Of a DNA stretch of 64,000 nt, positions 1 through 64,000 are shown in pieces; position 1 is the first letter of the stretch; every line of letters begins with the position of its first letter. The position numbers and the translations under genes were made by a program. Location: positions 609,757 to 673,756 of the forward strand of contig KE159617.1 of assembly GCA_000403335.2 (NCBI GenBank). The letters run 5' to 3'. The notes beneath the pieces are model-generated. The model was given only the letters and a program-made list of their open reading frames with translations. It did not search any database and was not told the origin of the DNA. The stretch is from Lachnospiraceae bacterium MD335 (GTDB lineage: Bacteria > Bacillota > Clostridia > Lachnospirales > Lachnospiraceae).

Positions 1-1438
1 AAGCGTCATCGTTTGGCGTAACAGCATCATCGCCGAAAATGTCCTTTGCGCCGAGCATCAACGTAAAGGTTTTCTCCGTGTAACCGTCCGCGCCCGCAAC
101 CATAGCAATCACATCAACCGTTTCGCCTGCGCGGTAGTAGGTCAGCAGCGTCTGTAAGTCATTCATTGTCTTGACTGTCTGACCGTCAAACTTGATAATG
201 ATATTGCTCTTAGAAAGTCCGGCATTTGCTGCAGGCGAGTTGTCGTAAATTTTATTGATAAAGACGCCAAGCGGCAGGTCATACGCCTCGGATACCTCTG
301 ACGGTACGTCGATTCCGCTGATGCCAAGATAACCCTGTGCCGATTCGGAAACCACATCGCGGCTTTCCTTGAGCATCAGCTCCTCGATAATCGACTGCAC
401 GTCCGAAATCGGGATTGCATAGCCCATACCCTCGACAGAGCTTGACGAAACCTTGACGGAGTTGATGCCAATCAGCTCGCCGTTCATATTTAAAAGCGCA
501 CCGCCGGAGTTGCCGGGATTGATTGCGGCGTCGGTTTGAATGAGCTTGTTGGTAATCGTGCCGCCGTTGTCGTCGGAAACCGTTACTTCACGGTTTAAGG
601 CACTGATAATACCGGTTGTCACGGACTGGCCGTAACCGAGTGCGTTACCGATTGCCACAACCTCCTGACCAAGCTCAAGGTCAGCGGAGTTTCCGATGGT
701 TGCGACTTTGATTTGGGAACGCATTTCATCAGTAATTTCGCTTAAGGGAACAGCGATTACCGCCAAGTCCTTGTCGGCGTCGTATCCTTTGATTTTTGCG
801 GTAACGATAGAAGGGTCGTCGCTGTCCTCGTCATAGCTGAACACAACGGTAAGCTCGGTGCCGCCGGATACAACGTGGTAGTTTGTGACAATTAAAAGCT
901 CTGTGTCGTTTTCGCCGATAATGATACCGGAACCGCTGCCTTCTGTATCCTTTAGGTACTTGCCGAAGAATGTTTGGACTTCCGTAACACCCTTATTGGT
1001 TATGGAAACGACGCTTGGCAGACAGTTTTTTGCGATTTCCGCAATATTTGCGTCAATCTGGTTTCCTGCGTATGCTGCATTGGAGGTCGTAAGTCCGTTT
1101 GTCGTCGTGGAAAGAGACGAGGAGTTTTGCGTCCCCGAAGCGCCGCTGTCCGTCTGTGATTGTGCCTGCTCAAGCGCAGCTCTTGCCTGATTTAATTCCT
1201 TGACGCTTAGGTAGGCTGGAACGCTGAATACCGCGCCTGCCGTCACGCCAAAGACAAGTCCCAGGCATACGACGGAAACTGCCTTTTTTCCGAAACCGCT
1301 TTTTTTCTTTTTTTTGCCAGCATTGGCATCCGCGGGCTGACTGTAGCTGGCGCCGGCGTTGTAGTAGTATTCCTGGTACCCGCCGTTTTGGGAAGTGCTG
1401 TTTGACTGCTGTGGAAAGTTTTCATTGTTATCGTACAT
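1..1438 (-). CDS. HtrA/DegP-like trypsin-type serine protease with PDZ domain (partial, C-terminus beyond window)
   Basis: This is a membrane-anchored HtrA-family protease, expected to degrade or sense misfolded proteins outside the membrane. The ATG at 1438 follows a GGAG ribosome binding site. The N-terminus is Gln/Asn/Tyr-rich and cytoplasmic, followed by a KKKKK patch and one membrane segment at about residues 48-75. A Ser/Thr-rich linker leads to the protease domain. The triad is visible: His188 (NYHVV), Asp224 (DKDLAV) and Ser311 (NPGNSGGALL). A PDZ domain starts at about residue 365 (QGYLGISG). The reading frame is still open at base 1, so only the extreme C-terminus is missing. Divergent from the HAD gene. 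Confidence 0.93.
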   Translation of the reverse strand, partial: MYDNNENFPQQSNSTSQNGGYQEYYYNAGASYSQPADANAGKKKKKSGFGKKAVSVVCLGLVFGVTAGAVFSVPAYLSVKELNQARAALEQAQSQTDSGASGTQNSSSLSTTTNGLTTSNAAYAGNQIDANIAEIAKNCLPSVVSITNKGVTEVQTFFGKYLKDTEGSGSGIIIGENDTELLIVTNYHVVSGGTELTVVFSYDEDSDDPSIVTAKIKGYDADKDLAVIAVPLSEITDEMRSQIKVATIGNSADLELGQEVVAIGNALGYGQSVTTGIISALNREVTVSDDNGGTITNKLIQTDAAINPGNSGGALLNMNGELIGINSVKVSSSSVEGMGYAIPISDVQSIIEELMLKESRDVVSESAQGYLGISGIDVPSEVSEAYDLPLGVFINKIYDNSPAANAGLSKSNIIIKFDGQTVKTMNDLQTLLTYYRAGETVDVIAMVAGADGYTEKTFTLMLGAKDIFGDDAVTPNDDA

Positions 1439-1658
1439 AATTATTCGCTCCTTTTTGTTTTCCTATTATTAATTTTAAAAATTTTGTTTTCCTGCTGATA
1501 TTCATAATATAAACCCAATTTGTGTTTTAAATGTTATCTAATTGTGATGAATTTGTGAACTTCATAAAGGAACCGTAAAAAGAAAAATGATAGAATTGTT
1601 TTTAACGATATGATATGATGATTCATAGGGTGAATATATTATAATAGGAGATAAAGCA
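1439..1658. promoter_or_regulatory. Divergent promoter region between htrA-like and HAD genes
   Basis: This AT-rich spacer of 220 bases separates two divergent genes and must hold both promoters. The ribosome binding site of the protease (GGAG, minus strand) is at about 1450, and that of the HAD gene (GGAG) is at about 1647. I see no convincing operator or terminator. Confidence 0.5.
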
Positions 1659-2363
1659 ATGATTAAAGTGATATTGTGGGACATTGACGGAACACTTTTG
1701 GACTTCGGACAGGCAGAGAATTATGCCATGAAAAAATGCTTTTCCGTTTTAGAAATGGGAGAATGCACGGACGCGATGGTTGAGCGATACGCTGCGATTA
1801 ACACAAAATACTGGGAGCGCCTTGAGCGCAACGAGATTACGAAACAGGAAGTGTTAATCGGAAGGTTCCGTGAATTCTTTGAGAACGAGGGACTTCCTTT
1901 GGAGAAAGCGCAGCTGTTTAACGAAGAATATCAGATTCGACTGGGCGATAAAGTTTTTTTTAACGATAATGTAAAGACGCTTGTAGAGGAATTGAAGGAA
2001 CAGGGATTTGTGCAGCTTGCCGTGACAAACGGGACGCTTGCGGCGCAGAGAAGGAAGCTGGCCGCGTCCGGATTTGATACATTGCTTGACGGTGCGGTGA
2101 TTTCGGATGAAATCGGTGTGCAGAAACCGAATATCGGATTTTTCGAATGTACTTTCGGTATTCTTGCAAAAATCGGAACATATCAGAAAGATGAGATTGT
2201 CATTGTCGGCGACTCGCTCACAAGCGACATGCAGGGCGGCAATAATGCGGGGATTGTGTGCTGTTGGTATAATCCCCAAGAGGAGCGTAACACAAAAGGA
2301 CTGCATATTGATTATGAAATAAAAAATTTGATGGATTTGAATAAAATATTATTTACGAATTAA
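1659..2363 (+). CDS. HAD-superfamily hydrolase, YjjG/YfnB-type nucleotidase
   Basis: This cytoplasmic phosphatase of 234 residues belongs to the HAD family. The four HAD motifs are visible: motif I WDIDGT with the nucleophile Asp8 and Asp10, motif II VTNGT, the motif III lysine in VQKPNIGFF, and motif IV GDSLTSDMQGG. Spacing and sequence resemble the YjjG/YfnB group, which dephosphorylates nucleotides, often non-canonical pyrimidines. Substrate assignment is by family only. A GGAG ribosome binding site precedes the ATG. It lies just upstream of the galactan genes but has its own spacer of 52 bases, so co-transcription is uncertain. Confidence 0.85.
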   Translation: MIKVILWDIDGTLLDFGQAENYAMKKCFSVLEMGECTDAMVERYAAINTKYWERLERNEITKQEVLIGRFREFFENEGLPLEKAQLFNEEYQIRLGDKVFFNDNVKTLVEELKEQGFVQLAVTNGTLAAQRRKLAASGFDTLLDGAVISDEIGVQKPNIGFFECTFGILAKIGTYQKDEIVIVGDSLTSDMQGGNNAGIVCCWYNPQEERNTKGLHIDYEIKNLMDLNKILFTN

Positions 2364-2415
2364 TCTGTAATTGTTAAAATAAAAACAAGAATAAAACCAA
2401 GGAACGGAGGGTATC

Positions 2416-3543
2416 ATGTTGGATTATTTGGATTATATCAAGGGAATGGACATCTCGTCACTCGACGAAATCGAACGGCTTGGCGCAAAATTTTATGATG
2501 ACGGTAAGGAGGGGGATTTAATTGAAATCCTCAAACGTTATGGTGTAAATTACATACGCCTGCGCCTTTGGAACGATCCCAAATCGCCGGAGGGCGAGCC
2601 TTACGGCGCAGGAAACAACGACTATGCCGCGACGCTTCGCATGGCAAAGCGCGTGAAGGCAGCAGGACTTGGATTTTTGCTTGATTTTCATTACAGCGAC
2701 TGTTGGACCGACCCGGGCAAACAGCGCAAGCCCAAGGCGTGGGAGGGGTACAGTGCCGCGCAGTTAGAACAGGCGGTTTACGACTTTACAAAACAAACGC
2801 TGACTGATTTTGTCCGGGACGGCGCAGCGCCCGATATGGTTCAGGTCGGAAATGAGCTGACAAACGGTCTGCTTTGGCCGGAAGGACAAGTACCGCATTA
2901 TGACAATATTGCGCGTTTTGTGAGCGCAGGCGTCAGGGCGGTGAGAGAAACGTGTCCGGCGGCAAAGATTATGATTCATTTGGACAATGGCGGAAAGAAT
3001 GAGCTTTACCGCAACTGGTTTGACGAGTATATCCATAAAAATAAAGGTGAGGACTTTGATATTATCGGACTTTCATATTATCCGTTTTGGCATGGAACGC
3101 TTTCTGATCTCGCAAACAATATGAATGATATTGCGGTGCGTTACAAAAAAGAATTGATTGTTGCCGAAGTGTCAATGGGGCATACCGTGGAGGACTACAT
3201 TGATTATGAAAAACTTGCGCCCGATAAACGTAAAGGTATGGCAACGAAGCCTGAGCTTTGCGAAAAGGTGCCGTTTGCCATGACAAAGGAGGGACAGTCC
3301 GAATTTATGAAAGCCTTTTTGCAGACGTTGGAAAACGTACCTGAACACAAAGGCAGGGGCTTTTTCTATTGGGAGCCGGCGTGGCTTCCGGTACAAGGCA
3401 GCGGCTGGGCAACGGAACCGTCGCTTGTGTATATGAAAGAAAAAGGACCATGCGGAAACGAATGGGCAAATCAGGCGCTCTTTGATTATGACGGAAACGC
3501 GCTGCCCGCGCTTCGGACAATCAAGGAATATCAGCCAAAATAG
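2416..3543 (+). CDS. Glycoside hydrolase family 53, endo-beta-1,4-galactanase
   Basis: This is a GH53 (beta/alpha)8-barrel enzyme of 375 residues that hydrolyses beta-1,4-galactan, the side chain of arabinogalactan and pectin. The likely acid/base is Glu147 in VGNELTNG and the likely nucleophile is Glu251 in IVAEVSMG. The conserved RLRLWNDP and DFHYSDCWTDPGKQ blocks are present. There is no signal peptide, so the enzyme appears intracellular and would act on imported galacto-oligosaccharides. A GGAGG site precedes the ATG. galT follows after a gap of 16 bases, which fits an operon passing released galactose into the Leloir pathway. Confidence 0.92.
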   Translation: MLDYLDYIKGMDISSLDEIERLGAKFYDDGKEGDLIEILKRYGVNYIRLRLWNDPKSPEGEPYGAGNNDYAATLRMAKRVKAAGLGFLLDFHYSDCWTDPGKQRKPKAWEGYSAAQLEQAVYDFTKQTLTDFVRDGAAPDMVQVGNELTNGLLWPEGQVPHYDNIARFVSAGVRAVRETCPAAKIMIHLDNGGKNELYRNWFDEYIHKNKGEDFDIIGLSYYPFWHGTLSDLANNMNDIAVRYKKELIVAEVSMGHTVEDYIDYEKLAPDKRKGMATKPELCEKVPFAMTKEGQSEFMKAFLQTLENVPEHKGRGFFYWEPAWLPVQGSGWATEPSLVYMKEKGPCGNEWANQALFDYDGNALPALRTIKEYQPK

Positions 3544-3559
3544 AATGGAGGAAAATATC

Positions 3560-5077
3560 ATGATTACGAAAAATATTGCCGAACTGGTGCAATACGGTAT
3601 TGCAGCCGGACTTTTGGATGAAACGGACAGAATTTACACCATTAACAGCCTGTTGGAGCTGTTTGGCATTGAGGATTATGAGGAGCCGGAATGTCTTCCG
3701 GAAATCACGAATCCGGCAGATTTTAATTTGGAAGGATTGCTCAAGGAAATGCTCGATTATGCTTGGGAACATAACCTGATGACTGATGACAGCATTGTGT
3801 ACCGGGATTTGTTTGACACAAAGATTATGGGAAGGCTTGTGCCGCGCCCGTCGGATGTGATTTATACGTTTGACCGGATTTATGAGGAGCAGGGCGCAAA
3901 GGCGGCGACGGACTGGTATTATGCGTTCAGCCAAAATACGGATTATATCAGACGCTACCGCATTGCCCGCGATATGAAATGGAAGGCGGCGACGGACTAT
4001 GGCGAGATGGACATTACAATCAATCTGTCAAAGCCGGAAAAGGACCCCAAAGCAATTGCAGCGGCGAAAAATGCAAAGCAGAGCGGATACCCCAAGTGTC
4101 AGCTTTGCATGGAAAATGAGGGATATGCAGGACGGGTAAACCATCCCGCAAGACAGAATCACAGGATTATTCCCGTAGTAATTCAGGGAAATCAGTGGGG
4201 ATTCCAATATTCTCCTTATGTATATTACAATGAGCACTGCATTGTATTTAACTCACGCCATATTCCGATGAAAATTAATCATGATACGTTTGTCAAGCTC
4301 TTTCATTTTGTGGAGCAGTTTCCACATTACTTTGTCGGATCGAACGCGGATTTGCCGATTGTCGGCGGTTCCATTTTAAGCCATGACCATTTTCAGGGGG
4401 GAAATTATGAGTTTGCAATGGCGAAGGCGCCCGTGGAGAAATCGTTTAGCGTAAAGGGATTTGAGGATGTTCAATCAGGAATTGTCCGGTGGCCGATGTC
4501 GGTGATACGTCTTTCCCACGCGGATTATAACCGTATCATTGAGCTGGCTGATCTTATTTTAACAAAGTGGAGAGGTTATACGGATGAAGCGGCGTTTATT
4601 TTTGCCGAGACGGACGGAGAACCGCACAATACGATTACGCCGATTGCAAGAAAACGCGGGCAGAATTATGAGCTGGATTTGGTTCTGCGCAACAATATCA
4701 CAACCGAGGAGCATCCGCTTGGCGTTTATCACCCGCATGCCGAGCTGCATCATATTAAAAAGGAAAACATTGGTCTGATTGAGGTTATGGGTCTTGCAGT
4801 ATTGCCGTCGCGGCTAAAGTCGGAGCTGGAGCTTCTTGCGGATGCGATTATGGAAAAAGCGGATATTCGCGCTGACGAGGCGCTGGAAAAACATGCGGAC
4901 TGGGTGGATACAATTTTGCCAAAGTATGAGAATGTGACGAAAGAAAATATCATGGAAATTTTGCAAAAAGAGGTCGGAATTGTCTTTGGCAAGGTATTGG
5001 AACATGCGGGGGTATACAAGCGGGACGAGAATGGGCAGGCAGCATTTATGCGCTTTATTGACAGCATACAGCCATAG
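3560..5077 (+). CDS. galT: UDP-glucose--hexose-1-phosphate uridylyltransferase (class II GalT)
   Basis: GalT transfers UMP from UDP-glucose to galactose-1-phosphate in the Leloir pathway. At 505 residues it is of the Firmicute class II type, longer than the E. coli enzyme. The active-site histidines are in SILSHDHFQGGNYEF. The CQLCMENEGYAGR block may bind metal. The start at 3560 is chosen because TGGAGG sits 8 bases upstream; an upstream in-frame ATG at 3545 has no such site, and a still longer frame would overlap the galactanase gene. It probably shares an operon with the galactanase and is followed by an AraC regulator, so the three form a small galactan-utilisation locus. galK and galE are not in the window. 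Confidence 0.94.
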   Translation: MITKNIAELVQYGIAAGLLDETDRIYTINSLLELFGIEDYEEPECLPEITNPADFNLEGLLKEMLDYAWEHNLMTDDSIVYRDLFDTKIMGRLVPRPSDVIYTFDRIYEEQGAKAATDWYYAFSQNTDYIRRYRIARDMKWKAATDYGEMDITINLSKPEKDPKAIAAAKNAKQSGYPKCQLCMENEGYAGRVNHPARQNHRIIPVVIQGNQWGFQYSPYVYYNEHCIVFNSRHIPMKINHDTFVKLFHFVEQFPHYFVGSNADLPIVGGSILSHDHFQGGNYEFAMAKAPVEKSFSVKGFEDVQSGIVRWPMSVIRLSHADYNRIIELADLILTKWRGYTDEAAFIFAETDGEPHNTITPIARKRGQNYELDLVLRNNITTEEHPLGVYHPHAELHHIKKENIGLIEVMGLAVLPSRLKSELELLADAIMEKADIRADEALEKHADWVDTILPKYENVTKENIMEILQKEVGIVFGKVLEHAGVYKRDENGQAAFMRFIDSIQP

Positions 5078-5124
5078 AAGCGGGAATTGTATGTGAGAGA
5101 AAGAAACACGCAGGGAGGATTGAT

Positions 5125-6051
5125 ATGTCCAAGAAAAAGAAGGAATCTGCGGAATTTCGATTTTATGAGCTTTCGAATGATAAGCCTGCGCTTGTGTTAA
5201 TTGGCGATAAATGGAAACAGATATATGGTGAAAATATTAACAATATGCACTTCCATAATCTTTTTGAAATTGGGTACTGTCATTACGGCGCCGGCGATTT
5301 GGTGATAGAGGAGGAACATTATCGTTTTGCGAAGCAGATGGTATCGTGTATTCCGGCAAATTTTCTGCATGTTACAAGAAGTGATACGGAGGTTATTGCT
5401 TATTGGGAGTGGATTTACATAAATCCCGCGGAAATTCTGAAAGACTGCGGCAAGACGCCGCAGGAAATACGTGCTGTTTTGGAAGCGGTAAATGACAGGG
5501 CATTTTTTGTGCATGCGCAGGAAAATCCGGTGCTTGCGGCGCTGGTGCGTGCGGTGTTTGATGAGATGCGGCACAAGGGCGAGCATCATTTGGAGTGTGT
5601 GCGGGGAATGGTTTATGCACTTGTGTTTGAGATTGCGCGTTTTAACAATAAAGAGGTAAACCGTACCTTGATTAGAAACGGAAGCCTGCAGCTGGAGCGG
5701 GCGATTGAGTATGTGGATGCCAATTATCCCAACGCATTCCGCATTGCGGATCTTGCGGAGGTCTGCCACATGAGCGAAACACATTTCCGGCGCATTTTTC
5801 AGGAAAAGATGAATATGACGCCGGTGGAATATGTGAATTTTGTACGTATCCGAAAGGCATGTGAGCTGATTGACAAGACGGACATTAGCATGGAGGAGGT
5901 GGCGGGAAAGGTCGGATTTGTCACACCCTCGACGTTTAACCGTAATTTCCGGCGCATCGTGGGTACATCGCCCTATCAGTGGAAAAAACGTCCGGACAGC
6001 CATGAACGCAAGCTTGCAGAGTATAAGATTTCCGCATTAAAAGGTTGGTAA
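5125..6051 (+). CDS. AraC/XylS-family transcriptional regulator with cupin sensor domain
   Basis: This is a DNA-binding regulator of 308 residues. Residues 1-150 look like a cupin-type ligand domain (HFHNLFEIGYCHYGAGDLVI). The last 110 residues hold two helix-turn-helix motifs (FRIADLAEVCHMSETHFRRIF and EEVAGKVGFVTPSTFNRNF) typical of AraC proteins. A GGGAGG site precedes the ATG. Its position between galT and the uncharacterised 623-residue protein suggests it activates one or both in response to a sugar, but this is inferred from position. It runs in the same direction as both neighbours. Confidence 0.92.
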   Translation: MSKKKKESAEFRFYELSNDKPALVLIGDKWKQIYGENINNMHFHNLFEIGYCHYGAGDLVIEEEHYRFAKQMVSCIPANFLHVTRSDTEVIAYWEWIYINPAEILKDCGKTPQEIRAVLEAVNDRAFFVHAQENPVLAALVRAVFDEMRHKGEHHLECVRGMVYALVFEIARFNNKEVNRTLIRNGSLQLERAIEYVDANYPNAFRIADLAEVCHMSETHFRRIFQEKMNMTPVEYVNFVRIRKACELIDKTDISMEEVAGKVGFVTPSTFNRNFRRIVGTSPYQWKKRPDSHERKLAEYKISALKGW

Positions 6052-6177
6052 AACCGGTAATGGTTGAAATTGCACGAAAATTAACGGATATTGGCTACAA
6101 AAAACAGACAGAAATGCTATACTTCATCTATAAGCTATCGTGAATTGATGGCAAGAATGATAGAAGGAGGAAGAACA

Positions 6178-8049
6178 GTGGATCAATTTGTGGTTAATAT
6201 TATCCACCGCCCGGAAATGGTTCCAGAGTATGCGGAAAAGGTGACAGGGCATGGAAAGACAGAGGATATTGGAAGAAAAGCGCTTCTTACGGAGTCGCTC
6301 GATATTTTTAAGACACAGCAGGAATGCGCGCACAAAAACGGTTTAAAGACGACGATTCAGATGACATACGCAAGTCTGTTTAATGATGAGGCGGTTGCGA
6401 TTGCAAAGGAGCATCACGAAACTTACGGCGATGAGATTGCGCTCACGCTGTTGGGGCTTCCGTGTACGGAGTTCCGCGAGAAGTATAAGACAAAGGATTT
6501 TTGTATTTGGATGTTCTCGATGGAGGACAAAATGTCCATTGTTGACGATGTGTTCGGCAAGTTTTATGAGCGGTTCGGTTTTTATCCGGAGTCAACAGGT
6601 TCCTACTATATGGATGCGGACCTTACCAATTACATAAAGAGCAAGTATCCGATGGTAAAATGCGCCGTAGCGACTTGCTGGGAGGAGGGGCCAAAAGCAT
6701 ATCACACCTGCAATAATTCATGGTATACCTTTATGGACGGCGGTCCGTGGGCGCCGTGGATTCCCTCCAAGCAGAATACACACGCACCGGCGGCAAACGA
6801 GGCGGAGGATTCAGGCATTGTGGCAATTCCGCATTTGTCGAGGGATTTGATTGCGTGCTATGACGGAAACGGCTCGAACTTCGGAACACATCCGCAGAAC
6901 GTTTTGCGCGGCATGATTTATGACTCCAAGACATGGGAGTTTCCTTATATGTACAATCTGATTGACCAGTACAGGGATTTGGAGAAGTACAACAACGGAT
7001 ATGCCTACAATATGATGTTTGTAGGACCCGGCTGGATGAACAAGATGGGACGTTGGGAGGCGCCGTATGAGCTTTTGTTGAAGTCCTATGAGGACGGCTG
7101 CGCGTATTACGGACAGCTCAAAAAGGAGGGAAAGCTCACAGACATGACAATGTCCGAGTTTGCGGATTACTACAGGGAAAAGAAGGGCGTGACAAAGGGC
7201 GTTTATACGGAGCCGGAATGTGCGCTTTGGAGAGATATTTTATACGGTTCAGACAAACAGCTTTTTTGGTACTGCGACCCGTTTATGAGAGCGTGCGTCA
7301 ATATGGATCAGGGCGGCGCGATTGTGGATTTGCGCCCGTATGCGGCAAAGCTTGAGTGGAAAACAGGTATCGGAACAAAGCATGTTTGGGATGCGTCTTA
7401 TCCGTTCCTGATTCAGGAAAAGTACAGGGCAGGATACTTTACGCATTATGCGGGTGAGGGTACGGTCAGAAGCGCGAAAGTCTGCTACAACGGCGAGGAA
7501 GTTGACCTTTGCTTATGCCGTACAAAGGCGCACTTCTCGGAGGAGCCGAACGCCGACGGACAAGGGAAAACGCGCATTCTGACGCTTGATCCGGTTGATA
7601 TTGAATTTTATGATTTGACGGTGAAGCTGCAGTCAAGGATTCTTTTTGAGGAAGGCAGTTCGGACATCAGGATTGAACGCAATATCTTAGAGATGTCGAA
7701 GCCTGACGCAGAGGTAGAGATAAACGAGTATATCGTATGCTGCTACGGCACGACGGAGTATTCGGAGGATATGAACGGCATTACGTTGTGCTGTGCGGGA
7801 GAGCAGGAGACAAAGACGATTACCTACGCATATAAGTGCAGGGAAGAAAGCCTTGCGGGCGCGAAGGAGGTATCGGCAGTAATTCCTCCGATTGAAACGA
7901 AGGTATCGCTTTCCGCGCAGGGAAAAGACTTCACGGGCTATGTGAAGGAAGGCTATGCATTCTCACCGATGCTTACATTAGGCTATACAACCACGCTCAA
8001 GAATAAGGAGGTATTTGCGACATGTCTCAAGGTAGAAAAGGCAAACTAA
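6178..8049 (+). CDS. Uncharacterised protein, possible polysaccharide-active enzyme
   Basis: I do not recognise this 623-residue cytoplasmic protein with certainty. The N-terminal 400 residues are rich in aromatic and acidic residues, with blocks such as FGFYPESTGSYYMDADL and FMDGGPWAPWIPSKQN that recall the GH57/GH38/deacetylase-like barrels seen in DUF3863-type proteins; this is a weak resemblance. The C-terminal 200 residues look like beta-rich domains. No signal peptide is present. The GTG at 6178 is chosen because AAGGAGG lies 7 bases upstream; the frame also stays open to a TTG at 6091. It follows the AraC regulator and galactan genes, and a zinc-ribbon gene overlaps its 3' end by 28 bases. 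Confidence 0.75.
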   Translation: MDQFVVNIIHRPEMVPEYAEKVTGHGKTEDIGRKALLTESLDIFKTQQECAHKNGLKTTIQMTYASLFNDEAVAIAKEHHETYGDEIALTLLGLPCTEFREKYKTKDFCIWMFSMEDKMSIVDDVFGKFYERFGFYPESTGSYYMDADLTNYIKSKYPMVKCAVATCWEEGPKAYHTCNNSWYTFMDGGPWAPWIPSKQNTHAPAANEAEDSGIVAIPHLSRDLIACYDGNGSNFGTHPQNVLRGMIYDSKTWEFPYMYNLIDQYRDLEKYNNGYAYNMMFVGPGWMNKMGRWEAPYELLLKSYEDGCAYYGQLKKEGKLTDMTMSEFADYYREKKGVTKGVYTEPECALWRDILYGSDKQLFWYCDPFMRACVNMDQGGAIVDLRPYAAKLEWKTGIGTKHVWDASYPFLIQEKYRAGYFTHYAGEGTVRSAKVCYNGEEVDLCLCRTKAHFSEEPNADGQGKTRILTLDPVDIEFYDLTVKLQSRILFEEGSSDIRIERNILEMSKPDAEVEINEYIVCCYGTTEYSEDMNGITLCCAGEQETKTITYAYKCREESLAGAKEVSAVIPPIETKVSLSAQGKDFTGYVKEGYAFSPMLTLGYTTTLKNKEVFATCLKVEKAN

Positions 8050-8240
8050 ATTATAGATGTCCTTCGTGCTTTATGAGGGATTTGGATATTGATATGTTTT
8101 ACGATAAGGAAAAGGATGAGTTCTACTGTATTCGCTGCCAGTACACCGGAAAAGAGGCGGACGTGCTTGAGAAGAATGAGATGGTGCGCTTCCGCTACCG
8201 TGCGATGGCGCAGCGGTTTACAAAGTTTGATTTTGACTGA
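8022..8240 (+). CDS. Small zinc-ribbon protein of unknown function
   Basis: This protein of 72 residues has two CxxC pairs, Cys13/Cys16 (CPSC) and Cys36/Cys39 (CIRC), which should bind one zinc ion. The rest is basic and aromatic, ending in FTKFDFD. The gene starts inside the end of the previous gene, in a different frame, and an AAGGAGG site about 10 bases before the ATG lies within that gene. The overlap of 28 bases implies translational coupling and a stoichiometric or functional link to the 623-residue protein. Function is unknown; nucleic-acid or protein binding is possible. Confidence 0.7.
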   Translation: MSQGRKGKLNYRCPSCFMRDLDIDMFYDKEKDEFYCIRCQYTGKEADVLEKNEMVRFRYRAMAQRFTKFDFD

Positions 8241-8294
8241 CATATGACGGTGGATTGACAGAGTGTTTTGAAACGGATACGGTTATTTATGGTG

Positions 8295-8363
8295 AAATAT
8301 GCTCTAAATGATTCCCGAAACATGGTTTTATTATAGTTTTGGAATCATATTTAGGGCATATTT
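8295..8363. repeat. Imperfect inverted repeat upstream of the PD-(D/E)XK gene
   Basis: The arms 8295-8315 and 8341-8363 pair nearly completely, with AAATATGC..ATTCC on the left and GGAATCAT..ATATTT on the right, around an AT-rich loop of 25 bases. It could be a terminator for the upstream genes, a promoter-proximal operator or the border of a small mobile element carrying the nuclease gene. Confidence 0.55.
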
Positions 8364-8438
8364 TATTGTTGCCATCCAGCTTGTAAAATCAAATTGTTTA
8401 TGGTAGTATGGAGGTACGAAAACGAAGGGGAAAATCAG

Positions 8439-9248
8439 ATGGGGAGATTGGGAGGAACGGAGCAGACAGAGCGGGAGCATCAGAAGGATTTGCAGAGGAT
8501 AAGAGGGTTTCGTCTGCTTGACGACGATTTCTTAACGAAGTGCTTTGGAGGAGATACGGCAAGTACAGAACTGGTATTGCAAATTGTACTTGCGAAGCCA
8601 GACTTAAAGGTGTTGGATGTCCAAACGCAGGTATTCGTAGAAAATCTGCTAAACCGTTCCGTTCGATTGGACATTTTGGCAACAGACAGTACAGGGGCGA
8701 AACTAAATGTGGAAGTGCAGCGGTCAGATAAGGGAGCCGGAAGAAAGAGAGCAAGATATAATAGCAGCATGATGGATGCACACCTTTTGAAAAAAGGAGA
8801 GGATTTTGACCGGCTGCCGGAAACATGGGTAATCTTTATTACGGAACATGACGTGATGGGAAAAGGATTGCCTTTATATCAGATTGAGCGTTGTTTTTTG
8901 GGAACAAATGAAAAGTTTGAAGATGGTTCGCACATATTGTATGTAAACGGTGCTTACCGTGGAGATACTCCAATTGGGAAACTTATGCATGATTTTTCAT
9001 GTACGAATGCGGCAGACATGTATTATGAAACACTGGCGGACAGAGTAAGATTTTTCAAAGAAAGTAAGGAGGGCATTTTAATCATGTGCAAAGCGATGGA
9101 AGATATGAGAAATCAGACATTAAAAGAAGGAATGAAGGAAGTTGCGCTCCGTATGCTGGCGGCTGGAAAATATGCTTTAGAAGAAATCGTTAATATTTCA
9201 GGACTTTCGCTTGAAGAGGTCAAGCAGTTGAAAGGAGACCACATATGA
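8439..9248 (+). CDS. PD-(D/E)XK nuclease family protein (Rpn/transposase-like)
   Basis: This protein of 269 residues matches the Rpn/PDDEXK_2 family, often annotated as a recombination-promoting nuclease or transposase. The core has FGGDTASTELV, then the nuclease signature RLDILATDSTGAKLNVEVQR (D...E-V-Q in place of D...E-x-K). The conserved LPETWVIFIT and HDFSCTNAADMYY blocks follow. The C-terminus has the typical MLAAGKYALEEIVNISGLSLEE helix-turn-helix tail. The ATG at 8439 follows GAAGGGG; the frame is also open upstream to 8394. argC begins inside its stop codon (ATGA overlap). Such genes are usually multi-copy and mobile in clostridial genomes. Confidence 0.85.
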   Translation: MGRLGGTEQTEREHQKDLQRIRGFRLLDDDFLTKCFGGDTASTELVLQIVLAKPDLKVLDVQTQVFVENLLNRSVRLDILATDSTGAKLNVEVQRSDKGAGRKRARYNSSMMDAHLLKKGEDFDRLPETWVIFITEHDVMGKGLPLYQIERCFLGTNEKFEDGSHILYVNGAYRGDTPIGKLMHDFSCTNAADMYYETLADRVRFFKESKEGILIMCKAMEDMRNQTLKEGMKEVALRMLAAGKYALEEIVNISGLSLEEVKQLKGDHI

Positions 9249-10189
9249 AAAAAATTTTTATCGACGGCAGCGAGGGCACTACGGGGCTTCGCATTTTTGA
9301 GCGCTTTGAGGGGCGCGATGATATTGAAATCTTAAAAATTCCGTCAGAGCTGCGAAAAGACCCTGACGAAATTAAAAAATACATTAATGCGTCCGACATC
9401 ACGTTTTTATGCCTGCCGGATGCGGCGGCAAGAGAGGCGGTTGCGATGGTGGAAAACGAAAATACCATTATCATCGACACCTCCACGGCGCACAGAACGC
9501 AGGAAGGCTGGGCGTATGGTTATCCGGAGCTTTCACCGGCGCACAGGCAAGCAATTAAAACCGGAAAACGGATTGCCGTTCCCGGGTGCTATGCGACAGG
9601 ATTTATTACAATTGCCTACCCCATGGTTGCAAAAGAAATGCTCCCCAAGGATTATCCGGTGGCGGCATTTGCGATGTCGGGTTACAGCGGAGCCGGAAAA
9701 AAGACGATTGCAGTCTATGAAGCGCAGGAGCGCGATAAAGAGCTGGACGCGCCGAGAGAATACGCGCTTACGCAGAACCATAAGCACTTAAAGGAAATGC
9801 AGGCAATCACGGGACTTGCAAGAATGCCGCTGTTTTCGCCGCTCATCTGTGATTATTACAGCGGAATGGTCGTTACACTGCAGTTCTATGCGGACATGCT
9901 AAACGGAAAGCCGACACCCGAAAAAGTGCACGAACTGTTTGCATCATATTATGAGGGTGAGCAGTTTATCAAAGTGATGCCGTTTGGGAAAGAAGCGGAG
10001 TACAACGGATTTTTGGCAGGAAACACCTGTTCGGGATGGGACGGCATTGAGATTTATGTGACGGGTAATGAGGACAGAATCCTTGTGAGCACGCGGTTTG
10101 ACAACCTTGGAAAAGGCGCATCGGGCGCGGCGGTGCAGTGTCTGAACATTATCCTTGGCTGTGAAGAACATAAAGGACTTGTATTATGA
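9245..10189 (+). CDS. argC: N-acetyl-gamma-glutamyl-phosphate reductase (type 2)
   Basis: ArgC reduces N-acetylglutamyl phosphate to the semialdehyde with NADPH, the third step of arginine synthesis. The 314-residue length matches the short type 2 form. The N-terminal NAD(P) motif is DGSEGTTGLRIFERF and the catalytic Cys115 is in VPGCYATG. The AMSGYSGAGKKT block is typical. The ATG overlaps the stop of the nuclease gene, and its own stop overlaps the next start, so all three are translationally coupled. No other arginine genes are in the window. Confidence 0.95.
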   Translation: MKKIFIDGSEGTTGLRIFERFEGRDDIEILKIPSELRKDPDEIKKYINASDITFLCLPDAAAREAVAMVENENTIIIDTSTAHRTQEGWAYGYPELSPAHRQAIKTGKRIAVPGCYATGFITIAYPMVAKEMLPKDYPVAAFAMSGYSGAGKKTIAVYEAQERDKELDAPREYALTQNHKHLKEMQAITGLARMPLFSPLICDYYSGMVVTLQFYADMLNGKPTPEKVHELFASYYEGEQFIKVMPFGKEAEYNGFLAGNTCSGWDGIEIYVTGNEDRILVSTRFDNLGKGASGAAVQCLNIILGCEEHKGLVL

Positions 10190-11607
10190 TAAAGTTACCA
10201 AAAGAGTTTGAGGCGAGAATGCAGGATATGCTTGGAAGTGCGTATCCTGCTTTCGTGCGTAGTTATGAGAAACAAAAAGTGCAGGCGCTGCGGGTCAATA
10301 CGCTCAAGGCAAGCGCGGAGGAATTTTTGGAAAATGCGCCGTTCTTTGATAAGGCGTCGGTGCGGCGGGTGCCGTGGGAACCAAACGGTTTTTATTACGG
10401 CGGGGAAATGGCGTTTGGAAAGCACCCGTTTCACGAGGCGGGCGTTTACTACATACAGGAGCCGAGCGCGATGATACCCGTATCTTATTTGGAGGCAAAG
10501 CCCGGCGAGAAAATTTTGGATTTGTGTGCGGCGCCAGGCGGAAAGACGACGCAGATTGCTTCGTATATGAAGAACGAGGGGCTTTTGGTGTGCAATGAAA
10601 TTCACCCCGCGCGTGCGAAAATCCTGTCCGAGAATGTGGAGCGCATGGGCATCCGAAATGCGCTTGTGACAAATGAAACGCCCAAACACTTGTCGGAACT
10701 GTTTGGCGCGTATTTTGACCGGATTCTTGTGGATGCACCGTGTTCCGGCGAGGGGATGTTCCGCAAAAACGAGGAGGCGTGCGGAGAGTGGAGCCTTGAA
10801 AACGTGAAGCTCTGTGCAGACAGGCAGGACGAAATTTTAGACTGCGCCGACTTGATGCTGCGCGCGGGCGGCAGGCTTGTGTACTCTACCTGTACCTTTG
10901 CGCCCGAGGAAAACGAGGGAAGCGTGGCACGTTTTTTGGCGCGCCATCCGGATTATGAGATTGTCAGGGTTGAAAAATACGAGGGAATGAGCAGCGGAAG
11001 GACAGAGTGGTCAGGAGGCTTTGATGTAAAAAATATCGAGGATACGATAAGGTTATTTCCCCATTTGACAGACGGAGAAGGACATTATGCGGCGATTTTG
11101 CAAAAAGCAGGCGAGGTGCCAAACGCTTATCAGGGATTTTTAAAAAACGGATTGCAAAAAGGCATTTCGGTAAAAGACGTGAAAGAGCTTCTTACCTTTC
11201 AGAATGAAACTTTGACAATTAATCTTTTGGAATCGAAGGAGGAGCGTCTGCTCCGTTTTGGCGAGCAGCTATATTTGATGCCGCAAGAAATGCCTTCCAT
11301 TAAAGGGCTAAAAGTGCTGCGCGCGGGACTGCATCTTGGAACGTTAAAGAAGAACCGCTTTGAACCGTCGCACGCACTTGCGCTTGCGCTGAAAAGGGCG
11401 GATGTGAAGCATCGTATGGAGCTTTGCGCGGAAACGGACAAAAATGACACAAGTGTCATAAATGCATATCTGAACGGGCAGACATTAAACTATGAAGGCG
11501 AAAAGGGCTGGCACTTAATGACCTGCGGCGGCTACAGCATCGGTTGGGGAAAGCTTGCGGGGCAGATTATGAAAAACCATTATCCAAAAGGATTGAGAAA
11601 AGCGTGA
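10186..11607 (+). CDS. RsmF-like 16S rRNA (cytosine-C5) methyltransferase
   Basis: This SAM-dependent RNA m5C methyltransferase of the NOL1/NOP2/Sun family has 473 residues. The SAM-binding motif is LDLCAAPGGKTTQIASYM. The two catalytic cysteines are in DAPCSGEGMF and STCTFAPEENEG. The C-terminal 170 residues resemble the ferredoxin-like and PUA-type RNA-binding regions of RsmF/YebU. The target is expected to be 16S rRNA, by family. It overlaps argC by 4 bases and is followed by a MATE exporter after 16 bases. Confidence 0.9.
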   Translation: MIKLPKEFEARMQDMLGSAYPAFVRSYEKQKVQALRVNTLKASAEEFLENAPFFDKASVRRVPWEPNGFYYGGEMAFGKHPFHEAGVYYIQEPSAMIPVSYLEAKPGEKILDLCAAPGGKTTQIASYMKNEGLLVCNEIHPARAKILSENVERMGIRNALVTNETPKHLSELFGAYFDRILVDAPCSGEGMFRKNEEACGEWSLENVKLCADRQDEILDCADLMLRAGGRLVYSTCTFAPEENEGSVARFLARHPDYEIVRVEKYEGMSSGRTEWSGGFDVKNIEDTIRLFPHLTDGEGHYAAILQKAGEVPNAYQGFLKNGLQKGISVKDVKELLTFQNETLTINLLESKEERLLRFGEQLYLMPQEMPSIKGLKVLRAGLHLGTLKKNRFEPSHALALALKRADVKHRMELCAETDKNDTSVINAYLNGQTLNYEGEKGWHLMTCGGYSIGWGKLAGQIMKNHYPKGLRKA

Positions 11608-11623
11608 AAAGAATGGAGATTAA

Positions 11624-12994
11624 ATGAAAACATCGAGAACTGCATTGAATCTGACGCAGGGCAGACCGCTGAAGCTGATTTTGCTTTTTGCAATACCTGT
11701 GTTTTTGGGAAATCTGTTTCAGATTTTATATAACCTTGTGGACACAAAGATCGTGGGAAGCATTTTGGGTGAGGAGGCGCTTGCGGCAGTGGGCGCCGTG
11801 TCGTCGCTTTATACGCTGCTCACAGGTTTTTTTAATGGATTAAGTCTTGGCTTTAGCGTCATTACCTCAAGATATTTTGGCAGCGGCGACGAGAAGGGAT
11901 TAAAGCAAAACGTTGCCGGCTCCGTTGTTTTAGGCTTTGGCACGGCAGCAGTGCTGATTGTGACAACCGCGCTGTTTTTAAAACCGATTTTGACGCTGCT
12001 TCATGTTCCTGACGGACAGCTTGACACGGCGTATACGTACATTTGTATTCTTGTGTGGGGCATGTTTGTCACGCTTGCTTATAATCTTTGTGCCAATATG
12101 CTCCGGGCAATCGGCGATTCGTTTACGCCGCTTGTTTTTCTTGTGATTGCGTCGGTCCTGAACGTCGTTTTGGACTATGCGTTTATCCTTGGACTGGATA
12201 TGGGGGTAAAAGGCGCGGCGGTGGCGACCGTGCTCTCACAGCTTTTTTCGGTGGCGCTGTGCCTGCTTCGCATCTATAAAGGGTTTCCGGTTCTTCATGT
12301 CACAAAATCCGATTTCGTGCTTACAAGGCGTCAGGTCTTTGCAATGTATGAGAGCGGGCTGTCGATGGGACTGATGTCAAGCCTTGTCAATTTCGGCACG
12401 CTGGTGCTCCAAAGCGGCATCAACCAGCTTGGCATGAATATTATTGTGGCGCATACTTCGGCGCGAAAAGTGTTTGAAATTTGGAACCTTCCGGTCAGTG
12501 TGCTTGGCGCCTCAATGGCGACATACTGCGGTCAGAATTACGGCGCTGGGAAATATGACAGAATCCGACAGGGAATGAAAAGCGCATTGCTTTTGGGTAC
12601 GGCATGGGTTGCGCTGGTTTTCGTGCTTGCACATACGATTTCGCCCTATCTGATTGCGTTTATGGCAAGTACGGAGAATGCGGAGATTATTTATTGGGGT
12701 GCGACGTACCTGAAAGTAGACATGTCCTTTTTGGTTCTTGTCGCATTTATTGTGATTTTGCGCAACTCCATGCAGGGTTTCGGCGACTATAAAACGCCGA
12801 TTTTTTCCAGTTTTATTGAGCTGGTGGGCAAACTTGTGTTTACCTTTGTGTTTGTGCGGCTGTTTGATTATTGGGGCATCATTTGGACAGAGCCGGTGAT
12901 TTGGTTTCTGATGGTGATACCGCTGATTATCATGACGCTTAGAAATCCGATTTTGGGATTCGGAGCCAATCGGATAAAGGGGGAATTGGAATGA
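11624..12994 (+). CDS. MATE-family multidrug/metabolite exporter
   Basis: This integral membrane protein of 456 residues has about 12 hydrophobic segments and MATE features: LTQGRPLKLILLFAIPVFLG at the N-terminus, the repeated QxxYNLVD and AxCGQNYGAG motifs, and two pseudo-symmetric halves. It should export cationic compounds driven by sodium or proton gradients; the substrate cannot be read from sequence. It forms a tandem pair with the next MATE gene, overlapping by 4 bases. Tandem MATE genes are common in Lachnospiraceae, and heterodimer function is not established. Confidence 0.9.
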   Translation: MKTSRTALNLTQGRPLKLILLFAIPVFLGNLFQILYNLVDTKIVGSILGEEALAAVGAVSSLYTLLTGFFNGLSLGFSVITSRYFGSGDEKGLKQNVAGSVVLGFGTAAVLIVTTALFLKPILTLLHVPDGQLDTAYTYICILVWGMFVTLAYNLCANMLRAIGDSFTPLVFLVIASVLNVVLDYAFILGLDMGVKGAAVATVLSQLFSVALCLLRIYKGFPVLHVTKSDFVLTRRQVFAMYESGLSMGLMSSLVNFGTLVLQSGINQLGMNIIVAHTSARKVFEIWNLPVSVLGASMATYCGQNYGAGKYDRIRQGMKSALLLGTAWVALVFVLAHTISPYLIAFMASTENAEIIYWGATYLKVDMSFLVLVAFIVILRNSMQGFGDYKTPIFSSFIELVGKLVFTFVFVRLFDYWGIIWTEPVIWFLMVIPLIIMTLRNPILGFGANRIKGELE

Positions 12995-14355
12995 AAAAGA
13001 AATATGAAATGGATATGTGCAGCGGCTCTGTATTCCAAAAGATGCTGCTTTTTGCAATCCCTTTAATGTGTTCCAGCATTTTACAGCTTTTGTTTAACGC
13101 GGCGGATATTGTGGTGGTAGGACGTTTTGCAGGGGATAACGCGCTTGCGGCAGTCGGTTCCAACAGCTCGCTTATTAACCTGCTCACGAATGTGTTTGTC
13201 GGGCTTTCGATTGGTACAAACGTGCTCACGGCGCAGTATTACGGCGCAAAAAAGGAAAAAGATTTAAAGGAAACGGTTCACACGTCCATCCTTTTGAGCG
13301 TTTGCAGTGGTGTCATTCTGACATTTGTCGGGATTGTCGGGGCAAAGCCGCTCTTGGAGCTGATGCAGGCGCCAAAGGAGGTTTTAAGCCTTGCGGTCAT
13401 TTATCTGCGGATTTATTTCCTCGGTATGACCTCGACAATGGTTTATAACTTCGGAAGCGCGATACTGCGTGCTGTCGGCGATACGCAAAGACCGCTCTAT
13501 TATTTGCTTGGAGCGGGAATTATCAACGTGATTTTGAATCTCTTTTTTGTGATTGCATGTCATATGGGTGTGGCAGGCGTAGCGGCAGCGACTGCAATTT
13601 CACAGACGATTTCCGCAGGACTTGTCGTGCGCTGCCTGATAAAAGAACAGGGCGGTATTCACTTGGATTTAAGAGCGCTTAGAATAAACCGTAAAAAGTT
13701 TGCAAGAATTGTACGGATTGGTTTGCCCGCGGGCTTTCAGGGGATGGTGTTTTCGCTCTCAAACGTGGTAATACAGTCGGCTGTCAACTCATTTGGTGCG
13801 GTGGCAGTTGCAGGAAACTCGGCTGCGGCAAATATTGAGGGCTTTGTTTACATGGCGATGAATGCGTTTTATCAGGCGACGATTTCGTTCACCAGTCAGA
13901 ATTACGGTGCGAGGGAACATAAACGCATTTACAGAATTCTTTTTGCAGGGGAACTTTATGTAATTATCACCGGAGTTTTGCTCGGAAATCTTGCGGTATT
14001 TTTCGGAAAGCCGCTTCTTGGCATTTACTCGCCGAGCGCGGATGTCGTCGCTGCCGGGCTGGGGCGTTTAAAGGTGATTTGCACACTTTACGCATTATGT
14101 GGTATGATGGATGTGCTTGTCGGTGCGCTTCGGGGCATCGGGTATTCTGTCGTTCCGATGGTCGTGTCACTGATTGGCGCCTGCGGGCTGCGTCTTTTAT
14201 GGATTGCAACGATTTTTCAAATACCGCAGTATCACAGTATGAGAGTGATTTATATTTCGTATCCGGTTACGTGGACCGTCACTTTTTTGGTGCATGCGTT
14301 AACGTTTTGGATTGTTTCCCGTAAGGCGTTGCGAGGTTTGGGCACACAGGTCTGA
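12991..14355 (+). CDS. MATE-family multidrug/metabolite exporter (second copy)
   Basis: This second MATE transporter, of 454 residues, shares motifs with its neighbour (MLLFAIPLMCSSILQLLFNAADIVVVGRFAG, here cited only as positions 15-45, and SFTSQNYGA in the second half). It has about 12 membrane segments. The ATG overlaps the previous stop by 4 bases, so both are made from one message. The two are paralogous but clearly divergent, not a recent duplication. A non-coding stretch of 147 bases follows. Confidence 0.9.
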   Translation: MKKKYEMDMCSGSVFQKMLLFAIPLMCSSILQLLFNAADIVVVGRFAGDNALAAVGSNSSLINLLTNVFVGLSIGTNVLTAQYYGAKKEKDLKETVHTSILLSVCSGVILTFVGIVGAKPLLELMQAPKEVLSLAVIYLRIYFLGMTSTMVYNFGSAILRAVGDTQRPLYYLLGAGIINVILNLFFVIACHMGVAGVAAATAISQTISAGLVVRCLIKEQGGIHLDLRALRINRKKFARIVRIGLPAGFQGMVFSLSNVVIQSAVNSFGAVAVAGNSAAANIEGFVYMAMNAFYQATISFTSQNYGAREHKRIYRILFAGELYVIITGVLLGNLAVFFGKPLLGIYSPSADVVAAGLGRLKVICTLYALCGMMDVLVGALRGIGYSVVPMVVSLIGACGLRLLWIATIFQIPQYHSMRVIYISYPVTWTVTFLVHALTFWIVSRKALRGLGTQV

Positions 14356-14502
14356 CTTGTTGGAAAATGCAGAAATATGTTGTAAAGACCATATAAGAAC
14401 CTATAATACCTTGGAAATCCTGTAATATGAGATAATACAAGAGGGAATGATACCTTTTATGTAACCAACTTGAACATTATTTCATATTAGAGGTGTAGGT
14501 AA

Positions 14503-14745
14503 GTGAAGACACAAGAGGCAGTAGTCTGCAGAATCAAGAAACTATGCGATGAAAGGAACCTGAAATTGTCACAACTGGCATACAATGCGGGAATGCCGGC
14601 ATCAACATTGAAAAACATTATGAACGGCAACAGCAAGAATACGGGAATTGTGACAATCAAAGTAATTTGTGACGGTTTGAATATACCGTTGGATGAGTTC
14701 TTTCACAGCGGATTATTTCGTGACCTTGAGCAGGAAATCGGGTGA
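14503..14745 (+). CDS. Cro/CI-type (XRE) helix-turn-helix regulator
   Basis: This DNA-binding protein of 80 residues is almost entirely an XRE domain (LSQLAYNAGMPASTLKNIMN, then TIKVICDGLNIPLDEFF). The start is GTG at 14503, with GAGGTG 7 bases upstream. It lies 20 bases before the LytTR response regulator and probably heads the regulator operon of the agr-like island. It may set basal expression of the locus, which is an inference from position. Confidence 0.85.
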   Translation: MKTQEAVVCRIKKLCDERNLKLSQLAYNAGMPASTLKNIMNGNSKNTGIVTIKVICDGLNIPLDEFFHSGLFRDLEQEIG

Positions 14746-14765
14746 CCTGGGGTATGCTGTAATAT

Positions 14766-15485
14766 ATGAAGAGAAATGTACTAATTGTAGAGGATAATCG
14801 GGTATGTATGGAGGCACTGGCGGAATTGACACGGAAATGTGATACTGTCGGTGCCGTTTTTTGCGTTGACAATCGGAAGGATGCATATACCTGTGCAATG
14901 GAAAATGAAATTGATTTGTTCTTGGTGGATATTATTTTGGACAGCGGGAATATACACGATATTTCAGGTTTCCTGTTTGTGAAAGAGCTAAGAGAAGTCA
15001 AGCGTTATGAATTTACGCCTGTTATTTTTATAACAAGCTTAGTTGATGAAGCAATGAGTGCATTTCATGATCTGCATTGTTTTGATTACATAGAAAAGCC
15101 ATTTGATTGGGAGAAAACAAGGAAAATTATAAAGACAGCGCTCAAGGCGCCGCTTTGTGACGAACGGGAATGCAGCGTGTTTTATTACAGAAAAGACGGT
15201 GTTCTTTACGCACTCAATATTGACAGGATGATTTATTTGGAAACAAGCTTTAGAAATGTTACGATTCATACGCTTGATGAGACAATTGAATTACCATATG
15301 CGTCGTTGAAAAATCTCATGAAAGACTTGCCGAGAAAGTATTTTATTCAGTGCAGCAGAAATGTTGTGATAAACAGGCTGTTTATTGAATATGTGGATAA
15401 GGTCAATCGTTTCATAAAGCTGCGGAACGGGGAAATGATTAAAATTGGCGGTAAGATGAAGAAGGGATTTTTGGAGGAATTATGA
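14766..15485 (+). CDS. LytTR-type response regulator (AgrA-like)
   Basis: This cytoplasmic response regulator has 239 residues. The receiver domain covers residues 1-120, with Asp55 as phospho-acceptor (LFLVDIIL) and acidic residues Glu9/Asp10. A LytTR DNA-binding domain covers about residues 135-239 (YRKDGVLYALNIDRMIYLE, then LPRKYFIQCSRNVVINRLFI). This architecture is that of AgrA/VirR/ComE. The gene overlaps the kinase gene by 4 bases, and the AgrD/AgrB genes converge on the pair, so it is expected to respond to the secreted peptide. Confidence 0.9.
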   Translation: MKRNVLIVEDNRVCMEALAELTRKCDTVGAVFCVDNRKDAYTCAMENEIDLFLVDIILDSGNIHDISGFLFVKELREVKRYEFTPVIFITSLVDEAMSAFHDLHCFDYIEKPFDWEKTRKIIKTALKAPLCDERECSVFYYRKDGVLYALNIDRMIYLETSFRNVTIHTLDETIELPYASLKNLMKDLPRKYFIQCSRNVVINRLFIEYVDKVNRFIKLRNGEMIKIGGKMKKGFLEEL

Positions 15486-16723
15486 TTGTTAAAGCGTTAG
15501 AAATATTTACGGAGTATATTAGCATTGTACTTTGTATACATAGAGCTGCGGGGAAACAGATTAAGATAAATTGGTATAGTTTATTGGATTATATCATTTA
15601 TATAATATTAATGTTTCTAGTAGAGAAAACTGTTTATGGTAAACTAATACTATTTGTATATTGGTTTATTTATCTGAAAATAAGAATAGCTGATACATGG
15701 AAACATGCAGTAAAATCATTTGTAATAACAATGTGTTTAATGCCTATGCTTCAAATATTGATTTATGCGACGATTAGTGAAGGCATGCAGAAGTTTGTTG
15801 ATATTTATTGCATAGCAATAAGTGCCAATATATTAATAATATTTCTTTTTCTTATTTGGAAAGAAAAATATTTGTCTGTAATAATGAATGCAGTTACTAA
15901 GTTTAGAAAAATTATTTTTCTTGTGTTACTAATATTTTTGTTTAAATGTATGTTTTCTTACTTTTCAACATTTAAAATGATAAATGCATATTTTATGGAT
16001 CAATTAGCAATTTGTTTTTTGATTATGGCTTTGATGTTTATTCTTTGGATTAATTCAGAAAATGAAAAAAAGCATAAAGCGGAAGAATTAAGAACATATC
16101 AATTATATACAAAGACCTTTGAGGATGCAGTTACCACAATCAGAATGAAACAACATGAGTTCGATAATCATATTAATGCAATTAAATGTATAGGTTATAC
16201 AATACATGATACAGAAAAGTTAATTGATGAACAGGATAAATATTGTGATAAGATTCTTCAAGATAATAAGTATAATAAAGTGCTTAAGTTAAATATATCT
16301 CCGATTCTAGTAGGATTTTTATATTCCAAATTTACAGCAGCGTCAGCACATGGAATAAATATTGAGTATGAGATACAAGATATTGAAATAATGAATGTTT
16401 CAATAAGCGATTTAGTTGAAATAATAGGTATTCTTTTTGATAATGCTGTTGAAGCGCTTGAGGAACAAGGAGATAAAGAAATGGAAGTCAGTCTGTTGCG
16501 ATCAGATAATACATTTACTGTTTCAATAGCAAATATAAGCTCATGGAAAACAAATAGTGAAATCGAAAAGTTTTTTGAATATGGATACAGTACAAAGGGG
16601 AAAGAACATGGAATCGGATTATATAGAGTAAATATGCTAATGAAAAAATATAAAGCATGCATACAAGTAGAAAATATTACAAAAAATGATTCGAATTATC
16701 TATGCTTTAAAGCAATATTTTAG
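15482..16723 (+). CDS. GHKL sensor histidine kinase (AgrC-like)
   Basis: This membrane kinase of 413 residues has about six hydrophobic segments in residues 1-195, then a cytoplasmic kinase. The phospho-accepting His225 is in MKQHEFDNHI, followed by the N-box FDNAVEALEE and the G-box KGKEHGIGLYRVN, the GHKL_5/AgrC arrangement without a classical HisKA helix. It should detect the cyclic peptide made from AgrD and phosphorylate the overlapping LytTR regulator. Base composition is markedly more AT-rich than the surrounding housekeeping genes, as is usual for fast-evolving receptor genes. Confidence 0.9.
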   Translation: MIVKALEIFTEYISIVLCIHRAAGKQIKINWYSLLDYIIYIILMFLVEKTVYGKLILFVYWFIYLKIRIADTWKHAVKSFVITMCLMPMLQILIYATISEGMQKFVDIYCIAISANILIIFLFLIWKEKYLSVIMNAVTKFRKIIFLVLLIFLFKCMFSYFSTFKMINAYFMDQLAICFLIMALMFILWINSENEKKHKAEELRTYQLYTKTFEDAVTTIRMKQHEFDNHINAIKCIGYTIHDTEKLIDEQDKYCDKILQDNKYNKVLKLNISPILVGFLYSKFTAASAHGINIEYEIQDIEIMNVSISDLVEIIGILFDNAVEALEEQGDKEMEVSLLRSDNTFTVSIANISSWKTNSEIEKFFEYGYSTKGKEHGIGLYRVNMLMKKYKACIQVENITKNDSNYLCFKAIF

Positions 16724-16741
16724 TTTAAGTAAGCCCGAAGG

Positions 16742-16784
16742 CTTTTATCGTATAGGCATTTTGCTTGTGCCTATACGATAAAAG
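16742..16784. terminator. Bidirectional terminator between agrC-like and agrD-like genes
   Basis: A perfect stem of 17 base pairs pairs 16742-16758 with 16768-16784 around a loop of 9 bases. CTTTT on the left arm and AAAAG on the right arm give a U-rich tail on both strands. It sits between two converging genes, which fits a shared intrinsic terminator. Confidence 0.85.
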
Positions 16785-16806
16785 GTATTGCATAAAATAA
16801 AGATTT

Positions 16807-16953
16807 TTACTTATCAAAAGGGTACACAGGTTCTCCGAAGAAAAAGGTACAAGGAACTGTATAAGGCAAATCAGCAGATAAAGCAATAAGAACTGGTACC
16901 AAAGCAGAAGCTAAAAGTAATTCTATTTTGTGAAGTGACAATTTCTTAAGCAT
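16807..16953 (-). CDS. agrD: AgrD-like cyclic peptide autoinducer precursor
   Basis: This 48-residue precursor is encoded directly after agrB on the same strand; its ATG lies inside the last codons of agrB (overlap of 8 bases, different frame). It has the AgrD layout: a basic amphipathic N-terminus (MLKKLSLHKI), a hydrophobic helix at about residues 11-27, a core TVPCTFFF and a Pro/acid tail GEPVYPFDK. By analogy with staphylococcal AgrD, Cys35 would form a thiolactone with Phe39, giving a five-residue ring CTFFF with a short N-terminal tail, and the tail from Gly40 would be removed by AgrB. The ring is unusually aromatic. The start is supported by AAAGGTGG upstream. Confidence 0.88.
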   Translation of the reverse strand: MLKKLSLHKIELLLASALVPVLIALSADLPYTVPCTFFFGEPVYPFDK

Positions 16954-17509
16954 TTCTTTCACCACCTTTCTTCATCATAAATGCTGCGATTAACTGCAAA
17001 GCGTGCAGTATAATCGTCCAGTAACCGGCGCCTGAAAGAGGATTGTCAAAGAACAGTACAATTAAAACTGCCTCATAACAAACAATACTCAGCGCCTTTT
17101 TGCGATGCTCCTCAAATTCCGGCCTGCTAAGGGCAGGTCTTGAGGGCGGCCGTATCGGTCCGATCCAATAAATAACAATTGCGCAGATTGTTAAAATAGG
17201 AACGACAACCGCAAGTTCAAGCCGTATCGGTGCAAGTACAACGACTGCGAGATACATGTAAACAAACGAGAATATGAGACAGGAAACATAATGCTTAAAG
17301 TGCAGCCCGCCAGATATGCGCCTTATCGGAAAAAAGATAAGGAAAGCATAGACAAAGCTGTTAAGCTTATGCATTGCCGCGAAAAATGCAATGAATAAAA
17401 TCAGTTTGCTGATGTCATACAATATGCATTTGATGCGGAATATTAAAAACGTTTGCTCCTTAGGACTTAAATTAACACGCTCCTTTGCCACATGTAAAAG
17501 CCTCTGCAA
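16946..17509 (-). CDS. agrB: AgrB-like peptide-processing membrane endopeptidase
   Basis: AgrB cleaves and cyclises AgrD at the membrane. The protein has 187 residues with several hydrophobic segments. The catalytic pair is visible in GGLHFKHYVSC: His70 and Cys77, with the seven-residue spacing of staphylococcal His77/Cys84. The start is TTG at 17509, with GGAGG 9 bases upstream; a later GTG is possible. It is convergent to the kinase/regulator genes and divergent from the second XRE gene, unlike the staphylococcal agrBDCA order. Confidence 0.92.
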   Translation of the reverse strand: MQRLLHVAKERVNLSPKEQTFLIFRIKCILYDISKLILFIAFFAAMHKLNSFVYAFLIFFPIRRISGGLHFKHYVSCLIFSFVYMYLAVVVLAPIRLELAVVVPILTICAIVIYWIGPIRPPSRPALSRPEFEEHRKKALSIVCYEAVLIVLFFDNPLSGAGYWTIILHALQLIAAFMMKKGGERNA

Positions 17510-17778
17510 TTCGCATCACCTCCACCCTATCAATTTATAACAACATTCGACATAATTCGAAAAAAATGGTTTATGGTTTGCAAAACCGTGCATTAAGTGC
17601 TCAAAAAAGTGGCTTTTTTTCATTTAAACGGGATTTCGCATACTTTAATACATTTTTCGGCAAAAGTTATGAAATATACATTATGTTAACGCCATATGCT
17701 GTATGGCCGCTATCAAGGCATATGACATGAGGAAAGTCATAAGACACAAAAAAACAAATTGAAGGGAGAGAATTTATA
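17510..17778. promoter_or_regulatory. Divergent control region of agrBD-like genes and XRE gene
   Basis: This spacer of 269 bases holds promoters for both directions. On the agrB side there is a direct repeat ATTCGA at 17545-17550 and 17555-17560 (10-base period) just upstream of a TATAAA-like -10 region, a possible activator site. On the other side a short palindrome GCCATA-TGCTG-TATGGC lies at 17691-17707, a possible XRE operator. Both are suggestions from sequence shape only. Confidence 0.4.
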
Positions 17779-18102
17779 ATGGTAAGTAGAATGTATTTAG
17801 AAGCGGGGGCAAGAATACAGGAACTTAGAATGACAAAAGGATACACAAGAGACTTTCTTGCTCAAAAAACAAATCTTTCAACAAAATTTCTATATGAGAT
17901 AGAGACGGGTAAGAAGGGCTTCACAGCGGAGGTACTCTATCGAATATCTAATGCACTGGATGTAAAATGTGATTATATACTTGTAGGGAAAAGCGGTGAG
18001 GAACCCTGCAACCTGTATATCAATAAGATTTTAAATAAGTACGACGAATACCAAAGGAAAAATGTGCTGCGAATATTAGAGCTGATTAACGAAATTTCAT
18101 AA
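17779..18102 (+). CDS. XRE-family transcriptional regulator
   Basis: This DNA-binding protein of 107 residues has a helix-turn-helix at about residues 12-66 (IQELRMTKGYTRDFLAQKT, then LSTKFLYEIETGKKGFTAEVLYRISNALDV in the next 30 residues). The C-terminal 35 residues are helical and may mediate dimerisation. A GGGAG site precedes the ATG. It is divergent from agrB, so it is a candidate repressor or activator of agrBD expression. It is unrelated in detail to the XRE gene at 14503. Confidence 0.87.
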   Translation: MVSRMYLEAGARIQELRMTKGYTRDFLAQKTNLSTKFLYEIETGKKGFTAEVLYRISNALDVKCDYILVGKSGEEPCNLYINKILNKYDEYQRKNVLRILELINEIS

Positions 18103-18210
18103 ACTTTTTTCACAAATATATAAGATTTACTTGAAATCAGAACAAATGTATGCTAACATATAATCGAACAGAAGTTTTGGGAGGATGTCCGGTTATCAAA
18201 GGAGCGCATT

Positions 18211-19620
18211 ATGGAACAGATTTCGGGTGATTTGGCGCTGCATTGTGCCAATGGAAAAGAGGAAATGAAGATCGAGCTGTATTCGGCAGCAAGAAAAACA
18301 ATTATGGATAAGCTTGAAATCCTGACGGACGCGGCCAAGTATGATGTGGCGTGCACAAGCTCAGGCATTGACAGAAAAGGAAACGGCCGTGACATGGGAA
18401 ACTGTATCGCGGCGGGCATTTGTCATAGCTTTTCGTCAGACGGCAGATGTATTTCCTTATTAAAGATTTTAATGTCAAACGAATGTGTTTACGATTGTAA
18501 ATACTGTGTCAACCGCAGGAGCAATGATGTGCCGCGCGCCACATTTACTCCGGATGAGATTTGCGAGCTTACTATGAATTTCTACAAACGCAATTATATA
18601 GAAGGACTTTTTCTAAGTTCCGGCATTATCAACAACCCTACGGATACGATGGAGCGTATTTATGAGACCCTATACAAGCTTCGGAATGTATATCGTTTTC
18701 GCGGATATGTTCATGTGAAGGGAATACCGGGGGCAGACCCTGTGATTATTCAGCAGACTGGTTTTTTGGCGGACCGTATGAGCGTCAATTTGGAGCTTCC
18801 GACAGCGGAGGGATTGGAAAAACTTGCACCGAATAAGCATCGTAAGAGTATCTTAAAACCCATGCGTCAGATTCAAAACGGTATCGCGCAGGGGAAGCAG
18901 GAGCTGGCGCTTTACAAGAGCGCGCCGCAGTTTGTGCCGGCAGGGCAGTCTACACAGATGATTATCGGAGCGACGCCTGAGAGTGATTACCAGATTATGT
19001 CGGTGGCAGAGAGCCTGTATGACAAATTTGCACTAAAACGGGTTTTCTATTCTGCGTATGTGGGTGTGAACGAGGATTGGGCGCTTCCTGCGGTAACAAC
19101 GGCATCGCCTCTTCTTCGTGAACACAGGCTTTATCAGGCAGACTGGCTGCTTCGGTACTACAGTTTTCGCGTAAGCGAACTTTTAAACGAGAAGCATCAA
19201 AATTTCAATATTCTTTTAGACCCCAAGTGTGATTGGGCGCTTCGTCATTTGGAGCAGTTTCCGGTTGAAATCAATAGGGCGGAGTACACGATGCTTTTGC
19301 GCGTGCCGGGGATTGGCGTAAAGAGCGCACAGCGCATCTGCAAGGCGAGGAGAAGCGGTTCTCTTGGATTTGACAGCTTGAAGAAAATCGGAGTGGTACT
19401 CAAAAGAGCATTGTATTTTATTACCTGCAACGGAAAAATGATGTACAATACCAAGATAGAAGAGGATTATATCACAAGAAATCTATTGTCGGAGCATGAG
19501 AAGCTGCCGTTTGATAAGGATGGCATGACCTATAAGCAGTTATCGCTGTTTGACGACGCGGCGGAGAACGCCAGTCTGTTCGGCATGACGCAGGAAGGGA
19601 ACGTGAATGCATATGTATGA
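18211..19620 (+). CDS. Radical SAM DNA modification/repair protein linked to UDG-like partner
   Basis: This radical SAM enzyme of 469 residues has the 4Fe-4S motif CVYDCKYC at Cys92/Cys96/Cys99. Residues near 360 hold a helix-hairpin-helix (LLRVPGIGVKSAQRICKAR), which indicates DNA binding. This matches the family described as putative DNA modification/repair radical SAM protein, usually paired with a UDG-like partner, which is the next gene here. The reaction is not established for the family. An AAAGGAG site precedes the ATG, and the 3' end overlaps the partner gene by 14 bases. Confidence 0.88.
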   Translation: MEQISGDLALHCANGKEEMKIELYSAARKTIMDKLEILTDAAKYDVACTSSGIDRKGNGRDMGNCIAAGICHSFSSDGRCISLLKILMSNECVYDCKYCVNRRSNDVPRATFTPDEICELTMNFYKRNYIEGLFLSSGIINNPTDTMERIYETLYKLRNVYRFRGYVHVKGIPGADPVIIQQTGFLADRMSVNLELPTAEGLEKLAPNKHRKSILKPMRQIQNGIAQGKQELALYKSAPQFVPAGQSTQMIIGATPESDYQIMSVAESLYDKFALKRVFYSAYVGVNEDWALPAVTTASPLLREHRLYQADWLLRYYSFRVSELLNEKHQNFNILLDPKCDWALRHLEQFPVEINRAEYTMLLRVPGIGVKSAQRICKARRSGSLGFDSLKKIGVVLKRALYFITCNGKMMYNTKIEEDYITRNLLSEHEKLPFDKDGMTYKQLSLFDDAAENASLFGMTQEGNVNAYV

Positions 19621-20401
19621 GTACGTATTGTTGTGCGAGGACAGCATGGAGGGAATTTTAAGCGGCGTCTATGAGGCATACCGTTTTAAGAAGGAAACGG
19701 GGATAGAGAGCCACGATCAGATTCATTTAGCGCTGCAGGTTCCCGATACCTATCGCTTTTTTACGGAATACAGAACGGTTGATACCGACTATGAGAATGC
19801 GGATAAAGTGATTGCGACCATTCGCGGCAGACTTGGCGAAGAAGTTTATTACCGCCTGTGTTTGGCAATGGTATCCTGCTTTCCTGAGAAGGCGGACGCG
19901 GTGTACCATACAATCGTGCTTGCGCTTAGGGAAAATGACAGGATGATTATGGACAGGCTCGGGGAGGAGTGGGTGCAGCGCACATTTCGGTATGCGCGGG
20001 CATCATCAAATGAATTAGGGCATATGATAGAGTTCACGCGGTTTGCGGAGCTTGAGGGAGGCGTGCTCTATGCGAAAATCAATGTAAGACATCATATTCT
20101 GCCGTTTCTGATGCCGCATTTTGCCGACAGGCTTCCTTCTGAGAATTTTATGATTTATGACGAGGGAACGGATGTGTACGGTCTTCATCCAATGCGTCAG
20201 CAGTGGTATTTGGTTCAGGGGATGGAGATTGATCAGGACATGCTGAAACAGACAGCGGCGGAGGAAGATTATCAGGAGCTTTTTAAACGGTTCTGTAAGA
20301 CTATTGCAATTGAGTCAAGAACGAATAAAAGACTCCAAACTGGTTTCCTTCCGCTGCGTTTTCGGCCAAATATGACGGAATTTCAGACATCGCAGGATTG
20401 A
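19607..20401 (+). CDS. TIGR03915-type DNA metabolism protein, partner of the radical SAM enzyme
   Basis: This protein of 264 residues belongs to the family found next to the radical SAM repair protein (MYEYVLLCEDSMEGILSGVYEAY at the start, residues 3-25). It is described as a probable DNA metabolism protein linked to uracil-DNA glycosylase-type enzymes, with a DUF4130 region. FMIYDEGTDVYGLHPMRQQW is a conserved block. No catalytic residues can be assigned. The start overlaps the previous gene by 14 bases, which supports a functional pair. Confidence 0.82.
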   Translation: MHMYEYVLLCEDSMEGILSGVYEAYRFKKETGIESHDQIHLALQVPDTYRFFTEYRTVDTDYENADKVIATIRGRLGEEVYYRLCLAMVSCFPEKADAVYHTIVLALRENDRMIMDRLGEEWVQRTFRYARASSNELGHMIEFTRFAELEGGVLYAKINVRHHILPFLMPHFADRLPSENFMIYDEGTDVYGLHPMRQQWYLVQGMEIDQDMLKQTAAEEDYQELFKRFCKTIAIESRTNKRLQTGFLPLRFRPNMTEFQTSQD

Positions 20402-20403
20402 CA

Positions 20404-20576
20404 GTACACTAGTGTACCGACTCGTTCATATTCAGGCAAACCTCCTTGCCTATTTCCCTGATAGCACTACTTCCCAAGCCTCGCCGTAGCCACCGCTACG
20501 CCTGCGTTTGTAAAGCAGCACTCTCAGGAAAATATTCTGTGGAGTTTTACCAGATATGAAGCGGTTAGTACACTAG
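20404..20576. repeat. 173-base structured element bounded by GTACACTAG repeats
   Basis: The nine bases GTACACTAG occur at 20404-20412 and again at 20568-20576. The left copy is part of the palindrome GTACACTAGTGTAC. The outer 25-30 bases also form an imperfect inverted repeat (CTAGTGTAC..TTCATATTCAG against CAGATATGAA..GTACACTAG). Inside are smaller hairpins, including CGTAGC-CAC-CGCTACG and a CCTGA/TCAGG closing pair. The element fills the gap between two convergent genes and supplies the lacI-type stop codon. It could be a small non-autonomous mobile repeat, a structured RNA or a complex terminator; I do not recognise a known RNA family. Confidence 0.55.
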
Positions 20577-21592
20577 ATGTTTTCTAAAATTCGAATATCC
20601 ACGGCGGTGTAGTAATATTCGTCTGCGGGTTTTTCGCCTGTGGTAAGGTATGTGAAAAGAATATCAAGCGGTTTTTTCCCCTGCGTGTGGGGCTGTTGGC
20701 AGATAACGGCAGACAATACGTTATCGCGCAGAAACTGCTCTGTCGTTTCCGCCTTATCATAGGCGATAATTTTAAGCCTGTTGCCGAGTCTCCTGGAACA
20801 GACTGCGCGGCAGCCGCCATAGACGCCGCCTGCTGCAAAAAACAGGGCGTTAATTTCCGGGTGCGTGTTTAACAAAGCTAATGTCTTTTCATAGCTTTCG
20901 ATTTCATCATCGTGCGTTTCCACGACAGAAACAATATGGATACGGTCGGAGACGGGGGCAAGCGTGCTTGAGAAGCCTGCGATTCGCTCCGTATGGCATA
21001 ATATGTCGGAGGAGCCGGTTAAGATGCCGACAAAGACTTCGCTGCTTGTCATAAGCCGCAGAAGTCCCGCAGCCGTTGCGCCGCTTTTGGTATAGTGGCT
21101 TCCGACGTAGGCGAGGCGTTTGGCGTTTTCAATATCGGTATTTAACGTGACTACAGGTATTCCCTGCTCAAACAATTCGTTGATGCGCAGGCGGATACGA
21201 TTGTCGTTGCAGGGCGCAAGGGCGATGCCGTTGACGTCTGCGTCAACAAGTTCATTGATTGCCTTTAGCTGCGCCTCGGTGTTGATGGGAATCTGTTTTA
21301 CAAGCACGGAGCAGTTATATTCGGAAAGCTCCTCTGCTTTACTGTTAATCCCGTCGAGCACGTCGGAGAAAAACGGATTTTCTGCCGAAAAGATGATAAC
21401 ACCAAGTTTCAGCCTTTTTTTGGAGGCAGCGAGCACAAGACCGGCTTTATTTGGTCTGTAGTCAAGAGCCTTTGCAATTTCTTCTATTTTCTTTGCAGTG
21501 TTTGCATTGACAGAACCGCGGTTGTTGAGCACACGGTCAACCGTTCCGCGGGATACGCCGGCAAGCGCCGCGATTTCTTTGATCGTAGCCAT
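20573..21592 (-). CDS. LacI-family transcriptional regulator with sugar-binding domain
   Basis: This repressor of 339 residues has an N-terminal helix-turn-helix (MATIKEIAALAGVSRGTVDR, then VLNNRG and the hinge) and a periplasmic-binding-protein-like effector domain (LGVIIFSAENPFFSDVLDGI). The GTVDR variant is typical of ribose/xylose-type members. The start at 21592 is chosen because the domain begins there, with GAAGG upstream; the frame is open for another 33 residues. It is divergent from the fucose/arabinose-isomerase-family gene and probably controls it. Confidence 0.9.
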   Translation of the reverse strand: MATIKEIAALAGVSRGTVDRVLNNRGSVNANTAKKIEEIAKALDYRPNKAGLVLAASKKRLKLGVIIFSAENPFFSDVLDGINSKAEELSEYNCSVLVKQIPINTEAQLKAINELVDADVNGIALAPCNDNRIRLRINELFEQGIPVVTLNTDIENAKRLAYVGSHYTKSGATAAGLLRLMTSSEVFVGILTGSSDILCHTERIAGFSSTLAPVSDRIHIVSVVETHDDEIESYEKTLALLNTHPEINALFFAAGGVYGGCRAVCSRRLGNRLKIIAYDKAETTEQFLRDNVLSAVICQQPHTQGKKPLDILFTYLTTGEKPADEYYYTAVDIRILENI

Positions 21593-21973
21593 ATGATATT
21601 CCTTCACTTTCTGTAATGTATATGCTTCAAATGTCCCAGCAATATTTAAGGTTACTGCTTTTATTATATGTGCACGTATCACATTTTGCAAGTAAAATAT
21701 GCGGCGTGCACGCCAAAAGGCACGCTCGTGCGGCGGCAGCTGTACGGCATCATGTATAAAGACGGGATACTAGACATTTTAGACAGAAAATCTTAGATAA
21801 AATAAGATATTTTGACGAAATCTAAAGAATAGCAAAATGTTACTTGATTTTTATCCGGACACCAACTATTATTAAGTTAGTCATCAAAATGTGCACGGGC
21901 ACAGAAAAGGTGATGAGATGTATTGGTACAAAAATATGTGAATAGGATAGCTTGATTTAAGGAGGATTTAAAA
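21593..21973. promoter_or_regulatory. Control region between lacI-type gene and sugar isomerase, with operator-like palindromes
   Basis: This divergent gap of 381 bases has two sites sharing TGTGCACG. One is at 21668-21684, with ends ATGTG and CACAT in inverted orientation. The other is at 21890-21902 and includes GTGC-ACGG-GCAC. They are good candidates for LacI-type operators. Between them, 21668-21796 is an open frame of 42 codons (starting MCTYHILQ, ending DILDRKS) with no ribosome binding site; it may be a gene remnant. No terminator is seen. Confidence 0.5.
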
Positions 21974-23458
21974 ATGAATAATTTACCGCAGGTAAAAGTT
22001 GGTATTGTGGCTGTAAGCCGTGACTGCTTTCCCGAAAGCCTGTCCGTAGACAGAAGAAAAGCGCTGGTAAAAGCGTATACGGAGAAGTTTGGAACGGATG
22101 CTGTTTACGAGTGCCCTGTGTGCATCGTAGAGAGTGAAATACATATGGTACAGGCGTTGGAGGACATTAAGAAGGCAGGCTGTAACGCTCTTTGCGTATA
22201 TCTTGGAAACTTTGGTCCCGAGATTTCAGAGACGCTTCTTGCAAAGCATTTTGACGGTCCTGCAATGTTTATTGCGGCAGCGGAGGAGTCACAGAGTAAT
22301 CTTATCGGCGGACGCGGCGACGCTTACTGCGGAATGTTAAATGCAAGCTATAATCTGAAATTACGTAATATAAAGGCATATATCCCTGAGTATCCTGTAG
22401 GTACGGCAGAGGAATGTGCAGACATGATTAACGAGTTTGTGCCGATTGCAAGAGCAATCATCGGTCTTTCCGACTTGAAGATTATTTCTTTCGGTCCTAG
22501 ACCATTGAATTTCCTTGCATGTAATGCGCCGATTAAGCAGCTTTATAATCTCGGTGTTGAAATCGAGGAAAATTCGGAGCTTGATTTGTTTGAGGCATTT
22601 AAGAAGCATGAGGGTGACGAGCGTATTCCCGCGAAGATTAAGGAGATGGAAGAAGAGCTCGGCGAAGGCAATTTAAAGCCGGAAGTGCTTCCGAAGCTTG
22701 CACAGTATGAGCTGACACTTCTTGACTGGGTTGAGGCACATAAGGGATACAGAAAGTATGTGGCAATCGCAGGAAAGTGCTGGCCTGCATTCCAAACACA
22801 GTTTGGTTTCGTGCCTTGTTATGTAAACAGCCGTTTGACAGGTATGGGCATTCCTGTTTCCTGTGAGGTTGATATTTACGGATGTTTAAGCGAGTTTATC
22901 GGTACATGCGTGAGCCAGGATGCCGTTACGCTTCTTGACATTAACAACACGGTACCTGCCGATATGTACAAGGAATCAATCAAGGATCAGTTTAATTATA
23001 CACACAATGATACGTTTATGGGCTTCCACTGCGGAAACACAAATACAAAGAAGCTTAGCTTCTGCAATATGAAGTATCAGATGATTATGGCAAGAACGCT
23101 TCCTGAGGAAGTGACACAGGGAACGCTTGAGGGCGATATTATTCCGGGCGACATCACATTCTATCGTTTACAGTCAACAGCTGACTGCCAGCTTCGTGCA
23201 TACATTGCACAGGGCGAAGTTCTTCCGGTAGCGACAAAGTCATTCGGAAGCATCGGTGTTTTTGCCATTCCTGAAATGCAGCGCTTCTACAGACATGTAT
23301 TGATTGAGAAGAATTATCCGCACCACGGAGCGGTAGCGTTTGGACACTTTGGTAAGGCGCTTTATGAGGTATTTAAGTATATCGGTGTGCCTGTAGAGGA
23401 CTTGAACTACAACCAGCCGAAGTCGCTTCCGTATCCTACGGAGAATCCGTTTGCTTAA
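21974..23458 (+). CDS. L-fucose/L-arabinose isomerase family protein
   Basis: This cytoplasmic protein of 494 residues belongs to the fucose/arabinose isomerase superfamily, which interconverts aldose and ketose sugars using a divalent metal. Family blocks include VGIVAVSRDCFPESLS at the start, AGKCWPAFQTQFGFVPC and GFHCGNTNTKKLSFC. Many members in Clostridia lack a demonstrated substrate, so the sugar is unknown. AAGGAGG precedes the ATG. It stands alone, next to its likely LacI regulator, and ends before a strong terminator. Confidence 0.85.
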   Translation: MNNLPQVKVGIVAVSRDCFPESLSVDRRKALVKAYTEKFGTDAVYECPVCIVESEIHMVQALEDIKKAGCNALCVYLGNFGPEISETLLAKHFDGPAMFIAAAEESQSNLIGGRGDAYCGMLNASYNLKLRNIKAYIPEYPVGTAEECADMINEFVPIARAIIGLSDLKIISFGPRPLNFLACNAPIKQLYNLGVEIEENSELDLFEAFKKHEGDERIPAKIKEMEEELGEGNLKPEVLPKLAQYELTLLDWVEAHKGYRKYVAIAGKCWPAFQTQFGFVPCYVNSRLTGMGIPVSCEVDIYGCLSEFIGTCVSQDAVTLLDINNTVPADMYKESIKDQFNYTHNDTFMGFHCGNTNTKKLSFCNMKYQMIMARTLPEEVTQGTLEGDIIPGDITFYRLQSTADCQLRAYIAQGEVLPVATKSFGSIGVFAIPEMQRFYRHVLIEKNYPHHGAVAFGHFGKALYEVFKYIGVPVEDLNYNQPKSLPYPTENPFA

Positions 23459-23492
23459 CAGCATAGTACCATTTTCCTATAAACATGTGATG

Positions 23493-23521
23493 AAAAGGCA
23501 AAGCGTGATGCTTTGCCTTTT
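23493..23521 (+). terminator. Intrinsic terminator after the sugar isomerase gene
   Basis: A perfect stem of 12 base pairs, AAAAGGCAAAGC with GCTTTGCCTTTT, encloses the loop GTGAT and ends in a T-run. It lies 35 bases after the stop codon. Confidence 0.9.
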
Positions 23522-23676
23522 CGTTATTATGCACAGCCCCGTGCAGATGAAATATGCCGTTTGATTTTAATAAAAGGGATTGTAAATTAGGATTTGTTTG
23601 TGCTATTGTAATGGTATGGCGCTTTTGTGTATGTGCCATACTGATTAAGAAAACAGAAAAGGAGCATGGGTATAAA

Positions 23677-25077
23677 ATGAAGAGAGAAAGTTTGTGGCTT
23701 CGTTATAAGGACGAGGATAAAAAAGAGTTGGAACGGGTAAACAGCCTTTATAAAAAATGTTTGGACGAGGGCAAGACGGAGCGCGAGTGTGTGGAGCTTG
23801 TCGTAAAAATGGCAGAGGAGAAGGGCTACAGGGAGCTTTATGCGGCGACTGCGGCGGGCGATAAGTTTGCGGCGGGCGATAAGTTTTATGCGGTTCAGAT
23901 GAATAAGAGCGTGGCGCTTTTTCAGCTTGGAACGAAGCCGGTTTCGCAAGGGATGAATATTTTGGGCGCACATATCGATTCTCCGCGAATTGACGTTAAG
24001 CAAAATCCTTTGTATGAAAAGGACGGATTTGCGTATTTTGATACACATTACTATGGCGGCATCAAGAAATATCAGTGGACGGCGGTTCCTTTGGCGCTTC
24101 ACGGAGTTGTGGCGAAAAAGGACGGTGAGGTTGTCAATGTGTGCATTGGTGAGAAGGACGATGACCCTGTATTTGTGATTACGGATTTGCTTGTACATCT
24201 TGCGGGACAGCAGATGACGAAGAAGGCATCGGAGGTTGTGACGGGGGAGAATTTGGATCTTTTGATCGGAAACTGCCCGCTTGAGGAGAACGAGGAGCTT
24301 GAGAAGGAGGAGAAGGAGACGCTCAAGGCAAACGTGTTGAAGCTTTTGAAGGAGTCTTATGACATTGAGGAGGAGGATTTCCTGTCGGCGGAGCTTGAGA
24401 TTGTGCCTGCCGGAAAAGCAAGGGATTTGGGCTTTGACAGAAGCATGGTTTTAGCGTATGGACAAGATGACAGGATTTGTGCGTTTACTTCGCTGTTTGC
24501 GATGCTTGATTTGGCATCGGAGGTTACACAGAGCACGCTTTGCTGTCTGTTGGTTGACAAGGAAGAGATTGGCAGCGTAGGCGCTACGGGTATGCAGTCG
24601 CACTTCTTTGAGAACGCGGTGGCAGAGCTGATTGCGGCAACCGAGGAGGATTCGCAGCGTTTGGTGCGCAGGGCGCTTGCCGGTTCAAGGATGCTTTCAT
24701 CGGATGTGAGCGCGGGTTATGATCCGCTGTATGCGAGTGCATTTGAGAAGAACAATGCGGCGTTTTTGGCACATGGTTTGACGTTCAATAAGTTTACGGG
24801 TTCGCGCGGAAAGAGCGGTTCAAATGATGCGAATGCCGAGTACATTGCGCAGCTTCGTAAGATTATGGATGATGCGGATGTGAAATATCAGTTTGCGGAG
24901 CTTGGTAAGGTCGATGTCGGCGGAGGCGGTACGATTGCTTATATTTTGGCAAATTATGGCATGAATGTAATTGACAGCGGCGTTGCGGTGCTTAATATGC
25001 ATGCGCCTTATGAGGTAAGCAGCAAGGCGGATGTTTATGAGGCGGTCAGAGGGTATACGGCATTTTTAAGATCGTAG
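23677..25077 (+). CDS. M18-family aminopeptidase (aspartyl aminopeptidase type)
   Basis: This cytosolic metallo-aminopeptidase has 466 residues. M18 features include GAHIDSPRIDVK with a metal-binding His and Asp, DKEEIGSVGATGMQS with the catalytic Glu pair, and a C-terminal VLNMHAPYEVSSKAD block with a metal-binding His. It should remove acidic or neutral N-terminal residues from peptides. The ATG at 23677 is chosen because the domain starts there and AAAGGAG lies upstream; the longer frame to 23554 has no homologous sequence. It stands alone and converges with the next gene on a shared terminator. Confidence 0.92.
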   Translation: MKRESLWLRYKDEDKKELERVNSLYKKCLDEGKTERECVELVVKMAEEKGYRELYAATAAGDKFAAGDKFYAVQMNKSVALFQLGTKPVSQGMNILGAHIDSPRIDVKQNPLYEKDGFAYFDTHYYGGIKKYQWTAVPLALHGVVAKKDGEVVNVCIGEKDDDPVFVITDLLVHLAGQQMTKKASEVVTGENLDLLIGNCPLEENEELEKEEKETLKANVLKLLKESYDIEEEDFLSAELEIVPAGKARDLGFDRSMVLAYGQDDRICAFTSLFAMLDLASEVTQSTLCCLLVDKEEIGSVGATGMQSHFFENAVAELIAATEEDSQRLVRRALAGSRMLSSDVSAGYDPLYASAFEKNNAAFLAHGLTFNKFTGSRGKSGSNDANAEYIAQLRKIMDDADVKYQFAELGKVDVGGGGTIAYILANYGMNVIDSGVAVLNMHAPYEVSSKADVYEAVRGYTAFLRS

Positions 25078-25096
25078 ATGAATTTGTAAAAACAGG

Positions 25097-25123
25097 CAGG
25101 GCATTTCGTTATGAAATGCCCTG
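25097..25123. terminator. Bidirectional terminator between M18 peptidase and GGDEF-EAL genes
   Basis: A perfect stem of 11 base pairs, CAGGGCATTTC with GAAATGCCCTG, encloses the loop GTTAT. It follows the peptidase stop by 19 bases and overlaps the last codons of the converging GGDEF-EAL gene, so the end of that coding region lies within the stem. Confidence 0.75.
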
Positions 25124-26818
25124 TAACCGTTTTTCAAATTCGCTGTGCGGAAGCGGCTTATCGTATAGAAAGCCTTGTATCATGTCACAGCCAAGCTGTG
25201 TTAACAGTTGTTTCTGTTCGTTATTTTCAACACCGGAACAAATCACTTTGATGCCGAGTGCATGTGCCATTTCAATGATTGCTTTGATAACGACCGCGTT
25301 GTTTTGCGCGCGGTTAAGCGTTGGCCTGCCGCTTTGCGGTTCTTTTGCGGAAAGGCTGGACGTATCGGTGACAAAGGACCTGTCAAGCTTTATCACGTCG
25401 ATTTCAAGGTCGCTCATCAGCTTTAAGGAAGAGTATCCTGTGCCGAAGTTGTCAATGGAGGTATAAACGCCGTAATTTTTGATACGGTTGACAAAGTCGG
25501 AGAGCGAGGCAAAATCATCGTAACCGCTGCTCTCGGTCAGTTCGATTTCAATGTATTCGGGCGGGATGGAATATTTGTTGATAATGCCCATAATGTCTTC
25601 CGCGAGAAAGTGGTTGTGCAGGTGCGCCTTTGAAAAGTTCGTGGAGATGCGCACGGGAGTCAGTCCTAAATCAAGCCATGCGCGCAGCTTTATGCAGACT
25701 TCCTCAAGCACGTACAGGTCAAGTGCGCAGATGGTTCCGTCTTTTTCAAGCACGGGAAGAAAGTCGGAGGGAGCAAGCAGTCCGCTTGTGCGGCTCCAAC
25801 GGACCAACGCCTCGCAGCCGCAGAGAGAACTGGTGTTCAAATCGAGCTTGGGCTGGTAGTAGACATCAAATTCTTTCAAGGCAATCGCTTTGGAGAAGCT
25901 GCCTGCAATTTCCTTCTCGCGTTTCAGGTGTTCAAGCATTTGGGGCACAAACCGTATATGGTCGCTGCCCGGGGCGCCTTTTGTAAGGTTGATTGCGATG
26001 GAAATATTGTACAGTACGGTGCTTGCGGTATCTCCTTTGGCAATCGGATATACGCAGGTTCTCGACTGGATATTAAACGTGTTCATCATGTCGTCAATGC
26101 TAAGCCGCAGCCGAATGTCGGAGATATGTTCCAAAAATTTATTGACGCGTTCGTTTTTTACGATGGCAAGGAACGTGTCGTCGGCTAGTCTGCCGCAAAT
26201 TTCATCTCTGCGTAGAAAATCCTTCAGACGTTCCGCATACTTTTTCAAAATAACATCACCGTATTTTGCACCGAGCTGCCGGTTAAAGTAGCGGAAATTT
26301 TTAATGTTGGTATAAAGGGCGGTGTAGGAGGCTTCCTCTCCTTTTGCACAGCAGTCTGCGATAAAGGCGCTGATGCCTTCAGTGTTGGCGATGCCCGTGA
26401 CGGCATCGGTAACGGACAAAATATTTGCATGTTTTGTAAGCCCTGCCTTTGCGCAGAGAAGATTGATAATGGAGGCAAAAAATTTGAGATGCTCCAAATC
26501 GCCGTTATCCCATGCAGTCGTTTCGCGGGGATAAAATAAAACTTCAGCCGTTCCGCCGGAATGTGTGGTGTATGCGTTGCTCACGGGCGTATTTACGTAT
26601 CCCTCCGAATAGCAATACAGCATGGTCAGACTGTCTTTAATGCGTTCCTCATAGGGTGCTTCGGGGGTGTTTCGGGACAGCTCTATTTTTCCGATGCCGA
26701 GCGTGTCACACACGGGCGGCACGGTTTTTGCAATATAACCGGAAAGCTCTTCGACTGAGCCAATTGAGTCGGGAATTGCCATAAAAAAGTCAAAAAATTC
26801 ATTACTGCACAGGTTCAT
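25109..26818 (-). CDS. GGDEF-EAL domain protein with substituted active sites
   Basis: This cytoplasmic protein of 569 residues has an N-terminal region of about 130 residues that may be a GAF-like sensor, a GGDEF domain (about 140-300) and an EAL domain (about 310-565). The GGDEF signature is replaced by GRLADDTF, so cyclase activity is unlikely. In the EAL domain, EAL (CGCEALVRW), the Asn in STNFS, ELTES and IKLD are kept. The usual DDFG is IDNFG and the usual EGVE is SGVE. It is probably a weak phosphodiesterase or a c-di-GMP receptor. GGAGG precedes the ATG, and the gene stands alone. Confidence 0.9.
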   Translation of the reverse strand: MNLCSNEFFDFFMAIPDSIGSVEELSGYIAKTVPPVCDTLGIGKIELSRNTPEAPYEERIKDSLTMLYCYSEGYVNTPVSNAYTTHSGGTAEVLFYPRETTAWDNGDLEHLKFFASIINLLCAKAGLTKHANILSVTDAVTGIANTEGISAFIADCCAKGEEASYTALYTNIKNFRYFNRQLGAKYGDVILKKYAERLKDFLRRDEICGRLADDTFLAIVKNERVNKFLEHISDIRLRLSIDDMMNTFNIQSRTCVYPIAKGDTASTVLYNISIAINLTKGAPGSDHIRFVPQMLEHLKREKEIAGSFSKAIALKEFDVYYQPKLDLNTSSLCGCEALVRWSRTSGLLAPSDFLPVLEKDGTICALDLYVLEEVCIKLRAWLDLGLTPVRISTNFSKAHLHNHFLAEDIMGIINKYSIPPEYIEIELTESSGYDDFASLSDFVNRIKNYGVYTSIDNFGTGYSSLKLMSDLEIDVIKLDRSFVTDTSSLSAKEPQSGRPTLNRAQNNAVVIKAIIEMAHALGIKVICSGVENNEQKQLLTQLGCDMIQGFLYDKPLPHSEFEKRLQGIS

Positions 26819-26909
26819 TTACGGTTTCCTCCTTCGCCGTGTTTTTCCATAATAATCCTATCATATCATTAAAAGACAGCGCGCACAATATTGAACATTT
26901 TATAATTAT

Positions 26910-26938
26910 TTGGTTTTTCGGGGAAAATATGGTATACT
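26910..26938 (+). promoter_or_regulatory. Sigma-70 type promoter for fdhD
   Basis: TTGGTT at 26910-26915 and TATACT at 26933-26938 are separated by 17 bases and lie 31 bases before the ATG of fdhD. The match to the vegetative consensus is good. Confidence 0.6.
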
Positions 26939-26968
26939 TAATTTTAGATTTTTTGCGTTGGAGGAGTT

Positions 26969-27766
26969 ATGACAATCAATAACCGTTTTGAACAGATAAA
27001 ACAGACGGTGCGTGTCGCAACAAATGTTGTCAGACCGGACAAAACGGCAGACGCCGGTGTTTCGGATTTGCTCAGAGAGCATTTTATTGAAGCAAGCATT
27101 AACGAAAAACCGGCGTTTCGGCTTGCCTGTACACCGAACGGACTTGCGGAGCTTGTTTTAGGGCGTATTGTGACGGAGGGACTGATTAAAAAACGTTCGG
27201 ACGTGGAAAGCGTTTATATCTGTGAGACCGGAAGCGCGGCGAAGATTTACCTGAAACAGGATATGGAGCTTTTGGACGGCGCGGGAGAGCTGTATACAGA
27301 ACCGACCTGTTGCACGGAGAATACGTTTTTGGGAAGCTTTCGTTCTGTGAAAGAACTTCAGCCTTTACCGCGTGCGGCGTATTCAGAGGAGCATATTTTT
27401 GCGCTGATTGGGAAGTTTCGTGAGAACGCGTCGCTGCACAGACAGACAAAGGGCACGCATAGCTGTTATCTTTCGCATCGGGGGATTTATCAGGGTGTGT
27501 TTGAGGACATCGGAAGGCACAATGCATTGGACAAGGCGGTCGGATATGCGCTGATAAACGGTCTGTCGTTTCAGGACTGCATTTTGTTTACCACAGGGAG
27601 GGTGCCTGTTGATATGGTGAAAAAGGCAGTGACCGCGGGCATTCCGGTGCTGGTGTCAAAGGCGGTGCCGACGATGGATGCGGTGGAAATGGCAAAACGG
27701 TATCATTTGACGCTGATTTGTAAGGCGTGGCCGGATAGTTATGAGCTTTATGGTGGGGCAGAGTAG
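26969..27766 (+). CDS. fdhD: FdhD, formate dehydrogenase sulfur carrier/accessory protein
   Basis: FdhD passes sulfur from a cysteine desulfurase to the molybdenum cofactor and is required for formate dehydrogenase activity. This protein has 265 residues, the usual length. The conserved block THSCYLSHRG..FEDIGRHNALDKAVG is present. The mobile cysteine loop is represented by TEPTCCTEN near residues 110-118, which differs from the E. coli CxxC. It opens the molybdenum island and serves the formate dehydrogenase encoded 18 kb downstream. GGAGG precedes the ATG. Confidence 0.93.
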   Translation: MTINNRFEQIKQTVRVATNVVRPDKTADAGVSDLLREHFIEASINEKPAFRLACTPNGLAELVLGRIVTEGLIKKRSDVESVYICETGSAAKIYLKQDMELLDGAGELYTEPTCCTENTFLGSFRSVKELQPLPRAAYSEEHIFALIGKFRENASLHRQTKGTHSCYLSHRGIYQGVFEDIGRHNALDKAVGYALINGLSFQDCILFTTGRVPVDMVKKAVTAGIPVLVSKAVPTMDAVEMAKRYHLTLICKAWPDSYELYGGAE

Positions 27767-27806
27767 GAAGCGTTGATATAAAAAACGTATATGTTTCATT
27801 TAATAA

Positions 27807-27860
27807 TCACTTTATTCAACACTTGCATGTTGAATAAAGTGGCTGTTAAGTGTTGAATAA
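27807..27860. promoter_or_regulatory. Operator-like cluster of three TGTTGAATAA repeats
   Basis: CACTTTATTCAACA (27807-27820) and TGTTGAATAAAGTG (27827-27840) form a perfect inverted repeat with a loop of 6 bases. A third copy, TGTTGAATAA, follows at 27851-27860, 23 bases before the start of the AlbA-type regulator. The arrangement suggests autoregulation by that protein. Confidence 0.6.
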
Positions 27861-27883
27861 AAAAGCAAAAAAGGATATACTGT

Positions 27884-29206
27884 ATGTTAGAGGTGGGGGC
27901 GGGGGATAGTATGAATTTCGGGATGGAAACGGAATTAATTGAGTTTAAAAAGACAACTGGTGAGCTCAAAGAAGGTATTGTTTCTTTGGCTTCTATGCTG
28001 AATAAAAATGGCAAAGGCACATTGTATTTCGGAGTAAGAAATGATGGTGAAGTATTAGGGCAGCAAATTGGAGATCGTACATTGCGGGAGATTTCTCAAG
28101 GAATTGCCAACGCGATTAAACCACAAATTATTCCGACGATTATCATAGAATTGTGTGATGATAAAAATGTCATAAAAGTCAGCGCTGAAGGAGATGAAAA
28201 ACCTTATTCCGCATATGGAAAGTATTATATGAGATCAGCGGATGAGGACAGGGAAATATCGCCGCAGCAATTACGAAATCTAATGCTTAGTGTATCGGAT
28301 TCTATCGCAAGTATTGAGGCGAATAATCAAGCATTAACTTTTGAGCAGTTAAAGATGCTGTATGCCGGTAATAATCTTACGCTTCGGGAAAATACGTTTG
28401 AACAGAATTTAAATCTTTTAACACGCGATGGAACTTATAATTTGATGGCAGCGATTTTGGCAGATGTAAACAGTTACTCTATTAAAGTTGCCGTATTTCG
28501 CGGAACAGATAAGACGGATTTGGTCAGGCGGAATGAATACGGTTATAAGTGTATGCTGGTAGCGGTGAAGCAGGTGTTAGACTATATGGAAGCATTAAAT
28601 GACACTGTGGTGGATGTAGAAGGCAGTCTTAGAAAGGAGACCAAATTATTTGATTTTCCGTGTTTCAGGGAAGCATGGTTGAATGCTTGTCTGCATAATC
28701 GTTGGTCAAGACAGACACCTCCGGCTGTTTATATGTTTGAAAACCGCATTGAGATTTTATCAGTGGGAGGATTACCAGACGGTCTTACACTGGAGGAATT
28801 TTATGAGGGAAAAAGCAAACCCGTGAATCTTGAACTCCAGCAGATTATGGTACAGTTGGATTACATAGAACAGACTGGACATGGGGTGCCCTTGATTGTA
28901 TCAAAATATGGAAAAGAAGCGTTTGACATTACGGAGAATTTTATTACGGTAACAATTCCGCTAAACAGGGAAATAAAATCAAAGAGTGACGTTAAGAAGG
29001 ATAAAAAGCTGCTGACTGACAGTAAGGATAAAGAGCTGCTTATGTTGATGAAAGAAAATAGTAGTATTAGTGTGAGTGAGATGAGCAGACAAGTCGGATT
29101 GGGAACGACTACGATTACAAAACGAATCCGCCGCCTGAAAGAGGAGGGATTTGTTGAGAGAAAAGGCGCTAAGAAAAAAGGACAATGGATAGTAAAAACA
29201 AAGTAA
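27884..29206 (+). CDS. AlbA_2/Schlafen-type ATP-binding regulator with C-terminal winged helix
   Basis: This protein of 440 residues belongs to the COG2865 group. An AlbA_2 (Schlafen AAA_4-like) domain covers about residues 15-130 (LIEFKKTTGELKEGIVSLAS, GTLYFGVRNDGEV). The middle holds an ATPase-like C-terminal helicase segment (LNACLHNRWSR, EILSVGGLPDGL, GHGVPLIV). The last 60 residues form a winged helix (ISVSEMSRQVGLGTTTITKRI). A Lys-rich linker precedes it. Such proteins are often defence- or stress-linked regulators; the role is unknown. AAGGA lies 9 bases before the ATG; a second ATG at 27911 is also possible. The base composition is more AT-rich than the flanking molybdenum genes, so this may be an insertion into that island. 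Confidence 0.82.
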   Translation: MLEVGAGDSMNFGMETELIEFKKTTGELKEGIVSLASMLNKNGKGTLYFGVRNDGEVLGQQIGDRTLREISQGIANAIKPQIIPTIIIELCDDKNVIKVSAEGDEKPYSAYGKYYMRSADEDREISPQQLRNLMLSVSDSIASIEANNQALTFEQLKMLYAGNNLTLRENTFEQNLNLLTRDGTYNLMAAILADVNSYSIKVAVFRGTDKTDLVRRNEYGYKCMLVAVKQVLDYMEALNDTVVDVEGSLRKETKLFDFPCFREAWLNACLHNRWSRQTPPAVYMFENRIEILSVGGLPDGLTLEEFYEGKSKPVNLELQQIMVQLDYIEQTGHGVPLIVSKYGKEAFDITENFITVTIPLNREIKSKSDVKKDKKLLTDSKDKELLMLMKENSSISVSEMSRQVGLGTTTITKRIRRLKEEGFVERKGAKKKGQWIVKTK

Positions 29207-29240
29207 CAAAACTGTGAGAGTGAACAGAGGAGCAGGTGCA

Positions 29241-30443
29241 ATGGAAATTGAAGAATGTATTGGTTTATTTTTAGAAAAAGTGACACCTGTGTCAGAAACT
29301 GAGCGTGTGCATCTTACAAAGGCATGCGGGAGAGTGGCGGTGAAGGATATTTGCGCGGCGGAGCCGGTGCCGGCGTTTCCGAAGTCGGCGATGGACGGGT
29401 ATGCAGTGTGCGCCGCGGAGGTTGCGTGTGCGTCGCGGGAAAAACCTGTTATTTTGGATGTTTTGGGAGAGAATTGTGCGGGGGACTGCAATGAGCTGCC
29501 GTATGTGCCGAACAGTGCGGTACGTGTTATGACGGGGGCGTATATTCCGGAAGGATTTGATGCGGTGATCCGGCAGGAGGATACGGATTATGGCATGGAG
29601 CGGGTAGCGGTTTATGCGCCGGTAAAGCCTTATATGAATTACTGTAAAATCGGTGAGGATATGAAATCGGGTGAGATTGCGGTACAAAAGGACAGTCTGA
29701 TTACACCGTTACATGTCGGGATGCTTGCAGGCATCGGTACGGAATATGTGGACGTGTACAGGCAGCTTAGGGTAGCGTTGATTTCGACGGGTTCGGAGCT
29801 GACGCCGATTGGGGCGGCGCTTAAAAAGGGAAAGATTTATAACAGTATTTTATATATGTTAAAGGCGGCAGTGGAACGGGAAGGATTTGTTGTTTCGTAT
29901 GAGAGGGTGTGCGCCGACGAGGAGCTTTCGTTGGGACGTATGCTGGCTGAGGCGGCGGACTGTGCGGATATTGTGATTACGACGGGCGGCGTATCGGTAG
30001 GAAAGAAGGACCTGCTGCCTGCGGCGCTTGAGAGGGCTGGGGCAAAACGGCTTTTTGCGCGTGCCAACATTCAGCCGGGGACGCCGACGATTGGGAGTGT
30101 TTTGAACGGGATACCGATTTTAAGTCTTTCGGGAAATCCGTATGCGGCGGTTGTAAATTTTGAAATCTACTTTTGGGAGCTTGCCGCTGCGATGACGCGC
30201 AATCATGGTTTGAATCCGGTTGTCAGGACGGCGGTTTTGAAAAGTGATTATCCGAAGATTAATAAATTAAGGCGGTTTGTGCGTGCGTATGAGGAGCATG
30301 GGGAAGTGTTTCTTCCGACGCAGACACACGCCTCAAGCGTGATTTCCAATATGACGCAGTGCAACTGTTATCTTGATATTGCGGCGGGGACGGCGCTTTC
30401 TGCCGGGGATACGGTGACGGTCAGGAACATGAGGTTATGCTGA
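29241..30443 (+). CDS. moeA: Molybdopterin molybdenumtransferase MoeA
   Basis: MoeA inserts molybdate into adenylylated molybdopterin, the last step of Moco synthesis. The protein has 400 residues. The N-terminal domain has PAFPKSAMDGYAV, the central MoCF domain has ISTGSEL and ITTGGVSVGKKD, and LSGNPYAAVVNFEIY follows, all typical of MoeA. The ATG at 29241 follows GAGGAG; the frame also extends upstream to a GTG at 29214. mobAB follows after 44 bases. Confidence 0.95.
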   Translation: MEIEECIGLFLEKVTPVSETERVHLTKACGRVAVKDICAAEPVPAFPKSAMDGYAVCAAEVACASREKPVILDVLGENCAGDCNELPYVPNSAVRVMTGAYIPEGFDAVIRQEDTDYGMERVAVYAPVKPYMNYCKIGEDMKSGEIAVQKDSLITPLHVGMLAGIGTEYVDVYRQLRVALISTGSELTPIGAALKKGKIYNSILYMLKAAVEREGFVVSYERVCADEELSLGRMLAEAADCADIVITTGGVSVGKKDLLPAALERAGAKRLFARANIQPGTPTIGSVLNGIPILSLSGNPYAAVVNFEIYFWELAAAMTRNHGLNPVVRTAVLKSDYPKINKLRRFVRAYEEHGEVFLPTQTHASSVISNMTQCNCYLDIAAGTALSAGDTVTVRNMRLC

Positions 30444-30487
30444 AAAATACAAGATTTTTTAGTATTCTGTGAGAGCGGGGGGTGGGT

Positions 30488-31543
30488 ATGAACATCAGTA
30501 CGGGTATCCTCGCGGGTGGGAAAAACACGCGCATGGGGAAGAATAAAGCGCTGCTGACGATAAATGAACAGCGTTTTATTGATAAAATAGCGGGTGAGCT
30601 TGGCAGCTTTTCGGAGGTGCTTATTTCTGCTGCCGAAAAAGGCGTGTATGAGGATACGGGGCTTTGCGTGGTATATGATGAGCATAAGGACATCGGACCG
30701 CTTGAAGGGATTTATCAGATTTTGGGTGCGGCGCAGCAGGAGTATGTTTTTATCTGCGCGGCGGACATGCCGTTTATCACAAAAGAGCTTGTGACGTATA
30801 TGCAGGAGTTTATCTGTTCGGATTATGATTGTTATGTGCTGACGGACGAGGAGCATATTCATCCGCTTTGCGGGATTTATTCAAAGCGGATGATAGAGAG
30901 CGTGCGCGCGTGTATTGAGAGCGGGAATTATCGTTTGATGAAGCTTTTGAACAGCGTCCGCACGAAATATATTAAGTTGGAATATACTGCCTTTGATAAA
31001 AAGGTCGTGAAAAATATCAATACGAAAGCGGAATATCAGGAGCTTATGCAGCCTGTTGTCTTTTGCGTGAGCGGGGTGAAGGACAGCGGAAAGACGGGGC
31101 TGATTATCAAGCTGATTAACGAGTTCATTGTGGAAGGGTACGTGGTTAGTGTTATCAAACATGACGGGCATGATTACGTGATGGATTACGAGGGCACGGA
31201 TACCTTTCGCTTTCGCAGTGCGGGGGCAGAGGTGAGCGCGATTTTTTCTCCGACGCAGTTTTCGATAAACGGTCAGGGGGAGATTGCGTTAGAGGAGTTG
31301 ATTGCTCTTGTGAAAAAATCGTGTAAATCGGACATCATTCTAATTGAAGGCATGAAACATGCGTCGTACCCTAAAATTGAGGTGGTGCGCGCAGCGGTTT
31401 CGGAACGTTCGGTTTGCAGCCCTAATCATTTGATATGCATTGCCGCAGATTGTCTATCCCAAAGTGAAGTTCAATGTCCTGTTTATGACATTGATGACAT
31501 TGCAGGGATTTTTTTGTGCGTAAAACGGTATTTTGGATTGTAA
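30488..31543 (+). CDS. MobA-MobB fusion, molybdenum cofactor guanylyltransferase with GTP-binding adaptor
   Basis: This 351-residue protein joins two activities. Residues 1-190 are MobA, which adds GMP to Mo-molybdopterin to make the guanine dinucleotide form; the nucleotide motif is GILAGGKNTRMGKNKALL, with AADMPF downstream. Residues 192-351 are MobB, a P-loop protein with GVKDSGKT as Walker A and SVIKHDGHD. The presence of MobA fits a DMSO-reductase-family enzyme such as the formate dehydrogenase here. The ATG at 30488 follows a G-rich site; a GTG two codons earlier is possible. Confidence 0.92.
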   Translation: MNISTGILAGGKNTRMGKNKALLTINEQRFIDKIAGELGSFSEVLISAAEKGVYEDTGLCVVYDEHKDIGPLEGIYQILGAAQQEYVFICAADMPFITKELVTYMQEFICSDYDCYVLTDEEHIHPLCGIYSKRMIESVRACIESGNYRLMKLLNSVRTKYIKLEYTAFDKKVVKNINTKAEYQELMQPVVFCVSGVKDSGKTGLIIKLINEFIVEGYVVSVIKHDGHDYVMDYEGTDTFRFRSAGAEVSAIFSPTQFSINGQGEIALEELIALVKKSCKSDIILIEGMKHASYPKIEVVRAAVSERSVCSPNHLICIAADCLSQSEVQCPVYDIDDIAGIFLCVKRYFGL

Positions 31544-31570
31544 GGCTATGAAAGGAGCGGCGTTATAGAG

Positions 31571-32599
31571 ATGAAACTGATAAAGACCGAGGACGCGGTG
31601 GGACATGTACTTTGTCATGACATCACGCAGATTATTCCGGGCGTTGTCAAGGACGCGGTTTTCCGAAAAGGACATGTTGTGACGCAGGAGGATATTCCGG
31701 TGCTTTTAAGTGTCGGGAAAGAGCATTTGTATGTTTGGGAGAGGACAGAGGGAATTTTGCACGAGGACGAGGCGGCGGAAATTCTGAGGGATCTTTGTAT
31801 CAATGAGGGAATGCGGGCGACGCAGCCTAAAGAGGGCAAGATTGAAATTCTTGCCGACAGGGACGGACTTTTAAAGGTTCATTCCGAAAGGCTGTACGCG
31901 GTGAACTCTTTGGGTGAGATGATGATTGCCACGGTGCACGGGAACTTTCCGGTGCGAAAGGGGGAAAAAATTGCGGCGACGCGCATTATTCCGCTTGTGA
32001 TTGAGCAGGAGAAAATGGAAAGGGCGCGCGTGCTTGCGGGGGAACAGCCGCTGTTGGAAATCATGCCGTTTCAGCGGATGAAAGCAGGCATTGTGACGAC
32101 GGGAAGCGAAATTTTTAAGGGGCGCATTCAGGATGCGTTTGGTCCGGTGGTGCGCACAAAGCTTGCGGAATACGGCGTTGAGGTTATCGGGCAGAAAATT
32201 GTGGATGACGGGAAGGAAATGATAATCGGCGCGTTGCGGGAATTTTTGGCGCAGGGAGCGGATTTGCTTGTCTGTACGGGCGGCATGAGTGTTGATCCGG
32301 ACGACTGTACGCCGGGGGCGATTAAGGCGTTTGGAGCTAAGATAGAAAGCTATGGTGCGCCGGTTCTTCCGGGGGCGATGTTTTTGCTTGGGTATTATGC
32401 GCAGGAAGGGCGCATGGTTCCGGTGATGGGACTGCCGGGGTGCGTGATGTATGCGAAACGGACGATTTTTGATTTGGCGCTGCCAAGGATTGTCGCGGGA
32501 GAGCATGTGACGGGAGCGGATTTGTGGCGTTACGGCGAGGGGGGACTGTGCCTTGGCTGTGAGGAATGCCGTTTCCCGCATTGCAGTTTCGGAAAGTAG
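31571..32599 (+). CDS. Molybdopterin-binding MoCF-domain protein with Cys-rich tail
   Basis: This protein of 342 residues is related to MoeA/MoaB. The N-terminal 170 residues are MoeA-like in part (KTEDAVGHVLCHDITQI). Residues 170-320 are a MoCF domain (AGIVTTGSEIFKGRI, VCTGGMSVDPDDCTPGA). The tail ends in GLCLGCEECRFPHCSFGK, with four cysteines, which could bind a metal or an Fe-S cluster. It is usually annotated only as molybdopterin-binding; a role in cofactor storage, delivery or sensing is possible. GGAG precedes the ATG by 13 bases, a long spacing. It sits between mobAB and moaC, co-directional. Confidence 0.85.
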   Translation: MKLIKTEDAVGHVLCHDITQIIPGVVKDAVFRKGHVVTQEDIPVLLSVGKEHLYVWERTEGILHEDEAAEILRDLCINEGMRATQPKEGKIEILADRDGLLKVHSERLYAVNSLGEMMIATVHGNFPVRKGEKIAATRIIPLVIEQEKMERARVLAGEQPLLEIMPFQRMKAGIVTTGSEIFKGRIQDAFGPVVRTKLAEYGVEVIGQKIVDDGKEMIIGALREFLAQGADLLVCTGGMSVDPDDCTPGAIKAFGAKIESYGAPVLPGAMFLLGYYAQEGRMVPVMGLPGCVMYAKRTIFDLALPRIVAGEHVTGADLWRYGEGGLCLGCEECRFPHCSFGK

Positions 32600-32676
32600 C
32601 ATGAAAAGAATATCTAAGGCAGTAAATCGAATAAAATTCGATTAAGACACTGCCTGAGATATTCTAAGTTTCATGC
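32599..32676. repeat. Long intergenic hairpin repeat (module A) before moaC
   Basis: GCATGAAA/TTTCATGC, GAATATCT/AGATATTC, GGCAGT/ACTGCC and ATCGAAT/ATTCGAT are nested pairs forming one long hairpin. It starts on the last base of the previous gene. Its inner part matches, in reverse orientation, the hairpin at 47477-47555, so it belongs to a dispersed repeat family. Confidence 0.75.
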
Positions 32677-32678
32677 AG

Positions 32679-32704
32679 CAAATTTGTGCAGAGGCACAAA
32701 TTTG
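32679..32704. repeat. Short perfect hairpin CAAATTTGTGC before moaC
   Basis: CAAATTTGTGC pairs with GCACAAATTTG around AGAG (stem of 11). It follows the long hairpin and lies just upstream of the moaC ribosome binding site. Nearly identical hairpins precede moaA (36034-36055) and the formate dehydrogenase gene (44693-44717). Confidence 0.75.
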
Positions 32705-32733
32705 AGAAAGTATAAGCAGAGGGGATGGAAAGC

Positions 32734-33219
32734 ATGGGAAAATTAACGCATTTTGACAATAGGGGCAACGCCGTGATGGTGGACGTGACGGACAAGGAGA
32801 TTACGGAGCGCGTGGCGGTGGCAGCAGGAAGGATTGCCGTGAACGAGGAGGTTTATGCGGCGATTAAGGACGGCACGGCAAAAAAGGGCGACGTGCTTGG
32901 TACGGCGCGCATTGCGGGCATTATGGCGGCGAAAAAGACTTCTGATTTGATTCCGATGTGCCATCCGCTGATGCTGACGAAGGTAACGGTTGATTTCGCA
33001 TATGAGGATGAGAAACGGCAGATAAAATGTATTTGTACCGCAAAGCTTTCGGGAAAAACCGGAGTGGAGATGGAAGCGCTTACTGGGGTGAGTGTGGCGC
33101 TTTTGACGATTTATGATATGTGCAAGGCGCTGGACCGGAGTATGCGGATTTCGGATATTCATTTGGTTGAAAAAACGGGTGGAAAGAGCGGGCATTTTAT
33201 CGCGGAAACGTCCTCTTGA
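32734..33219 (+). CDS. moaC: Cyclic pyranopterin monophosphate synthase MoaC
   Basis: MoaC works with MoaA to convert GTP to cyclic pyranopterin monophosphate, the first stage of Moco synthesis. The protein has 161 residues, the usual size. Family blocks [25 protein letters not shown] and [20 protein letters not shown] are present; Lys and His residues of the active site lie in the last two. The ATG at 32734 is chosen because GAGGGG lies 9 bases upstream; the ATG at 32725 directly abuts that site. Confidence 0.96.
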
Positions 33220-33222
33220 GTG

Positions 33223-33250
33223 AAGCTTGAAATTGAATGGCTTCAAGCTT
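33223..33250. repeat. Short hairpin between moaC and modA
   Basis: AAGCTTGAA pairs with TTCAAGCTT around a loop of 10 bases. It lies right after the moaC stop and resembles in position the other intergenic hairpins of the region. Confidence 0.6.
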
Positions 33251-33280
33251 GCAGGTTATGAGAGGAACAGGGTTATAGAG

Positions 33281-34189
33281 ATGAATAATGGATTTTTAAA
33301 GATGACAGCAGTTTTGCTGGCTGCGGCAATGTTGATTGCGGCGTTTGCGTCATTGGTGAATATGCAGGGCAGCAAAGCGGCGGACGCACCGGCTGGAGGC
33401 ACGGAACCTGCGCAGGAAACGACGGAGATAAGCTGTGGCGTTTCAAATGGTTCTGTGGAAGAGGCGCCGCAGGAGAAAATTCCGCAGGAGTGTGTGGAGC
33501 TGACAGTGCTTGCCGCGGCGTCCCTGACAGATGTGTGTAATGAATTGAAGGCGCGGTTTGAGGCGGAGTATCCCAATATTCGCGTGACGCTTTCGTACGG
33601 CGGATCGGGGGCATTACAGACGCAGATAGAGGAGGGTGCGCCTGCGGACGTGTTTATTTCTGCGGCGACAAAGCAAATGACGGCTTTGGAGGAGGAGGGA
33701 CTGGTGAACTCCGAATCAATTGTGCAGCTTTTGGAAAACAAGGTAGTTTTGATTGTGCCGAAAGAAAGTGACACGCGTGTCAGTTCTTTTGAGGACGCGG
33801 CGACGGACGCGGTAACAATGATTGGACTGGGTGAGCCGGGGAGTGTGCCGGTGGGGCAGTATTCGGAGGAGATTTTTACAAGTCTTGGCATTTTGGATGC
33901 GGTGAAGGCGAAGGCAAATTACGGTTCCGATGTGCGCACGGTGCTCTCATGGGTGGAAACTGCGGCGGTGGATTGCGGCGTTGTCTATGCGACGGATGCA
34001 TATACGTCAGAAGATGTCACGATTATTTGCGAGGCGCCAAAGGGCTCTTGTGAGCGGGTGGTTTATCCTATTGGAATTGTGGCGGCGAGCGCGCATCCTG
34101 ACGAGGCGGCGGCATGGATTGCGTTTTTGCAAAGCGATGCGTCAATGGAGCTGTTTGAGGCGTACGGATTTTCTGACGCGCGGGATTAA
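33281..34189 (+). CDS. modA: Molybdate ABC transporter substrate-binding protein ModA
   Basis: ModA binds molybdate (and tungstate) outside the cell and delivers it to ModBC. The protein has 302 residues. An N-terminal hydrophobic segment at residues 8-25 serves as signal peptide or anchor; there is no lipobox cysteine, which is unusual for a Gram-positive binding protein. A linker rich in Ala, Pro and Glu follows. The mature part begins ELTVLAAASLTDV, with SYGGSGALQTQIEEGAPADVFISA, both diagnostic of ModA. The ATG at 33281 fits the signal sequence; longer in-frame starts do not. Confidence 0.94.
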   Translation: MNNGFLKMTAVLLAAAMLIAAFASLVNMQGSKAADAPAGGTEPAQETTEISCGVSNGSVEEAPQEKIPQECVELTVLAAASLTDVCNELKARFEAEYPNIRVTLSYGGSGALQTQIEEGAPADVFISAATKQMTALEEEGLVNSESIVQLLENKVVLIVPKESDTRVSSFEDAATDAVTMIGLGEPGSVPVGQYSEEIFTSLGILDAVKAKANYGSDVRTVLSWVETAAVDCGVVYATDAYTSEDVTIICEAPKGSCERVVYPIGIVAASAHPDEAAAWIAFLQSDASMELFEAYGFSDARD

Positions 34190-34272
34190 GAGATGAAAAT
34201 GAGATACGGGATAAATATGCAAAACTTATGTTTGCGTTTTGGGCGGAAATTTTGAGAGGAGCAGTGATACAA

Positions 34273-34956
34273 ATGGACTATTCACCATTGTGGATTTCAA
34301 TGAAGGTAGCGTTGACCGCCACAAGCGTCACGTTTGTATTGGGGCTTTTGGCGGCGCGTTTTGTGCTTTCTTTAAGGAAGCTGCGGCTTTTTGTGGACGG
34401 GATTTTTTCACTGCCGATGGTTTTGCCGCCGACGGTGGTGGGATTTTTTCTGTTGATTTTGTTCGGGAAAAATTCCGCCGTTGGACGGTTTCTAATGCAG
34501 ATGGGGATTAATGTGCTGTTTACGTGGCAAGGGGCGGCAATCGCGGCGGCAGTGGTTTCGTTTCCGATTATGTACCGCACATCGCTTGGGGCGTTTGAGC
34601 AGGTAGATAAAAATTTGATTTATGCGGCAAGGACACTTGGAATGTCGGAGGGGACGCTGTTTTTTAAGGTGCTGCTCCCCTCGTCGCTGCCGGGGATTGC
34701 GGCGGCGACGATTCTTGCGTTTGCGCGGGCTTTGGGGGAATTTGGCGCGACAATCATGCTTGCGGGCAACATTCCCAAACGGACGCAGACGATGTCGGTT
34801 GCGGTCTATACGGCGATGCAAAGCGGCAACAGGGCGCTTGCGTACCGCTGGGTGGTGATTATCATGGCGATTTCGTTTTTGTCGATTGTTCTGATGAATT
34901 ACTGGACAAGCTGTCAGAACAGGGCGTCTATGCGCGAAGGGGGGAACGGTTTCTGA
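34273..34956 (+). CDS. modB: Molybdate ABC transporter permease ModB
   Basis: ModB forms the membrane channel of the molybdate importer. The protein has 227 residues with about five membrane segments. The coupling loop (EAA motif) is AARTLGMSEGTLFFKVLLPS and EFGATIMLAGNIPKRTQTM is diagnostic. The ATG at 34273 follows GAGAGGAG; a GTG at 34264 and an ATG at 34228 are alternatives. modC starts at its last base. Confidence 0.94.
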   Translation: MDYSPLWISMKVALTATSVTFVLGLLAARFVLSLRKLRLFVDGIFSLPMVLPPTVVGFFLLILFGKNSAVGRFLMQMGINVLFTWQGAAIAAAVVSFPIMYRTSLGAFEQVDKNLIYAARTLGMSEGTLFFKVLLPSSLPGIAAATILAFARALGEFGATIMLAGNIPKRTQTMSVAVYTAMQSGNRALAYRWVVIIMAISFLSIVLMNYWTSCQNRASMREGGNGF

Positions 34957-36011
34957 TGGCGCTTTATGTGGATATTGAAAAGCGGTACGGGGATTTTTGC
35001 CTGCGCGTCTGCTTTGAGATGCAGCGGGAAATGTTTGCGATATTGGGTGCGTCGGGATGCGGAAAAAGTTTGACGCTCAAATGCATTGCGGGAATCGAAA
35101 AACCTGACGCGGGTGTCATAAAATTGGACGATACGGTGCTGTTTGACGCTGCAAAAAAGATTAACGTTCCGACGAGAAAACGCAATATTGGATACCTGTT
35201 TCAGGACTATGCGCTGTTTCCGCACATGACCGTTTTTCAGAATATTATGTGCGGTGCGAAGGATAAGGACAAGACGCGCGAATGGATTGGCAGATTTTTT
35301 TTGGAAGGCAAGGAGCGGCTTTATCCTGCGCAGCTTTCGGGCGGGCAGAGGCAGCGTGTGGCGCTTGCGAGAATGCTGGCGCAAAATCCGCGGTTTGTGA
35401 TGTTTGACGAGCCGTTTTCCGCGCTTGACAATTACCTGAAAACGCAGCTGGAGCGCGAGGTGATGAATGTCATGGAAACGTTTGGGAACGGCGGGATTTT
35501 TGTCTCGCATGACCGCAACGAGGTGTATCGGCTGACAGACAGGATTGCGGTGATGGAGAATGGCAGCATTGTGGACGTTCAGGACAAGCATGGGATTTTT
35601 GACGCGCCAAAGACGCTTGCTGCGACGCTGCTTACGGGGTGTAAGAATATTACGCGGCTGGAGTGGCGTGGGAATGGGTATTATGCGCTGGATTGGGAGA
35701 TGATGCTTTCGATTTCGGGCGCTGTGGAGGCGCAGGGCAAGGCGTTTCGGTATGCAGGCGTGCGCGCGCATTTTTTGGAGCTTGTGAGTGAGACGGAAAG
35801 AGACGCGGATAATGTGATTGCGTGTGAAATTTTGCGCGTGATTGAGGATACATTTTCGTTTATTGTGCTGTTTACGAACAGGGCGGCGGCGTGTAAAACG
35901 GGGTATGCGGTGATGACGTATGAGCTTTCTAAGGAGGACTGGCATAGGATTGCGGGGAAGCCGCTGTACTTAAAGGTTCCGACGGATAAAGTGATATTGA
36001 TGGAGAAATAA
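34956..36011 (+). CDS. modC: Molybdate ABC transporter ATP-binding protein ModC
   Basis: ModC hydrolyses ATP to drive molybdate import. The protein has 351 residues. Walker A is GASGCGKS, the signature is LSGGQRQRVALA, Walker B is FVMFDEPFSALD, and the switch His is in VSHD. The C-terminal 120 residues form a TOBE/Mop-like region that may bind molybdate and regulate transport. The start overlaps the modB stop by one base. A hairpin pair and moaA follow. Confidence 0.94.
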   Translation: MALYVDIEKRYGDFCLRVCFEMQREMFAILGASGCGKSLTLKCIAGIEKPDAGVIKLDDTVLFDAAKKINVPTRKRNIGYLFQDYALFPHMTVFQNIMCGAKDKDKTREWIGRFFLEGKERLYPAQLSGGQRQRVALARMLAQNPRFVMFDEPFSALDNYLKTQLEREVMNVMETFGNGGIFVSHDRNEVYRLTDRIAVMENGSIVDVQDKHGIFDAPKTLAATLLTGCKNITRLEWRGNGYYALDWEMMLSISGAVEAQGKAFRYAGVRAHFLELVSETERDADNVIACEILRVIEDTFSFIVLFTNRAAACKTGYAVMTYELSKEDWHRIAGKPLYLKVPTDKVILMEK

Positions 36012-36055
36012 GTGTGAAAAACTTCACACGACCAATTTGTGCAAAGGCACAAATT
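36012..36055. repeat. Two adjacent hairpins before moaA (GTGTGAA and AATTTGTGC)
   Basis: GTGTGAA/TTCACAC (36012-36029, loop AAAC) directly follows the modC stop. AATTTGTGC/GCACAAATT (36034-36055, loop AAAG) follows and shares its stem with the hairpins before moaC and before the formate dehydrogenase gene. Confidence 0.75.
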
Positions 36056-36092
36056 CGTGAGTTATATAAATAGTGAAGGATATGATGTGACG

Positions 36093-37070
36093 ATGAAGGA
36101 CGGGTTTGGCAGGGAAATTGATTATCTGCGGATTTCGGTGACGGACAAGTGCAATCTGCGGTGCAGGTACTGTATGCCCAAGCAGGGGGTAGCGGTTATG
36201 CCGCATGAAGAGGTGCTTACACTGGAAGAGATTTTCAGGGTGGTGCGTATTATGGAGTCGCTTGGCGTGAAAAAAATCCGCTTTACGGGCGGCGAGCCGC
36301 TGGTGCGTAAAAATCTTGTAAAGCTGATTGGCGACGTAAACGGTCTTGCGGGGATTTCGGACATTGCGCTGACGACGAACGGTCTGCTTTTGGAGAGGTA
36401 TATTGACGCGCTGAAACAGGCGGGACTAAAACGGGTAAACATCAGTTTGGATACGCTTGAGCCGTCGGTATTTGAGCAGATTACGGGGGATGACGGACTT
36501 GCGCGTGTGCTTGCGGCAGTTGACGCGGCACTTGACAGAGGGATGCAGGTGAAGATAAACTGCGTGCCGTGCAGGGAGCTTAATGACGGCGGCATTGAGG
36601 AGCTGGCGGGACTTGCGCGGGAAAAAGCCGTGGATGTGCGCTTTATTGAGCTGATGCCGATTGGGTGCGGAAAGAATTTTCATGGAATTTCCTCGGAGGA
36701 GATTTTGGAGCGGCTGGAGCGGCAAAACGGTGCGGCGAAAAAAGAGCTTCCTACAGGACAAAGTGAGACGGCGCAGTATTATGCGTTTGACGGCTTTCAA
36801 GGCAGAATCGGGTTTATCAGTCCGATGTCGCATAAGTTCTGCGGGGAGTGCAACCGTGTGCGGCTGACGGTGGACGGGCAGTTAAAGCTTTGTCTGCATT
36901 ATGATAACGGTCTTGCGCTGAAACCGCTTTTGCGGCAGGGGGCGGAGGATGATGAAATACGGGAGCGGATTGCGGCGGCAGTGAAGGAGAAGCCGCGGGC
37001 GCATTCGTTTTCGGACAAGAAGGCGCAGGAGCATGAGGAGAAACGCAAGATGGTACAGATTGGAGGCTAG
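36093..37070 (+). CDS. moaA: GTP 3',8-cyclase MoaA
   Basis: MoaA is a radical SAM enzyme that converts GTP to 3',8-cyclo-7,8-dihydro-GTP for MoaC. The protein has 325 residues. The N-terminal cluster motif is CNLRCRYC and the C-terminal cluster motif is CGECNRVRLTVDGQLKLC. The GG tail, essential in other MoaA proteins, is present (VQIGG). The ATG at 36093 is chosen; a GTG at 36087 lies closer to the AAGGA site and is equally possible. A long hairpin module follows before the MOSC-MogA gene. Confidence 0.96.
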   Translation: MKDGFGREIDYLRISVTDKCNLRCRYCMPKQGVAVMPHEEVLTLEEIFRVVRIMESLGVKKIRFTGGEPLVRKNLVKLIGDVNGLAGISDIALTTNGLLLERYIDALKQAGLKRVNISLDTLEPSVFEQITGDDGLARVLAAVDAALDRGMQVKINCVPCRELNDGGIEELAGLAREKAVDVRFIELMPIGCGKNFHGISSEEILERLERQNGAAKKELPTGQSETAQYYAFDGFQGRIGFISPMSHKFCGECNRVRLTVDGQLKLCLHYDNGLALKPLLRQGAEDDEIRERIAAAVKEKPRAHSFSDKKAQEHEEKRKMVQIGG

Positions 37071-37163
37071 GGTGAAAAGAAGTTCTAGCCGCTCACAGTA
37101 AAGGCTGTTTCGCGGAGAACTTCTAAGTTTCACCCTGAAAAACGCCAAAAACAGGCGTTTTTC
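37070..37163. repeat. Long hairpin plus short hairpin (module D) before MOSC-MogA gene
   Basis: The long hairpin (37070-37135) pairs GGGTGAAA/TTTCACCC, AGAAGTTCT/AGAACTTCT, CCGC/GCGG and ACAG/CTGT. It is homologous to the one at 55004-55082. The short hairpin (37137-37163) pairs GAAAAACGCC with GGCGTTTTTC around AAAAACA. The following ribosome binding site is TGGAGG. Confidence 0.75.
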
Positions 37164-37196
37164 GTACGGATTTGTGGTTTTATGGAGGTAGAGAAG

Positions 37197-38120
37197 ATGG
37201 GAATTATAAAGGCGGTATGTATCAGTGAGAAAAAGGGAACGGCGAAACGCAATATCGGGACTTCGGCAGTGATTGCAAATCACGGGTTGGAAAATGATGC
37301 CCATGCGGGAAACTGGCACAGGCAGGTGAGCCTTTTGTCGTATGAGGCGGTTGAGGCGTTTCGGGCGCGCGGGGCGCATGTTGAGGACGGCGCGTTTGGT
37401 GAGAATCTTTTGGTGGAAGGGTTTGACTTTAAGTCGTATCCGGTGGGAACGGTTTTTACGTGTAATGAGGTTGTCTTAGAGATTACACAGATTGGCAAGC
37501 AGTGCCATTCGGAATGTGAAATTTTTCACCAGGTGGGCGATTGCATTATGCCGCGCGAGGGCGTGTTTGCAAGAGTGCTGCACGGCGGTACGGTGAGCGT
37601 GGGCGATGAACTTGTTATCAGGGAAAAACCGAAGTTTCGGGCGGGGGTGATTACGGCGAGCGATAAGGGCAGCCGCGGGGAGCGCGAGGATTTGAGCGGT
37701 CCGGCGGTTTGTGAATTGCTTGCGGGGAACGGGTATGAAGTGATGCGGACAGTGATTCTTCCAGATGATGAGGAGTTGCTTTATCAGGAGATGGTGCGGT
37801 TTTGCGATGAGGACAAGGTAGATGTGCTGTTTACAACGGGGGGAACGGGATTGTCGCCGAGGGACTGCACGCCGGAGGCTGCGATGCGCGCCGCGACGAA
37901 AAACGTGCCGGGAATTGCGGAGGCAATCAGGCAGTATAGTTTAAATATTACCCCGCGGGCAATGCTTAGCCGCGCAGTAAGCGTGATGCGTGGTCAGACG
38001 CTGATTATTAATCTGCCGGGGAGTGTGAAGGCGGTGAAAGAGAGTCTTTCGTATATTTTGCCGACGCTGGCGCATGGGATTGAGATTATGCGCGGGGACG
38101 CAGGGGAGTGCGGGAGATGA
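37197..38120 (+). CDS. MOSC domain - MogA/MoaB fusion protein
   Basis: This protein of 307 residues joins two Moco functions. Residues 1-145 are a MOSC domain (NHGLENDAHAGNWHRQVSLL, GKQCHSEC), a sulfur-carrier fold linked to Moco sulfuration. Residues 150-307 are MogA/MoaB, which adenylylates molybdopterin (GVITASDKGSRGEREDLSG, TTGGTGLSPRDCTPEA, NLPGSVKAVKESL). MogA feeds the MoeA encoded upstream. The ATG at 37197 follows GGAGG by 9 bases. It is the last gene of the island. Confidence 0.92.
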   Translation: MGIIKAVCISEKKGTAKRNIGTSAVIANHGLENDAHAGNWHRQVSLLSYEAVEAFRARGAHVEDGAFGENLLVEGFDFKSYPVGTVFTCNEVVLEITQIGKQCHSECEIFHQVGDCIMPREGVFARVLHGGTVSVGDELVIREKPKFRAGVITASDKGSRGEREDLSGPAVCELLAGNGYEVMRTVILPDDEELLYQEMVRFCDEDKVDVLFTTGGTGLSPRDCTPEAAMRAATKNVPGIAEAIRQYSLNITPRAMLSRAVSVMRGQTLIINLPGSVKAVKESLSYILPTLAHGIEIMRGDAGECGR

Positions 38121-38315
38121 TATAGTAAGGCATACACAATGTCAACTGTGTACGCTTTACTATACGATGTTTGTGGTAATGTCATATAAACATGTTCTTT
38201 CAATATAGTCATTATGTTATGTTCCATTTATATAGTTTTTAATCTCTATCATTACCATATTATAGATTCAAGAAAATAAACAGTACAAAAGCGTTATAAA
38301 ACATAATTAAGAAGC

Positions 38316-38480
38316 CGGCCGCAGTCAGGCGCCTTTGGCATCGGAATACAGCTATGACAGCCTGATGCGGACAGCGAGGCGGGGAAGATTTTGGCGGAGC
38401 GGGATTATCCTGTGGGGGAAACGGAGAAATGTATTGTGGAACTGGTGCGCCGCTTGGAGGACGGCGCGGCGCTGGTGTAG
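38316..38480 (+). pseudogene. Degraded gene fragment of unknown origin
   Basis: One frame reads APLASEYSYDSLMRTA and, after a shift, another reads AGKILAERDYPVGETEKCIV and on to a TAG at 38478-38480. Both look like protein, have codon use like the rest of the window and lack a start or ribosome binding site. This suggests the C-terminal end of a decayed gene. I do not recognise the family. Confidence 0.35.
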
Positions 38481-38510
38481 GGAGTATGGATATTTTGCAC
38501 AAAATAATGA

Positions 38511-38657
38511 GTTAGCATTCTCTAACATCTTGGTTAGTATGATGAAACTTAGGTAAGTTATGAAAATAACATTGACAGGAATGAAGGGAAGTCATATTAT
38601 AAATATGGTTAGTGGGTGCTAACTTCTATTTAACACATAAGGTTAGTGAAAACTAAT
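38511..38657 (+). promoter_or_regulatory. feoA promoter with three DtxR-type operators
   Basis: TTGACA (38572-38577) and TATTAT (38595-38600) with 17 bases between form a strong promoter. Three inverted repeats of the form GTTAG-N6-CTAAC/T lie at 38511-38526, 38608-38623 and 38642-38657; the second covers the expected transcription start. A fourth copy lies before feoB. They are probable sites for the DtxR-like repressor at 42176-42568 acting with Fe(II). Confidence 0.75.
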
Positions 38658-38681
38658 ACATATTCAGAAGAAGGTGAATGC

Positions 38682-38894
38682 ATGATGCCGCTTACATTAG
38701 CAGAAGTCGGAGAGGAAAGCATTATCAGGAAAATCGGAGGAAAACAGGAGGTTAAGACACATCTGGAAAACCTCGGTTTTGTTGTGGGAGGGGCGGTCAC
38801 TGTAATAAACGCCATCGGCGGCAATGTGATTGTAAATGTAAAGGACTCCCGCATTGCGGTCAGCAAAGAGATGGCACAGAAGATTATGGTCTGA
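38682..38894 (+). CDS. feoA: FeoA-like ferrous iron transport protein
   Basis: FeoA is a small cytoplasmic SH3-like protein that supports FeoB. This one has 70 residues: MMPLTLAEVGEES, then HLENLGFVVGGAVTVINAI and the closing SRIAVSKEMAQKIMV strand. AGAAGG precedes the start; two adjacent ATGs are possible. It is the first of two different FeoA genes before feoB, an arrangement usual in Clostridia. Confidence 0.9.
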   Translation: MMPLTLAEVGEESIIRKIGGKQEVKTHLENLGFVVGGAVTVINAIGGNVIVNVKDSRIAVSKEMAQKIMV

Positions 38895-39061
38895 AAGCAT
38901 TAAGAAGCCCTTCGGAAACAGGGAATGCTGCAAGGGGTTACTAAATGTTTCAATATCATGGAATCCAAGGCAGTATTCCGCGAGTAAAAAATTATGAAAT
39001 GAGGAGGACAGGTTGAAAATTGAAAATTTCAGCCTACAGAGAAAGGAGTGCAGATATTAAA

Positions 39062-39289
39062 ATGAAGACACTGAGAGAATCAAAGGTCGGAGATACCGTC
39101 CGGGTGGTGAAGCTCCACGGCGAAGGCGCGGTCAAACGCCGTATCATGGACATGGGACTGACGAAAGGCGTGGATGTGCAGATCCGCAAGGTGGCGCCTT
39201 TGGGAGATCCGATTGAGGTGACTGTCCGCGGCTATGAACTTTCCATCCGGAAGGCAGATGCGGAAATGATTGAAGTCGAAAGCGCATAA
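39062..39289 (+). CDS. feoA: Second FeoA-like ferrous iron transport protein
   Basis: This FeoA protein has 75 residues: LRESKVGDTVRVVKLHGEGA, RRIMDMGLTKGVDVQIRKVA, then VRGYELSIRKADAEMIEV. It is nearer the classical FeoA than the first copy. The start is the ATG at 39062, although AAAGGAG lies 13 bases upstream, longer than usual. feoB follows after 86 bases that include another iron-type operator. Confidence 0.9.
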   Translation: MKTLRESKVGDTVRVVKLHGEGAVKRRIMDMGLTKGVDVQIRKVAPLGDPIEVTVRGYELSIRKADAEMIEVESA

Positions 39290-39338
39290 GATGAAAAAGT
39301 TTGTGCGGGGGTTTATCCCCTTTATTTTCAGACAGGTA

Positions 39339-39354
39339 GTTAGCGAAAACTAAT
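39339..39354 (+). promoter_or_regulatory. DtxR-type operator upstream of feoB
   Basis: GTTAGCGAAAACTAAT has the same GTTAG-N6-CTAAT form as the feoA sites and lies 21 bases before the feoB start, so it may give feoB its own iron control. Confidence 0.65.
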
Positions 39355-39375
39355 ATAAAGAAGGAGAGGAAAACT

Positions 39376-41778
39376 ATGAGTATGCGAATTGCCCTTGCGG
39401 GCAACCCGAACTGCGGGAAAACGACATTATTCAATGCCCTGACAGGTTCCAACCAGTTTGTCGGGAACTGGCCGGGCGTTACGGTGGAAAAGAAAGAGGG
39501 AAAGTTAAAGAGGCATGACGGCGTGACCATCACCGACCTTCCGGGTATTTATTCCCTTTCCCCTTATACATTGGAGGAAGTAGTGGCGAGAAACTATCTC
39601 ATCAGCGAGCGCCCTGATGCCATCTTAAATATTATCGACGGCACGAACCTGGAGAGAAACCTGTACCTGACCACACAGCTTACCGAGCTTGGCATCCCTG
39701 TTGTCGTTGCCATCAACATGATGGACGTGGTGGAGAAAAACGGCGATAAGATTAATACGGCGGAGCTGGCGAAGGCTTTGGGCTGCAAGGTTGTCGAGAT
39801 TTCTGCCTTGAAAGGCAGCGGCATCATGGAAGCTGCGGAGGCTGCAATCAATGCGGCGAAGAACGGGAAGACGGTTCCCATGCACACTTTTACGGGAACG
39901 GTCGAGCACGCCCTTGCCCATATCGAGGAGGCTGCAGTACACGGACTGCCGGAGGAACAACAGCGTTTTTATGCCATCAAGTTGTTTGAGCGGGACGATA
40001 AGGTTTTGGAGCAGCTGAACCTGAGCGAGTCGGTGCTTTCCCATATTGAAACGGACATTAAGGCGGCCGAGGAGGAGATGGACGATGATGCGGAATCCGT
40101 CATCACCAACGAGCGGTATATTTATATCGGGAGTATCATCAAGGGATGCTTAAAGAAAAAATCAGCGGGAAAGATGACAAATTCCGATAAGATTGACAGG
40201 ATTGTGACAAACCGTTTTTTGGGGCTTCCGATTTTTGCGGCGATTATGTTCCTTGTGTATTACATCTCCATGGTGACAGTGGGGGCAAACGCTACGGACT
40301 GGGCAAATGACGGACTGTTCGGCGATGGTTTCCATCTGTTTGGCATCGGTTCCGTGGCTTATGGGGAGGCTTCTGAGGAATATGGCGACGCGGCGCTGAT
40401 TGTGGATGGCTACGATGCTTATGTGGAAGAAAACGGCACCGCGCCCACGGGCGATTTCCCTTATGAGGTGGCGGATGATGAAACGCTGGAAGTGACGGTG
40501 GAGACGGCTTCCCTTGCGGATTATGAAGGTGCGCTTGCGGTGATGGAGCAGTACGGTGACGAGCCTGATCCGGCGGCTTACGGCGTATGGGTTCCCGGTA
40601 TTCCGGTGTTTGTCGGGAACGCACTGGAAGCTGCGGGTGCGGCAGACTGGCTTGCGGGGTTGATCAATGACGGTATTGTGGCTGGCGTGGGCGCGGTGCT
40701 TGGCTTTGTGCCGCAGATGCTTGTATTGTTCCTGCTTCTTGCCTTTCTGGAGGCGTGCGGTTATATGGCACGTATCGCGTTTGTGCTGGACCGTATCTTC
40801 CGCAAGTTCGGACTGTCCGGTAAGTCCTTCATTCCGATGCTCATCGGCACCGGATGCGGCATTCCGGGAATTATGGCGTCGAGGACGATTGAGAACGAGC
40901 GTGACCGCAGAATGACGATTATGACGACGACCTTTATTCCCTGTGGCGCAAAAGTGCCGTTTATCTCCATGGTTGCGGGCGCAATCTTCGGCGGTTCCGC
41001 ATGGGTTGCAACGAGCGCGTACTTTGTAGGTATGGCGGCGATTATTATTTCAGGTATTATGTTAAAGAAAACGAGGATGTTCTCCGGCGACCCGGCTCCT
41101 TTCGTTATGGAGCTTCCGGCTTACCATATGCCTACGGCGGGTAATGTGCTGCGTTCCATGTGGGAGCGCGGATGGTCCTTCATTAAGAAGGCGGGCACGA
41201 TTATCCTGCTCTCCACGATCGTGATATGGTTTACGACTTACTTTGGATTTACTGCGGAAGGCTTCCGGATGCTTGGTGAGGAGGAGATGGATCAGTCGCT
41301 CCTTGCGGCGGTCGGCAGTGCGATTGCGTGGATTTTCATACCGCTTGGATGGGGAAACTGGCAGGCGGCAGTGGCTTCTATCACAGGTCTTGTGGCAAAG
41401 GAAAATATCGTCGGCACCATGGGTATCCTCTATCCGGGTGGATGGCCTGAAATTGGTGCAAACTTCAGTCAGGTTGCGGGATATTCCTTTCTGGTGTTCA
41501 ATCTTCTGTGTGCGCCCTGCTTTGCGGCAATCGGCGCCATCAAGCGGGAGATGAACAATGCGAAATGGACATGGTTTGCGATCGGATATCAGTGCGGTTT
41601 GGCTTATGCGGCGGCGCTGATGGTTTACCAGATTGGCTTGGCATTTACAGGAAACCTGAATGTCATTGGTCTGCTTGCGGCTGTCGTGATTCTTGGCGGC
41701 ATGATTTATATGCTGTTCAGACCGTATAAAGAGGCGACAAAGCTGACAACAAATATGAAACTGAAAATGGCGAAGTAA
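39376..41778 (+). CDS. feoB: Ferrous iron transporter FeoB
   Basis: FeoB is the GTP-dependent Fe(II) importer of the inner membrane. The protein has 800 residues. The G domain (1-165) has G1 GNPNCGKTT, G3 DLPG and G4 NMMD; a helical spacer follows (to about 270), then the membrane part with the Gate motifs (GTGCGIPGIMASR, IPCGAKVPF). Between the first membrane helix and the Gly-rich helix (VPGIPVFVGNAL) lies an extra acidic loop of about 85 residues (roughly 315-405), probably outside the cell. AAGGAG precedes the ATG. A hairpin terminator follows, but the Cys-rich partner lies beyond it. Confidence 0.95.
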   Translation: MSMRIALAGNPNCGKTTLFNALTGSNQFVGNWPGVTVEKKEGKLKRHDGVTITDLPGIYSLSPYTLEEVVARNYLISERPDAILNIIDGTNLERNLYLTTQLTELGIPVVVAINMMDVVEKNGDKINTAELAKALGCKVVEISALKGSGIMEAAEAAINAAKNGKTVPMHTFTGTVEHALAHIEEAAVHGLPEEQQRFYAIKLFERDDKVLEQLNLSESVLSHIETDIKAAEEEMDDDAESVITNERYIYIGSIIKGCLKKKSAGKMTNSDKIDRIVTNRFLGLPIFAAIMFLVYYISMVTVGANATDWANDGLFGDGFHLFGIGSVAYGEASEEYGDAALIVDGYDAYVEENGTAPTGDFPYEVADDETLEVTVETASLADYEGALAVMEQYGDEPDPAAYGVWVPGIPVFVGNALEAAGAADWLAGLINDGIVAGVGAVLGFVPQMLVLFLLLAFLEACGYMARIAFVLDRIFRKFGLSGKSFIPMLIGTGCGIPGIMASRTIENERDRRMTIMTTTFIPCGAKVPFISMVAGAIFGGSAWVATSAYFVGMAAIIISGIMLKKTRMFSGDPAPFVMELPAYHMPTAGNVLRSMWERGWSFIKKAGTIILLSTIVIWFTTYFGFTAEGFRMLGEEEMDQSLLAAVGSAIAWIFIPLGWGNWQAAVASITGLVAKENIVGTMGILYPGGWPEIGANFSQVAGYSFLVFNLLCAPCFAAIGAIKREMNNAKWTWFAIGYQCGLAYAAALMVYQIGLAFTGNLNVIGLLAAVVILGGMIYMLFRPYKEATKLTTNMKLKMAK

Positions 41779-41794
41779 CGGCGCGAAAAGCGTT

Positions 41795-41842
41795 TCTAAA
41801 GGCGTCCCGCCATAATACGGGGCGCCGGGTTTCGCCTTTAGA
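41795..41842 (+). terminator. Hairpin after feoB
   Basis: TCTAAAGGCG pairs with CGCCTTTAGA, with a GC-rich inner part (GGCG, CGGGGCGCCG). A weak T-run follows (TTTGT). It may attenuate rather than end transcription, since the FeoB-associated gene starts 30 bases later. Confidence 0.6.
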
Positions 41843-41871
41843 TTTGTAATAGGGAAACAGGAGGGATTTTG

Positions 41872-42108
41872 ATGCTTACATGGCTTATGGAAAATATGGC
41901 GACAATCATCATCAGTGTGGTTTTGGTTTTCGTGACGGCGGCGATTATTGTCAGTATGATACGCGGAAAGAGAAAAGGAAAATCATCCTGTGGCTGCGGG
42001 TGCGCGGGCTGCGCCATGAATGGAGCCTGTCATCCGGCAAAGCCGGAAACTTTGAGAAAAAAAGGTCTGAAAGATAAAGACTTCGATATTCATAACAGTT
42101 CATCCTAA
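41872..42108 (+). CDS. FeoB-associated Cys-rich membrane protein
   Basis: This peptide of 78 residues has one membrane helix at about residues 8-30 and a Cys-rich motif CGCGCAGCAMNGAC after a Lys/Arg stretch, then a charged tail. The family regularly follows feoB and may bind iron on the inner side. AGGAGGG precedes the ATG at 41872 by 8 bases. It is convergent to the DtxR gene. Confidence 0.85.
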   Translation: MLTWLMENMATIIISVVLVFVTAAIIVSMIRGKRKGKSSCGCGCAGCAMNGACHPAKPETLRKKGLKDKDFDIHNSSS

Positions 42109-42146
42109 AGTCAAATTCACTTTTCGTCATTTCTACGCAATATGCT

Positions 42147-42182
42147 TTCAATCAATACCATTCAATCAATACCATTCAATCA
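42147..42182. repeat. 14-base tandem repeat at the end of the DtxR gene
   Basis: TTCAATCAATACCA occurs twice in a row, followed by a partial third copy (TTCAATCA). It overlaps the stop codon of the minus-strand DtxR gene. It looks like slippage. Confidence 0.7.
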
Positions 42183-42568
42183 CGCCCCAAAATGGACAGG
42201 ATACATTTTTTCATTGCCTCATAGCTTTCCGGGGTGATGTCATGCTCCATTTTGCAGGCATCGCCCGCCGCAATTACGGGGTCAACGCCAAGATGGACCA
42301 GCCAGTCTGTCAGCAGGGTGTGGCGTTCATAGACGCTTTCCGCGATTTTTCGCCCATCCTCTGTCAGATGAAGATATCCTTCTTCTGAAACGGTGATGTA
42401 TTCGCGGTTTTTCAGGTTTTTGACGGCGACGCTCACGCTCGGCTTTGAAAAATTCAGCTCGGTCGCCACATCGATGGAGCGCACCACAGAGAGGCGGCTG
42501 CTCAAAATCAGTATTGTTTCGAGGTAATCCTCAATGGATTCCTCGGCTTTGTGTCGGATATAACTCAT
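42176..42568 (-). CDS. DtxR/MntR-family metal-dependent repressor
   Basis: This DNA-binding protein of 130 residues has an N-terminal winged helix (EDYLETILILSSR, IDVATELNFSKPSVSVAVK) and the C-terminal metal-binding/dimer helices (ERHTLLTDWLVHLGVD, CKMEHDITPESYEAM, where Cys, Glu and His are typical ligands). It lacks the SH3 domain of DtxR, like MntR or short IdeR forms. It is convergent with the feo genes and likely represses them when iron is plentiful. Its own upstream region has a GTTA-N4-TAAC site at 42611-42622. Confidence 0.92.
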   Translation of the reverse strand: MSYIRHKAEESIEDYLETILILSSRLSVVRSIDVATELNFSKPSVSVAVKNLKNREYITVSEEGYLHLTEDGRKIAESVYERHTLLTDWLVHLGVDPVIAAGDACKMEHDITPESYEAMKKCILSILGRD

Positions 42569-42610
42569 GGTATCACTGTACTCCTTTCCGGAACGGAATT
42601 CCGTCCGTGA

Positions 42611-42630
42611 GTTAATCCTAACACTTTAGG
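42611..42630 (-). promoter_or_regulatory. Operator-like palindrome upstream of the DtxR gene
   Basis: GTTAATCCTAAC (42611-42622) is an inverted repeat related to the feo operators, and CCTAACACTTTAGG (42617-42630) overlaps it. It lies 43 bases before the start codon and may give autoregulation. Confidence 0.5.
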
Positions 42631-42763
42631 GAGATCGGCGCAAGGTCTGACGGCAAAAAGGGTGATATTAAATTTTATCAGCGGCAACTGGCAGGTGTTA
42701 TAGGTGTAAAAACCTGTAAAATTAGGAAAATTGAAACATTTTAAAGAATTTTAAAAGTTATTC

Positions 42764-42792
42764 TTGTACAATTTCGACAATTATAGTATCAT
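42764..42792 (+). promoter_or_regulatory. Promoter for the formate dehydrogenase operon
   Basis: TTGTAC (42764-42769) and TATCAT (42787-42792) are separated by 17 bases and lie 43 bases before the ATG at 42836. It is the only clear promoter before the two-gene formate dehydrogenase unit. Confidence 0.55.
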
Positions 42793-42835
42793 TTTATCAG
42801 GTATGTGATTAAGTAAAAATGATAGGAGGTTATTC

Positions 42836-44671
42836 ATGTACAAAAAAAGTGTATTGCACAAAAACGAAATGAACGAAAAAACGACAAAGTTCTTAGATAA
42901 ATTTGTCAAGCGCGTGAAGGCGTATCCTCCCGGGGTGTGTCCGATTGCGGTGCAGCTTTCCTTTTTGCAAAGTTCAAGGAGTCAGACCTGCGGTAAGTGT
43001 GTGCCGTGCAGGGACGGCTTAGAGCAGGTGGAAAACATGATGCGTGCCATTCTTGACGGAAAGGCGGACATGGATACCTTCGAAAATATGGTAGAGCTGG
43101 CAAAAATGATACAGGATACGGCGGACTGCGCGATTGGCTATGAGGCGGCTAATATTGTGCTCCAAAGCGTGGAGCTGTTTCACGACGAGTACATGAGCCA
43201 CATTAGAGACCACCGCTGTAAGGAGGACATTGGTCAGAAGGTGCCGTGTATTTCCTATTGTCCCGCGAACGTTGATATTCCCGGATACATCGCGTTAATC
43301 GGTGAGAAGCGTTATGCGGATGCAATCAATTTAATCCGCAGGGACAATCCGTTCCCGACGGCGTGCGCGTTTATCTGCGAGCACCCGTGCGAGGAGAAGT
43401 GCAGACGTGATTTATTGGACAGCCCTGTCAATATCCGCGGACTGAAAAAGTTTGCAGTTGATCAAATCGCGGTTGACAAGGTAAAGGTGCCGGAATGCAA
43501 TGTTACTACAGGCAAGAGGGTTGCAGTTGTCGGCGGCGGACCGTCGGGACTGACGACGGCTTACTTCCTTTCTCTGATGGGGCATAAGGTTGTCGTGTAC
43601 GAGGAGCGCGAGGCGCTTGGCGGTATGCTGCGCTACGGCATTCCGAATTACCGTCTGCCAAAGGACAGGCTGGATGAGGACATCAACGGAATTTTGGCGA
43701 CCGGAAATATAGAGGTGAAATATAATGTTGCCGTTGGAACGGATGTTTCGATGGAGCAGCTTTTGGATGAATTTCATGCAGTTTACATAGCGATTGGCGC
43801 ACAGGTCGGAAAGAGCGTAAAGGTAGACGGCGTGAACAGCAACGGCGTTTACTCTGCCGTGGATATGCTTGGCGAGATTGGACGCGGGAATATTCCTGAC
43901 TATACGGGAAAACGTGTCGTGGTAGTCGGCGGCGGAAACGTGGCGATGGACTGCGCGCGTTCCGCAATCCGCTGCAATGCAAAGGAAGTGACGGTGATTT
44001 ACCGCAGAAGACAGATTGATATGACCGCGCTGCCTTCGGAAATTCAGGGAGCGATTGAGGAGGGCGTTGAACTTTTGACGCTGAATGCGCCTGTGCGGAT
44101 TACGCCGGACGAGAACGGAAACGTGAAGGGCTTTGTATGCCAGCCGCAGATTATCAGCAAGTATGACCGTCAGGGTAAGCCCGGCGTTACGGTGGCAAAT
44201 AAAGAGGAAATTGAAGTGCCGTGCGAGATTGTTCTGATGGCAATCGGACAGGATATTGTGTCACAGCCGTTTGAAAAGTACGGTGTGAATCCGAAGAGAA
44301 AAACCTTTGAAACGCATCAGGATACAAGAGTAAAGGGATATGAAAAAGTATTTGCAGGCGGTGACTGCGTGTTTGGACCTGCAACGGTAATTAAAGCGAT
44401 TGGAGCCGGAAAGATTGCCGCGCTCAACATTGACGAATATCTCGGGTATCATCATAAGTACCTTGAGGATATCCACATTCCCGAACCGCGTGAAAATGAC
44501 AGGACCCACTATGGGCGCGTTCATCTGACGGACCGCTCGGCGCGGGAGAGAAAGCATAATTTTGAACCCGTAGAGAACGGTATGTCTTATGATGAGGCAA
44601 TGCAGGAGTGCCATAAGTGTTTGCGGTGCGACCACTTTGGCTGCGGCGTCGTGGAAGGAGGCAAAATTTGA
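42836..44671 (+). CDS. NuoF-like Fe-S / GltD-like NAD(P)H flavoprotein, partner of formate dehydrogenase
   Basis: This 611-residue cytoplasmic protein joins two modules. Residues 25-130 match the C-terminal Fe-S part of NuoF (TCGKCVPCRDG). Residues 135-560 match GltD/NfnB-type oxidoreductases: an Fe-S region (CPANVDIP, CEHPCEEKCRR), FAD binding (VAVVGGGPSGLTTAYFLS) and NAD(P) binding (VVVVGGGNVAMDCARSA), with FAGGDCVFGPATVIKA at the end. The tail holds further cysteines (CHKCLRCDHFGC). It lacks the NuoF flavin/NADH domain. It probably passes electrons between formate dehydrogenase and NAD(P)H. AGGAGG precedes the ATG, and the alpha subunit gene follows after 70 bases. Confidence 0.88.
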   Translation: MYKKSVLHKNEMNEKTTKFLDKFVKRVKAYPPGVCPIAVQLSFLQSSRSQTCGKCVPCRDGLEQVENMMRAILDGKADMDTFENMVELAKMIQDTADCAIGYEAANIVLQSVELFHDEYMSHIRDHRCKEDIGQKVPCISYCPANVDIPGYIALIGEKRYADAINLIRRDNPFPTACAFICEHPCEEKCRRDLLDSPVNIRGLKKFAVDQIAVDKVKVPECNVTTGKRVAVVGGGPSGLTTAYFLSLMGHKVVVYEEREALGGMLRYGIPNYRLPKDRLDEDINGILATGNIEVKYNVAVGTDVSMEQLLDEFHAVYIAIGAQVGKSVKVDGVNSNGVYSAVDMLGEIGRGNIPDYTGKRVVVVGGGNVAMDCARSAIRCNAKEVTVIYRRRQIDMTALPSEIQGAIEEGVELLTLNAPVRITPDENGNVKGFVCQPQIISKYDRQGKPGVTVANKEEIEVPCEIVLMAIGQDIVSQPFEKYGVNPKRKTFETHQDTRVKGYEKVFAGGDCVFGPATVIKAIGAGKIAALNIDEYLGYHHKYLEDIHIPEPRENDRTHYGRVHLTDRSARERKHNFEPVENGMSYDEAMQECHKCLRCDHFGCGVVEGGKI

Positions 44672-44717
44672 AAAATAAATTTTTCAAATTTACAAATTTG
44701 TGCGGGGCACAAATTTG
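44664..44717. repeat. Two adjacent hairpins before formate dehydrogenase gene
   Basis: AAATTTGAAAAA/TTTTTCAAATTT (44664-44691, loop TAAA) overlaps the end of the previous gene. CAAATTTGTGC/GCACAAATTTG (44693-44717, loop GGG) follows. The first has the core GAAAAATAAATTTTTC, also found at 53543-53566. The second is the same stem as before moaC and moaA. Confidence 0.78.
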
Positions 44718-44741
44718 CAGGCTGTTTAAGAATGGAGGATT

Positions 44742-47432
44742 ATGATGATTAAAATCACAATAAACGGTATCGAGCTTTCGGTTGCAGAAAATCAGACGGT
44801 TTTGGAGGCGGCAAGGGAAGCCGGCATTGAAATTCCCACACTTTGCTATTTAAAAGATGTGAATGAAATCGGCGCATGCAAAATGTGCGTTGTGGAAGTA
44901 GAGGGCAGGGATCATCTTGTGACCTCGTGTACGACAAAGGTTCAGGACGGCATGGTTGTGATGACCAATTCCGAGCGTGTCATAAAGAGCAGGAAACAGG
45001 TTTTGAATATGATTTTGGCGAATCACGATGTGCGCTGCTTTTCATGCAGCAAATCGGGCGAGTGTACGCTCCGGGAGCTTTCCAATGAGTATGGCATTGA
45101 AGAATCGTGCTATAAAGGAAGCTTCGCGCGCTATGAGGTGAAGAAGGAAAATCCGTTTCTTACCTATTATCCGGAGCTTTGTATTAACTGTCAGCGCTGC
45201 GTGAGCACCTGCAACAAGGTGACGGGAAACGGTACGCTGCACAATGAAAAAATTGGTACAAGGACGCTGATTGACGCGCCGTTTGGACCGGATTGGAAGA
45301 CGAGTACCTGCGAATCGTGCGGAAACTGCGCGAATGTATGTCCGACGGGTGCGCTTGTGGCAAAGAACAGAAAGCATTATCAGGTTGGTTCGGTAAAACA
45401 GGTGCTGACGACGTGTCCGCACTGTGCGACGGGCTGCCAGTATTATCTGATTGTAAAGGATAACAAAATTGTTGACGTGAAGCCGGCGGACGGTCCTTCA
45501 AACAAAAATCTGCTTTGTGTCAAGGGACGCTTTGGTTCGTTCAACTTTGTGCATTCACCGGAGCGGTTGAAATATCCTTTGATTAAAAATAAAGAGACGG
45601 GTGAGTTTGAGCGCGCGACATGGGACGAGGCGCTTGACCTGATTGCGTCAAAGTTTAATGAGATTAAAAAACAGTACGGTCCTGACGCGCTTGCCGGTTT
45701 TGCCTGCTCGCGTTCACCGAATGAGGACTGCTATATGCTGCAGAAGATGGTGCGCTGCGCGTTCGGTACCAACAATGTGGACAACTGCGCGCGTGTCTGC
45801 CATTCGGCGACGGTTGCGGGACTTGCAATGACGCTTGGATCAGGTGCGATGACCAATCCGATTGCGGATATTACAAATGATGTGGACGCGATTATGCTAG
45901 TTGGCTCTAACCCCGAGGAGGCACACCCTGTAATCGGTATGCAAATCCGTCAGGCAGTGGAGCGCGGAACGAGACTGATTGTGGTGGACCCGAGAGACAT
46001 CGGTCTTTCCAAGGTTGCGGACGTGCATCTGAAATTAAAGCCCGGTACGAACGTTGCATTTGCAAACGGTATGATGAATGTGATTATCAACGAAGGGCTT
46101 GCGGACGAAGAATTTATTAAGACAAGGACAGAAGGCTTTGAGGAGCTTCGTGAGATTGTCAAAGAATACACACCGGAGAAGGTAGCGGAAATCTGCCACA
46201 TTGATCCGGATCACTTGAGAGAGGCTGCGCTGATGTATGCGACGGCAAAGAAGGCGCCGATTATCTACTGTCTTGGTGTGACGGAGCATTCAACGGGTAC
46301 GGAGGGCGTAATGTCGATGTCCAACATGGCGATGCTTGTGGGCAAGCTTGGCAAGTCAGGCTGCGGCGTAAATCCGCTTAGAGGACAGAACAACGTGCAG
46401 GGCGCATGCGATATGGGCGCAATGCCCGGCGATTTCCCCGGTTATCAGAAGGTTACCAATCCGGAGGTGATTGAGAAATTCGAAAAGGCATGGGGCGTGA
46501 AGCTTAATACAAAGCCCGGCATGCATGCGACCGATGTGTTCCCGGCGGCAATCAAAAAGGAAATCCGCGGACTGTTTATTTTCGGTGAGGACCCGATTGT
46601 GACGGACGCTGACCAAAATCATATTAAGAAGGCGCTAAAGAGCCTTGACTTCTTTGTGCTCTCGGATTTGTTTATGACAGAAACGGCGCAGTATGCGGAC
46701 GTTATTCTTCCGGGAACAAGCTATGCGGAGAAGGAAGGAACCTTCAGCAACACGGAGCGCCGTGTGCAGAGGGTGAGAAAGGCAGTGCAGCTTGACGGCG
46801 AGATGCGTCTTGACACGGATATTTTCATTGATTTGATGAACCGTATGGGTTATCCGCAGCCGCAGCTTACGTCGGAGGAAATCATGGACGAGATTGCGTC
46901 GGTAACGCCGATTTTCGGCGGTATCAGCCATAGAAGGCTTGACCACGGCGAGAGTATCCAGTGGCCGTGTCCTGACAAGAAGCACCCGGGCACGCCGATT
47001 TTGCATGTCGGACAGTTCTCAAGGGGCTTGGGCTGGTTTTATCCGGCACAGTATACGCCGAGCGCGGAGCTGCCGGACGAAGAGTATCCGTTTATCCTGA
47101 TGACGGGACGCGTGTTGTATCACTACAATACGAGGGCGATGACGGGAAAAACGCCAGGTCTGATGGAGCGCGAGGGTCATTCGTTTATTGAAATCAATAC
47201 GGAAGACGCAATCCGCTTAGGCATTAAGAACGGCGAGAAGGTAAGGGTAAGTTCAAGGCGCGGGGCAATCGTTTCTACTGCAAGAATTGGTGATAAGGTT
47301 TCCCCGAGAGAGACGTGGATGCCGTTCCACTTCCCTGACGGAAATGCGAATGTGCTGACGAATGCGGCGCTCGACAAATATGCGAGAATACCGGAATATA
47401 AGGTTTGTGCAATAAATATTGAGAAATTATAA
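44742..47432 (+). CDS. Formate dehydrogenase alpha subunit, cysteine type
   Basis: This 896-residue protein oxidises formate or reduces CO2 using Mo- or W-bis-MGD. The N-terminal 230 residues are NuoG-like: a 2Fe-2S ferredoxin (CYLKDVNEIGACKMC), a His-Cys3 4Fe-4S site (HDVRCFSCSKSGEC) and two 4Fe-4S sites (CINCQRC, CESCGNCANVC). The molybdopterin part has its own 4Fe-4S site (CPHCATGC) and the metal ligand Cys353 in CARVCHSATVAGL. Many relatives carry selenocysteine there; here the codon is TGC. The C-terminal domain has the usual VLYHYNTRAMTGKT. GGAGG precedes paired ATGs at 44742 and 44745. Fe-S content suggests direct electron flow to the flavoprotein upstream. Confidence 0.94.
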   Translation: MMIKITINGIELSVAENQTVLEAAREAGIEIPTLCYLKDVNEIGACKMCVVEVEGRDHLVTSCTTKVQDGMVVMTNSERVIKSRKQVLNMILANHDVRCFSCSKSGECTLRELSNEYGIEESCYKGSFARYEVKKENPFLTYYPELCINCQRCVSTCNKVTGNGTLHNEKIGTRTLIDAPFGPDWKTSTCESCGNCANVCPTGALVAKNRKHYQVGSVKQVLTTCPHCATGCQYYLIVKDNKIVDVKPADGPSNKNLLCVKGRFGSFNFVHSPERLKYPLIKNKETGEFERATWDEALDLIASKFNEIKKQYGPDALAGFACSRSPNEDCYMLQKMVRCAFGTNNVDNCARVCHSATVAGLAMTLGSGAMTNPIADITNDVDAIMLVGSNPEEAHPVIGMQIRQAVERGTRLIVVDPRDIGLSKVADVHLKLKPGTNVAFANGMMNVIINEGLADEEFIKTRTEGFEELREIVKEYTPEKVAEICHIDPDHLREAALMYATAKKAPIIYCLGVTEHSTGTEGVMSMSNMAMLVGKLGKSGCGVNPLRGQNNVQGACDMGAMPGDFPGYQKVTNPEVIEKFEKAWGVKLNTKPGMHATDVFPAAIKKEIRGLFIFGEDPIVTDADQNHIKKALKSLDFFVLSDLFMTETAQYADVILPGTSYAEKEGTFSNTERRVQRVRKAVQLDGEMRLDTDIFIDLMNRMGYPQPQLTSEEIMDEIASVTPIFGGISHRRLDHGESIQWPCPDKKHPGTPILHVGQFSRGLGWFYPAQYTPSAELPDEEYPFILMTGRVLYHYNTRAMTGKTPGLMEREGHSFIEINTEDAIRLGIKNGEKVRVSSRRGAIVSTARIGDKVSPRETWMPFHFPDGNANVLTNAALDKYARIPEYKVCAINIEKL

Positions 47433-47667
47433 ATTGTTCTAATCAATATGAAAAACGCTGTTCTTTGCGTTTTTCCAATGTGAAATTTAATACTTCTTAG
47501 GCAGTGTCTTAATCGAATTTATTCGATTTGCTGCCTTAGAAGTATTTTTCACATTTTCCCCTTTATGTATAGAGCAAAAAGTTGTATTCTGTATGTAAGG
47601 GGGATTTTATTTTTCACAAGGCAGGTTTGTACCAAGCTTGCAGAGCATGTAGAAATGGGGGAGTATT
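47433..47667. repeat. Intergenic region with short and long hairpin repeat (module F)
   Basis: A short hairpin GAAAAACGC/GCGTTTTTC lies at 47450-47475. A long hairpin lies at 47477-47555 and pairs AATGTGAAA/TTTCACATT, AATACTTCT/AGAAGTATT, GGCAG/CTGCC and ATCGAAT/ATTCGAT. Its inner part is the reverse complement of the moaC module at 32599-32676. The rest, up to the next start, shows nothing else except a possible promoter. Confidence 0.72.
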
Positions 47668-48831
47668 GTGGTAAAAATATTTGCAATGACACATAAAGAA
47701 TTTGATGTTCCGGGCGATTCGATGTATGTTCCGCTGCATGTGGGGCATGCGAAGGCGCAGAAGGATTTTGGTTATATGGGGGACGATACGGGAGACAACA
47801 TTTCGGATTTGAACTGTTACTATGCGGAGCTTTCCGGCGTTTACTGGGTGTGGAAGAATTACAACGAGGCGGACTATGTGGGCGTGTGCCACTACAGACG
47901 GTTTTTGACGGATGAGAACGGATATGCGTTTACCCAAAAGGAATATGAGGAAATTCTTAGCCGGTATGATATTGTGACGACAAAGCAGTTAGAACTGCCA
48001 AACTCATACCGTTATGGCTTTGGGGCGCACCATAATGTGGAAATGCTTGACGAAACGGGGAAAATTATCAAGGAGCGCCATCCGGAATTTTATGACACAT
48101 ATGTCAGTTTGGTAAATCAGAATAAGACGTATTTTGGGAATATGATGGTGGCAAGAAAAGACGTTTATGACGAATACTGCGCATGGCTTTTTGACATTTT
48201 TTTTGAACTGCAAAAGCGCGTCGATTTGACGTTTGCGGACGACTATCACAAGCGTGTTTTCGGGTTTATTTCGGAGTTTTTACTGTATGTGTGGGTAACG
48301 GTAAAGGGGCTTCGTGCCTATGAGTGCAGGGTTGCGATTATTGGGGAGAAAAAAGAGACGAATGAGATTATTACGCAGATGCGGCGTTTTTTTGCGCAGC
48401 GGGATGCGGCAGGGGCAAAGGAATATTTTGCACAGTATTTAAAAAAGCGTCCTGATGTGATTATGGAGGCGTCGGATATTACAGGGGAATGCAAGCTTTG
48501 CCTGCAGGCAGTTTCAACGGCAAATCTTGAGCTGGCGGAGTATGGGCGCTGTTTTTTGGAGCAAATGAACGATTATGATGCGGTGATTGGATATTTTCGG
48601 CAATTGAACAAGGCGGCGGCAGAGTATGTGAAGCGTGCGGCGGTAAACCGTACGGCGGAAAATAAGCCTAAGGCAGAGTATGTGCAGACAATTGAGGCGG
48701 ACGGTTTTGACATGGCGGTTGTCAGACAGGCTTCCGATATTGCGTTGCAGGCGGCGGTCCGGTTGTATGCGGCGGATGCGCAGACGGCGCGGGAAGCTTT
48801 TGAACAGATTAAAATTTATCAAAGGGAATAA
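47668..48831 (+). CDS. DUF4422 domain protein, probable glycosyltransferase
   Basis: This protein of 387 residues has a DUF4422 domain in residues 1-240 (MTHKEFDVPGDSMYVPLHVG, YVGVCHYRRF, TYFGNMMVARKDVYDEYCAW), a family found in polysaccharide loci and often annotated as a glycosyltransferase. The last 145 residues are helical and alanine-rich, without recognised domain. The start is GTG at 47668 after GGGGGAG. No membrane segment is seen. The following histidine kinase starts 7 bases after the stop codon, so the two may be co-transcribed; why is unclear. Confidence 0.82.
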   Translation: MVKIFAMTHKEFDVPGDSMYVPLHVGHAKAQKDFGYMGDDTGDNISDLNCYYAELSGVYWVWKNYNEADYVGVCHYRRFLTDENGYAFTQKEYEEILSRYDIVTTKQLELPNSYRYGFGAHHNVEMLDETGKIIKERHPEFYDTYVSLVNQNKTYFGNMMVARKDVYDEYCAWLFDIFFELQKRVDLTFADDYHKRVFGFISEFLLYVWVTVKGLRAYECRVAIIGEKKETNEIITQMRRFFAQRDAAGAKEYFAQYLKKRPDVIMEASDITGECKLCLQAVSTANLELAEYGRCFLEQMNDYDAVIGYFRQLNKAAAEYVKRAAVNRTAENKPKAEYVQTIEADGFDMAVVRQASDIALQAAVRLYAADAQTAREAFEQIKIYQRE

Positions 48832-48837
48832 CGGGAT

Positions 48838-51138
48838 ATGGAAACGTTTTACAGAATATTTGAAGTCATTGGTATGCTTGTCAGCCTGCTGTGCTGTGTC
48901 AGCGTGACGATGGCAAAGCCGTCGCGCATTCAGCAAAAACTGCTGATAACATGCATCTTGGGGCTTACGGCAACGTTTGGAAATGTCATGGAGGTTTTCG
49001 CAACATCCCCGGAGGCGGCGATGACGGCGATTAAGGTGGCATATATCGGCAAATGCTATATTGTGACGTCCGCATTGATTTTTGTGAGCAGTTATGGCAG
49101 TATAAAGCTGCCAAGAGGGTTGGTGCAGTTTTTGGGAGCTGCCAATACGGCAGTGCTTGCGGCGGTAATGACATGTGAGCGGCACAGTCTGTTTTATACG
49201 GCAGTTGATTATGAAATCCGTTCAAATGGCAGGGCTGCAATGCTTTTAGCACACGGTCCGTTTTATTATGTGTGGATGGCGCTTTTGTTTTTGGGCGCAG
49301 GAATCTATCTGATGATTGCAATCCGTGAGCTGACACGCAGTGAACGCATTGCAAAGCTTCGAATGACGGCAGTTTTTATGGCGGTGGCAATTCCTGTGGC
49401 GGTGGTAGTTGTGTTTCTTCTGACCAGCCCGGTTTATTTTGACGCTGCCACGTTCGCGATTACCACGACGGAAGTCTGTTTTTTGATTGCGGTGCGGCGC
49501 TACGGTCTTTTGGATACGCTGGAGCTTGCGCAGGAGCGGATTATTGAGGACACACAGCATGGGATTGCGGTTGTGGATAATACGAAAACGACGCTGCTCT
49601 ATCAAAATCAGGCGGCGGAGAAATTGATTACGCGGATTATGGAGGCAAACGGGAGTTTTGATTTGGAGCAGTTTGTCAAAGTAAGGGAACATGTGTACGA
49701 AATTGACGGCAGGCATTATGAGTTCCGCTTATCGGATTTGATGCAGAGCGCAGGCAGCAATGAGATACAGGGGTACGTGGTATGGATTTTTGATATGACG
49801 TTTATTGACGGGTACACAAGTGAGATGATTCGTTTAAAGGAGGAGGCGGAGAACGCCAACCAGGCAAAGACGGACTTCCTTGCAAATATCTCACACGAAA
49901 TCCGCACACCGATGAACTCGATTGTAGGATACGCGGAGCTTGCGCTGAAAAACCACGATACGCAGATTGTGAATGGGTATCTTCGCAAAATCAAGAAATC
50001 GTCGGATATTCTGCTGCATATCATTAATGATCTGATTGACATTACAAAAATCGAGAGCGGGAAAATGAAGCTCGTTAAAGTAAAGTACCGTTTTAATGAT
50101 TTGATTGACGAAATCCGTCGCATGGTGGAAATTCCGGCAGGGTATGCGGGGCTTGCTTTTTTGGTGCAGCTTGACAGTGAGCTTCCGGCTCGGTTTTATG
50201 ACGACAGGGTGAAGGTTCAGGAGATTATTTTAAATCTTGTCTCAAACAGTATCAAGTATACGCCGGAGGGCAGCGTTCTTCTGCGGGTACATTTGAAAGA
50301 GATTGTTAATCAAAGGGCGCTCATTTGTATTGAAGTCGAGGATACGGGCATCGGCATGAGCGAGGCGGACAGCGATACGGCGTTTGCGAAATTTGAGCGG
50401 GTTGACCGGAAAAACAATTACCACGTACAGGGCTCGGGCTTGGGACTTTCGATTGTGAAAAGCTTTGTGGATATGATGGACGGTACGGTTTTCTATGAGA
50501 GTGAAGTCGGAAAGGGCACGCGGTTTGTCGTTGATATTTGGCAGGAGCTGGATCATGACGCGCAGGAGGAAGCGGCGGACGGACTGCCTGTGCAGAGTGC
50601 GGCGGTTTTGGCTTCGGACGGTGAGGGAGTGCATGCCAAGGATAAGGCGGCGGACAATTCGGGGGCAGACAATGACAGCGGAATGCAGGCTGCACAGGCG
50701 TTTGTGCCAAATGAACCGCAGGAAGCGGAGATTAACAGCGGGCGTGTCCTGATTGTGGACGACAATGAGCTGAATTTGGATGTGGCATCAGGCATTATGG
50801 AGCTTATGGGAATGACGACGCAGACTGCGGAGTCTGGAATAAAGTGTTTGGAGCTATTGGAAGACGGTGAAACACCCGATATTATCTTTATGGATTATAT
50901 GATGCCTGAGATGGACGGACTTGAGACGATGAAAAACATTCGGAAGTTTGCAGGTGCGATTGCAGAGGTTCCGGTAGTGCTTCTGACGGCAAATGCGGTG
51001 ACCGGTGTGAAGGAAGAGATGCTTGAAGCAGGCTTTGACGATTTCCTTTCGAAGCCTATTGAGATTGAGGACCTGCGGCGTATCCTAATCAGATTTTTGG
51101 GTGAAAAGGGTTGTCAGGATATGGAAACCTCTATATAA
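48838..51138 (+). CDS. Hybrid sensor histidine kinase/response regulator
   Basis: This membrane protein of 766 residues has about seven hydrophobic segments in residues 1-225, then a linker with a PAS-like stretch, HisKA with His353 (NISHEIRTPMNSIVGYAELA), HATPase (DTGIGMSE, GSGLGLSIVKSF), a Ala/Asp-rich linker and a C-terminal receiver with Asp686 (IIFMDYMMPEMDG). The N-terminal part resembles the 7TM histidine kinase domain. There is no DNA-binding output, so signals must pass to another protein. The start follows a weak GGGAT site. Confidence 0.88.
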   Translation: METFYRIFEVIGMLVSLLCCVSVTMAKPSRIQQKLLITCILGLTATFGNVMEVFATSPEAAMTAIKVAYIGKCYIVTSALIFVSSYGSIKLPRGLVQFLGAANTAVLAAVMTCERHSLFYTAVDYEIRSNGRAAMLLAHGPFYYVWMALLFLGAGIYLMIAIRELTRSERIAKLRMTAVFMAVAIPVAVVVVFLLTSPVYFDAATFAITTTEVCFLIAVRRYGLLDTLELAQERIIEDTQHGIAVVDNTKTTLLYQNQAAEKLITRIMEANGSFDLEQFVKVREHVYEIDGRHYEFRLSDLMQSAGSNEIQGYVVWIFDMTFIDGYTSEMIRLKEEAENANQAKTDFLANISHEIRTPMNSIVGYAELALKNHDTQIVNGYLRKIKKSSDILLHIINDLIDITKIESGKMKLVKVKYRFNDLIDEIRRMVEIPAGYAGLAFLVQLDSELPARFYDDRVKVQEIILNLVSNSIKYTPEGSVLLRVHLKEIVNQRALICIEVEDTGIGMSEADSDTAFAKFERVDRKNNYHVQGSGLGLSIVKSFVDMMDGTVFYESEVGKGTRFVVDIWQELDHDAQEEAADGLPVQSAAVLASDGEGVHAKDKAADNSGADNDSGMQAAQAFVPNEPQEAEINSGRVLIVDDNELNLDVASGIMELMGMTTQTAESGIKCLELLEDGETPDIIFMDYMMPEMDGLETMKNIRKFAGAIAEVPVVLLTANAVTGVKEEMLEAGFDDFLSKPIEIEDLRRILIRFLGEKGCQDMETSI

Positions 51139-51199
51139 TAGAGAAAATGTAATAAAGAAAATCGGTGTAACGAAATTTGTACGTTGTGGAGGATAAATT

Positions 51200-52213
51200 G
51201 TGATTACTTTAGAGAACGTATCAAAGACCTACCATACAAAAGACGGCGTTGTGCAGGCGTTAAAGGACGTGAGCCTCACGATTGAGCGGGGAGATATTTT
51301 CGGCATTATCGGAATGAGCGGGGCGGGAAAGAGCACGCTTGTCAGAACGCTCAATTTTTTGGAAAAGCCCACGTCGGGGACCGTGATGGTGGACGGGAAG
51401 GATTTGTCAAAGCTTTCGGAAAAGGAATTGAAGGAGGAGCGGCGCGGAATCGGCATGATTTTCCAGCATTTTAATCTGCTGATGCAAAAAAACGTAACCG
51501 ATAATATCTGTTTTCCGTTAAAGATAGCGGGTATGCCAAAGGACAAGGCGCGTGCGCGTGCCGATGAGCTGTTGGAGATTGTAGGGCTGACCGACAAGGC
51601 GAAAGCGTATCCGATTCAGCTTTCCGGCGGGCAGAAGCAGCGTGTGGCGATTGCGCGTGCGCTTGCCACGAACCCGAAAATTTTACTCTGTGACGAGGCG
51701 ACGAGCGCGCTTGATCCGCAGACGACAAAATCCATTCTTGCGCTGTTAAAGGAAATTAATCAGAAATACGGCATTACGATTGTGATTATTACGCATGAGA
51801 TGGCGGTGGTGCGTGAGATTTGTACGCGCGTGGGTATTATCGGAAACGGGGAACTGGTGGAGCACGGAAACGTGATTGATGTATTCAGCCACCCGCAGTC
51901 CGACGAGGCAAAGGAGCTTGTGCTGCGCAATCACGGTGAGAATTACGAATTGGTGGAAAGCCTTGAGACAAAGAACTGTGTCCGGATTGTCTTTTCCGAA
52001 AATTCGTCTTATGAGCCTGTTATCGCAAATATGGTTCTGAAATTTGGCTTGCCCGTTAACATTTTGAAAGCGGACACAAAGAATGTGAGCGGCATTGCGC
52101 ATGGGGAAATGATTTTAGGTCTTCCCGAGGACAGGGCTGTGGCGGATGAAATGCGTGACTATTTAAGAGACAGAAATTTGGCGGTTGAGGAGGTGACGGG
52201 ATATGTGGGATAA
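51200..52213 (+). CDS. metN: Methionine-type ABC transporter ATP-binding protein MetN
   Basis: MetN drives import of methionine. The protein has 337 residues. Walker A is GMSGAGKS, the signature LSGGQKQRVAIA and Walker B ILLCDEATSALD. The last 80 residues are a NIL domain that senses methionine in relatives. The start is GTG at 51200 after TGGAGG. It overlaps the permease gene by 11 bases. No S-box or other riboswitch is visible upstream (62 bases only). Confidence 0.92.
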   Translation: MITLENVSKTYHTKDGVVQALKDVSLTIERGDIFGIIGMSGAGKSTLVRTLNFLEKPTSGTVMVDGKDLSKLSEKELKEERRGIGMIFQHFNLLMQKNVTDNICFPLKIAGMPKDKARARADELLEIVGLTDKAKAYPIQLSGGQKQRVAIARALATNPKILLCDEATSALDPQTTKSILALLKEINQKYGITIVIITHEMAVVREICTRVGIIGNGELVEHGNVIDVFSHPQSDEAKELVLRNHGENYELVESLETKNCVRIVFSENSSYEPVIANMVLKFGLPVNILKADTKNVSGIAHGEMILGLPEDRAVADEMRDYLRDRNLAVEEVTGYVG

Positions 52214-52865
52214 GGCAGTCATTGATATGATTATTGCGGGTATCGGTGAAACCCTGTATATGACACTCGTGTCAACTCTTTTCGGATATGTGTTCGGACT
52301 TCCGCTTGGCGTGGCGCTTCGTGTGACGGACAAGGACGGTATCAGACCAAACGCGGTGGTTTACAAAATCCTTGATTTTGTTTCCAACATTGTAAGGAGT
52401 GTTCCGTTTTTGATTTTGCTGATTGTGCTCATTCCGTTTACGAGAATGATTGTCGGAAAGAGCTACGGCTCGACAGCGACAATTGTACCGCTTGTGGTGG
52501 CAGCTACGCCGTTTATCGGGCGTATGGTGGAATCGTCTCTTAGGGAAGTGGACGGCGGTGTGATTGAGGCGGCGCAGTCGATGGGCGCAGGCAATTTTAC
52601 GATTATTTTCCGCGTGCTGCTGGTGGAGGCGCGGACTTCGATTTTGGTGGGTGCAACCATTGCAATCGGTACGATTTTAGGATATTCCGCAATGGCGGGA
52701 ACCGTCGGCGGCGGCGGTCTTGGCGATATTGCAATCCGCTACGGGTATCACCGCTATCAGGCGGATATTATGATTGTGACGGTGATTCTTCTGATTGTGC
52801 TTGTTCAGATTTTTCAGACGATTGGTATGTTTATTTCGAATAAGCTTGACAGGAGAAAACGGTAA
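52203..52865 (+). CDS. metI: Methionine-type ABC transporter permease MetI
   Basis: MetI is the membrane channel that pairs with MetN. The protein has 220 residues and about five membrane segments, with the coupling motif EAAQSMGAGNFTIIFRVLL and GTVGGGGLGDIAIRYGY, which are typical. It overlaps metN by 11 bases. No MetQ binding protein follows; the next gene is an unrelated lipoprotein, so the binding protein must be encoded elsewhere. Confidence 0.92.
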   Translation: MWDKAVIDMIIAGIGETLYMTLVSTLFGYVFGLPLGVALRVTDKDGIRPNAVVYKILDFVSNIVRSVPFLILLIVLIPFTRMIVGKSYGSTATIVPLVVAATPFIGRMVESSLREVDGGVIEAAQSMGAGNFTIIFRVLLVEARTSILVGATIAIGTILGYSAMAGTVGGGGLGDIAIRYGYHRYQADIMIVTVILLIVLVQIFQTIGMFISNKLDRRKR

Positions 52866-52948
52866 TTGGAAACGCATAAATGTAATAAGATTGGTTAGGA
52901 TAGGAGTGTAACAAAGCAGTAGAGTATGAAAGGAGCATTGTTATTGCT

Positions 52949-53539
52949 ATGAAAAAATTTACAGTTTTATGTTTGGCGGCGGTCTTGTCTTTTAGTATGC
53001 TGACAGGCTGCGGTTCCAAAAGTGACAGAAATTCTGATGAAGTGACGGGGGACGAAGCGTTAGACCCTTCGGGAATGGTACATCTTGACAGCGTTGACGA
53101 AGTGTCTGCATTTTTTGATGAGACATACGGGGGAGTGGCGGAAGATCTGCTCCCTTATGAAGTACAGACGACGGAGCTGGATTTAAATGATGCGGATATG
53201 CTTTCGTATCATACCGGACTGACAGATCTTACGGGAATAGAAGGCGTATATCTTTCTGAGTCCATGATGAGCTCTACGGCATACAGCGCCGTATACATCC
53301 GTACAAATGATGAAGGAGATGCAAAAGCAATTTTGCAGGATCTGATGGACAATATTAATCCTGCAAAGTGGGTCTGCGTGTCGGCGGAAAAACAGGTTGG
53401 CGCGTTGTTTGGAAATGATGTCTTTTTCGTGATGGGTTCTGCGGATACGGCGGACGAGGTTTACAAAAATGCAGCGGCAGCGGCGCAGGAGCGCGGTTTC
53501 AATGTGTCTGAAATGATGGAAAAAAATAATCCGATGTAG
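52949..53539 (+). CDS. Lipoprotein, DUF4358-like
   Basis: This 196-residue protein has a lipoprotein signal with lipobox LTGC at Cys21 and an exported domain (VDEVSAFFDETYGG, SAVYIRTNDEGDA, VFFVMGSADTADEVY) like DUF4358 proteins of Lachnospiraceae. It does not resemble MetQ. It lies right before an MBOAT acyltransferase and a DHHW protein, a combination I associate with O-acetylation loci of this group. The ATG follows a GGAG located about 16 bases upstream. Function is unknown. Confidence 0.7.
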   Translation: MKKFTVLCLAAVLSFSMLTGCGSKSDRNSDEVTGDEALDPSGMVHLDSVDEVSAFFDETYGGVAEDLLPYEVQTTELDLNDADMLSYHTGLTDLTGIEGVYLSESMMSSTAYSAVYIRTNDEGDAKAILQDLMDNINPAKWVCVSAEKQVGALFGNDVFFVMGSADTADEVYKNAAAAAQERGFNVSEMMEKNNPM

Positions 53540-53542
53540 GAA

Positions 53543-53566
53543 GTGTGAAAAATAAATTTTTCACAC
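53543..53566. repeat. Short hairpin between lipoprotein gene and MBOAT gene
   Basis: GTGTGAAAAA pairs with TTTTTCACAC around TAAA. The core is the same as in the hairpin at 44664-44691. Confidence 0.7.
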
Positions 53567-53591
53567 GGGTTGTTGGCAGCATGGAGGTAAT

Positions 53592-55004
53592 ATGCTATTC
53601 TCAAGTATTACATTTTTATATTTCTTTTTGCCACTCACGGTTTTGCTGTATTATGACGTGCCGGGCAGGGCGAAAAATTTTGTGCTGTTTGTGCTGTCTG
53701 TTTTATTTTACGCATGGGGCGAGCCTGTGTATGTGCTTTTAATGCTGGCGGAGATTGTGGTGGCATATGGGTTGACTATCGCAATGCAGCGTTTGGGAAA
53801 GTCTTTGGCAGGCAAAGTATGTTACGCTTTGTCTGTCCTTTTTCCTTTTACGCTGCTTTTTTATTATAAGTTCAGCCCGTTTCTGCCGATTGGGATTTCG
53901 TTTTATACGTTTCAGATTGTGAGCTATTGTATTGATGTGCGCAGGGGGCGCGTGGAGCTGCAAAAAAGTCTGCTGAAGCTTGCGACGTATGTGACGCTGT
54001 TTCCGCAGCTTGTGGCGGGACCGATTGTGCGGTATGCGGACGTTGCGGCGGTGATTGACGGGCAGGACGGTGAGGACGGCGCGGGTGGTCAGGGCTGCTG
54101 TAAAAATGACACGTGTGTCAGTTTTGAGCGAGGTGTGGTGCGGTTTCTTGTGGGGCTTGGAAAGAAGGTTCTGATTGCAAACGTGCTTGGTGAATTTGTG
54201 ACAGAGGTGTCAGTTTTGCCGCATATGCAGCGCGGGATTTTGCTGTCGTGGGGATACGCGGCGGCGATCTGTCTACAATTGTATTTCGATTTTTCGGGAT
54301 ATTCGGATATGGCAATCGGGCTTGGGAGAATGCTTGGATTTTCGTTTCCCGAGAATTTCAATTATCCCTTTATCGCAAAGAGCGTGAGCGAGTTCTGGCG
54401 GCGGTGGCATATGACGCTTGGCGGGTGGTTCCGGGATTATGTCTATATTCCGCTTGGCGGGAACCGGTGCAGTAAATGGCGGTGGATTTTTAATGTGCTT
54501 GTCGTATGGATGTTTACGGGGCTGTGGCATGGCGCGGAGTGGAACTTTGTGCTTTGGGGGCTTAGCTTTGCCGTGCTGCTTGTGGCGGAAAAGGCGGTGA
54601 AAGGCTTGGTAAAACAACACAATGTGCTGACAGATGTGCTTGGGCACGGGTATATGATTTTGGTAATTTTAGGAACGTTTGTATTATTCCACAATACGCA
54701 GCTTAGCGGCGCGTGGCAAGATCTTACAGGGCTTTGGCGCGTGCCGGCGGGGGCGCAGGTTGATGTGGTGTTAAACGGGTATCTGTTGAAAAACAGGCTT
54801 GGGATTTTGGCAATCGGGATAATCGGGGCGACGCCGTTGCCTAAAAAGCTTTGGTGTGGTTTTTGTGACAGGGTGTCGCAGACGAATGTGGGCAAAATAG
54901 CGGCTGTGTGGCTGGAGTGCGCGTTTTCGGTTGCGCTGCTGCTGCTTTGTACAGCGTATCTGATTGACGGTTCGTTTAATCCGTTTTTGTATTTTCGTTT
55001 TTAG
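53592..55004 (+). CDS. MBOAT-family O-acyltransferase
   Basis: This membrane protein of 470 residues belongs to the AlgI/DltB/PatA group, which moves acetyl groups across the membrane for O-acetylation of a polymer. FFLPLTVLLYY lies near the start, and the MBOAT core FWRRWHMTLGGWFRDYVYIPLG and the catalytic His in FTGLWHGAEWNFVLWG are present. It has about 11 membrane segments. GGAGG precedes the ATG. It is paired with the DHHW protein downstream, which would be the extracellular transferase. The acceptor polymer is unknown. Confidence 0.93.
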   Translation: MLFSSITFLYFFLPLTVLLYYDVPGRAKNFVLFVLSVLFYAWGEPVYVLLMLAEIVVAYGLTIAMQRLGKSLAGKVCYALSVLFPFTLLFYYKFSPFLPIGISFYTFQIVSYCIDVRRGRVELQKSLLKLATYVTLFPQLVAGPIVRYADVAAVIDGQDGEDGAGGQGCCKNDTCVSFERGVVRFLVGLGKKVLIANVLGEFVTEVSVLPHMQRGILLSWGYAAAICLQLYFDFSGYSDMAIGLGRMLGFSFPENFNYPFIAKSVSEFWRRWHMTLGGWFRDYVYIPLGGNRCSKWRWIFNVLVVWMFTGLWHGAEWNFVLWGLSFAVLLVAEKAVKGLVKQHNVLTDVLGHGYMILVILGTFVLFHNTQLSGAWQDLTGLWRVPAGAQVDVVLNGYLLKNRLGILAIGIIGATPLPKKLWCGFCDRVSQTNVGKIAAVWLECAFSVALLLLCTAYLIDGSFNPFLYFRF

Positions 55005-55115
55005 CGTGAGAAGAACTTCTAACTGCCTTTGGCAGTTTTCACTCACAGCAAAGGCTGTTTCGCGAAGAAGTTCTAAGTCTCACACCGAAGAATGCCCAAA
55101 ATGCGGGCATTCTTC
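55004..55115. repeat. Long hairpin plus short hairpin (module G) before DHHW gene
   Basis: GTGAGA/TCTCAC and AGAACTTCT/AGAAGTTCT form the outer stem, with CTGCC/GGCAG and ACAG/CTGT inside; it is homologous to the module at 37070-37135. A short hairpin follows at 55087-55115, GAAGAATGCCC/GGGCATTCTTC. Confidence 0.75.
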
Positions 55116-55137
55116 ACCTGAATTATGGAGATTAATT

Positions 55138-56244
55138 ATGAAACGAGTGACTTTGATTTTACTGACGGTGCTTGTGCTTGGAAGCGCCGCGGCATTTATA
55201 CTATGTCCAAAACAGGCGTATTCCGCGTCGGAGCGCAGGCGGCTTGCGGGGATGCCAAAGCTTTCCGCGGACAGTCTTTTGGACGGGAGCTATACGGGAA
55301 AATTGGAGACGTATCTTTTGGATCATTTTCCGCTGCGGGAGGCGTACCGGGGGATGAAGGCGAATTTTGCCGTCACTGTTTTGCAGCAGAAGGAAAACAA
55401 TGGTATTTATATTGCAAACGGACATGCGTCAAAGCTGGAGTATCCCTTGAATGAAACGGGGGTAGAGCGGACAGTGCAGATGGTGCGGTCTTTGAAGAAA
55501 TCGTATTTTGCAGATAACCGCGTGTTTTATACGGTGATACCGGACAAGAATTATTTTCTCGCAGCCGAAAACGGGTATCCGCACATGGATTATGAAAAGC
55601 TGTTTGCGCTGCTTTCGGACGGGCTTGACGGGGAGGCGGATTATATTGACATTCTTCCGGCGCTTACGATTGACAGCTATTACCGTACGGACGCGCATTG
55701 GCGGCAGGAGTGTATTGGCGGTGTTGCGGAACGCTTGTTTGCAGATATGGGGTGTGAGACGGCGGAGTTTGATATTGGTTCGTATGAGCAGCATAAAATT
55801 GAGAATTTCAACGGGGTTTACCGCGGGCAGGCGGCGCTCCCGTTTCCTGCGGAGGAGATTGTGTATCTTACCAATGAGACGACGGACAATGCGCAGGTCT
55901 ACGATGTGGAGAGCAACAGTATTAAGGCGGTTTATCAGACGGAGTTGCTTTTGGATGAAAAAAGTCTTGACGCGTACGACATATATCTTGGCGGTGCGCG
56001 GGCAGTGCTTGTGATCAAAAATGTGTTTGGTGGCGGAGACGGCAGGCGGCTGATCGTATTTCGGGATTCGTTTGGGAGCAGCCTGGCGCCGTTGCTTTTG
56101 GAGCAGTATGATGAGGTTGTCCTGGTAGATTTGCGTTATATCAGTGCAAGTCTGATTGACAGGTATGTGGAGTTTGAAAACGCGGATATTTTGTTTGCGT
56201 ACAATACGCTGATTTGGAATAATGGCAGTATTTTGAAGAAATAA
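55138..56244 (+). CDS. DHHW-family protein, probable extracytoplasmic O-acetyltransferase (AlgX/AlgJ-like)
   Basis: This 368-residue protein has an N-terminal membrane anchor (about residues 4-25) and an exported SGNH/AlgX-like fold. The DHHW-type motif is YRTDAHW and the catalytic Ser motif is FRDSFGSSLAPLL. It should pass acetyl groups from the MBOAT protein to a surface polymer. The ATG at 55138 is chosen because the signal anchor begins there and TATGGAG lies upstream; the frame is open further, over the hairpin module. Confidence 0.88.
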   Translation: MKRVTLILLTVLVLGSAAAFILCPKQAYSASERRRLAGMPKLSADSLLDGSYTGKLETYLLDHFPLREAYRGMKANFAVTVLQQKENNGIYIANGHASKLEYPLNETGVERTVQMVRSLKKSYFADNRVFYTVIPDKNYFLAAENGYPHMDYEKLFALLSDGLDGEADYIDILPALTIDSYYRTDAHWRQECIGGVAERLFADMGCETAEFDIGSYEQHKIENFNGVYRGQAALPFPAEEIVYLTNETTDNAQVYDVESNSIKAVYQTELLLDEKSLDAYDIYLGGARAVLVIKNVFGGGDGRRLIVFRDSFGSSLAPLLLEQYDEVVLVDLRYISASLIDRYVEFENADILFAYNTLIWNNGSILKK

Positions 56245-56292
56245 AAGTAAAAGGAAACAAGGAACGGATTTGTTAACGCATGGAGGTCAGGG

Positions 56293-58086
56293 ATGAAAGT
56301 AAAGGAAGTATTAACGGCAATCGGAGCGGAGCGGTTGTTCGGAGTGGATAAGGCGGAGCCGAAACAGCTTATGACGAAGTGGGGGGAGGCGCTTTTGGAG
56401 AGCAAACATCCCGAGCCGCTTTCAGAATATCCAAGACCGCAGCTTGTGCGTGATAATTATACGATATTAAACGGATATTGGCAGTATGCATTTACGGAAA
56501 CTTCCGGGAAGCCGTCTGTGTGGGACGGTGAAATCCTTGTGCCGTTTTCACCGGAAACCGTGCTGTCGGGCGTGGAGCGGCAGCTTATGCCAAACGAATA
56601 TTTATGGTATGCGCGTGATTTTGAGATTGCTCAGTTAAACGGACGACTGCTTTTGCATTTTGGTGCGTGTGACGAGCGGTGCAAGGTGTATGTCAATGAT
56701 AAGGAGGCGGGGCGCCATTCGGGCGGCTATCAGGCATTTTCACTTGATATTACGGAGTATGTGCGGACGGGGAACAACCGCGTTTTGGTATGTGTCCAGG
56801 ACAGGAGCGATACGTCGTATCACGGACGGGGGAAACAGTGCCTGAAAAACGGAGGCATGTTTTATACGGCACAAAGCGGCTTATGGCAGACGGTTTGGTA
56901 TGAGTGGGTTCCTGATGTTTACATAAAAGGACTTCGCATAACGCCGGATTATGACGCGGATAAAGTGCGGATTGCAGTAAAGGCGAACAAAAATGTGACA
57001 CAAGTGTCATATTTTGCGGAGGTTTATGACGGGGAAGCGCTGGTAGGAACGGCAGAGTGTGCAGGCAGCGGTGCGGCGTGGGAGGAACTGTCCGTACAGA
57101 TACCTGACAAAAAGAGCTGGTCTCCGGTGTCGCCGTTTTTATATGACGTGAAGATTTGTATGCGCAGTGAGGGCGCTGTCGATAAGGTGGGAAGTTATTT
57201 TGGGATGCGTTGTTTTTCTGTCGAGAAGGACAGGGACGGTGTGCCGCGTCTTTGCTTAAACCATATGCCATATTTTCAGAACGGCGTGCTGGATCAGGGG
57301 TATTATCCGGAAAGCCTGATGACGCCGCCGAGTGATGAGGCGATGGTGCATGATATTGCGTTTATTAAGAGTAAGGGTTTTAATATGATACGAAAGCACT
57401 GCAAGCTTGAGCCGATGCGGTGGTATTATCACTGCGACAGACTGGGGGTTTTAGTGTGGCAGGATATGATAAACGGAGGGGGCGCATATAATTTTGTCAA
57501 GACATGCTATCTTCCGAACGCGATTGTGCCGCTGCAGAAGCTGAAGGATAATCATTACGGTTATACCGCAAGGGAGGACGCGCGCGGGCGCAGGGAGTGG
57601 AAAAAGGAGTGCGCGGAGACGATTGCGCAGTTATATAACTGTCCTTGTATTTGTATGTGGGTCTTGTTTAACGAGGGATGGGGACAGTTTGACGCGGTGG
57701 CGAATACGGCGTTTGTGCGGCGGATGGACGCTACGCGGTTGATTGACGCGCACAGCGGCTGGTTTGACCAGGGAGCGGGCGATGTGAAGAGTGAGCATAC
57801 GTACTTTTTTAAGCTGTCCGTGAAAAGAGGAGAAAAACCGTATGTGCTCTCGGAGTATGGCGGCATTTCGCTGATTGTGGAGGGGCATACGTATTCGGAC
57901 GCGTATTTTGGCTATGGCGTGCATGCGGATAAGGAGCGGTTTTTGGAGGAGTATGCGCAGTTTACGGCGCAGGTGGAGCAGCTTAGGAAAGAAGGGCTTT
58001 GCGCGGCGGTTTATACGCAGCTTTCGGATATTGAGGAGGAGATTAACGGGCTGGTGACGTATGACCGGAGGGTGGAGAAGGTTTAA
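56293..58086 (+). CDS. Glycoside hydrolase family 2 (beta-galactosidase/glucuronidase type)
   Basis: This GH2 enzyme of 597 residues has an N-terminal sugar-binding (jelly-roll) domain, an Ig-like domain and a TIM barrel. The acid/base is Glu461 in FNEGWGQF and the nucleophile is Glu521 in LSEYGG. No signal peptide, so it acts inside the cell. Specificity (galactose, glucuronic acid or mannose) cannot be read. TGGAGG precedes the ATG. A hairpin terminator follows. Confidence 0.9.
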   Translation: MKVKEVLTAIGAERLFGVDKAEPKQLMTKWGEALLESKHPEPLSEYPRPQLVRDNYTILNGYWQYAFTETSGKPSVWDGEILVPFSPETVLSGVERQLMPNEYLWYARDFEIAQLNGRLLLHFGACDERCKVYVNDKEAGRHSGGYQAFSLDITEYVRTGNNRVLVCVQDRSDTSYHGRGKQCLKNGGMFYTAQSGLWQTVWYEWVPDVYIKGLRITPDYDADKVRIAVKANKNVTQVSYFAEVYDGEALVGTAECAGSGAAWEELSVQIPDKKSWSPVSPFLYDVKICMRSEGAVDKVGSYFGMRCFSVEKDRDGVPRLCLNHMPYFQNGVLDQGYYPESLMTPPSDEAMVHDIAFIKSKGFNMIRKHCKLEPMRWYYHCDRLGVLVWQDMINGGGAYNFVKTCYLPNAIVPLQKLKDNHYGYTAREDARGRREWKKECAETIAQLYNCPCICMWVLFNEGWGQFDAVANTAFVRRMDATRLIDAHSGWFDQGAGDVKSEHTYFFKLSVKRGEKPYVLSEYGGISLIVEGHTYSDAYFGYGVHADKERFLEEYAQFTAQVEQLRKEGLCAAVYTQLSDIEEEINGLVTYDRRVEKV

Positions 58087-58116
58087 GGATTAATATTGAT
58101 AAAATAAAGGATGGTG

Positions 58117-58141
58117 AACGGTTGCGTTTTTAGCAACCGTT
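58117..58141 (+). terminator. Terminator after GH2 gene
   Basis: AACGGTTGC pairs with GCAACCGTT around GTTTTTA, 30 bases after the stop. A short T-rich tail follows. Confidence 0.65.
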
Positions 58142-58248
58142 TCAGTGTTTAAAGGCAACATGACAAAATGCATTGACAAGAAAATATGTTTGTGTTAAAT
58201 TATAAAAAATAAGTTTAAAAATAACATAACAAAAAAAGGTGATAATCA

Positions 58249-58848
58249 GTGAGGCTGAATGAATTGGCAACGATAAGTACAGGTTTGGTTACTGCAAGGA
58301 AACAGGATAGAATGCCGGGCAAGGATTCTTTAAAATATAAAATGTTAAATCTCAAAGCGGTAAATGATGAAGGATATATTGAGGACACTTTGCTTGAAGA
58401 TTTTTGGGCAAAGGAGCGGTTAAAGTCGGGATATCTAACACAGGCGGGAGATATTGTTGTGCGGTTAACAACTCCGTTCACAGCGGTATTGATTGATAAA
58501 GAACATACCGGATTCATAATTCCATCGCATTTTGTCGTGATAAGGACAGACTCAAGGCAGATATTGCCGGAGTATTTGAATTGGTTTTTAAATGAGGACA
58601 GAGTACGGCAGGAATTGCATCAAAATCTTAGCAGTACAATGATTGGAACAGTGAAACCGAAAGTATATGCATGTCTTGAAATTGACCTGATTACATTGGA
58701 GGAACAAAAGAAAATCGCGGAATTGTACAAACTGTCGAAGAAGGAACTGCGTTTATTGGAGCAAATGAGAGTGCAAAAAGAATTATATTACAAAGAGGCA
58801 ATTTGTAGAATTCAGGAAAAAATGAGAAAAAAGGAGCAGGGGAATTAA
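58249..58848 (+). CDS. Half-size type I restriction specificity protein (HsdS-like)
   Basis: This 199-residue protein matches one half of HsdS: one target recognition domain (RLNELATISTGLVTARKQ, GDIVVRLTTPF, SSTMIGTVKPKVYACLEI) and one long C-terminal helix (EEQKKIAELYKLSKKELRLLEQ). A normal HsdS has two such units. It may dimerise to give a palindromic specificity, compete with the full HsdS downstream or be a remnant; there are no internal stops. The start is GTG at 58249 after AAAGGTG. hsdM follows immediately. Confidence 0.82.
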   Translation: MRLNELATISTGLVTARKQDRMPGKDSLKYKMLNLKAVNDEGYIEDTLLEDFWAKERLKSGYLTQAGDIVVRLTTPFTAVLIDKEHTGFIIPSHFVVIRTDSRQILPEYLNWFLNEDRVRQELHQNLSSTMIGTVKPKVYACLEIDLITLEEQKKIAELYKLSKKELRLLEQMRVQKELYYKEAICRIQEKMRKKEQGN

Positions 58849-58849
58849 A

Positions 58850-60379
58850 ATGGGAACAACAAAAAACGATATTGAAAAAGTATTATGGAAAGCCTGCGAC
58901 AGCTTTCGGGGAAAAATTGACAGTTCACGATACAAAGATTATATTTTATCAATGCTGTTTGTTAAATATTTAAGTGATGTCTGTATAGCTACAAGAGAGC
59001 GGTATATGCATCAGTATGCGGGAGATATGCAAAGAGTGGCGAGGGCTATGAGCAGAGAGACGTTTGTGCTGGATGAAAAATCAACATTTGATTATCTGTA
59101 TGCAAACAGGAATGACGCGGAAATTGGACAGAAAATTAATATCGCATTGAATGCGATTGAGGAACATAACAGCGGAAAACTGCGCAATGTGTTTCGGGCG
59201 ATTGACTTTAATTCGCAGGTTGATTTTGGCGAGAAAAAGGAAAAAAATGCAACCTTGAAAAACCTTTTGGAGGATTTTCATGATTTGGATTTGAGACCTG
59301 AGGTGTTGGAGAGTAACGATATTATCGGCGACGCGTATGAGTACATGATTGCGAATTTTGCGTCGGATGCGGGAAAGAAAGGCGGAGAATTTTTTACACC
59401 CAGTCAGGTGTCCAAGCTGGTTGCGGCTTTAGTTGCGCCAAAGGAGAATGACAGAATATATGATCCGACCTGCGGGAGCGGCGGTTTGCTTTTAAAGGCG
59501 TATGCGCAGGCGAACACAAAGAAAGTTGCGATTTACGGTCAGGAAAAGAATATGCAGACATGGGCGCTTTGCAGCATGAATATGTTTCTTCATGGGATTG
59601 ATGACGCAAGAATTTGGCAGGGAGATACGTTGTCTAATCCGCAGAATTTGGAGAACGACCGATTAATGAAATTTCAGTGTGTTGTCGCAAATCCTCCGTT
59701 TTCCCTTGACAAGTGGGACAGCGGATTTCTGCCGGAGGTAACGAGTGGGAGTAAAAAACCGAAGATGTCGGCGGATTTAGATATTTATCACAGATTTGAC
59801 TGGGGTGTGCCGCCTTCCAGTAAGGGGGATTATGCGTTTGTGCTGCATATGCTCCACAGTTTAGATGAAAATAACGGGCGAATGGCAGTTGTACTGCCGC
59901 ATGGCGTCTTGTTCCGAGGGGCATCGGAAGGGCGGATTCGGGAGCAAATGATTGAATTGAATTTGCTTGACGCGGTAATCGGACTTCCCGCAAACCTTTT
60001 TTATGGGACATCGATTCCGGCGTGTATTTTAGTGTTTAGAAAAGGGCGCACACGTGAAGATGTTTTGTTTGTTGACGCAAGCGGTGAGGGGAATTTTGAA
60101 AAAGGGAAGAACCAAAATCTTTTGCGGGATACAGATATTGATAGAATTGTACGCACGTATCAAGCGTATGAAACGGTAGAGAAATATGCGTATAGGGCAT
60201 TGAGAGAAGAAATCAGGGAAAACGAGTATAATTTGAATATACCGCGCTATGTTGATACGTTTGAGGAGGAAGAATTGATTGATATTGATGAAGTGCGGGC
60301 GAATATTGCGAATATTGATGCGGAGTTAAAGGAAGTGCAGGCGCAGATGGATACTTATTTGAAGGAGCTTGGGTTGTAG
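58850..60379 (+). CDS. hsdM: Type I restriction-modification DNA methyltransferase HsdM
   Basis: HsdM methylates adenine in the recognition site. The protein has 509 residues. It has the N-terminal helical domain (YKDYILSMLFVKYLSDVC), SAM-binding motif DPTCGSGGLLLKAY and catalytic NPPF (VVANPPFSLD). An AAAAGGAG site within the end of the short hsdS precedes the ATG, which starts 1 base after the stop of that gene. Together with HsdS and HsdR it forms the type I complex. Confidence 0.95.
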   Translation: MGTTKNDIEKVLWKACDSFRGKIDSSRYKDYILSMLFVKYLSDVCIATRERYMHQYAGDMQRVARAMSRETFVLDEKSTFDYLYANRNDAEIGQKINIALNAIEEHNSGKLRNVFRAIDFNSQVDFGEKKEKNATLKNLLEDFHDLDLRPEVLESNDIIGDAYEYMIANFASDAGKKGGEFFTPSQVSKLVAALVAPKENDRIYDPTCGSGGLLLKAYAQANTKKVAIYGQEKNMQTWALCSMNMFLHGIDDARIWQGDTLSNPQNLENDRLMKFQCVVANPPFSLDKWDSGFLPEVTSGSKKPKMSADLDIYHRFDWGVPPSSKGDYAFVLHMLHSLDENNGRMAVVLPHGVLFRGASEGRIREQMIELNLLDAVIGLPANLFYGTSIPACILVFRKGRTREDVLFVDASGEGNFEKGKNQNLLRDTDIDRIVRTYQAYETVEKYAYRALREEIRENEYNLNIPRYVDTFEEEELIDIDEVRANIANIDAELKEVQAQMDTYLKELGL

Positions 60380-60381
60380 GG

Positions 60382-60766
60382 GAGTTTAAGGCATTAGACC
60401 ATTTTGCTGAGGTCGGCAAAATGCATGAGAAAAGGGCTTTATGGCGGATTAGGCGTAAAGCAGATACATGAACGAAAAGGGTTAAAGAAAAATCAGCAGA
60501 TTTTAGACCATATGGGAAGTACGGAACTTGCCGCAAATTTGTTTCGGGCAACTCAAACAGAGGAGAAATTGAATAGAGAGAATATTCAAGGTAAGGAAAA
60601 TGCGGGAAGAACACATTATGAAGTAGGGGCAAAAGTTAGGCAGACGATTGCGGATTTTTGGGGTACGATGCCTGAAAATTTGCCGACACCGGATAAAAGT
60701 GTAAAACAGATTGAAAAAGAGGAAAAGAAACGCATTGGACGAGGGAGTAGCAAACCATTTTCGTAA
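60382..60766 (+). pseudogene. Deletion-scarred remnant of DNA damage-inducible protein D (DinD)
   Basis: Bases 60382-60423 read LDHFAEVGKM in one frame, matching the N-terminal half of DinD. Then from about 60424 a shifted frame reads RKGLYGGLGVKQIHERKGL, NQQILDHMGSTELAANLFRATQT and GTMPENLPTPDKSVKQIEK, matching the C-terminal half. The middle (probably over 100 residues) is deleted. The remaining frame from 60404 could give 120 residues, but its start is a TTG without good site. It lies between hsdM and hsdS, a place where DinD- or Bro-like genes are often found. Confidence 0.78.
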
Positions 60767-60783
60767 GGACACGAAAATGGTTT
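60752..60783. repeat. Hairpin between dinD remnant and hsdS
   Basis: AAACCATTTTCG pairs with CGAAAATGGTTT around TAAGGACA (stem of 12). It spans the stop codon of the remnant and resembles the other intergenic hairpins of this window. Confidence 0.7.
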
Positions 60784-60822
60784 ATGGCAAACGAAGCAAA
60801 AGAAAATAAGTAAGGTGAAAAA

Positions 60823-62130
60823 ATGCATGAAAAAATAAAAAAATTATTGAAAATGGTTAATTCTAATAATGTTCCTAATGGTTATAAAAGAACAGAATAC
60901 GGAATAATAAATGAAAAATTTGAGAAGCTACGGATACCCGAAGTTGGTGAATTTAAGAATGGAATAAACTTTTCTAAAGAAACAGGAATAAACAGTATAA
61001 AATTTTTAGGAGTTGGTGATTTTGGTGACAGAACTATTCTTGAAAATACAGAAGATTTAGAAAGGATTTGTGTATCTACAGACAATGAAAAATTAGAACC
61101 ATACATATTAAAAAAAGATGATATTGTATTCGTACGGTCAAATGGAAGTAAAGAACTGGTAGGAAGAAATTTGTGGTTACGGGATATATCAGAAAGGGTT
61201 GTATATAGTGGATTCTGCATTCGCTATAGATTTAATCCGGAGTATAAAAAGACATCCGCACAATATATTAATGCTTGGTTAGATAATGGTGTATTGAGGC
61301 AGATGCTTAAAAAAGAAAACAGAGGGACAAATATTAATAATTTAAATCAGGAAATACTTGGCAAACTAACAATATATGTTCCTGAAATGGATGAGCAGGA
61401 AAAAATTCTTGATATTATAGATAATTATAATAAAATACTATTCCATATAGAACGACTTATTGATTATAAGTATAAACAAAAAAGATGGTTAGTTCAAAAT
61501 TTACTAACTGGAAAGAAAAGATTGTCGGGCTTTCGTGACGAATGGAAAACAGAGAGGCTAAAAATATTTTTAGAAGAAATGACAGAAAAAAATAAATTGG
61601 CAATAATATCAGATGTAAAAAGTATCAGCAATAAATCAGGTTTTATCAATCAAAGCGAACAATTTGGAAAGAATGTTGCAAGCAGTGACTTGTCAAACTA
61701 TAAGATTGTTCGAAAGGGATATATTGCTTATAATCCATCGAGAATAAATGTTGGTTCTATTGCCCTTTATACGGAAGAAACATCAGGCGTTATCAGTCCA
61801 ATGTATGTTGTTTTAAAAACAAAGTACGGATTACATGAAAAGTATTTTATGTATTACGTAAAAACAGAAGAATTTAACCAGCGAATGAAATCTCAACTTT
61901 CAGGAAGCGTTCGTGAAACATTAAAATTTAATGATTTATGCGCGATTAAGATTGATCTTCCATCATATAACGAACAACAACAAATTGTTGCGGTTTTGGA
62001 AACAGCAGATAAAGAAATTGATTTATTAGAACAAAAACTCGACCTAATCAAACAAGAAAAAAAAGCAATCATGCAACTCCTTCTTACAGGAATTGTACGC
62101 GTCCCCCAAAATAAAAAAGGAGGATTCTAA
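60823..62130 (+). CDS. hsdS: Type I restriction specificity subunit HsdS
   Basis: HsdS of 435 residues sets the recognition sequence. It has two target recognition domains, about residues 25-195 and 235-400, each followed by a conserved helix (EQEKILDIIDNYNKILFHIE and YNEQQQIVAVLETADKEIDL). The second domain has SDLSNYKIVRKGYIAYNPSR. Base composition is clearly more AT-rich than in hsdM, as usual for these variable genes. AAGGTG precedes the ATG. The stop overlaps the hsdR start. Confidence 0.92.
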   Translation: MHEKIKKLLKMVNSNNVPNGYKRTEYGIINEKFEKLRIPEVGEFKNGINFSKETGINSIKFLGVGDFGDRTILENTEDLERICVSTDNEKLEPYILKKDDIVFVRSNGSKELVGRNLWLRDISERVVYSGFCIRYRFNPEYKKTSAQYINAWLDNGVLRQMLKKENRGTNINNLNQEILGKLTIYVPEMDEQEKILDIIDNYNKILFHIERLIDYKYKQKRWLVQNLLTGKKRLSGFRDEWKTERLKIFLEEMTEKNKLAIISDVKSISNKSGFINQSEQFGKNVASSDLSNYKIVRKGYIAYNPSRINVGSIALYTEETSGVISPMYVVLKTKYGLHEKYFMYYVKTEEFNQRMKSQLSGSVRETLKFNDLCAIKIDLPSYNEQQQIVAVLETADKEIDLLEQKLDLIKQEKKAIMQLLLTGIVRVPQNKKGGF

Positions 62131-64000
62131 TGGACGGCAGTTTATACCTCGAAAAAAACATCAGCAAAAAACCCGCGCTGGAATTACTGCAAAAAATGGG
62201 CTATACCTACCTGTCGCCAAAAGAATGTACCTTACAACGCGGCAGTAAATATCAAGTCCTATTGAAGGATATTCTGCGCAGTCAGCTCCGTGATTTAAAC
62301 CATATTGCATTCGGCGGTATAGAGCAGGAGTTTTCGCCAGCAAATATTGAGCGTGCAATCGAAGATTTGGACGAGCCTTTAACAGATGGACTGTTAAAAA
62401 CCAGTGAAAAAATATATAACGCTTTAATGCTTGGAAAAAGCTATCAGGAGACAGTCGGCGATGGAAAAGTTTTAAGCTTTGACTTAAAATACATTGACTG
62501 GGAACATTTTGAAAACAATGTATTTCATGTAACAGAAGAATACCTCGTAGAAAGCAGTGACGGCGGTCATAAGGCAATTCCTGACATTGTTCTTTTTGTA
62601 AACGGCATTCCCTTCGCTGTTATCGAATGCAAAGCGCCTTATGTCGCGGTAGAACAGGGCATAGACCAAATGCGGCGCAATCAGCAGAATATTTATATTC
62701 CGCAGCTATTTAAATATGTGCAGATTGTAATGGCGACAAACAAAAATGCCGTTCAATATGCGACAGCCGGTACAGAAAAGAAGTATTGGAGCGTTTGGAT
62801 GGAGGAGGATACATCATTCCTTGAGTGTGCAAAAGCAAAATGGATAACAGGCAGAACCGCCACAGTACAGGATGAAAATATCATATCGCTTTTTTCCCTG
62901 CAACGGTTAAATGAAATCACAAAGTATTTTGTACTGTACGATGCAAATGTTAAAAAAATTTGCCGTTATCAGCAGTATTTTGCCGTGAAAGAAATTATTA
63001 AAACAATTAATATGGATGATACGCGGGGAAACAGACAGAGCGGCGTTGTGTGGCATACGCAGGGTTCCGGAAAATCACTTACAATGGTTATGCTGGCAAA
63101 ATACATTCTGTTGGAAATGGCACACGATGAACCCAAAGTCGTGATTGTCACTGACCGGAAAGAACTTGATAAGCAGATTGCCAAGACGTTTACACACACA
63201 AAATGCAAACCTGCAAGAGCAACGAGCGGCAAAAACCTGCTTGAATTGATTGATAAAGGAAAAGCGGACATTATTACAACCATTATCAATAAGTTTGAGA
63301 AAGTGGAAAGCAGCGGAATAAAAAATATGAGTCGCAATATTTTTGTGCTTGTAGATGAAAGCCATCGTTCCAATTATGGGGAACTTGCGACAAAAATGCG
63401 GGTCGTGTTTCCAAATGCCTGTTATATTGGATTTACGGGAACGCCTTTGATGAAAAAAGAGAAAAATACGATGACAAAGTTTGGAAAACTGATCCACAAG
63501 TATACGATTAAGGACGGTGTTGCGGATAAAGCGATTGTCCCGTTAATTTATGAAGGGAGATTTGTGGAGCAGTCCGTTGATGAAGAAAATATTGATTTAT
63601 GGTTTGAACAGACAACAAAGCGGCTTACGGATAGTCAAAAAAGGGATTTAAAAAGAAAGTGGAGCTGCATGAAACGTCTTTCCTCCACGCAGGCGCGTAT
63701 CAGGCGGATTGCATTGGACATTAATAACCATTTTATGGATGGGTATAAGAATACGGGCTTCAAGGCAATGCTTGCAACAAACAGAAAACGGGACGCAGTG
63801 TCGTATCTTGCGTGTTTTGAGCAGCTTGGCGATTTATCCTGCGAGGTGTGTATTTCCGCGCCGGATTTGCGCGAGGGTGTGGAGGAGATGGATGATGAAA
63901 CAGATAAGGGGGTCCTTACATATTGGAATAAAATGATGAAACGCTACGGTGATGCCGATTCCTATGAGGATTCCGTAAAAAACAGATTTGTGGATGGCGA
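62130..64000 (+). CDS. hsdR: Type I restriction endonuclease subunit HsdR (partial, C-terminus beyond window)
   Basis: HsdR cuts and translocates unmodified DNA. The visible 623 residues hold the PD-ExK nuclease site (PDIVLFVNGIPFAVIECKAP), Walker A of the motor (HTQGSGKSLTM), the DEAD-type box LVDESHRS and GFTGTPL. The ATG at 62130 overlaps the hsdS stop by 1 base and follows AAAGGAGG. The frame is open to the end of the window. Confidence 0.95.
   Translation, partial: MDGSLYLEKNISKKPALELLQKMGYTYLSPKECTLQRGSKYQVLLKDILRSQLRDLNHIAFGGIEQEFSPANIERAIEDLDEPLTDGLLKTSEKIYNALMLGKSYQETVGDGKVLSFDLKYIDWEHFENNVFHVTEEYLVESSDGGHKAIPDIVLFVNGIPFAVIECKAPYVAVEQGIDQMRRNQQNIYIPQLFKYVQIVMATNKNAVQYATAGTEKKYWSVWMEEDTSFLECAKAKWITGRTATVQDENIISLFSLQRLNEITKYFVLYDANVKKICRYQQYFAVKEIIKTINMDDTRGNRQSGVVWHTQGSGKSLTMVMLAKYILLEMAHDEPKVVIVTDRKELDKQIAKTFTHTKCKPARATSGKNLLELIDKGKADIITTIINKFEKVESSGIKNMSRNIFVLVDESHRSNYGELATKMRVVFPNACYIGFTGTPLMKKEKNTMTKFGKLIHKYTIKDGVADKAIVPLIYEGRFVEQSVDEENIDLWFEQTTKRLTDSQKRDLKRKWSCMKRLSSTQARIRRIALDINNHFMDGYKNTGFKAMLATNRKRDAVSYLACFEQLGDLSCEVCISAPDLREGVEEMDDETDKGVLTYWNKMMKRYGDADSYEDSVKNRFVDG

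Follow-up and report, generated by a model that had tools for sequence, protein, structure and literature searches.

An agr-type peptide quorum-sensing locus, very probably complete and belonging to a branch in which sender and receiver genes lie on opposed strands, was identified at positions 14503-18102 of the window, the 64,000-nucleotide stretch of Lachnospiraceae bacterium MD335 DNA analysed here. Its predicted signal, a thiolactone with the ring Cys-Thr-Phe-Phe-Phe (CTFFF), would be sensed through AgrC and AgrA. ORF calls placed agrA, agrC, a 48-residue agrD and agrB in this segment with an XRE gene at either end, where the preliminary description had put them, and its reading of an Agr-type system was borne out by the AgrB family match, AgrC, the receiver and LytTR domains of AgrA and a conserved AgrD. 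All reading frames of the locus were intact, and the gene set of the island was kept in relatives.

Receiver and sender genes of the island

The receiver genes lie on the plus strand. The run begins with xre1 (14503-14745, GTG start), encoding an 80-residue Cro/C1-type HTH protein (HTH_26, E 4.1e-9), and continues with agrA (14766-15485) and agrC (15482-16723). AgrA is a response regulator with a receiver (Response_reg, E 2.1e-13) and a LytTR DNA-binding domain (LytTR, E 2.4e-12), and reached only 29 bits with the NCBIfam AgrA model (cut-off 400). AgrC showed six hydrophobic segments ahead of its kinase part (HATPase_c_5, E 9.2e-14; H-box His225), and a search against solved structures at E 0.01 returned S. 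aureus AgrC chains only (6e52, 4bxi). AgrC is a polytopic sensor with a GHKL kinase of the AgrC kind, although the NCBIfam Staph AgrC model, which covered residues 13-388, ranked third and under its cut-off (60.6 bits, cut-off 500), behind DcuS/MalK, matched over the kinase part alone at 82.9 bits (cut-off 520), and MalK (64.1 bits).

The sender genes, agrD (16807-16953) and agrB (16946-17509, TTG start), are encoded on the minus strand; agrD overlaps the end of agrB by 8 nt and has AAAGGTGGTG ahead of its ATG. Divergent from agrB lies xre2 (17779-18102, plus strand), which encodes a 107-residue XRE-family regulator (HTH_3, E 3.7e-10). Kinase and regulator genes converge on agrDB, unlike in staphylococci, and two different XRE genes flank the island, both as had been described. 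A MATE transporter gene adjoins the island, and the host is a gut-type bacterium.

AgrB matched PF04647 with E 2.9e-27 and 95.6 bits (cut-off 23), with nothing else in the genome matching this family at E 0.001, while it scored far below the cut-off of its NCBIfam equivalog. The membrane peptidase carries the active-site residues R63, G68, H70 and C77, all invariant across 16 aligned AgrBs (including the His70/Cys77 pair that had been pointed out) and spaced as are R70, G75, H77 and C84, which S. aureus AgrB needs. The window and S. aureus agr also share the AgrC kinase module, the LytTR regulator and the AgrD plan of leader, five-residue ring and acidic tail. In S. aureus, agrBDCA forms one transcript with a divergent RNAIII (excerpts of PMC4227749 and PMC12312760). 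In the window, by contrast, agrAC and agrDB are opposed and an XRE gene occupies the divergent position; an Rfam search of 12000-21000 for an RNAIII-like RNA gave no match up to E 1. Clostridium acetobutylicum resembles the window in having separate signal and sensor operons, agrBD and agrCA, but has a six-residue ring, and a convergent order is not described in the excerpt of PMC10301443.

AgrD and the predicted signal

The 48-residue peptide on the minus strand after agrB, proposed earlier as an unmarked AgrD, has a hydrophobic segment at residues 12-30, Cys35 within the core PCTFFF and the tail GEPVYP. It thus combines a hydrophobic leader with a Cys five residues ahead of an acidic, Pro-bearing tail. 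All three AgrD pairs tested showed purifying selection: dN 0.149 and dS 0.69 against G011, dN 0.20 and dS 2.5 against G035, and dN 0.041 and dS 0.88 between the AgrDs of two Ser-type relatives. That the locus is a decaying remnant was therefore judged highly improbable; its patchy occurrence (of 38 genomes from the genus, 12 were positive in an AgrD profile search) and the lone xre1-agrA pair left at the site in G030 would suit such decay, but the whole frames in the window and the intact catalytic residues of AgrB likewise argue against it.

With tblastn at E 1e-3, AgrD was detected in 8 of 14 genus loci at 36-75% identity. Four of the six loci without a match (L038, L041, L043, L044, L045, L046) carry AgrD by frame reading, and the remaining two are cut by contig ends. 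In L034 (genome G031) the match came as two pieces and a second agrD was suspected; the pieces flank an N-run and were taken as an assembly gap.

Absence of any AgrD family match had been named as grounds for rejecting the peptide. The window AgrD indeed matched none of the Pfam and NCBIfam AgrD models, including TIGR04223 quorum_AgrD (curated cut-off 19 bits), nor did three genus members scanned singly against TIGR04223 (L038, L040, L046), showing that the scanned AgrDs of this genus are missed by curated models. Six of the seven members of alignment A5, however, exceeded the TIGR04223 cut-off singly (L047, L049, L050, L081, L085 and L089, not L048), and profile comparison of A1 with A5 gave 96.3% probability (E 1.8e-9, 23 columns). 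The window AgrD is tied to TIGR04223-matching AgrDs through this chain only. At E 0.1 or better, TIGR04223 was found for 16 of 31 branch AgrDs and 7 of 8 co-directional AgrDs; no Pfam AgrD model was named for any of these 31 and 8 peptides.

Conservation of Cys35 and the Pro-bearing tail, the other expectation, held for the tail, in which G40, E41 and P45 were invariant among the 31 aligned branch AgrDs, but not for the ring residue, which is Ser in 14 of them. The Glu at ring+2 corresponds to E34 in S. aureus, a residue that cleavage requires, and was present in all 31. By analogy with known agr systems, AgrB would cut AgrD after Phe39, before Gly40-Glu41, and close the Cys35 thiol on Phe39, giving a thiolactone with the five-residue ring CTFFF and an N-terminal tail; a further protease would free the cyclic peptide. 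The predicted signal is cyclic Cys-Thr-Phe-Phe-Phe, cut ahead of GEPVYP (ring codons 16837-16851, minus strand, from sequence reading and alignments A1 and A3). Outside the cell, the peptide would be bound by the six-helix AgrC sensor, AgrC would phosphorylate AgrA, and AgrA~P would act through its LytTR domain.

A ring other than CTFFF, with AgrB cutting elsewhere or closing six residues as in C. acetobutylicum, appears unlikely. Cys or Ser stood exactly five residues ahead of the invariant Gly-Glu in 31 of 31 branch AgrDs, an alignment for which the choice of peptides demanded Cys, Ser, Thr or Val at the ring position, and pentapeptide rings occur in S. aureus and Listeria (excerpts of PMC12312760 and PMC4916163). 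On the other side, six-residue rings exist in clostridia (PMC10301443, in excerpt), two adjacent residues are Cys in the AgrD of G004, and the residue six ahead of the tail is Cys in L080 and Ser in L092.

The CTFFF ring had been called unusually aromatic, which did not hold up: Phe-rich rings are usual in the genus, the core FFF being common to 10 of 11 aligned genus AgrDs, and the S. hyicus AIP, KINP-[CTVFF], has a ring close to the prediction. The S. pseudintermedius lactone RIPT[STGFF] has a similar ring with Ser in place of Cys, and the L. monocytogenes AIP CFMFV is likewise a Phe-rich pentapeptide thiolactone (PMC4916163, in excerpt); all three loci differ from the window in being agrBDCA (excerpts of PMC12312760). 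Six named Listeria species have an identical predicted AIP (PMC4916163, in excerpt), and from the nearly constant ring core across species here one would expect relatives to cross-talk instead of using private codes.

The same constancy would fit a shared target more readily than a private code, and with the neighbouring MATE transporter gene it favours a secreted cyclic peptide acting mainly on other cells, a small RiPP of antimicrobial or interference type that the two-component system regulates instead of senses. We consider this very unlikely. The Staph AgrC model aligns through the sensor part of AgrC, no immunity or modification gene was recognisable among the six island genes, and in other families four loci keep sender and receiver genes together, with no MATE relative found in the stretch examined.

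Opposed-strand branch and ring residue

The AgrB tree, built from 83 rows, contains one supported branch that splits 44 rows from 39. On the 44-row side, 37 loci were convergent and none co-directional, while the 39-row side held 28 co-directional and no convergent loci. The convergent layout is thus a property of the whole branch and not special to the island of the window, which becomes part of a recognisable agr branch with its own gene order, the tail GE-x-x-x-P and a switching ring residue. Seven Cys/Ser changes were counted within the branch on the best tree, and starred branches alone force 4-5, so that thiolactone and lactone signals should replace one another within it. The branch offers a test bed for the acceptance of Cys or Ser by AgrB and for a possible tail-to-tail antisense coupling of signal output to sensing.

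Non-coding segments and flanking XRE genes

A terminator shared by agrAC and agrDB had been proposed. Between the two 3' ends lies a perfect 17-bp inverted repeat (16742-16784; fold z -5.3 and -5.7), a putative hairpin whose 5' arm starts CTTTT and whose 3' arm ends AAAAG, with no U-tract after either strand, and a terminator scan of the gap in the window found none. The agrAC transcript could still end at a short stem, AAGCC-CGAA-GGCTT with TT behind it (16731-16746). The repeat arms were largely retained in G011 and G031; a dispersed repeat was ruled out because the exact pattern occurs once in the genome. In relatives, the scan detected terminator-like hairpins within the gap in G027 and G035, and by reading, the gap hairpin is bordered by an A-run and a T-run in G027, G004 and G035, which keeps a shared terminator plausible in close relatives. 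Outside the genus, the stop codons of agrC and agrD were at most 4 nt apart or overlapping in 17 of 18 measured loci.

On the other side of agrB, an adjoining, divergent xre2 is present in 13 of the 14 genus loci (the gap in L043 is about 0.9 kb) and also in G632, of another genus. The xre1 gene was upstream of agrA in 7 of the 11 genus loci whose sequence includes agrA, and was 90-95% identical in L033, L035, L036 and L037. Between agrB and xre2 lies an inverted pair of boxes, an agrB-side arm at 17562-17586 (minus strand; 24 nt, 75% complementary in the repeat search) and TTTCGCATACTTTAATACATTTTTCG at 17634-17659 (plus strand), with two TTTC halves 21 bp apart. Against 20 shuffles per locus, the score out of 26 (shuffle maximum in brackets) clearly exceeded shuffles in G011, 22 (17), and G031, 21 (18), and narrowly in G035, 18 (17); the window, 19 (19), and G027, 17 (17), tied, and G004, 16 (20), and all seven more distant loci tested failed against shuffles. 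A resemblance of the pair to P2/P3 is confined to the closest species and is perhaps a further likeness to the S. aureus divergent promoter region. AgrA may bind it and drive the signal operon and xre2, and XRE2 may stand at the position of staphylococcal RNAIII, as weakly suggested by the DNA. A box search for an AgrA regulon was dropped because the reversed control matched more often (2 matches) than the box (1 in the genome besides itself, 2 mismatches).

These features can be joined in a speculative reading, to which we give rather little credence. Sender and receiver genes would be antisense partners whose agrC and agrD transcripts, outside the genus, would pair at their 3' ends so that signal production and perception restrain one another, with a hairpin or terminator intervening in the group of the window. 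AgrA would drive the P2/P3-like pair, an XRE protein would replace RNAIII as effector, and repeated Cys/Ser exchange would alter the chemistry while a hydrophobic, mostly aromatic ring face is kept.

A mobile origin of the locus was also considered and set aside, with no AgrB relative confirmed in viral contigs or plasmids; an unannotated 4.7-kb record of a phage collection matched AgrB at 35% across 55% of the protein.

Gene content of the island and conservation of AgrD

The island, which lies between a MATE transporter gene and a radical-SAM gene, carries a real and complete agr gene set, as the preliminary description had proposed. On the plus strand, xre1 (14503-14745) is followed by agrA (14766-15485; receiver and LytTR domains) and agrC (15482-16723; GHKL domain). 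On the minus strand, agrB (16946-17509) is followed by agrD (16807-16953), which shares 8 nt with the end of agrB and whose ATG is preceded by AAAGGTGGTG. The rightmost gene, xre2 (17779-18102, plus strand), is divergent from agrB, and both flanking XRE genes claimed earlier were confirmed. AgrB gave the only PF04647 match in the genome (E 2.9e-27). All NCBIfam scores were under cut-off: 35.6 bits to the AgrB-like model for AgrB, 29 bits to the AgrA model for AgrA, and, for AgrC, 82.9 bits to DcuS/MalK (best; residues 217-399), 64.1 bits to MalK and 60.6 bits to Staph AgrC. The last model aligned to AgrC residues 13-388, thus covering the sensor part, and six hydrophobic stretches were seen ahead of the kinase part. 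Among solved chains at E 0.01, AgrC matched only S. aureus AgrC (6e52, E 9.3e-13, and 4bxi), AgrA was matched over its receiver part alone, and AgrB had no solved relative up to E 1. In S. aureus, R70, G75, H77 and C84 of AgrB are reported to matter for activity, and D33 and E34 of AgrD for cleavage (PMC10196373). R63, G68, H70 and C77 of the window AgrB have the same spacing and were invariant across 16 aligned AgrBs, which bears out the His70/Cys77 pair noted before. E34 of S. aureus AgrD corresponds to Glu41 here, the second tail residue past the ring.

The window AgrD matched none of the Pfam and NCBIfam AgrD models. With tblastn (E 1e-3), it was found in 8 of 14 loci of the genus; of the six without a match, two (L044 and L045) are cut off, and in the other four (L038, L041, L043 and L046) an AgrD-like frame was read by eye. 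A profile of 11 AgrDs matched 12 of 38 genus genomes and 10 of 397 genomes in the family sample (the window's counted in both), seven of these ten at E >1e-4. By the Nei-Gojobori method, dN and dS of agrD were 0.149 and 0.69 between the window and genome G011, 0.20 and 2.5 between the window and G035, and 0.041 and 0.88 between G015 and G021. In G031, an N-run within agrD (L034:1301-1587) has the same peptide piece on either side and looks like an assembly gap.

Thirty-one AgrDs from the AgrB branch that holds the convergent loci were aligned. G40, E41 and P45 were invariant, and the residue five ahead of the Gly was Cys in 17 and Ser in 14, a count that is not blind because the selection required Cys, Ser, Thr or Val at the ring position. 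In the tail described earlier, these three residues were therefore conserved, but Cys35 was not, being replaced by Ser in those 14. Locus L092, with Val at the ring position and Ser one residue earlier, was excluded, and no AgrD was seen at L091. TIGR04223 was matched by 16 of the 31 at E 0.1 or better. When ten AgrDs were scanned singly, six passed its cut-off (L047, L049, L050, L081, L085 and L089), L048 scored below it, and three from the genus gave no match. Profile comparison linked the genus AgrDs to those of other genera (96.3% probability, E 1.8e-9, 23 columns) and to eight co-directional AgrDs (69.3%, E 4.3e-5, 14 columns). Because the genus profile links to the other-genus set, six of whose seven singly scanned members pass the TIGR04223 cut-off, the window peptide is, on sequence grounds, an AgrD through a chain of relatives and not through a direct model match; the family search suggested earlier thus succeeded only by this indirect route.

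Convergent gene order in the AgrB tree

Each of 85 AgrB rows was assigned a layout according to its closest kinase, and a tree of 83 was built after two contig-end rows were dropped. These comprised 37 convergent, 28 co-directional and 6 divergent rows, 11 with no kinase in reach and 1 split. A single branch with support 99/91 divided 44 rows (37 convergent, 4 divergent, 2 without kinase, 1 split, none co-directional) from 39 (28 co-directional, 9 without kinase, 2 divergent, none convergent). One locus was counted twice (L084 and L132), and many long end branches, mostly on the co-directional side, call for long-branch caution. An additional 40 regions from a Pfam-based family search yielded 41 AgrBs: 29 co-directional, 5 divergent, 4 without kinase and 3 convergent. 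Against the branch profile, only four scored above 100 bits (113-218), namely the three convergent ones and one with a contig end right after agrB, while the remainder scored 69 bits or less; this sample was not blind, since three of the four (G090, G099 and G216) were picked knowing their AgrD-profile matches. The split and these scores indicate that convergent order marks one AgrB branch. It occurs in several families of the order and is rare among AgrBs read from the window's own family. Kinase and regulator do oppose agrDB, unlike in staphylococci, as first described, but the arrangement belongs to the whole branch and not to this island alone.

In C. acetobutylicum, agrBD and agrCA are known as separate operons (PMC10301443), and 199 rumen genomes are reported to carry agrA/agrB genes (PMC10838665). 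No convergent agr layout was described in the titles and abstract openings listed by searches of open-licence papers. At L132 (G597) and L212 (G145), a convergent-branch agr locus adjoins a co-directional one. In five loci of one sub-branch (L099, L100, L101, L103 and L121), agrD shares its strand with the kinase gene and sits between agrC and the facing agrB; the cores are ACFIIC, ACFLLC, ACFLLA, ACFLFA and ACFIFL, followed by SQPKCP.

Ring residue and composition

On the 44-row tree, 39 rows were labelled by ring residue (20 Cys, 16 Ser, one of them the duplicate, and 3 Thr). Eight changes were needed, or seven with Cys and Ser only; the starred branches alone force at least four changes for Cys and at least five for Ser. 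A lactone is reported to form in S. pseudintermedius and E. faecalis, where Ser substitutes for Cys (PMC12312760). Three loci of the divergent sub-branch (L095, L096 and L098) have AgrD-like peptides with Thr at the expected Cys/Ser (GTIGIIGE, GTFGLVGE, ATTGWNGE), a residue that would call for a Thr lactone.

The predicted ring had been called unusually aromatic. It is Phe-rich, but the ring ends in FFF in 10 of the 11 genus AgrDs aligned, and such a ring is not outlandish given the known AIPs of S. hyicus (KINP-[CTVFF]) and L. monocytogenes (A[CFMFV]) tabulated in PMC12312760. This near-constancy resembles Listeria, where predicted AIPs are reported as identical in six named species (PMC4916163); quorum sensing in L. 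monocytogenes is reported to be more promiscuous than in two staphylococci (PMC11297923).

Intergenic regions and genomic site

The gap from agrC stop to agrD stop was measured in those convergent loci where agrD and agrB share a strand. The window value is 83 nt, and 13 genus loci (window counted) ranged over 11-399 nt. Outside the genus, 17 of 18 loci had values from -18 to +4 nt and the remaining one had 36 nt; agrC and agrD overlapped in 11 of the 18. Because these stop codons are too close for a terminator between them, the two transcripts are expected to be antisense to each other at their 3′ ends outside the genus. The window gap is filled by a perfect 17-bp inverted repeat (folding z -5.3 and -5.7 on the two strands), whose arms are mostly retained in G011 and G031. 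No U-tract was found at this repeat; beside it, a short stem (16731-16744) followed by TT may act for agrAC. A terminator scan gave a terminator-like hairpin on the agrD strand of the gap in G027 and G035, and by reading, the hairpins of G027, G004 and G035 have an A-run, stem and T-run, as a two-way terminator would. The shared terminator proposed for the island is thus plausible in close relatives and at most possible in the window, where the repeat lacks the U-tract.

S. aureus AgrA is reported to bind direct repeats upstream of the divergent P2 and P3 (PMC4227749). The window agrB-xre2 gap, between genes likewise divergent, contains an inverted pair (17562-17585 and 17634-17657; 75% complementary), with two TTTC halves 21 bp apart in the xre2-side box. 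The best 26-mers of the agrB and xre2 strands were compared with the maximum of 20 shuffles. The pair exceeded it in G011 (22 versus 17), G031 (21 versus 18) and G035 (18 versus 17), tied with it in the window (19) and G027 (17), and fell under it in G004 and all seven more distant loci tested. The inverted pair is therefore credible in the closest species only. Of the 14 genus loci, 13 have xre2 adjoining agrB; none of the four loci from other families shows this pairing, but G632, from another genus, does. In four close relatives, xre1 identity was 90-95% versus 62-67% for AgrC, as if something other than the signal constrained xre1.

The neighboring gene (18211-19620; TIGR03916, 699 bits) encodes a radical-SAM DNA modification/repair protein and is present in 35 of 38 genus genomes. 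Among 30 of its loci read, six had xre2-agrB alongside (window counted), one, in G030, had a lone xre1-agrA, and 23 had neither inside the stretch read. The presence of the island at this site varies among close relatives. In G030, the lone pair (L177:4152-5146) lies between the MATE and radical-SAM genes, where neither a kinase nor agrB was matched, and the remaining agr genes are elsewhere (L038), in the order agrA, agrDB, agrC. MT839371.1, an unannotated 4.7-kb phage-collection record, also encodes a stretch resembling AgrB (35% identity over residues 24-125).
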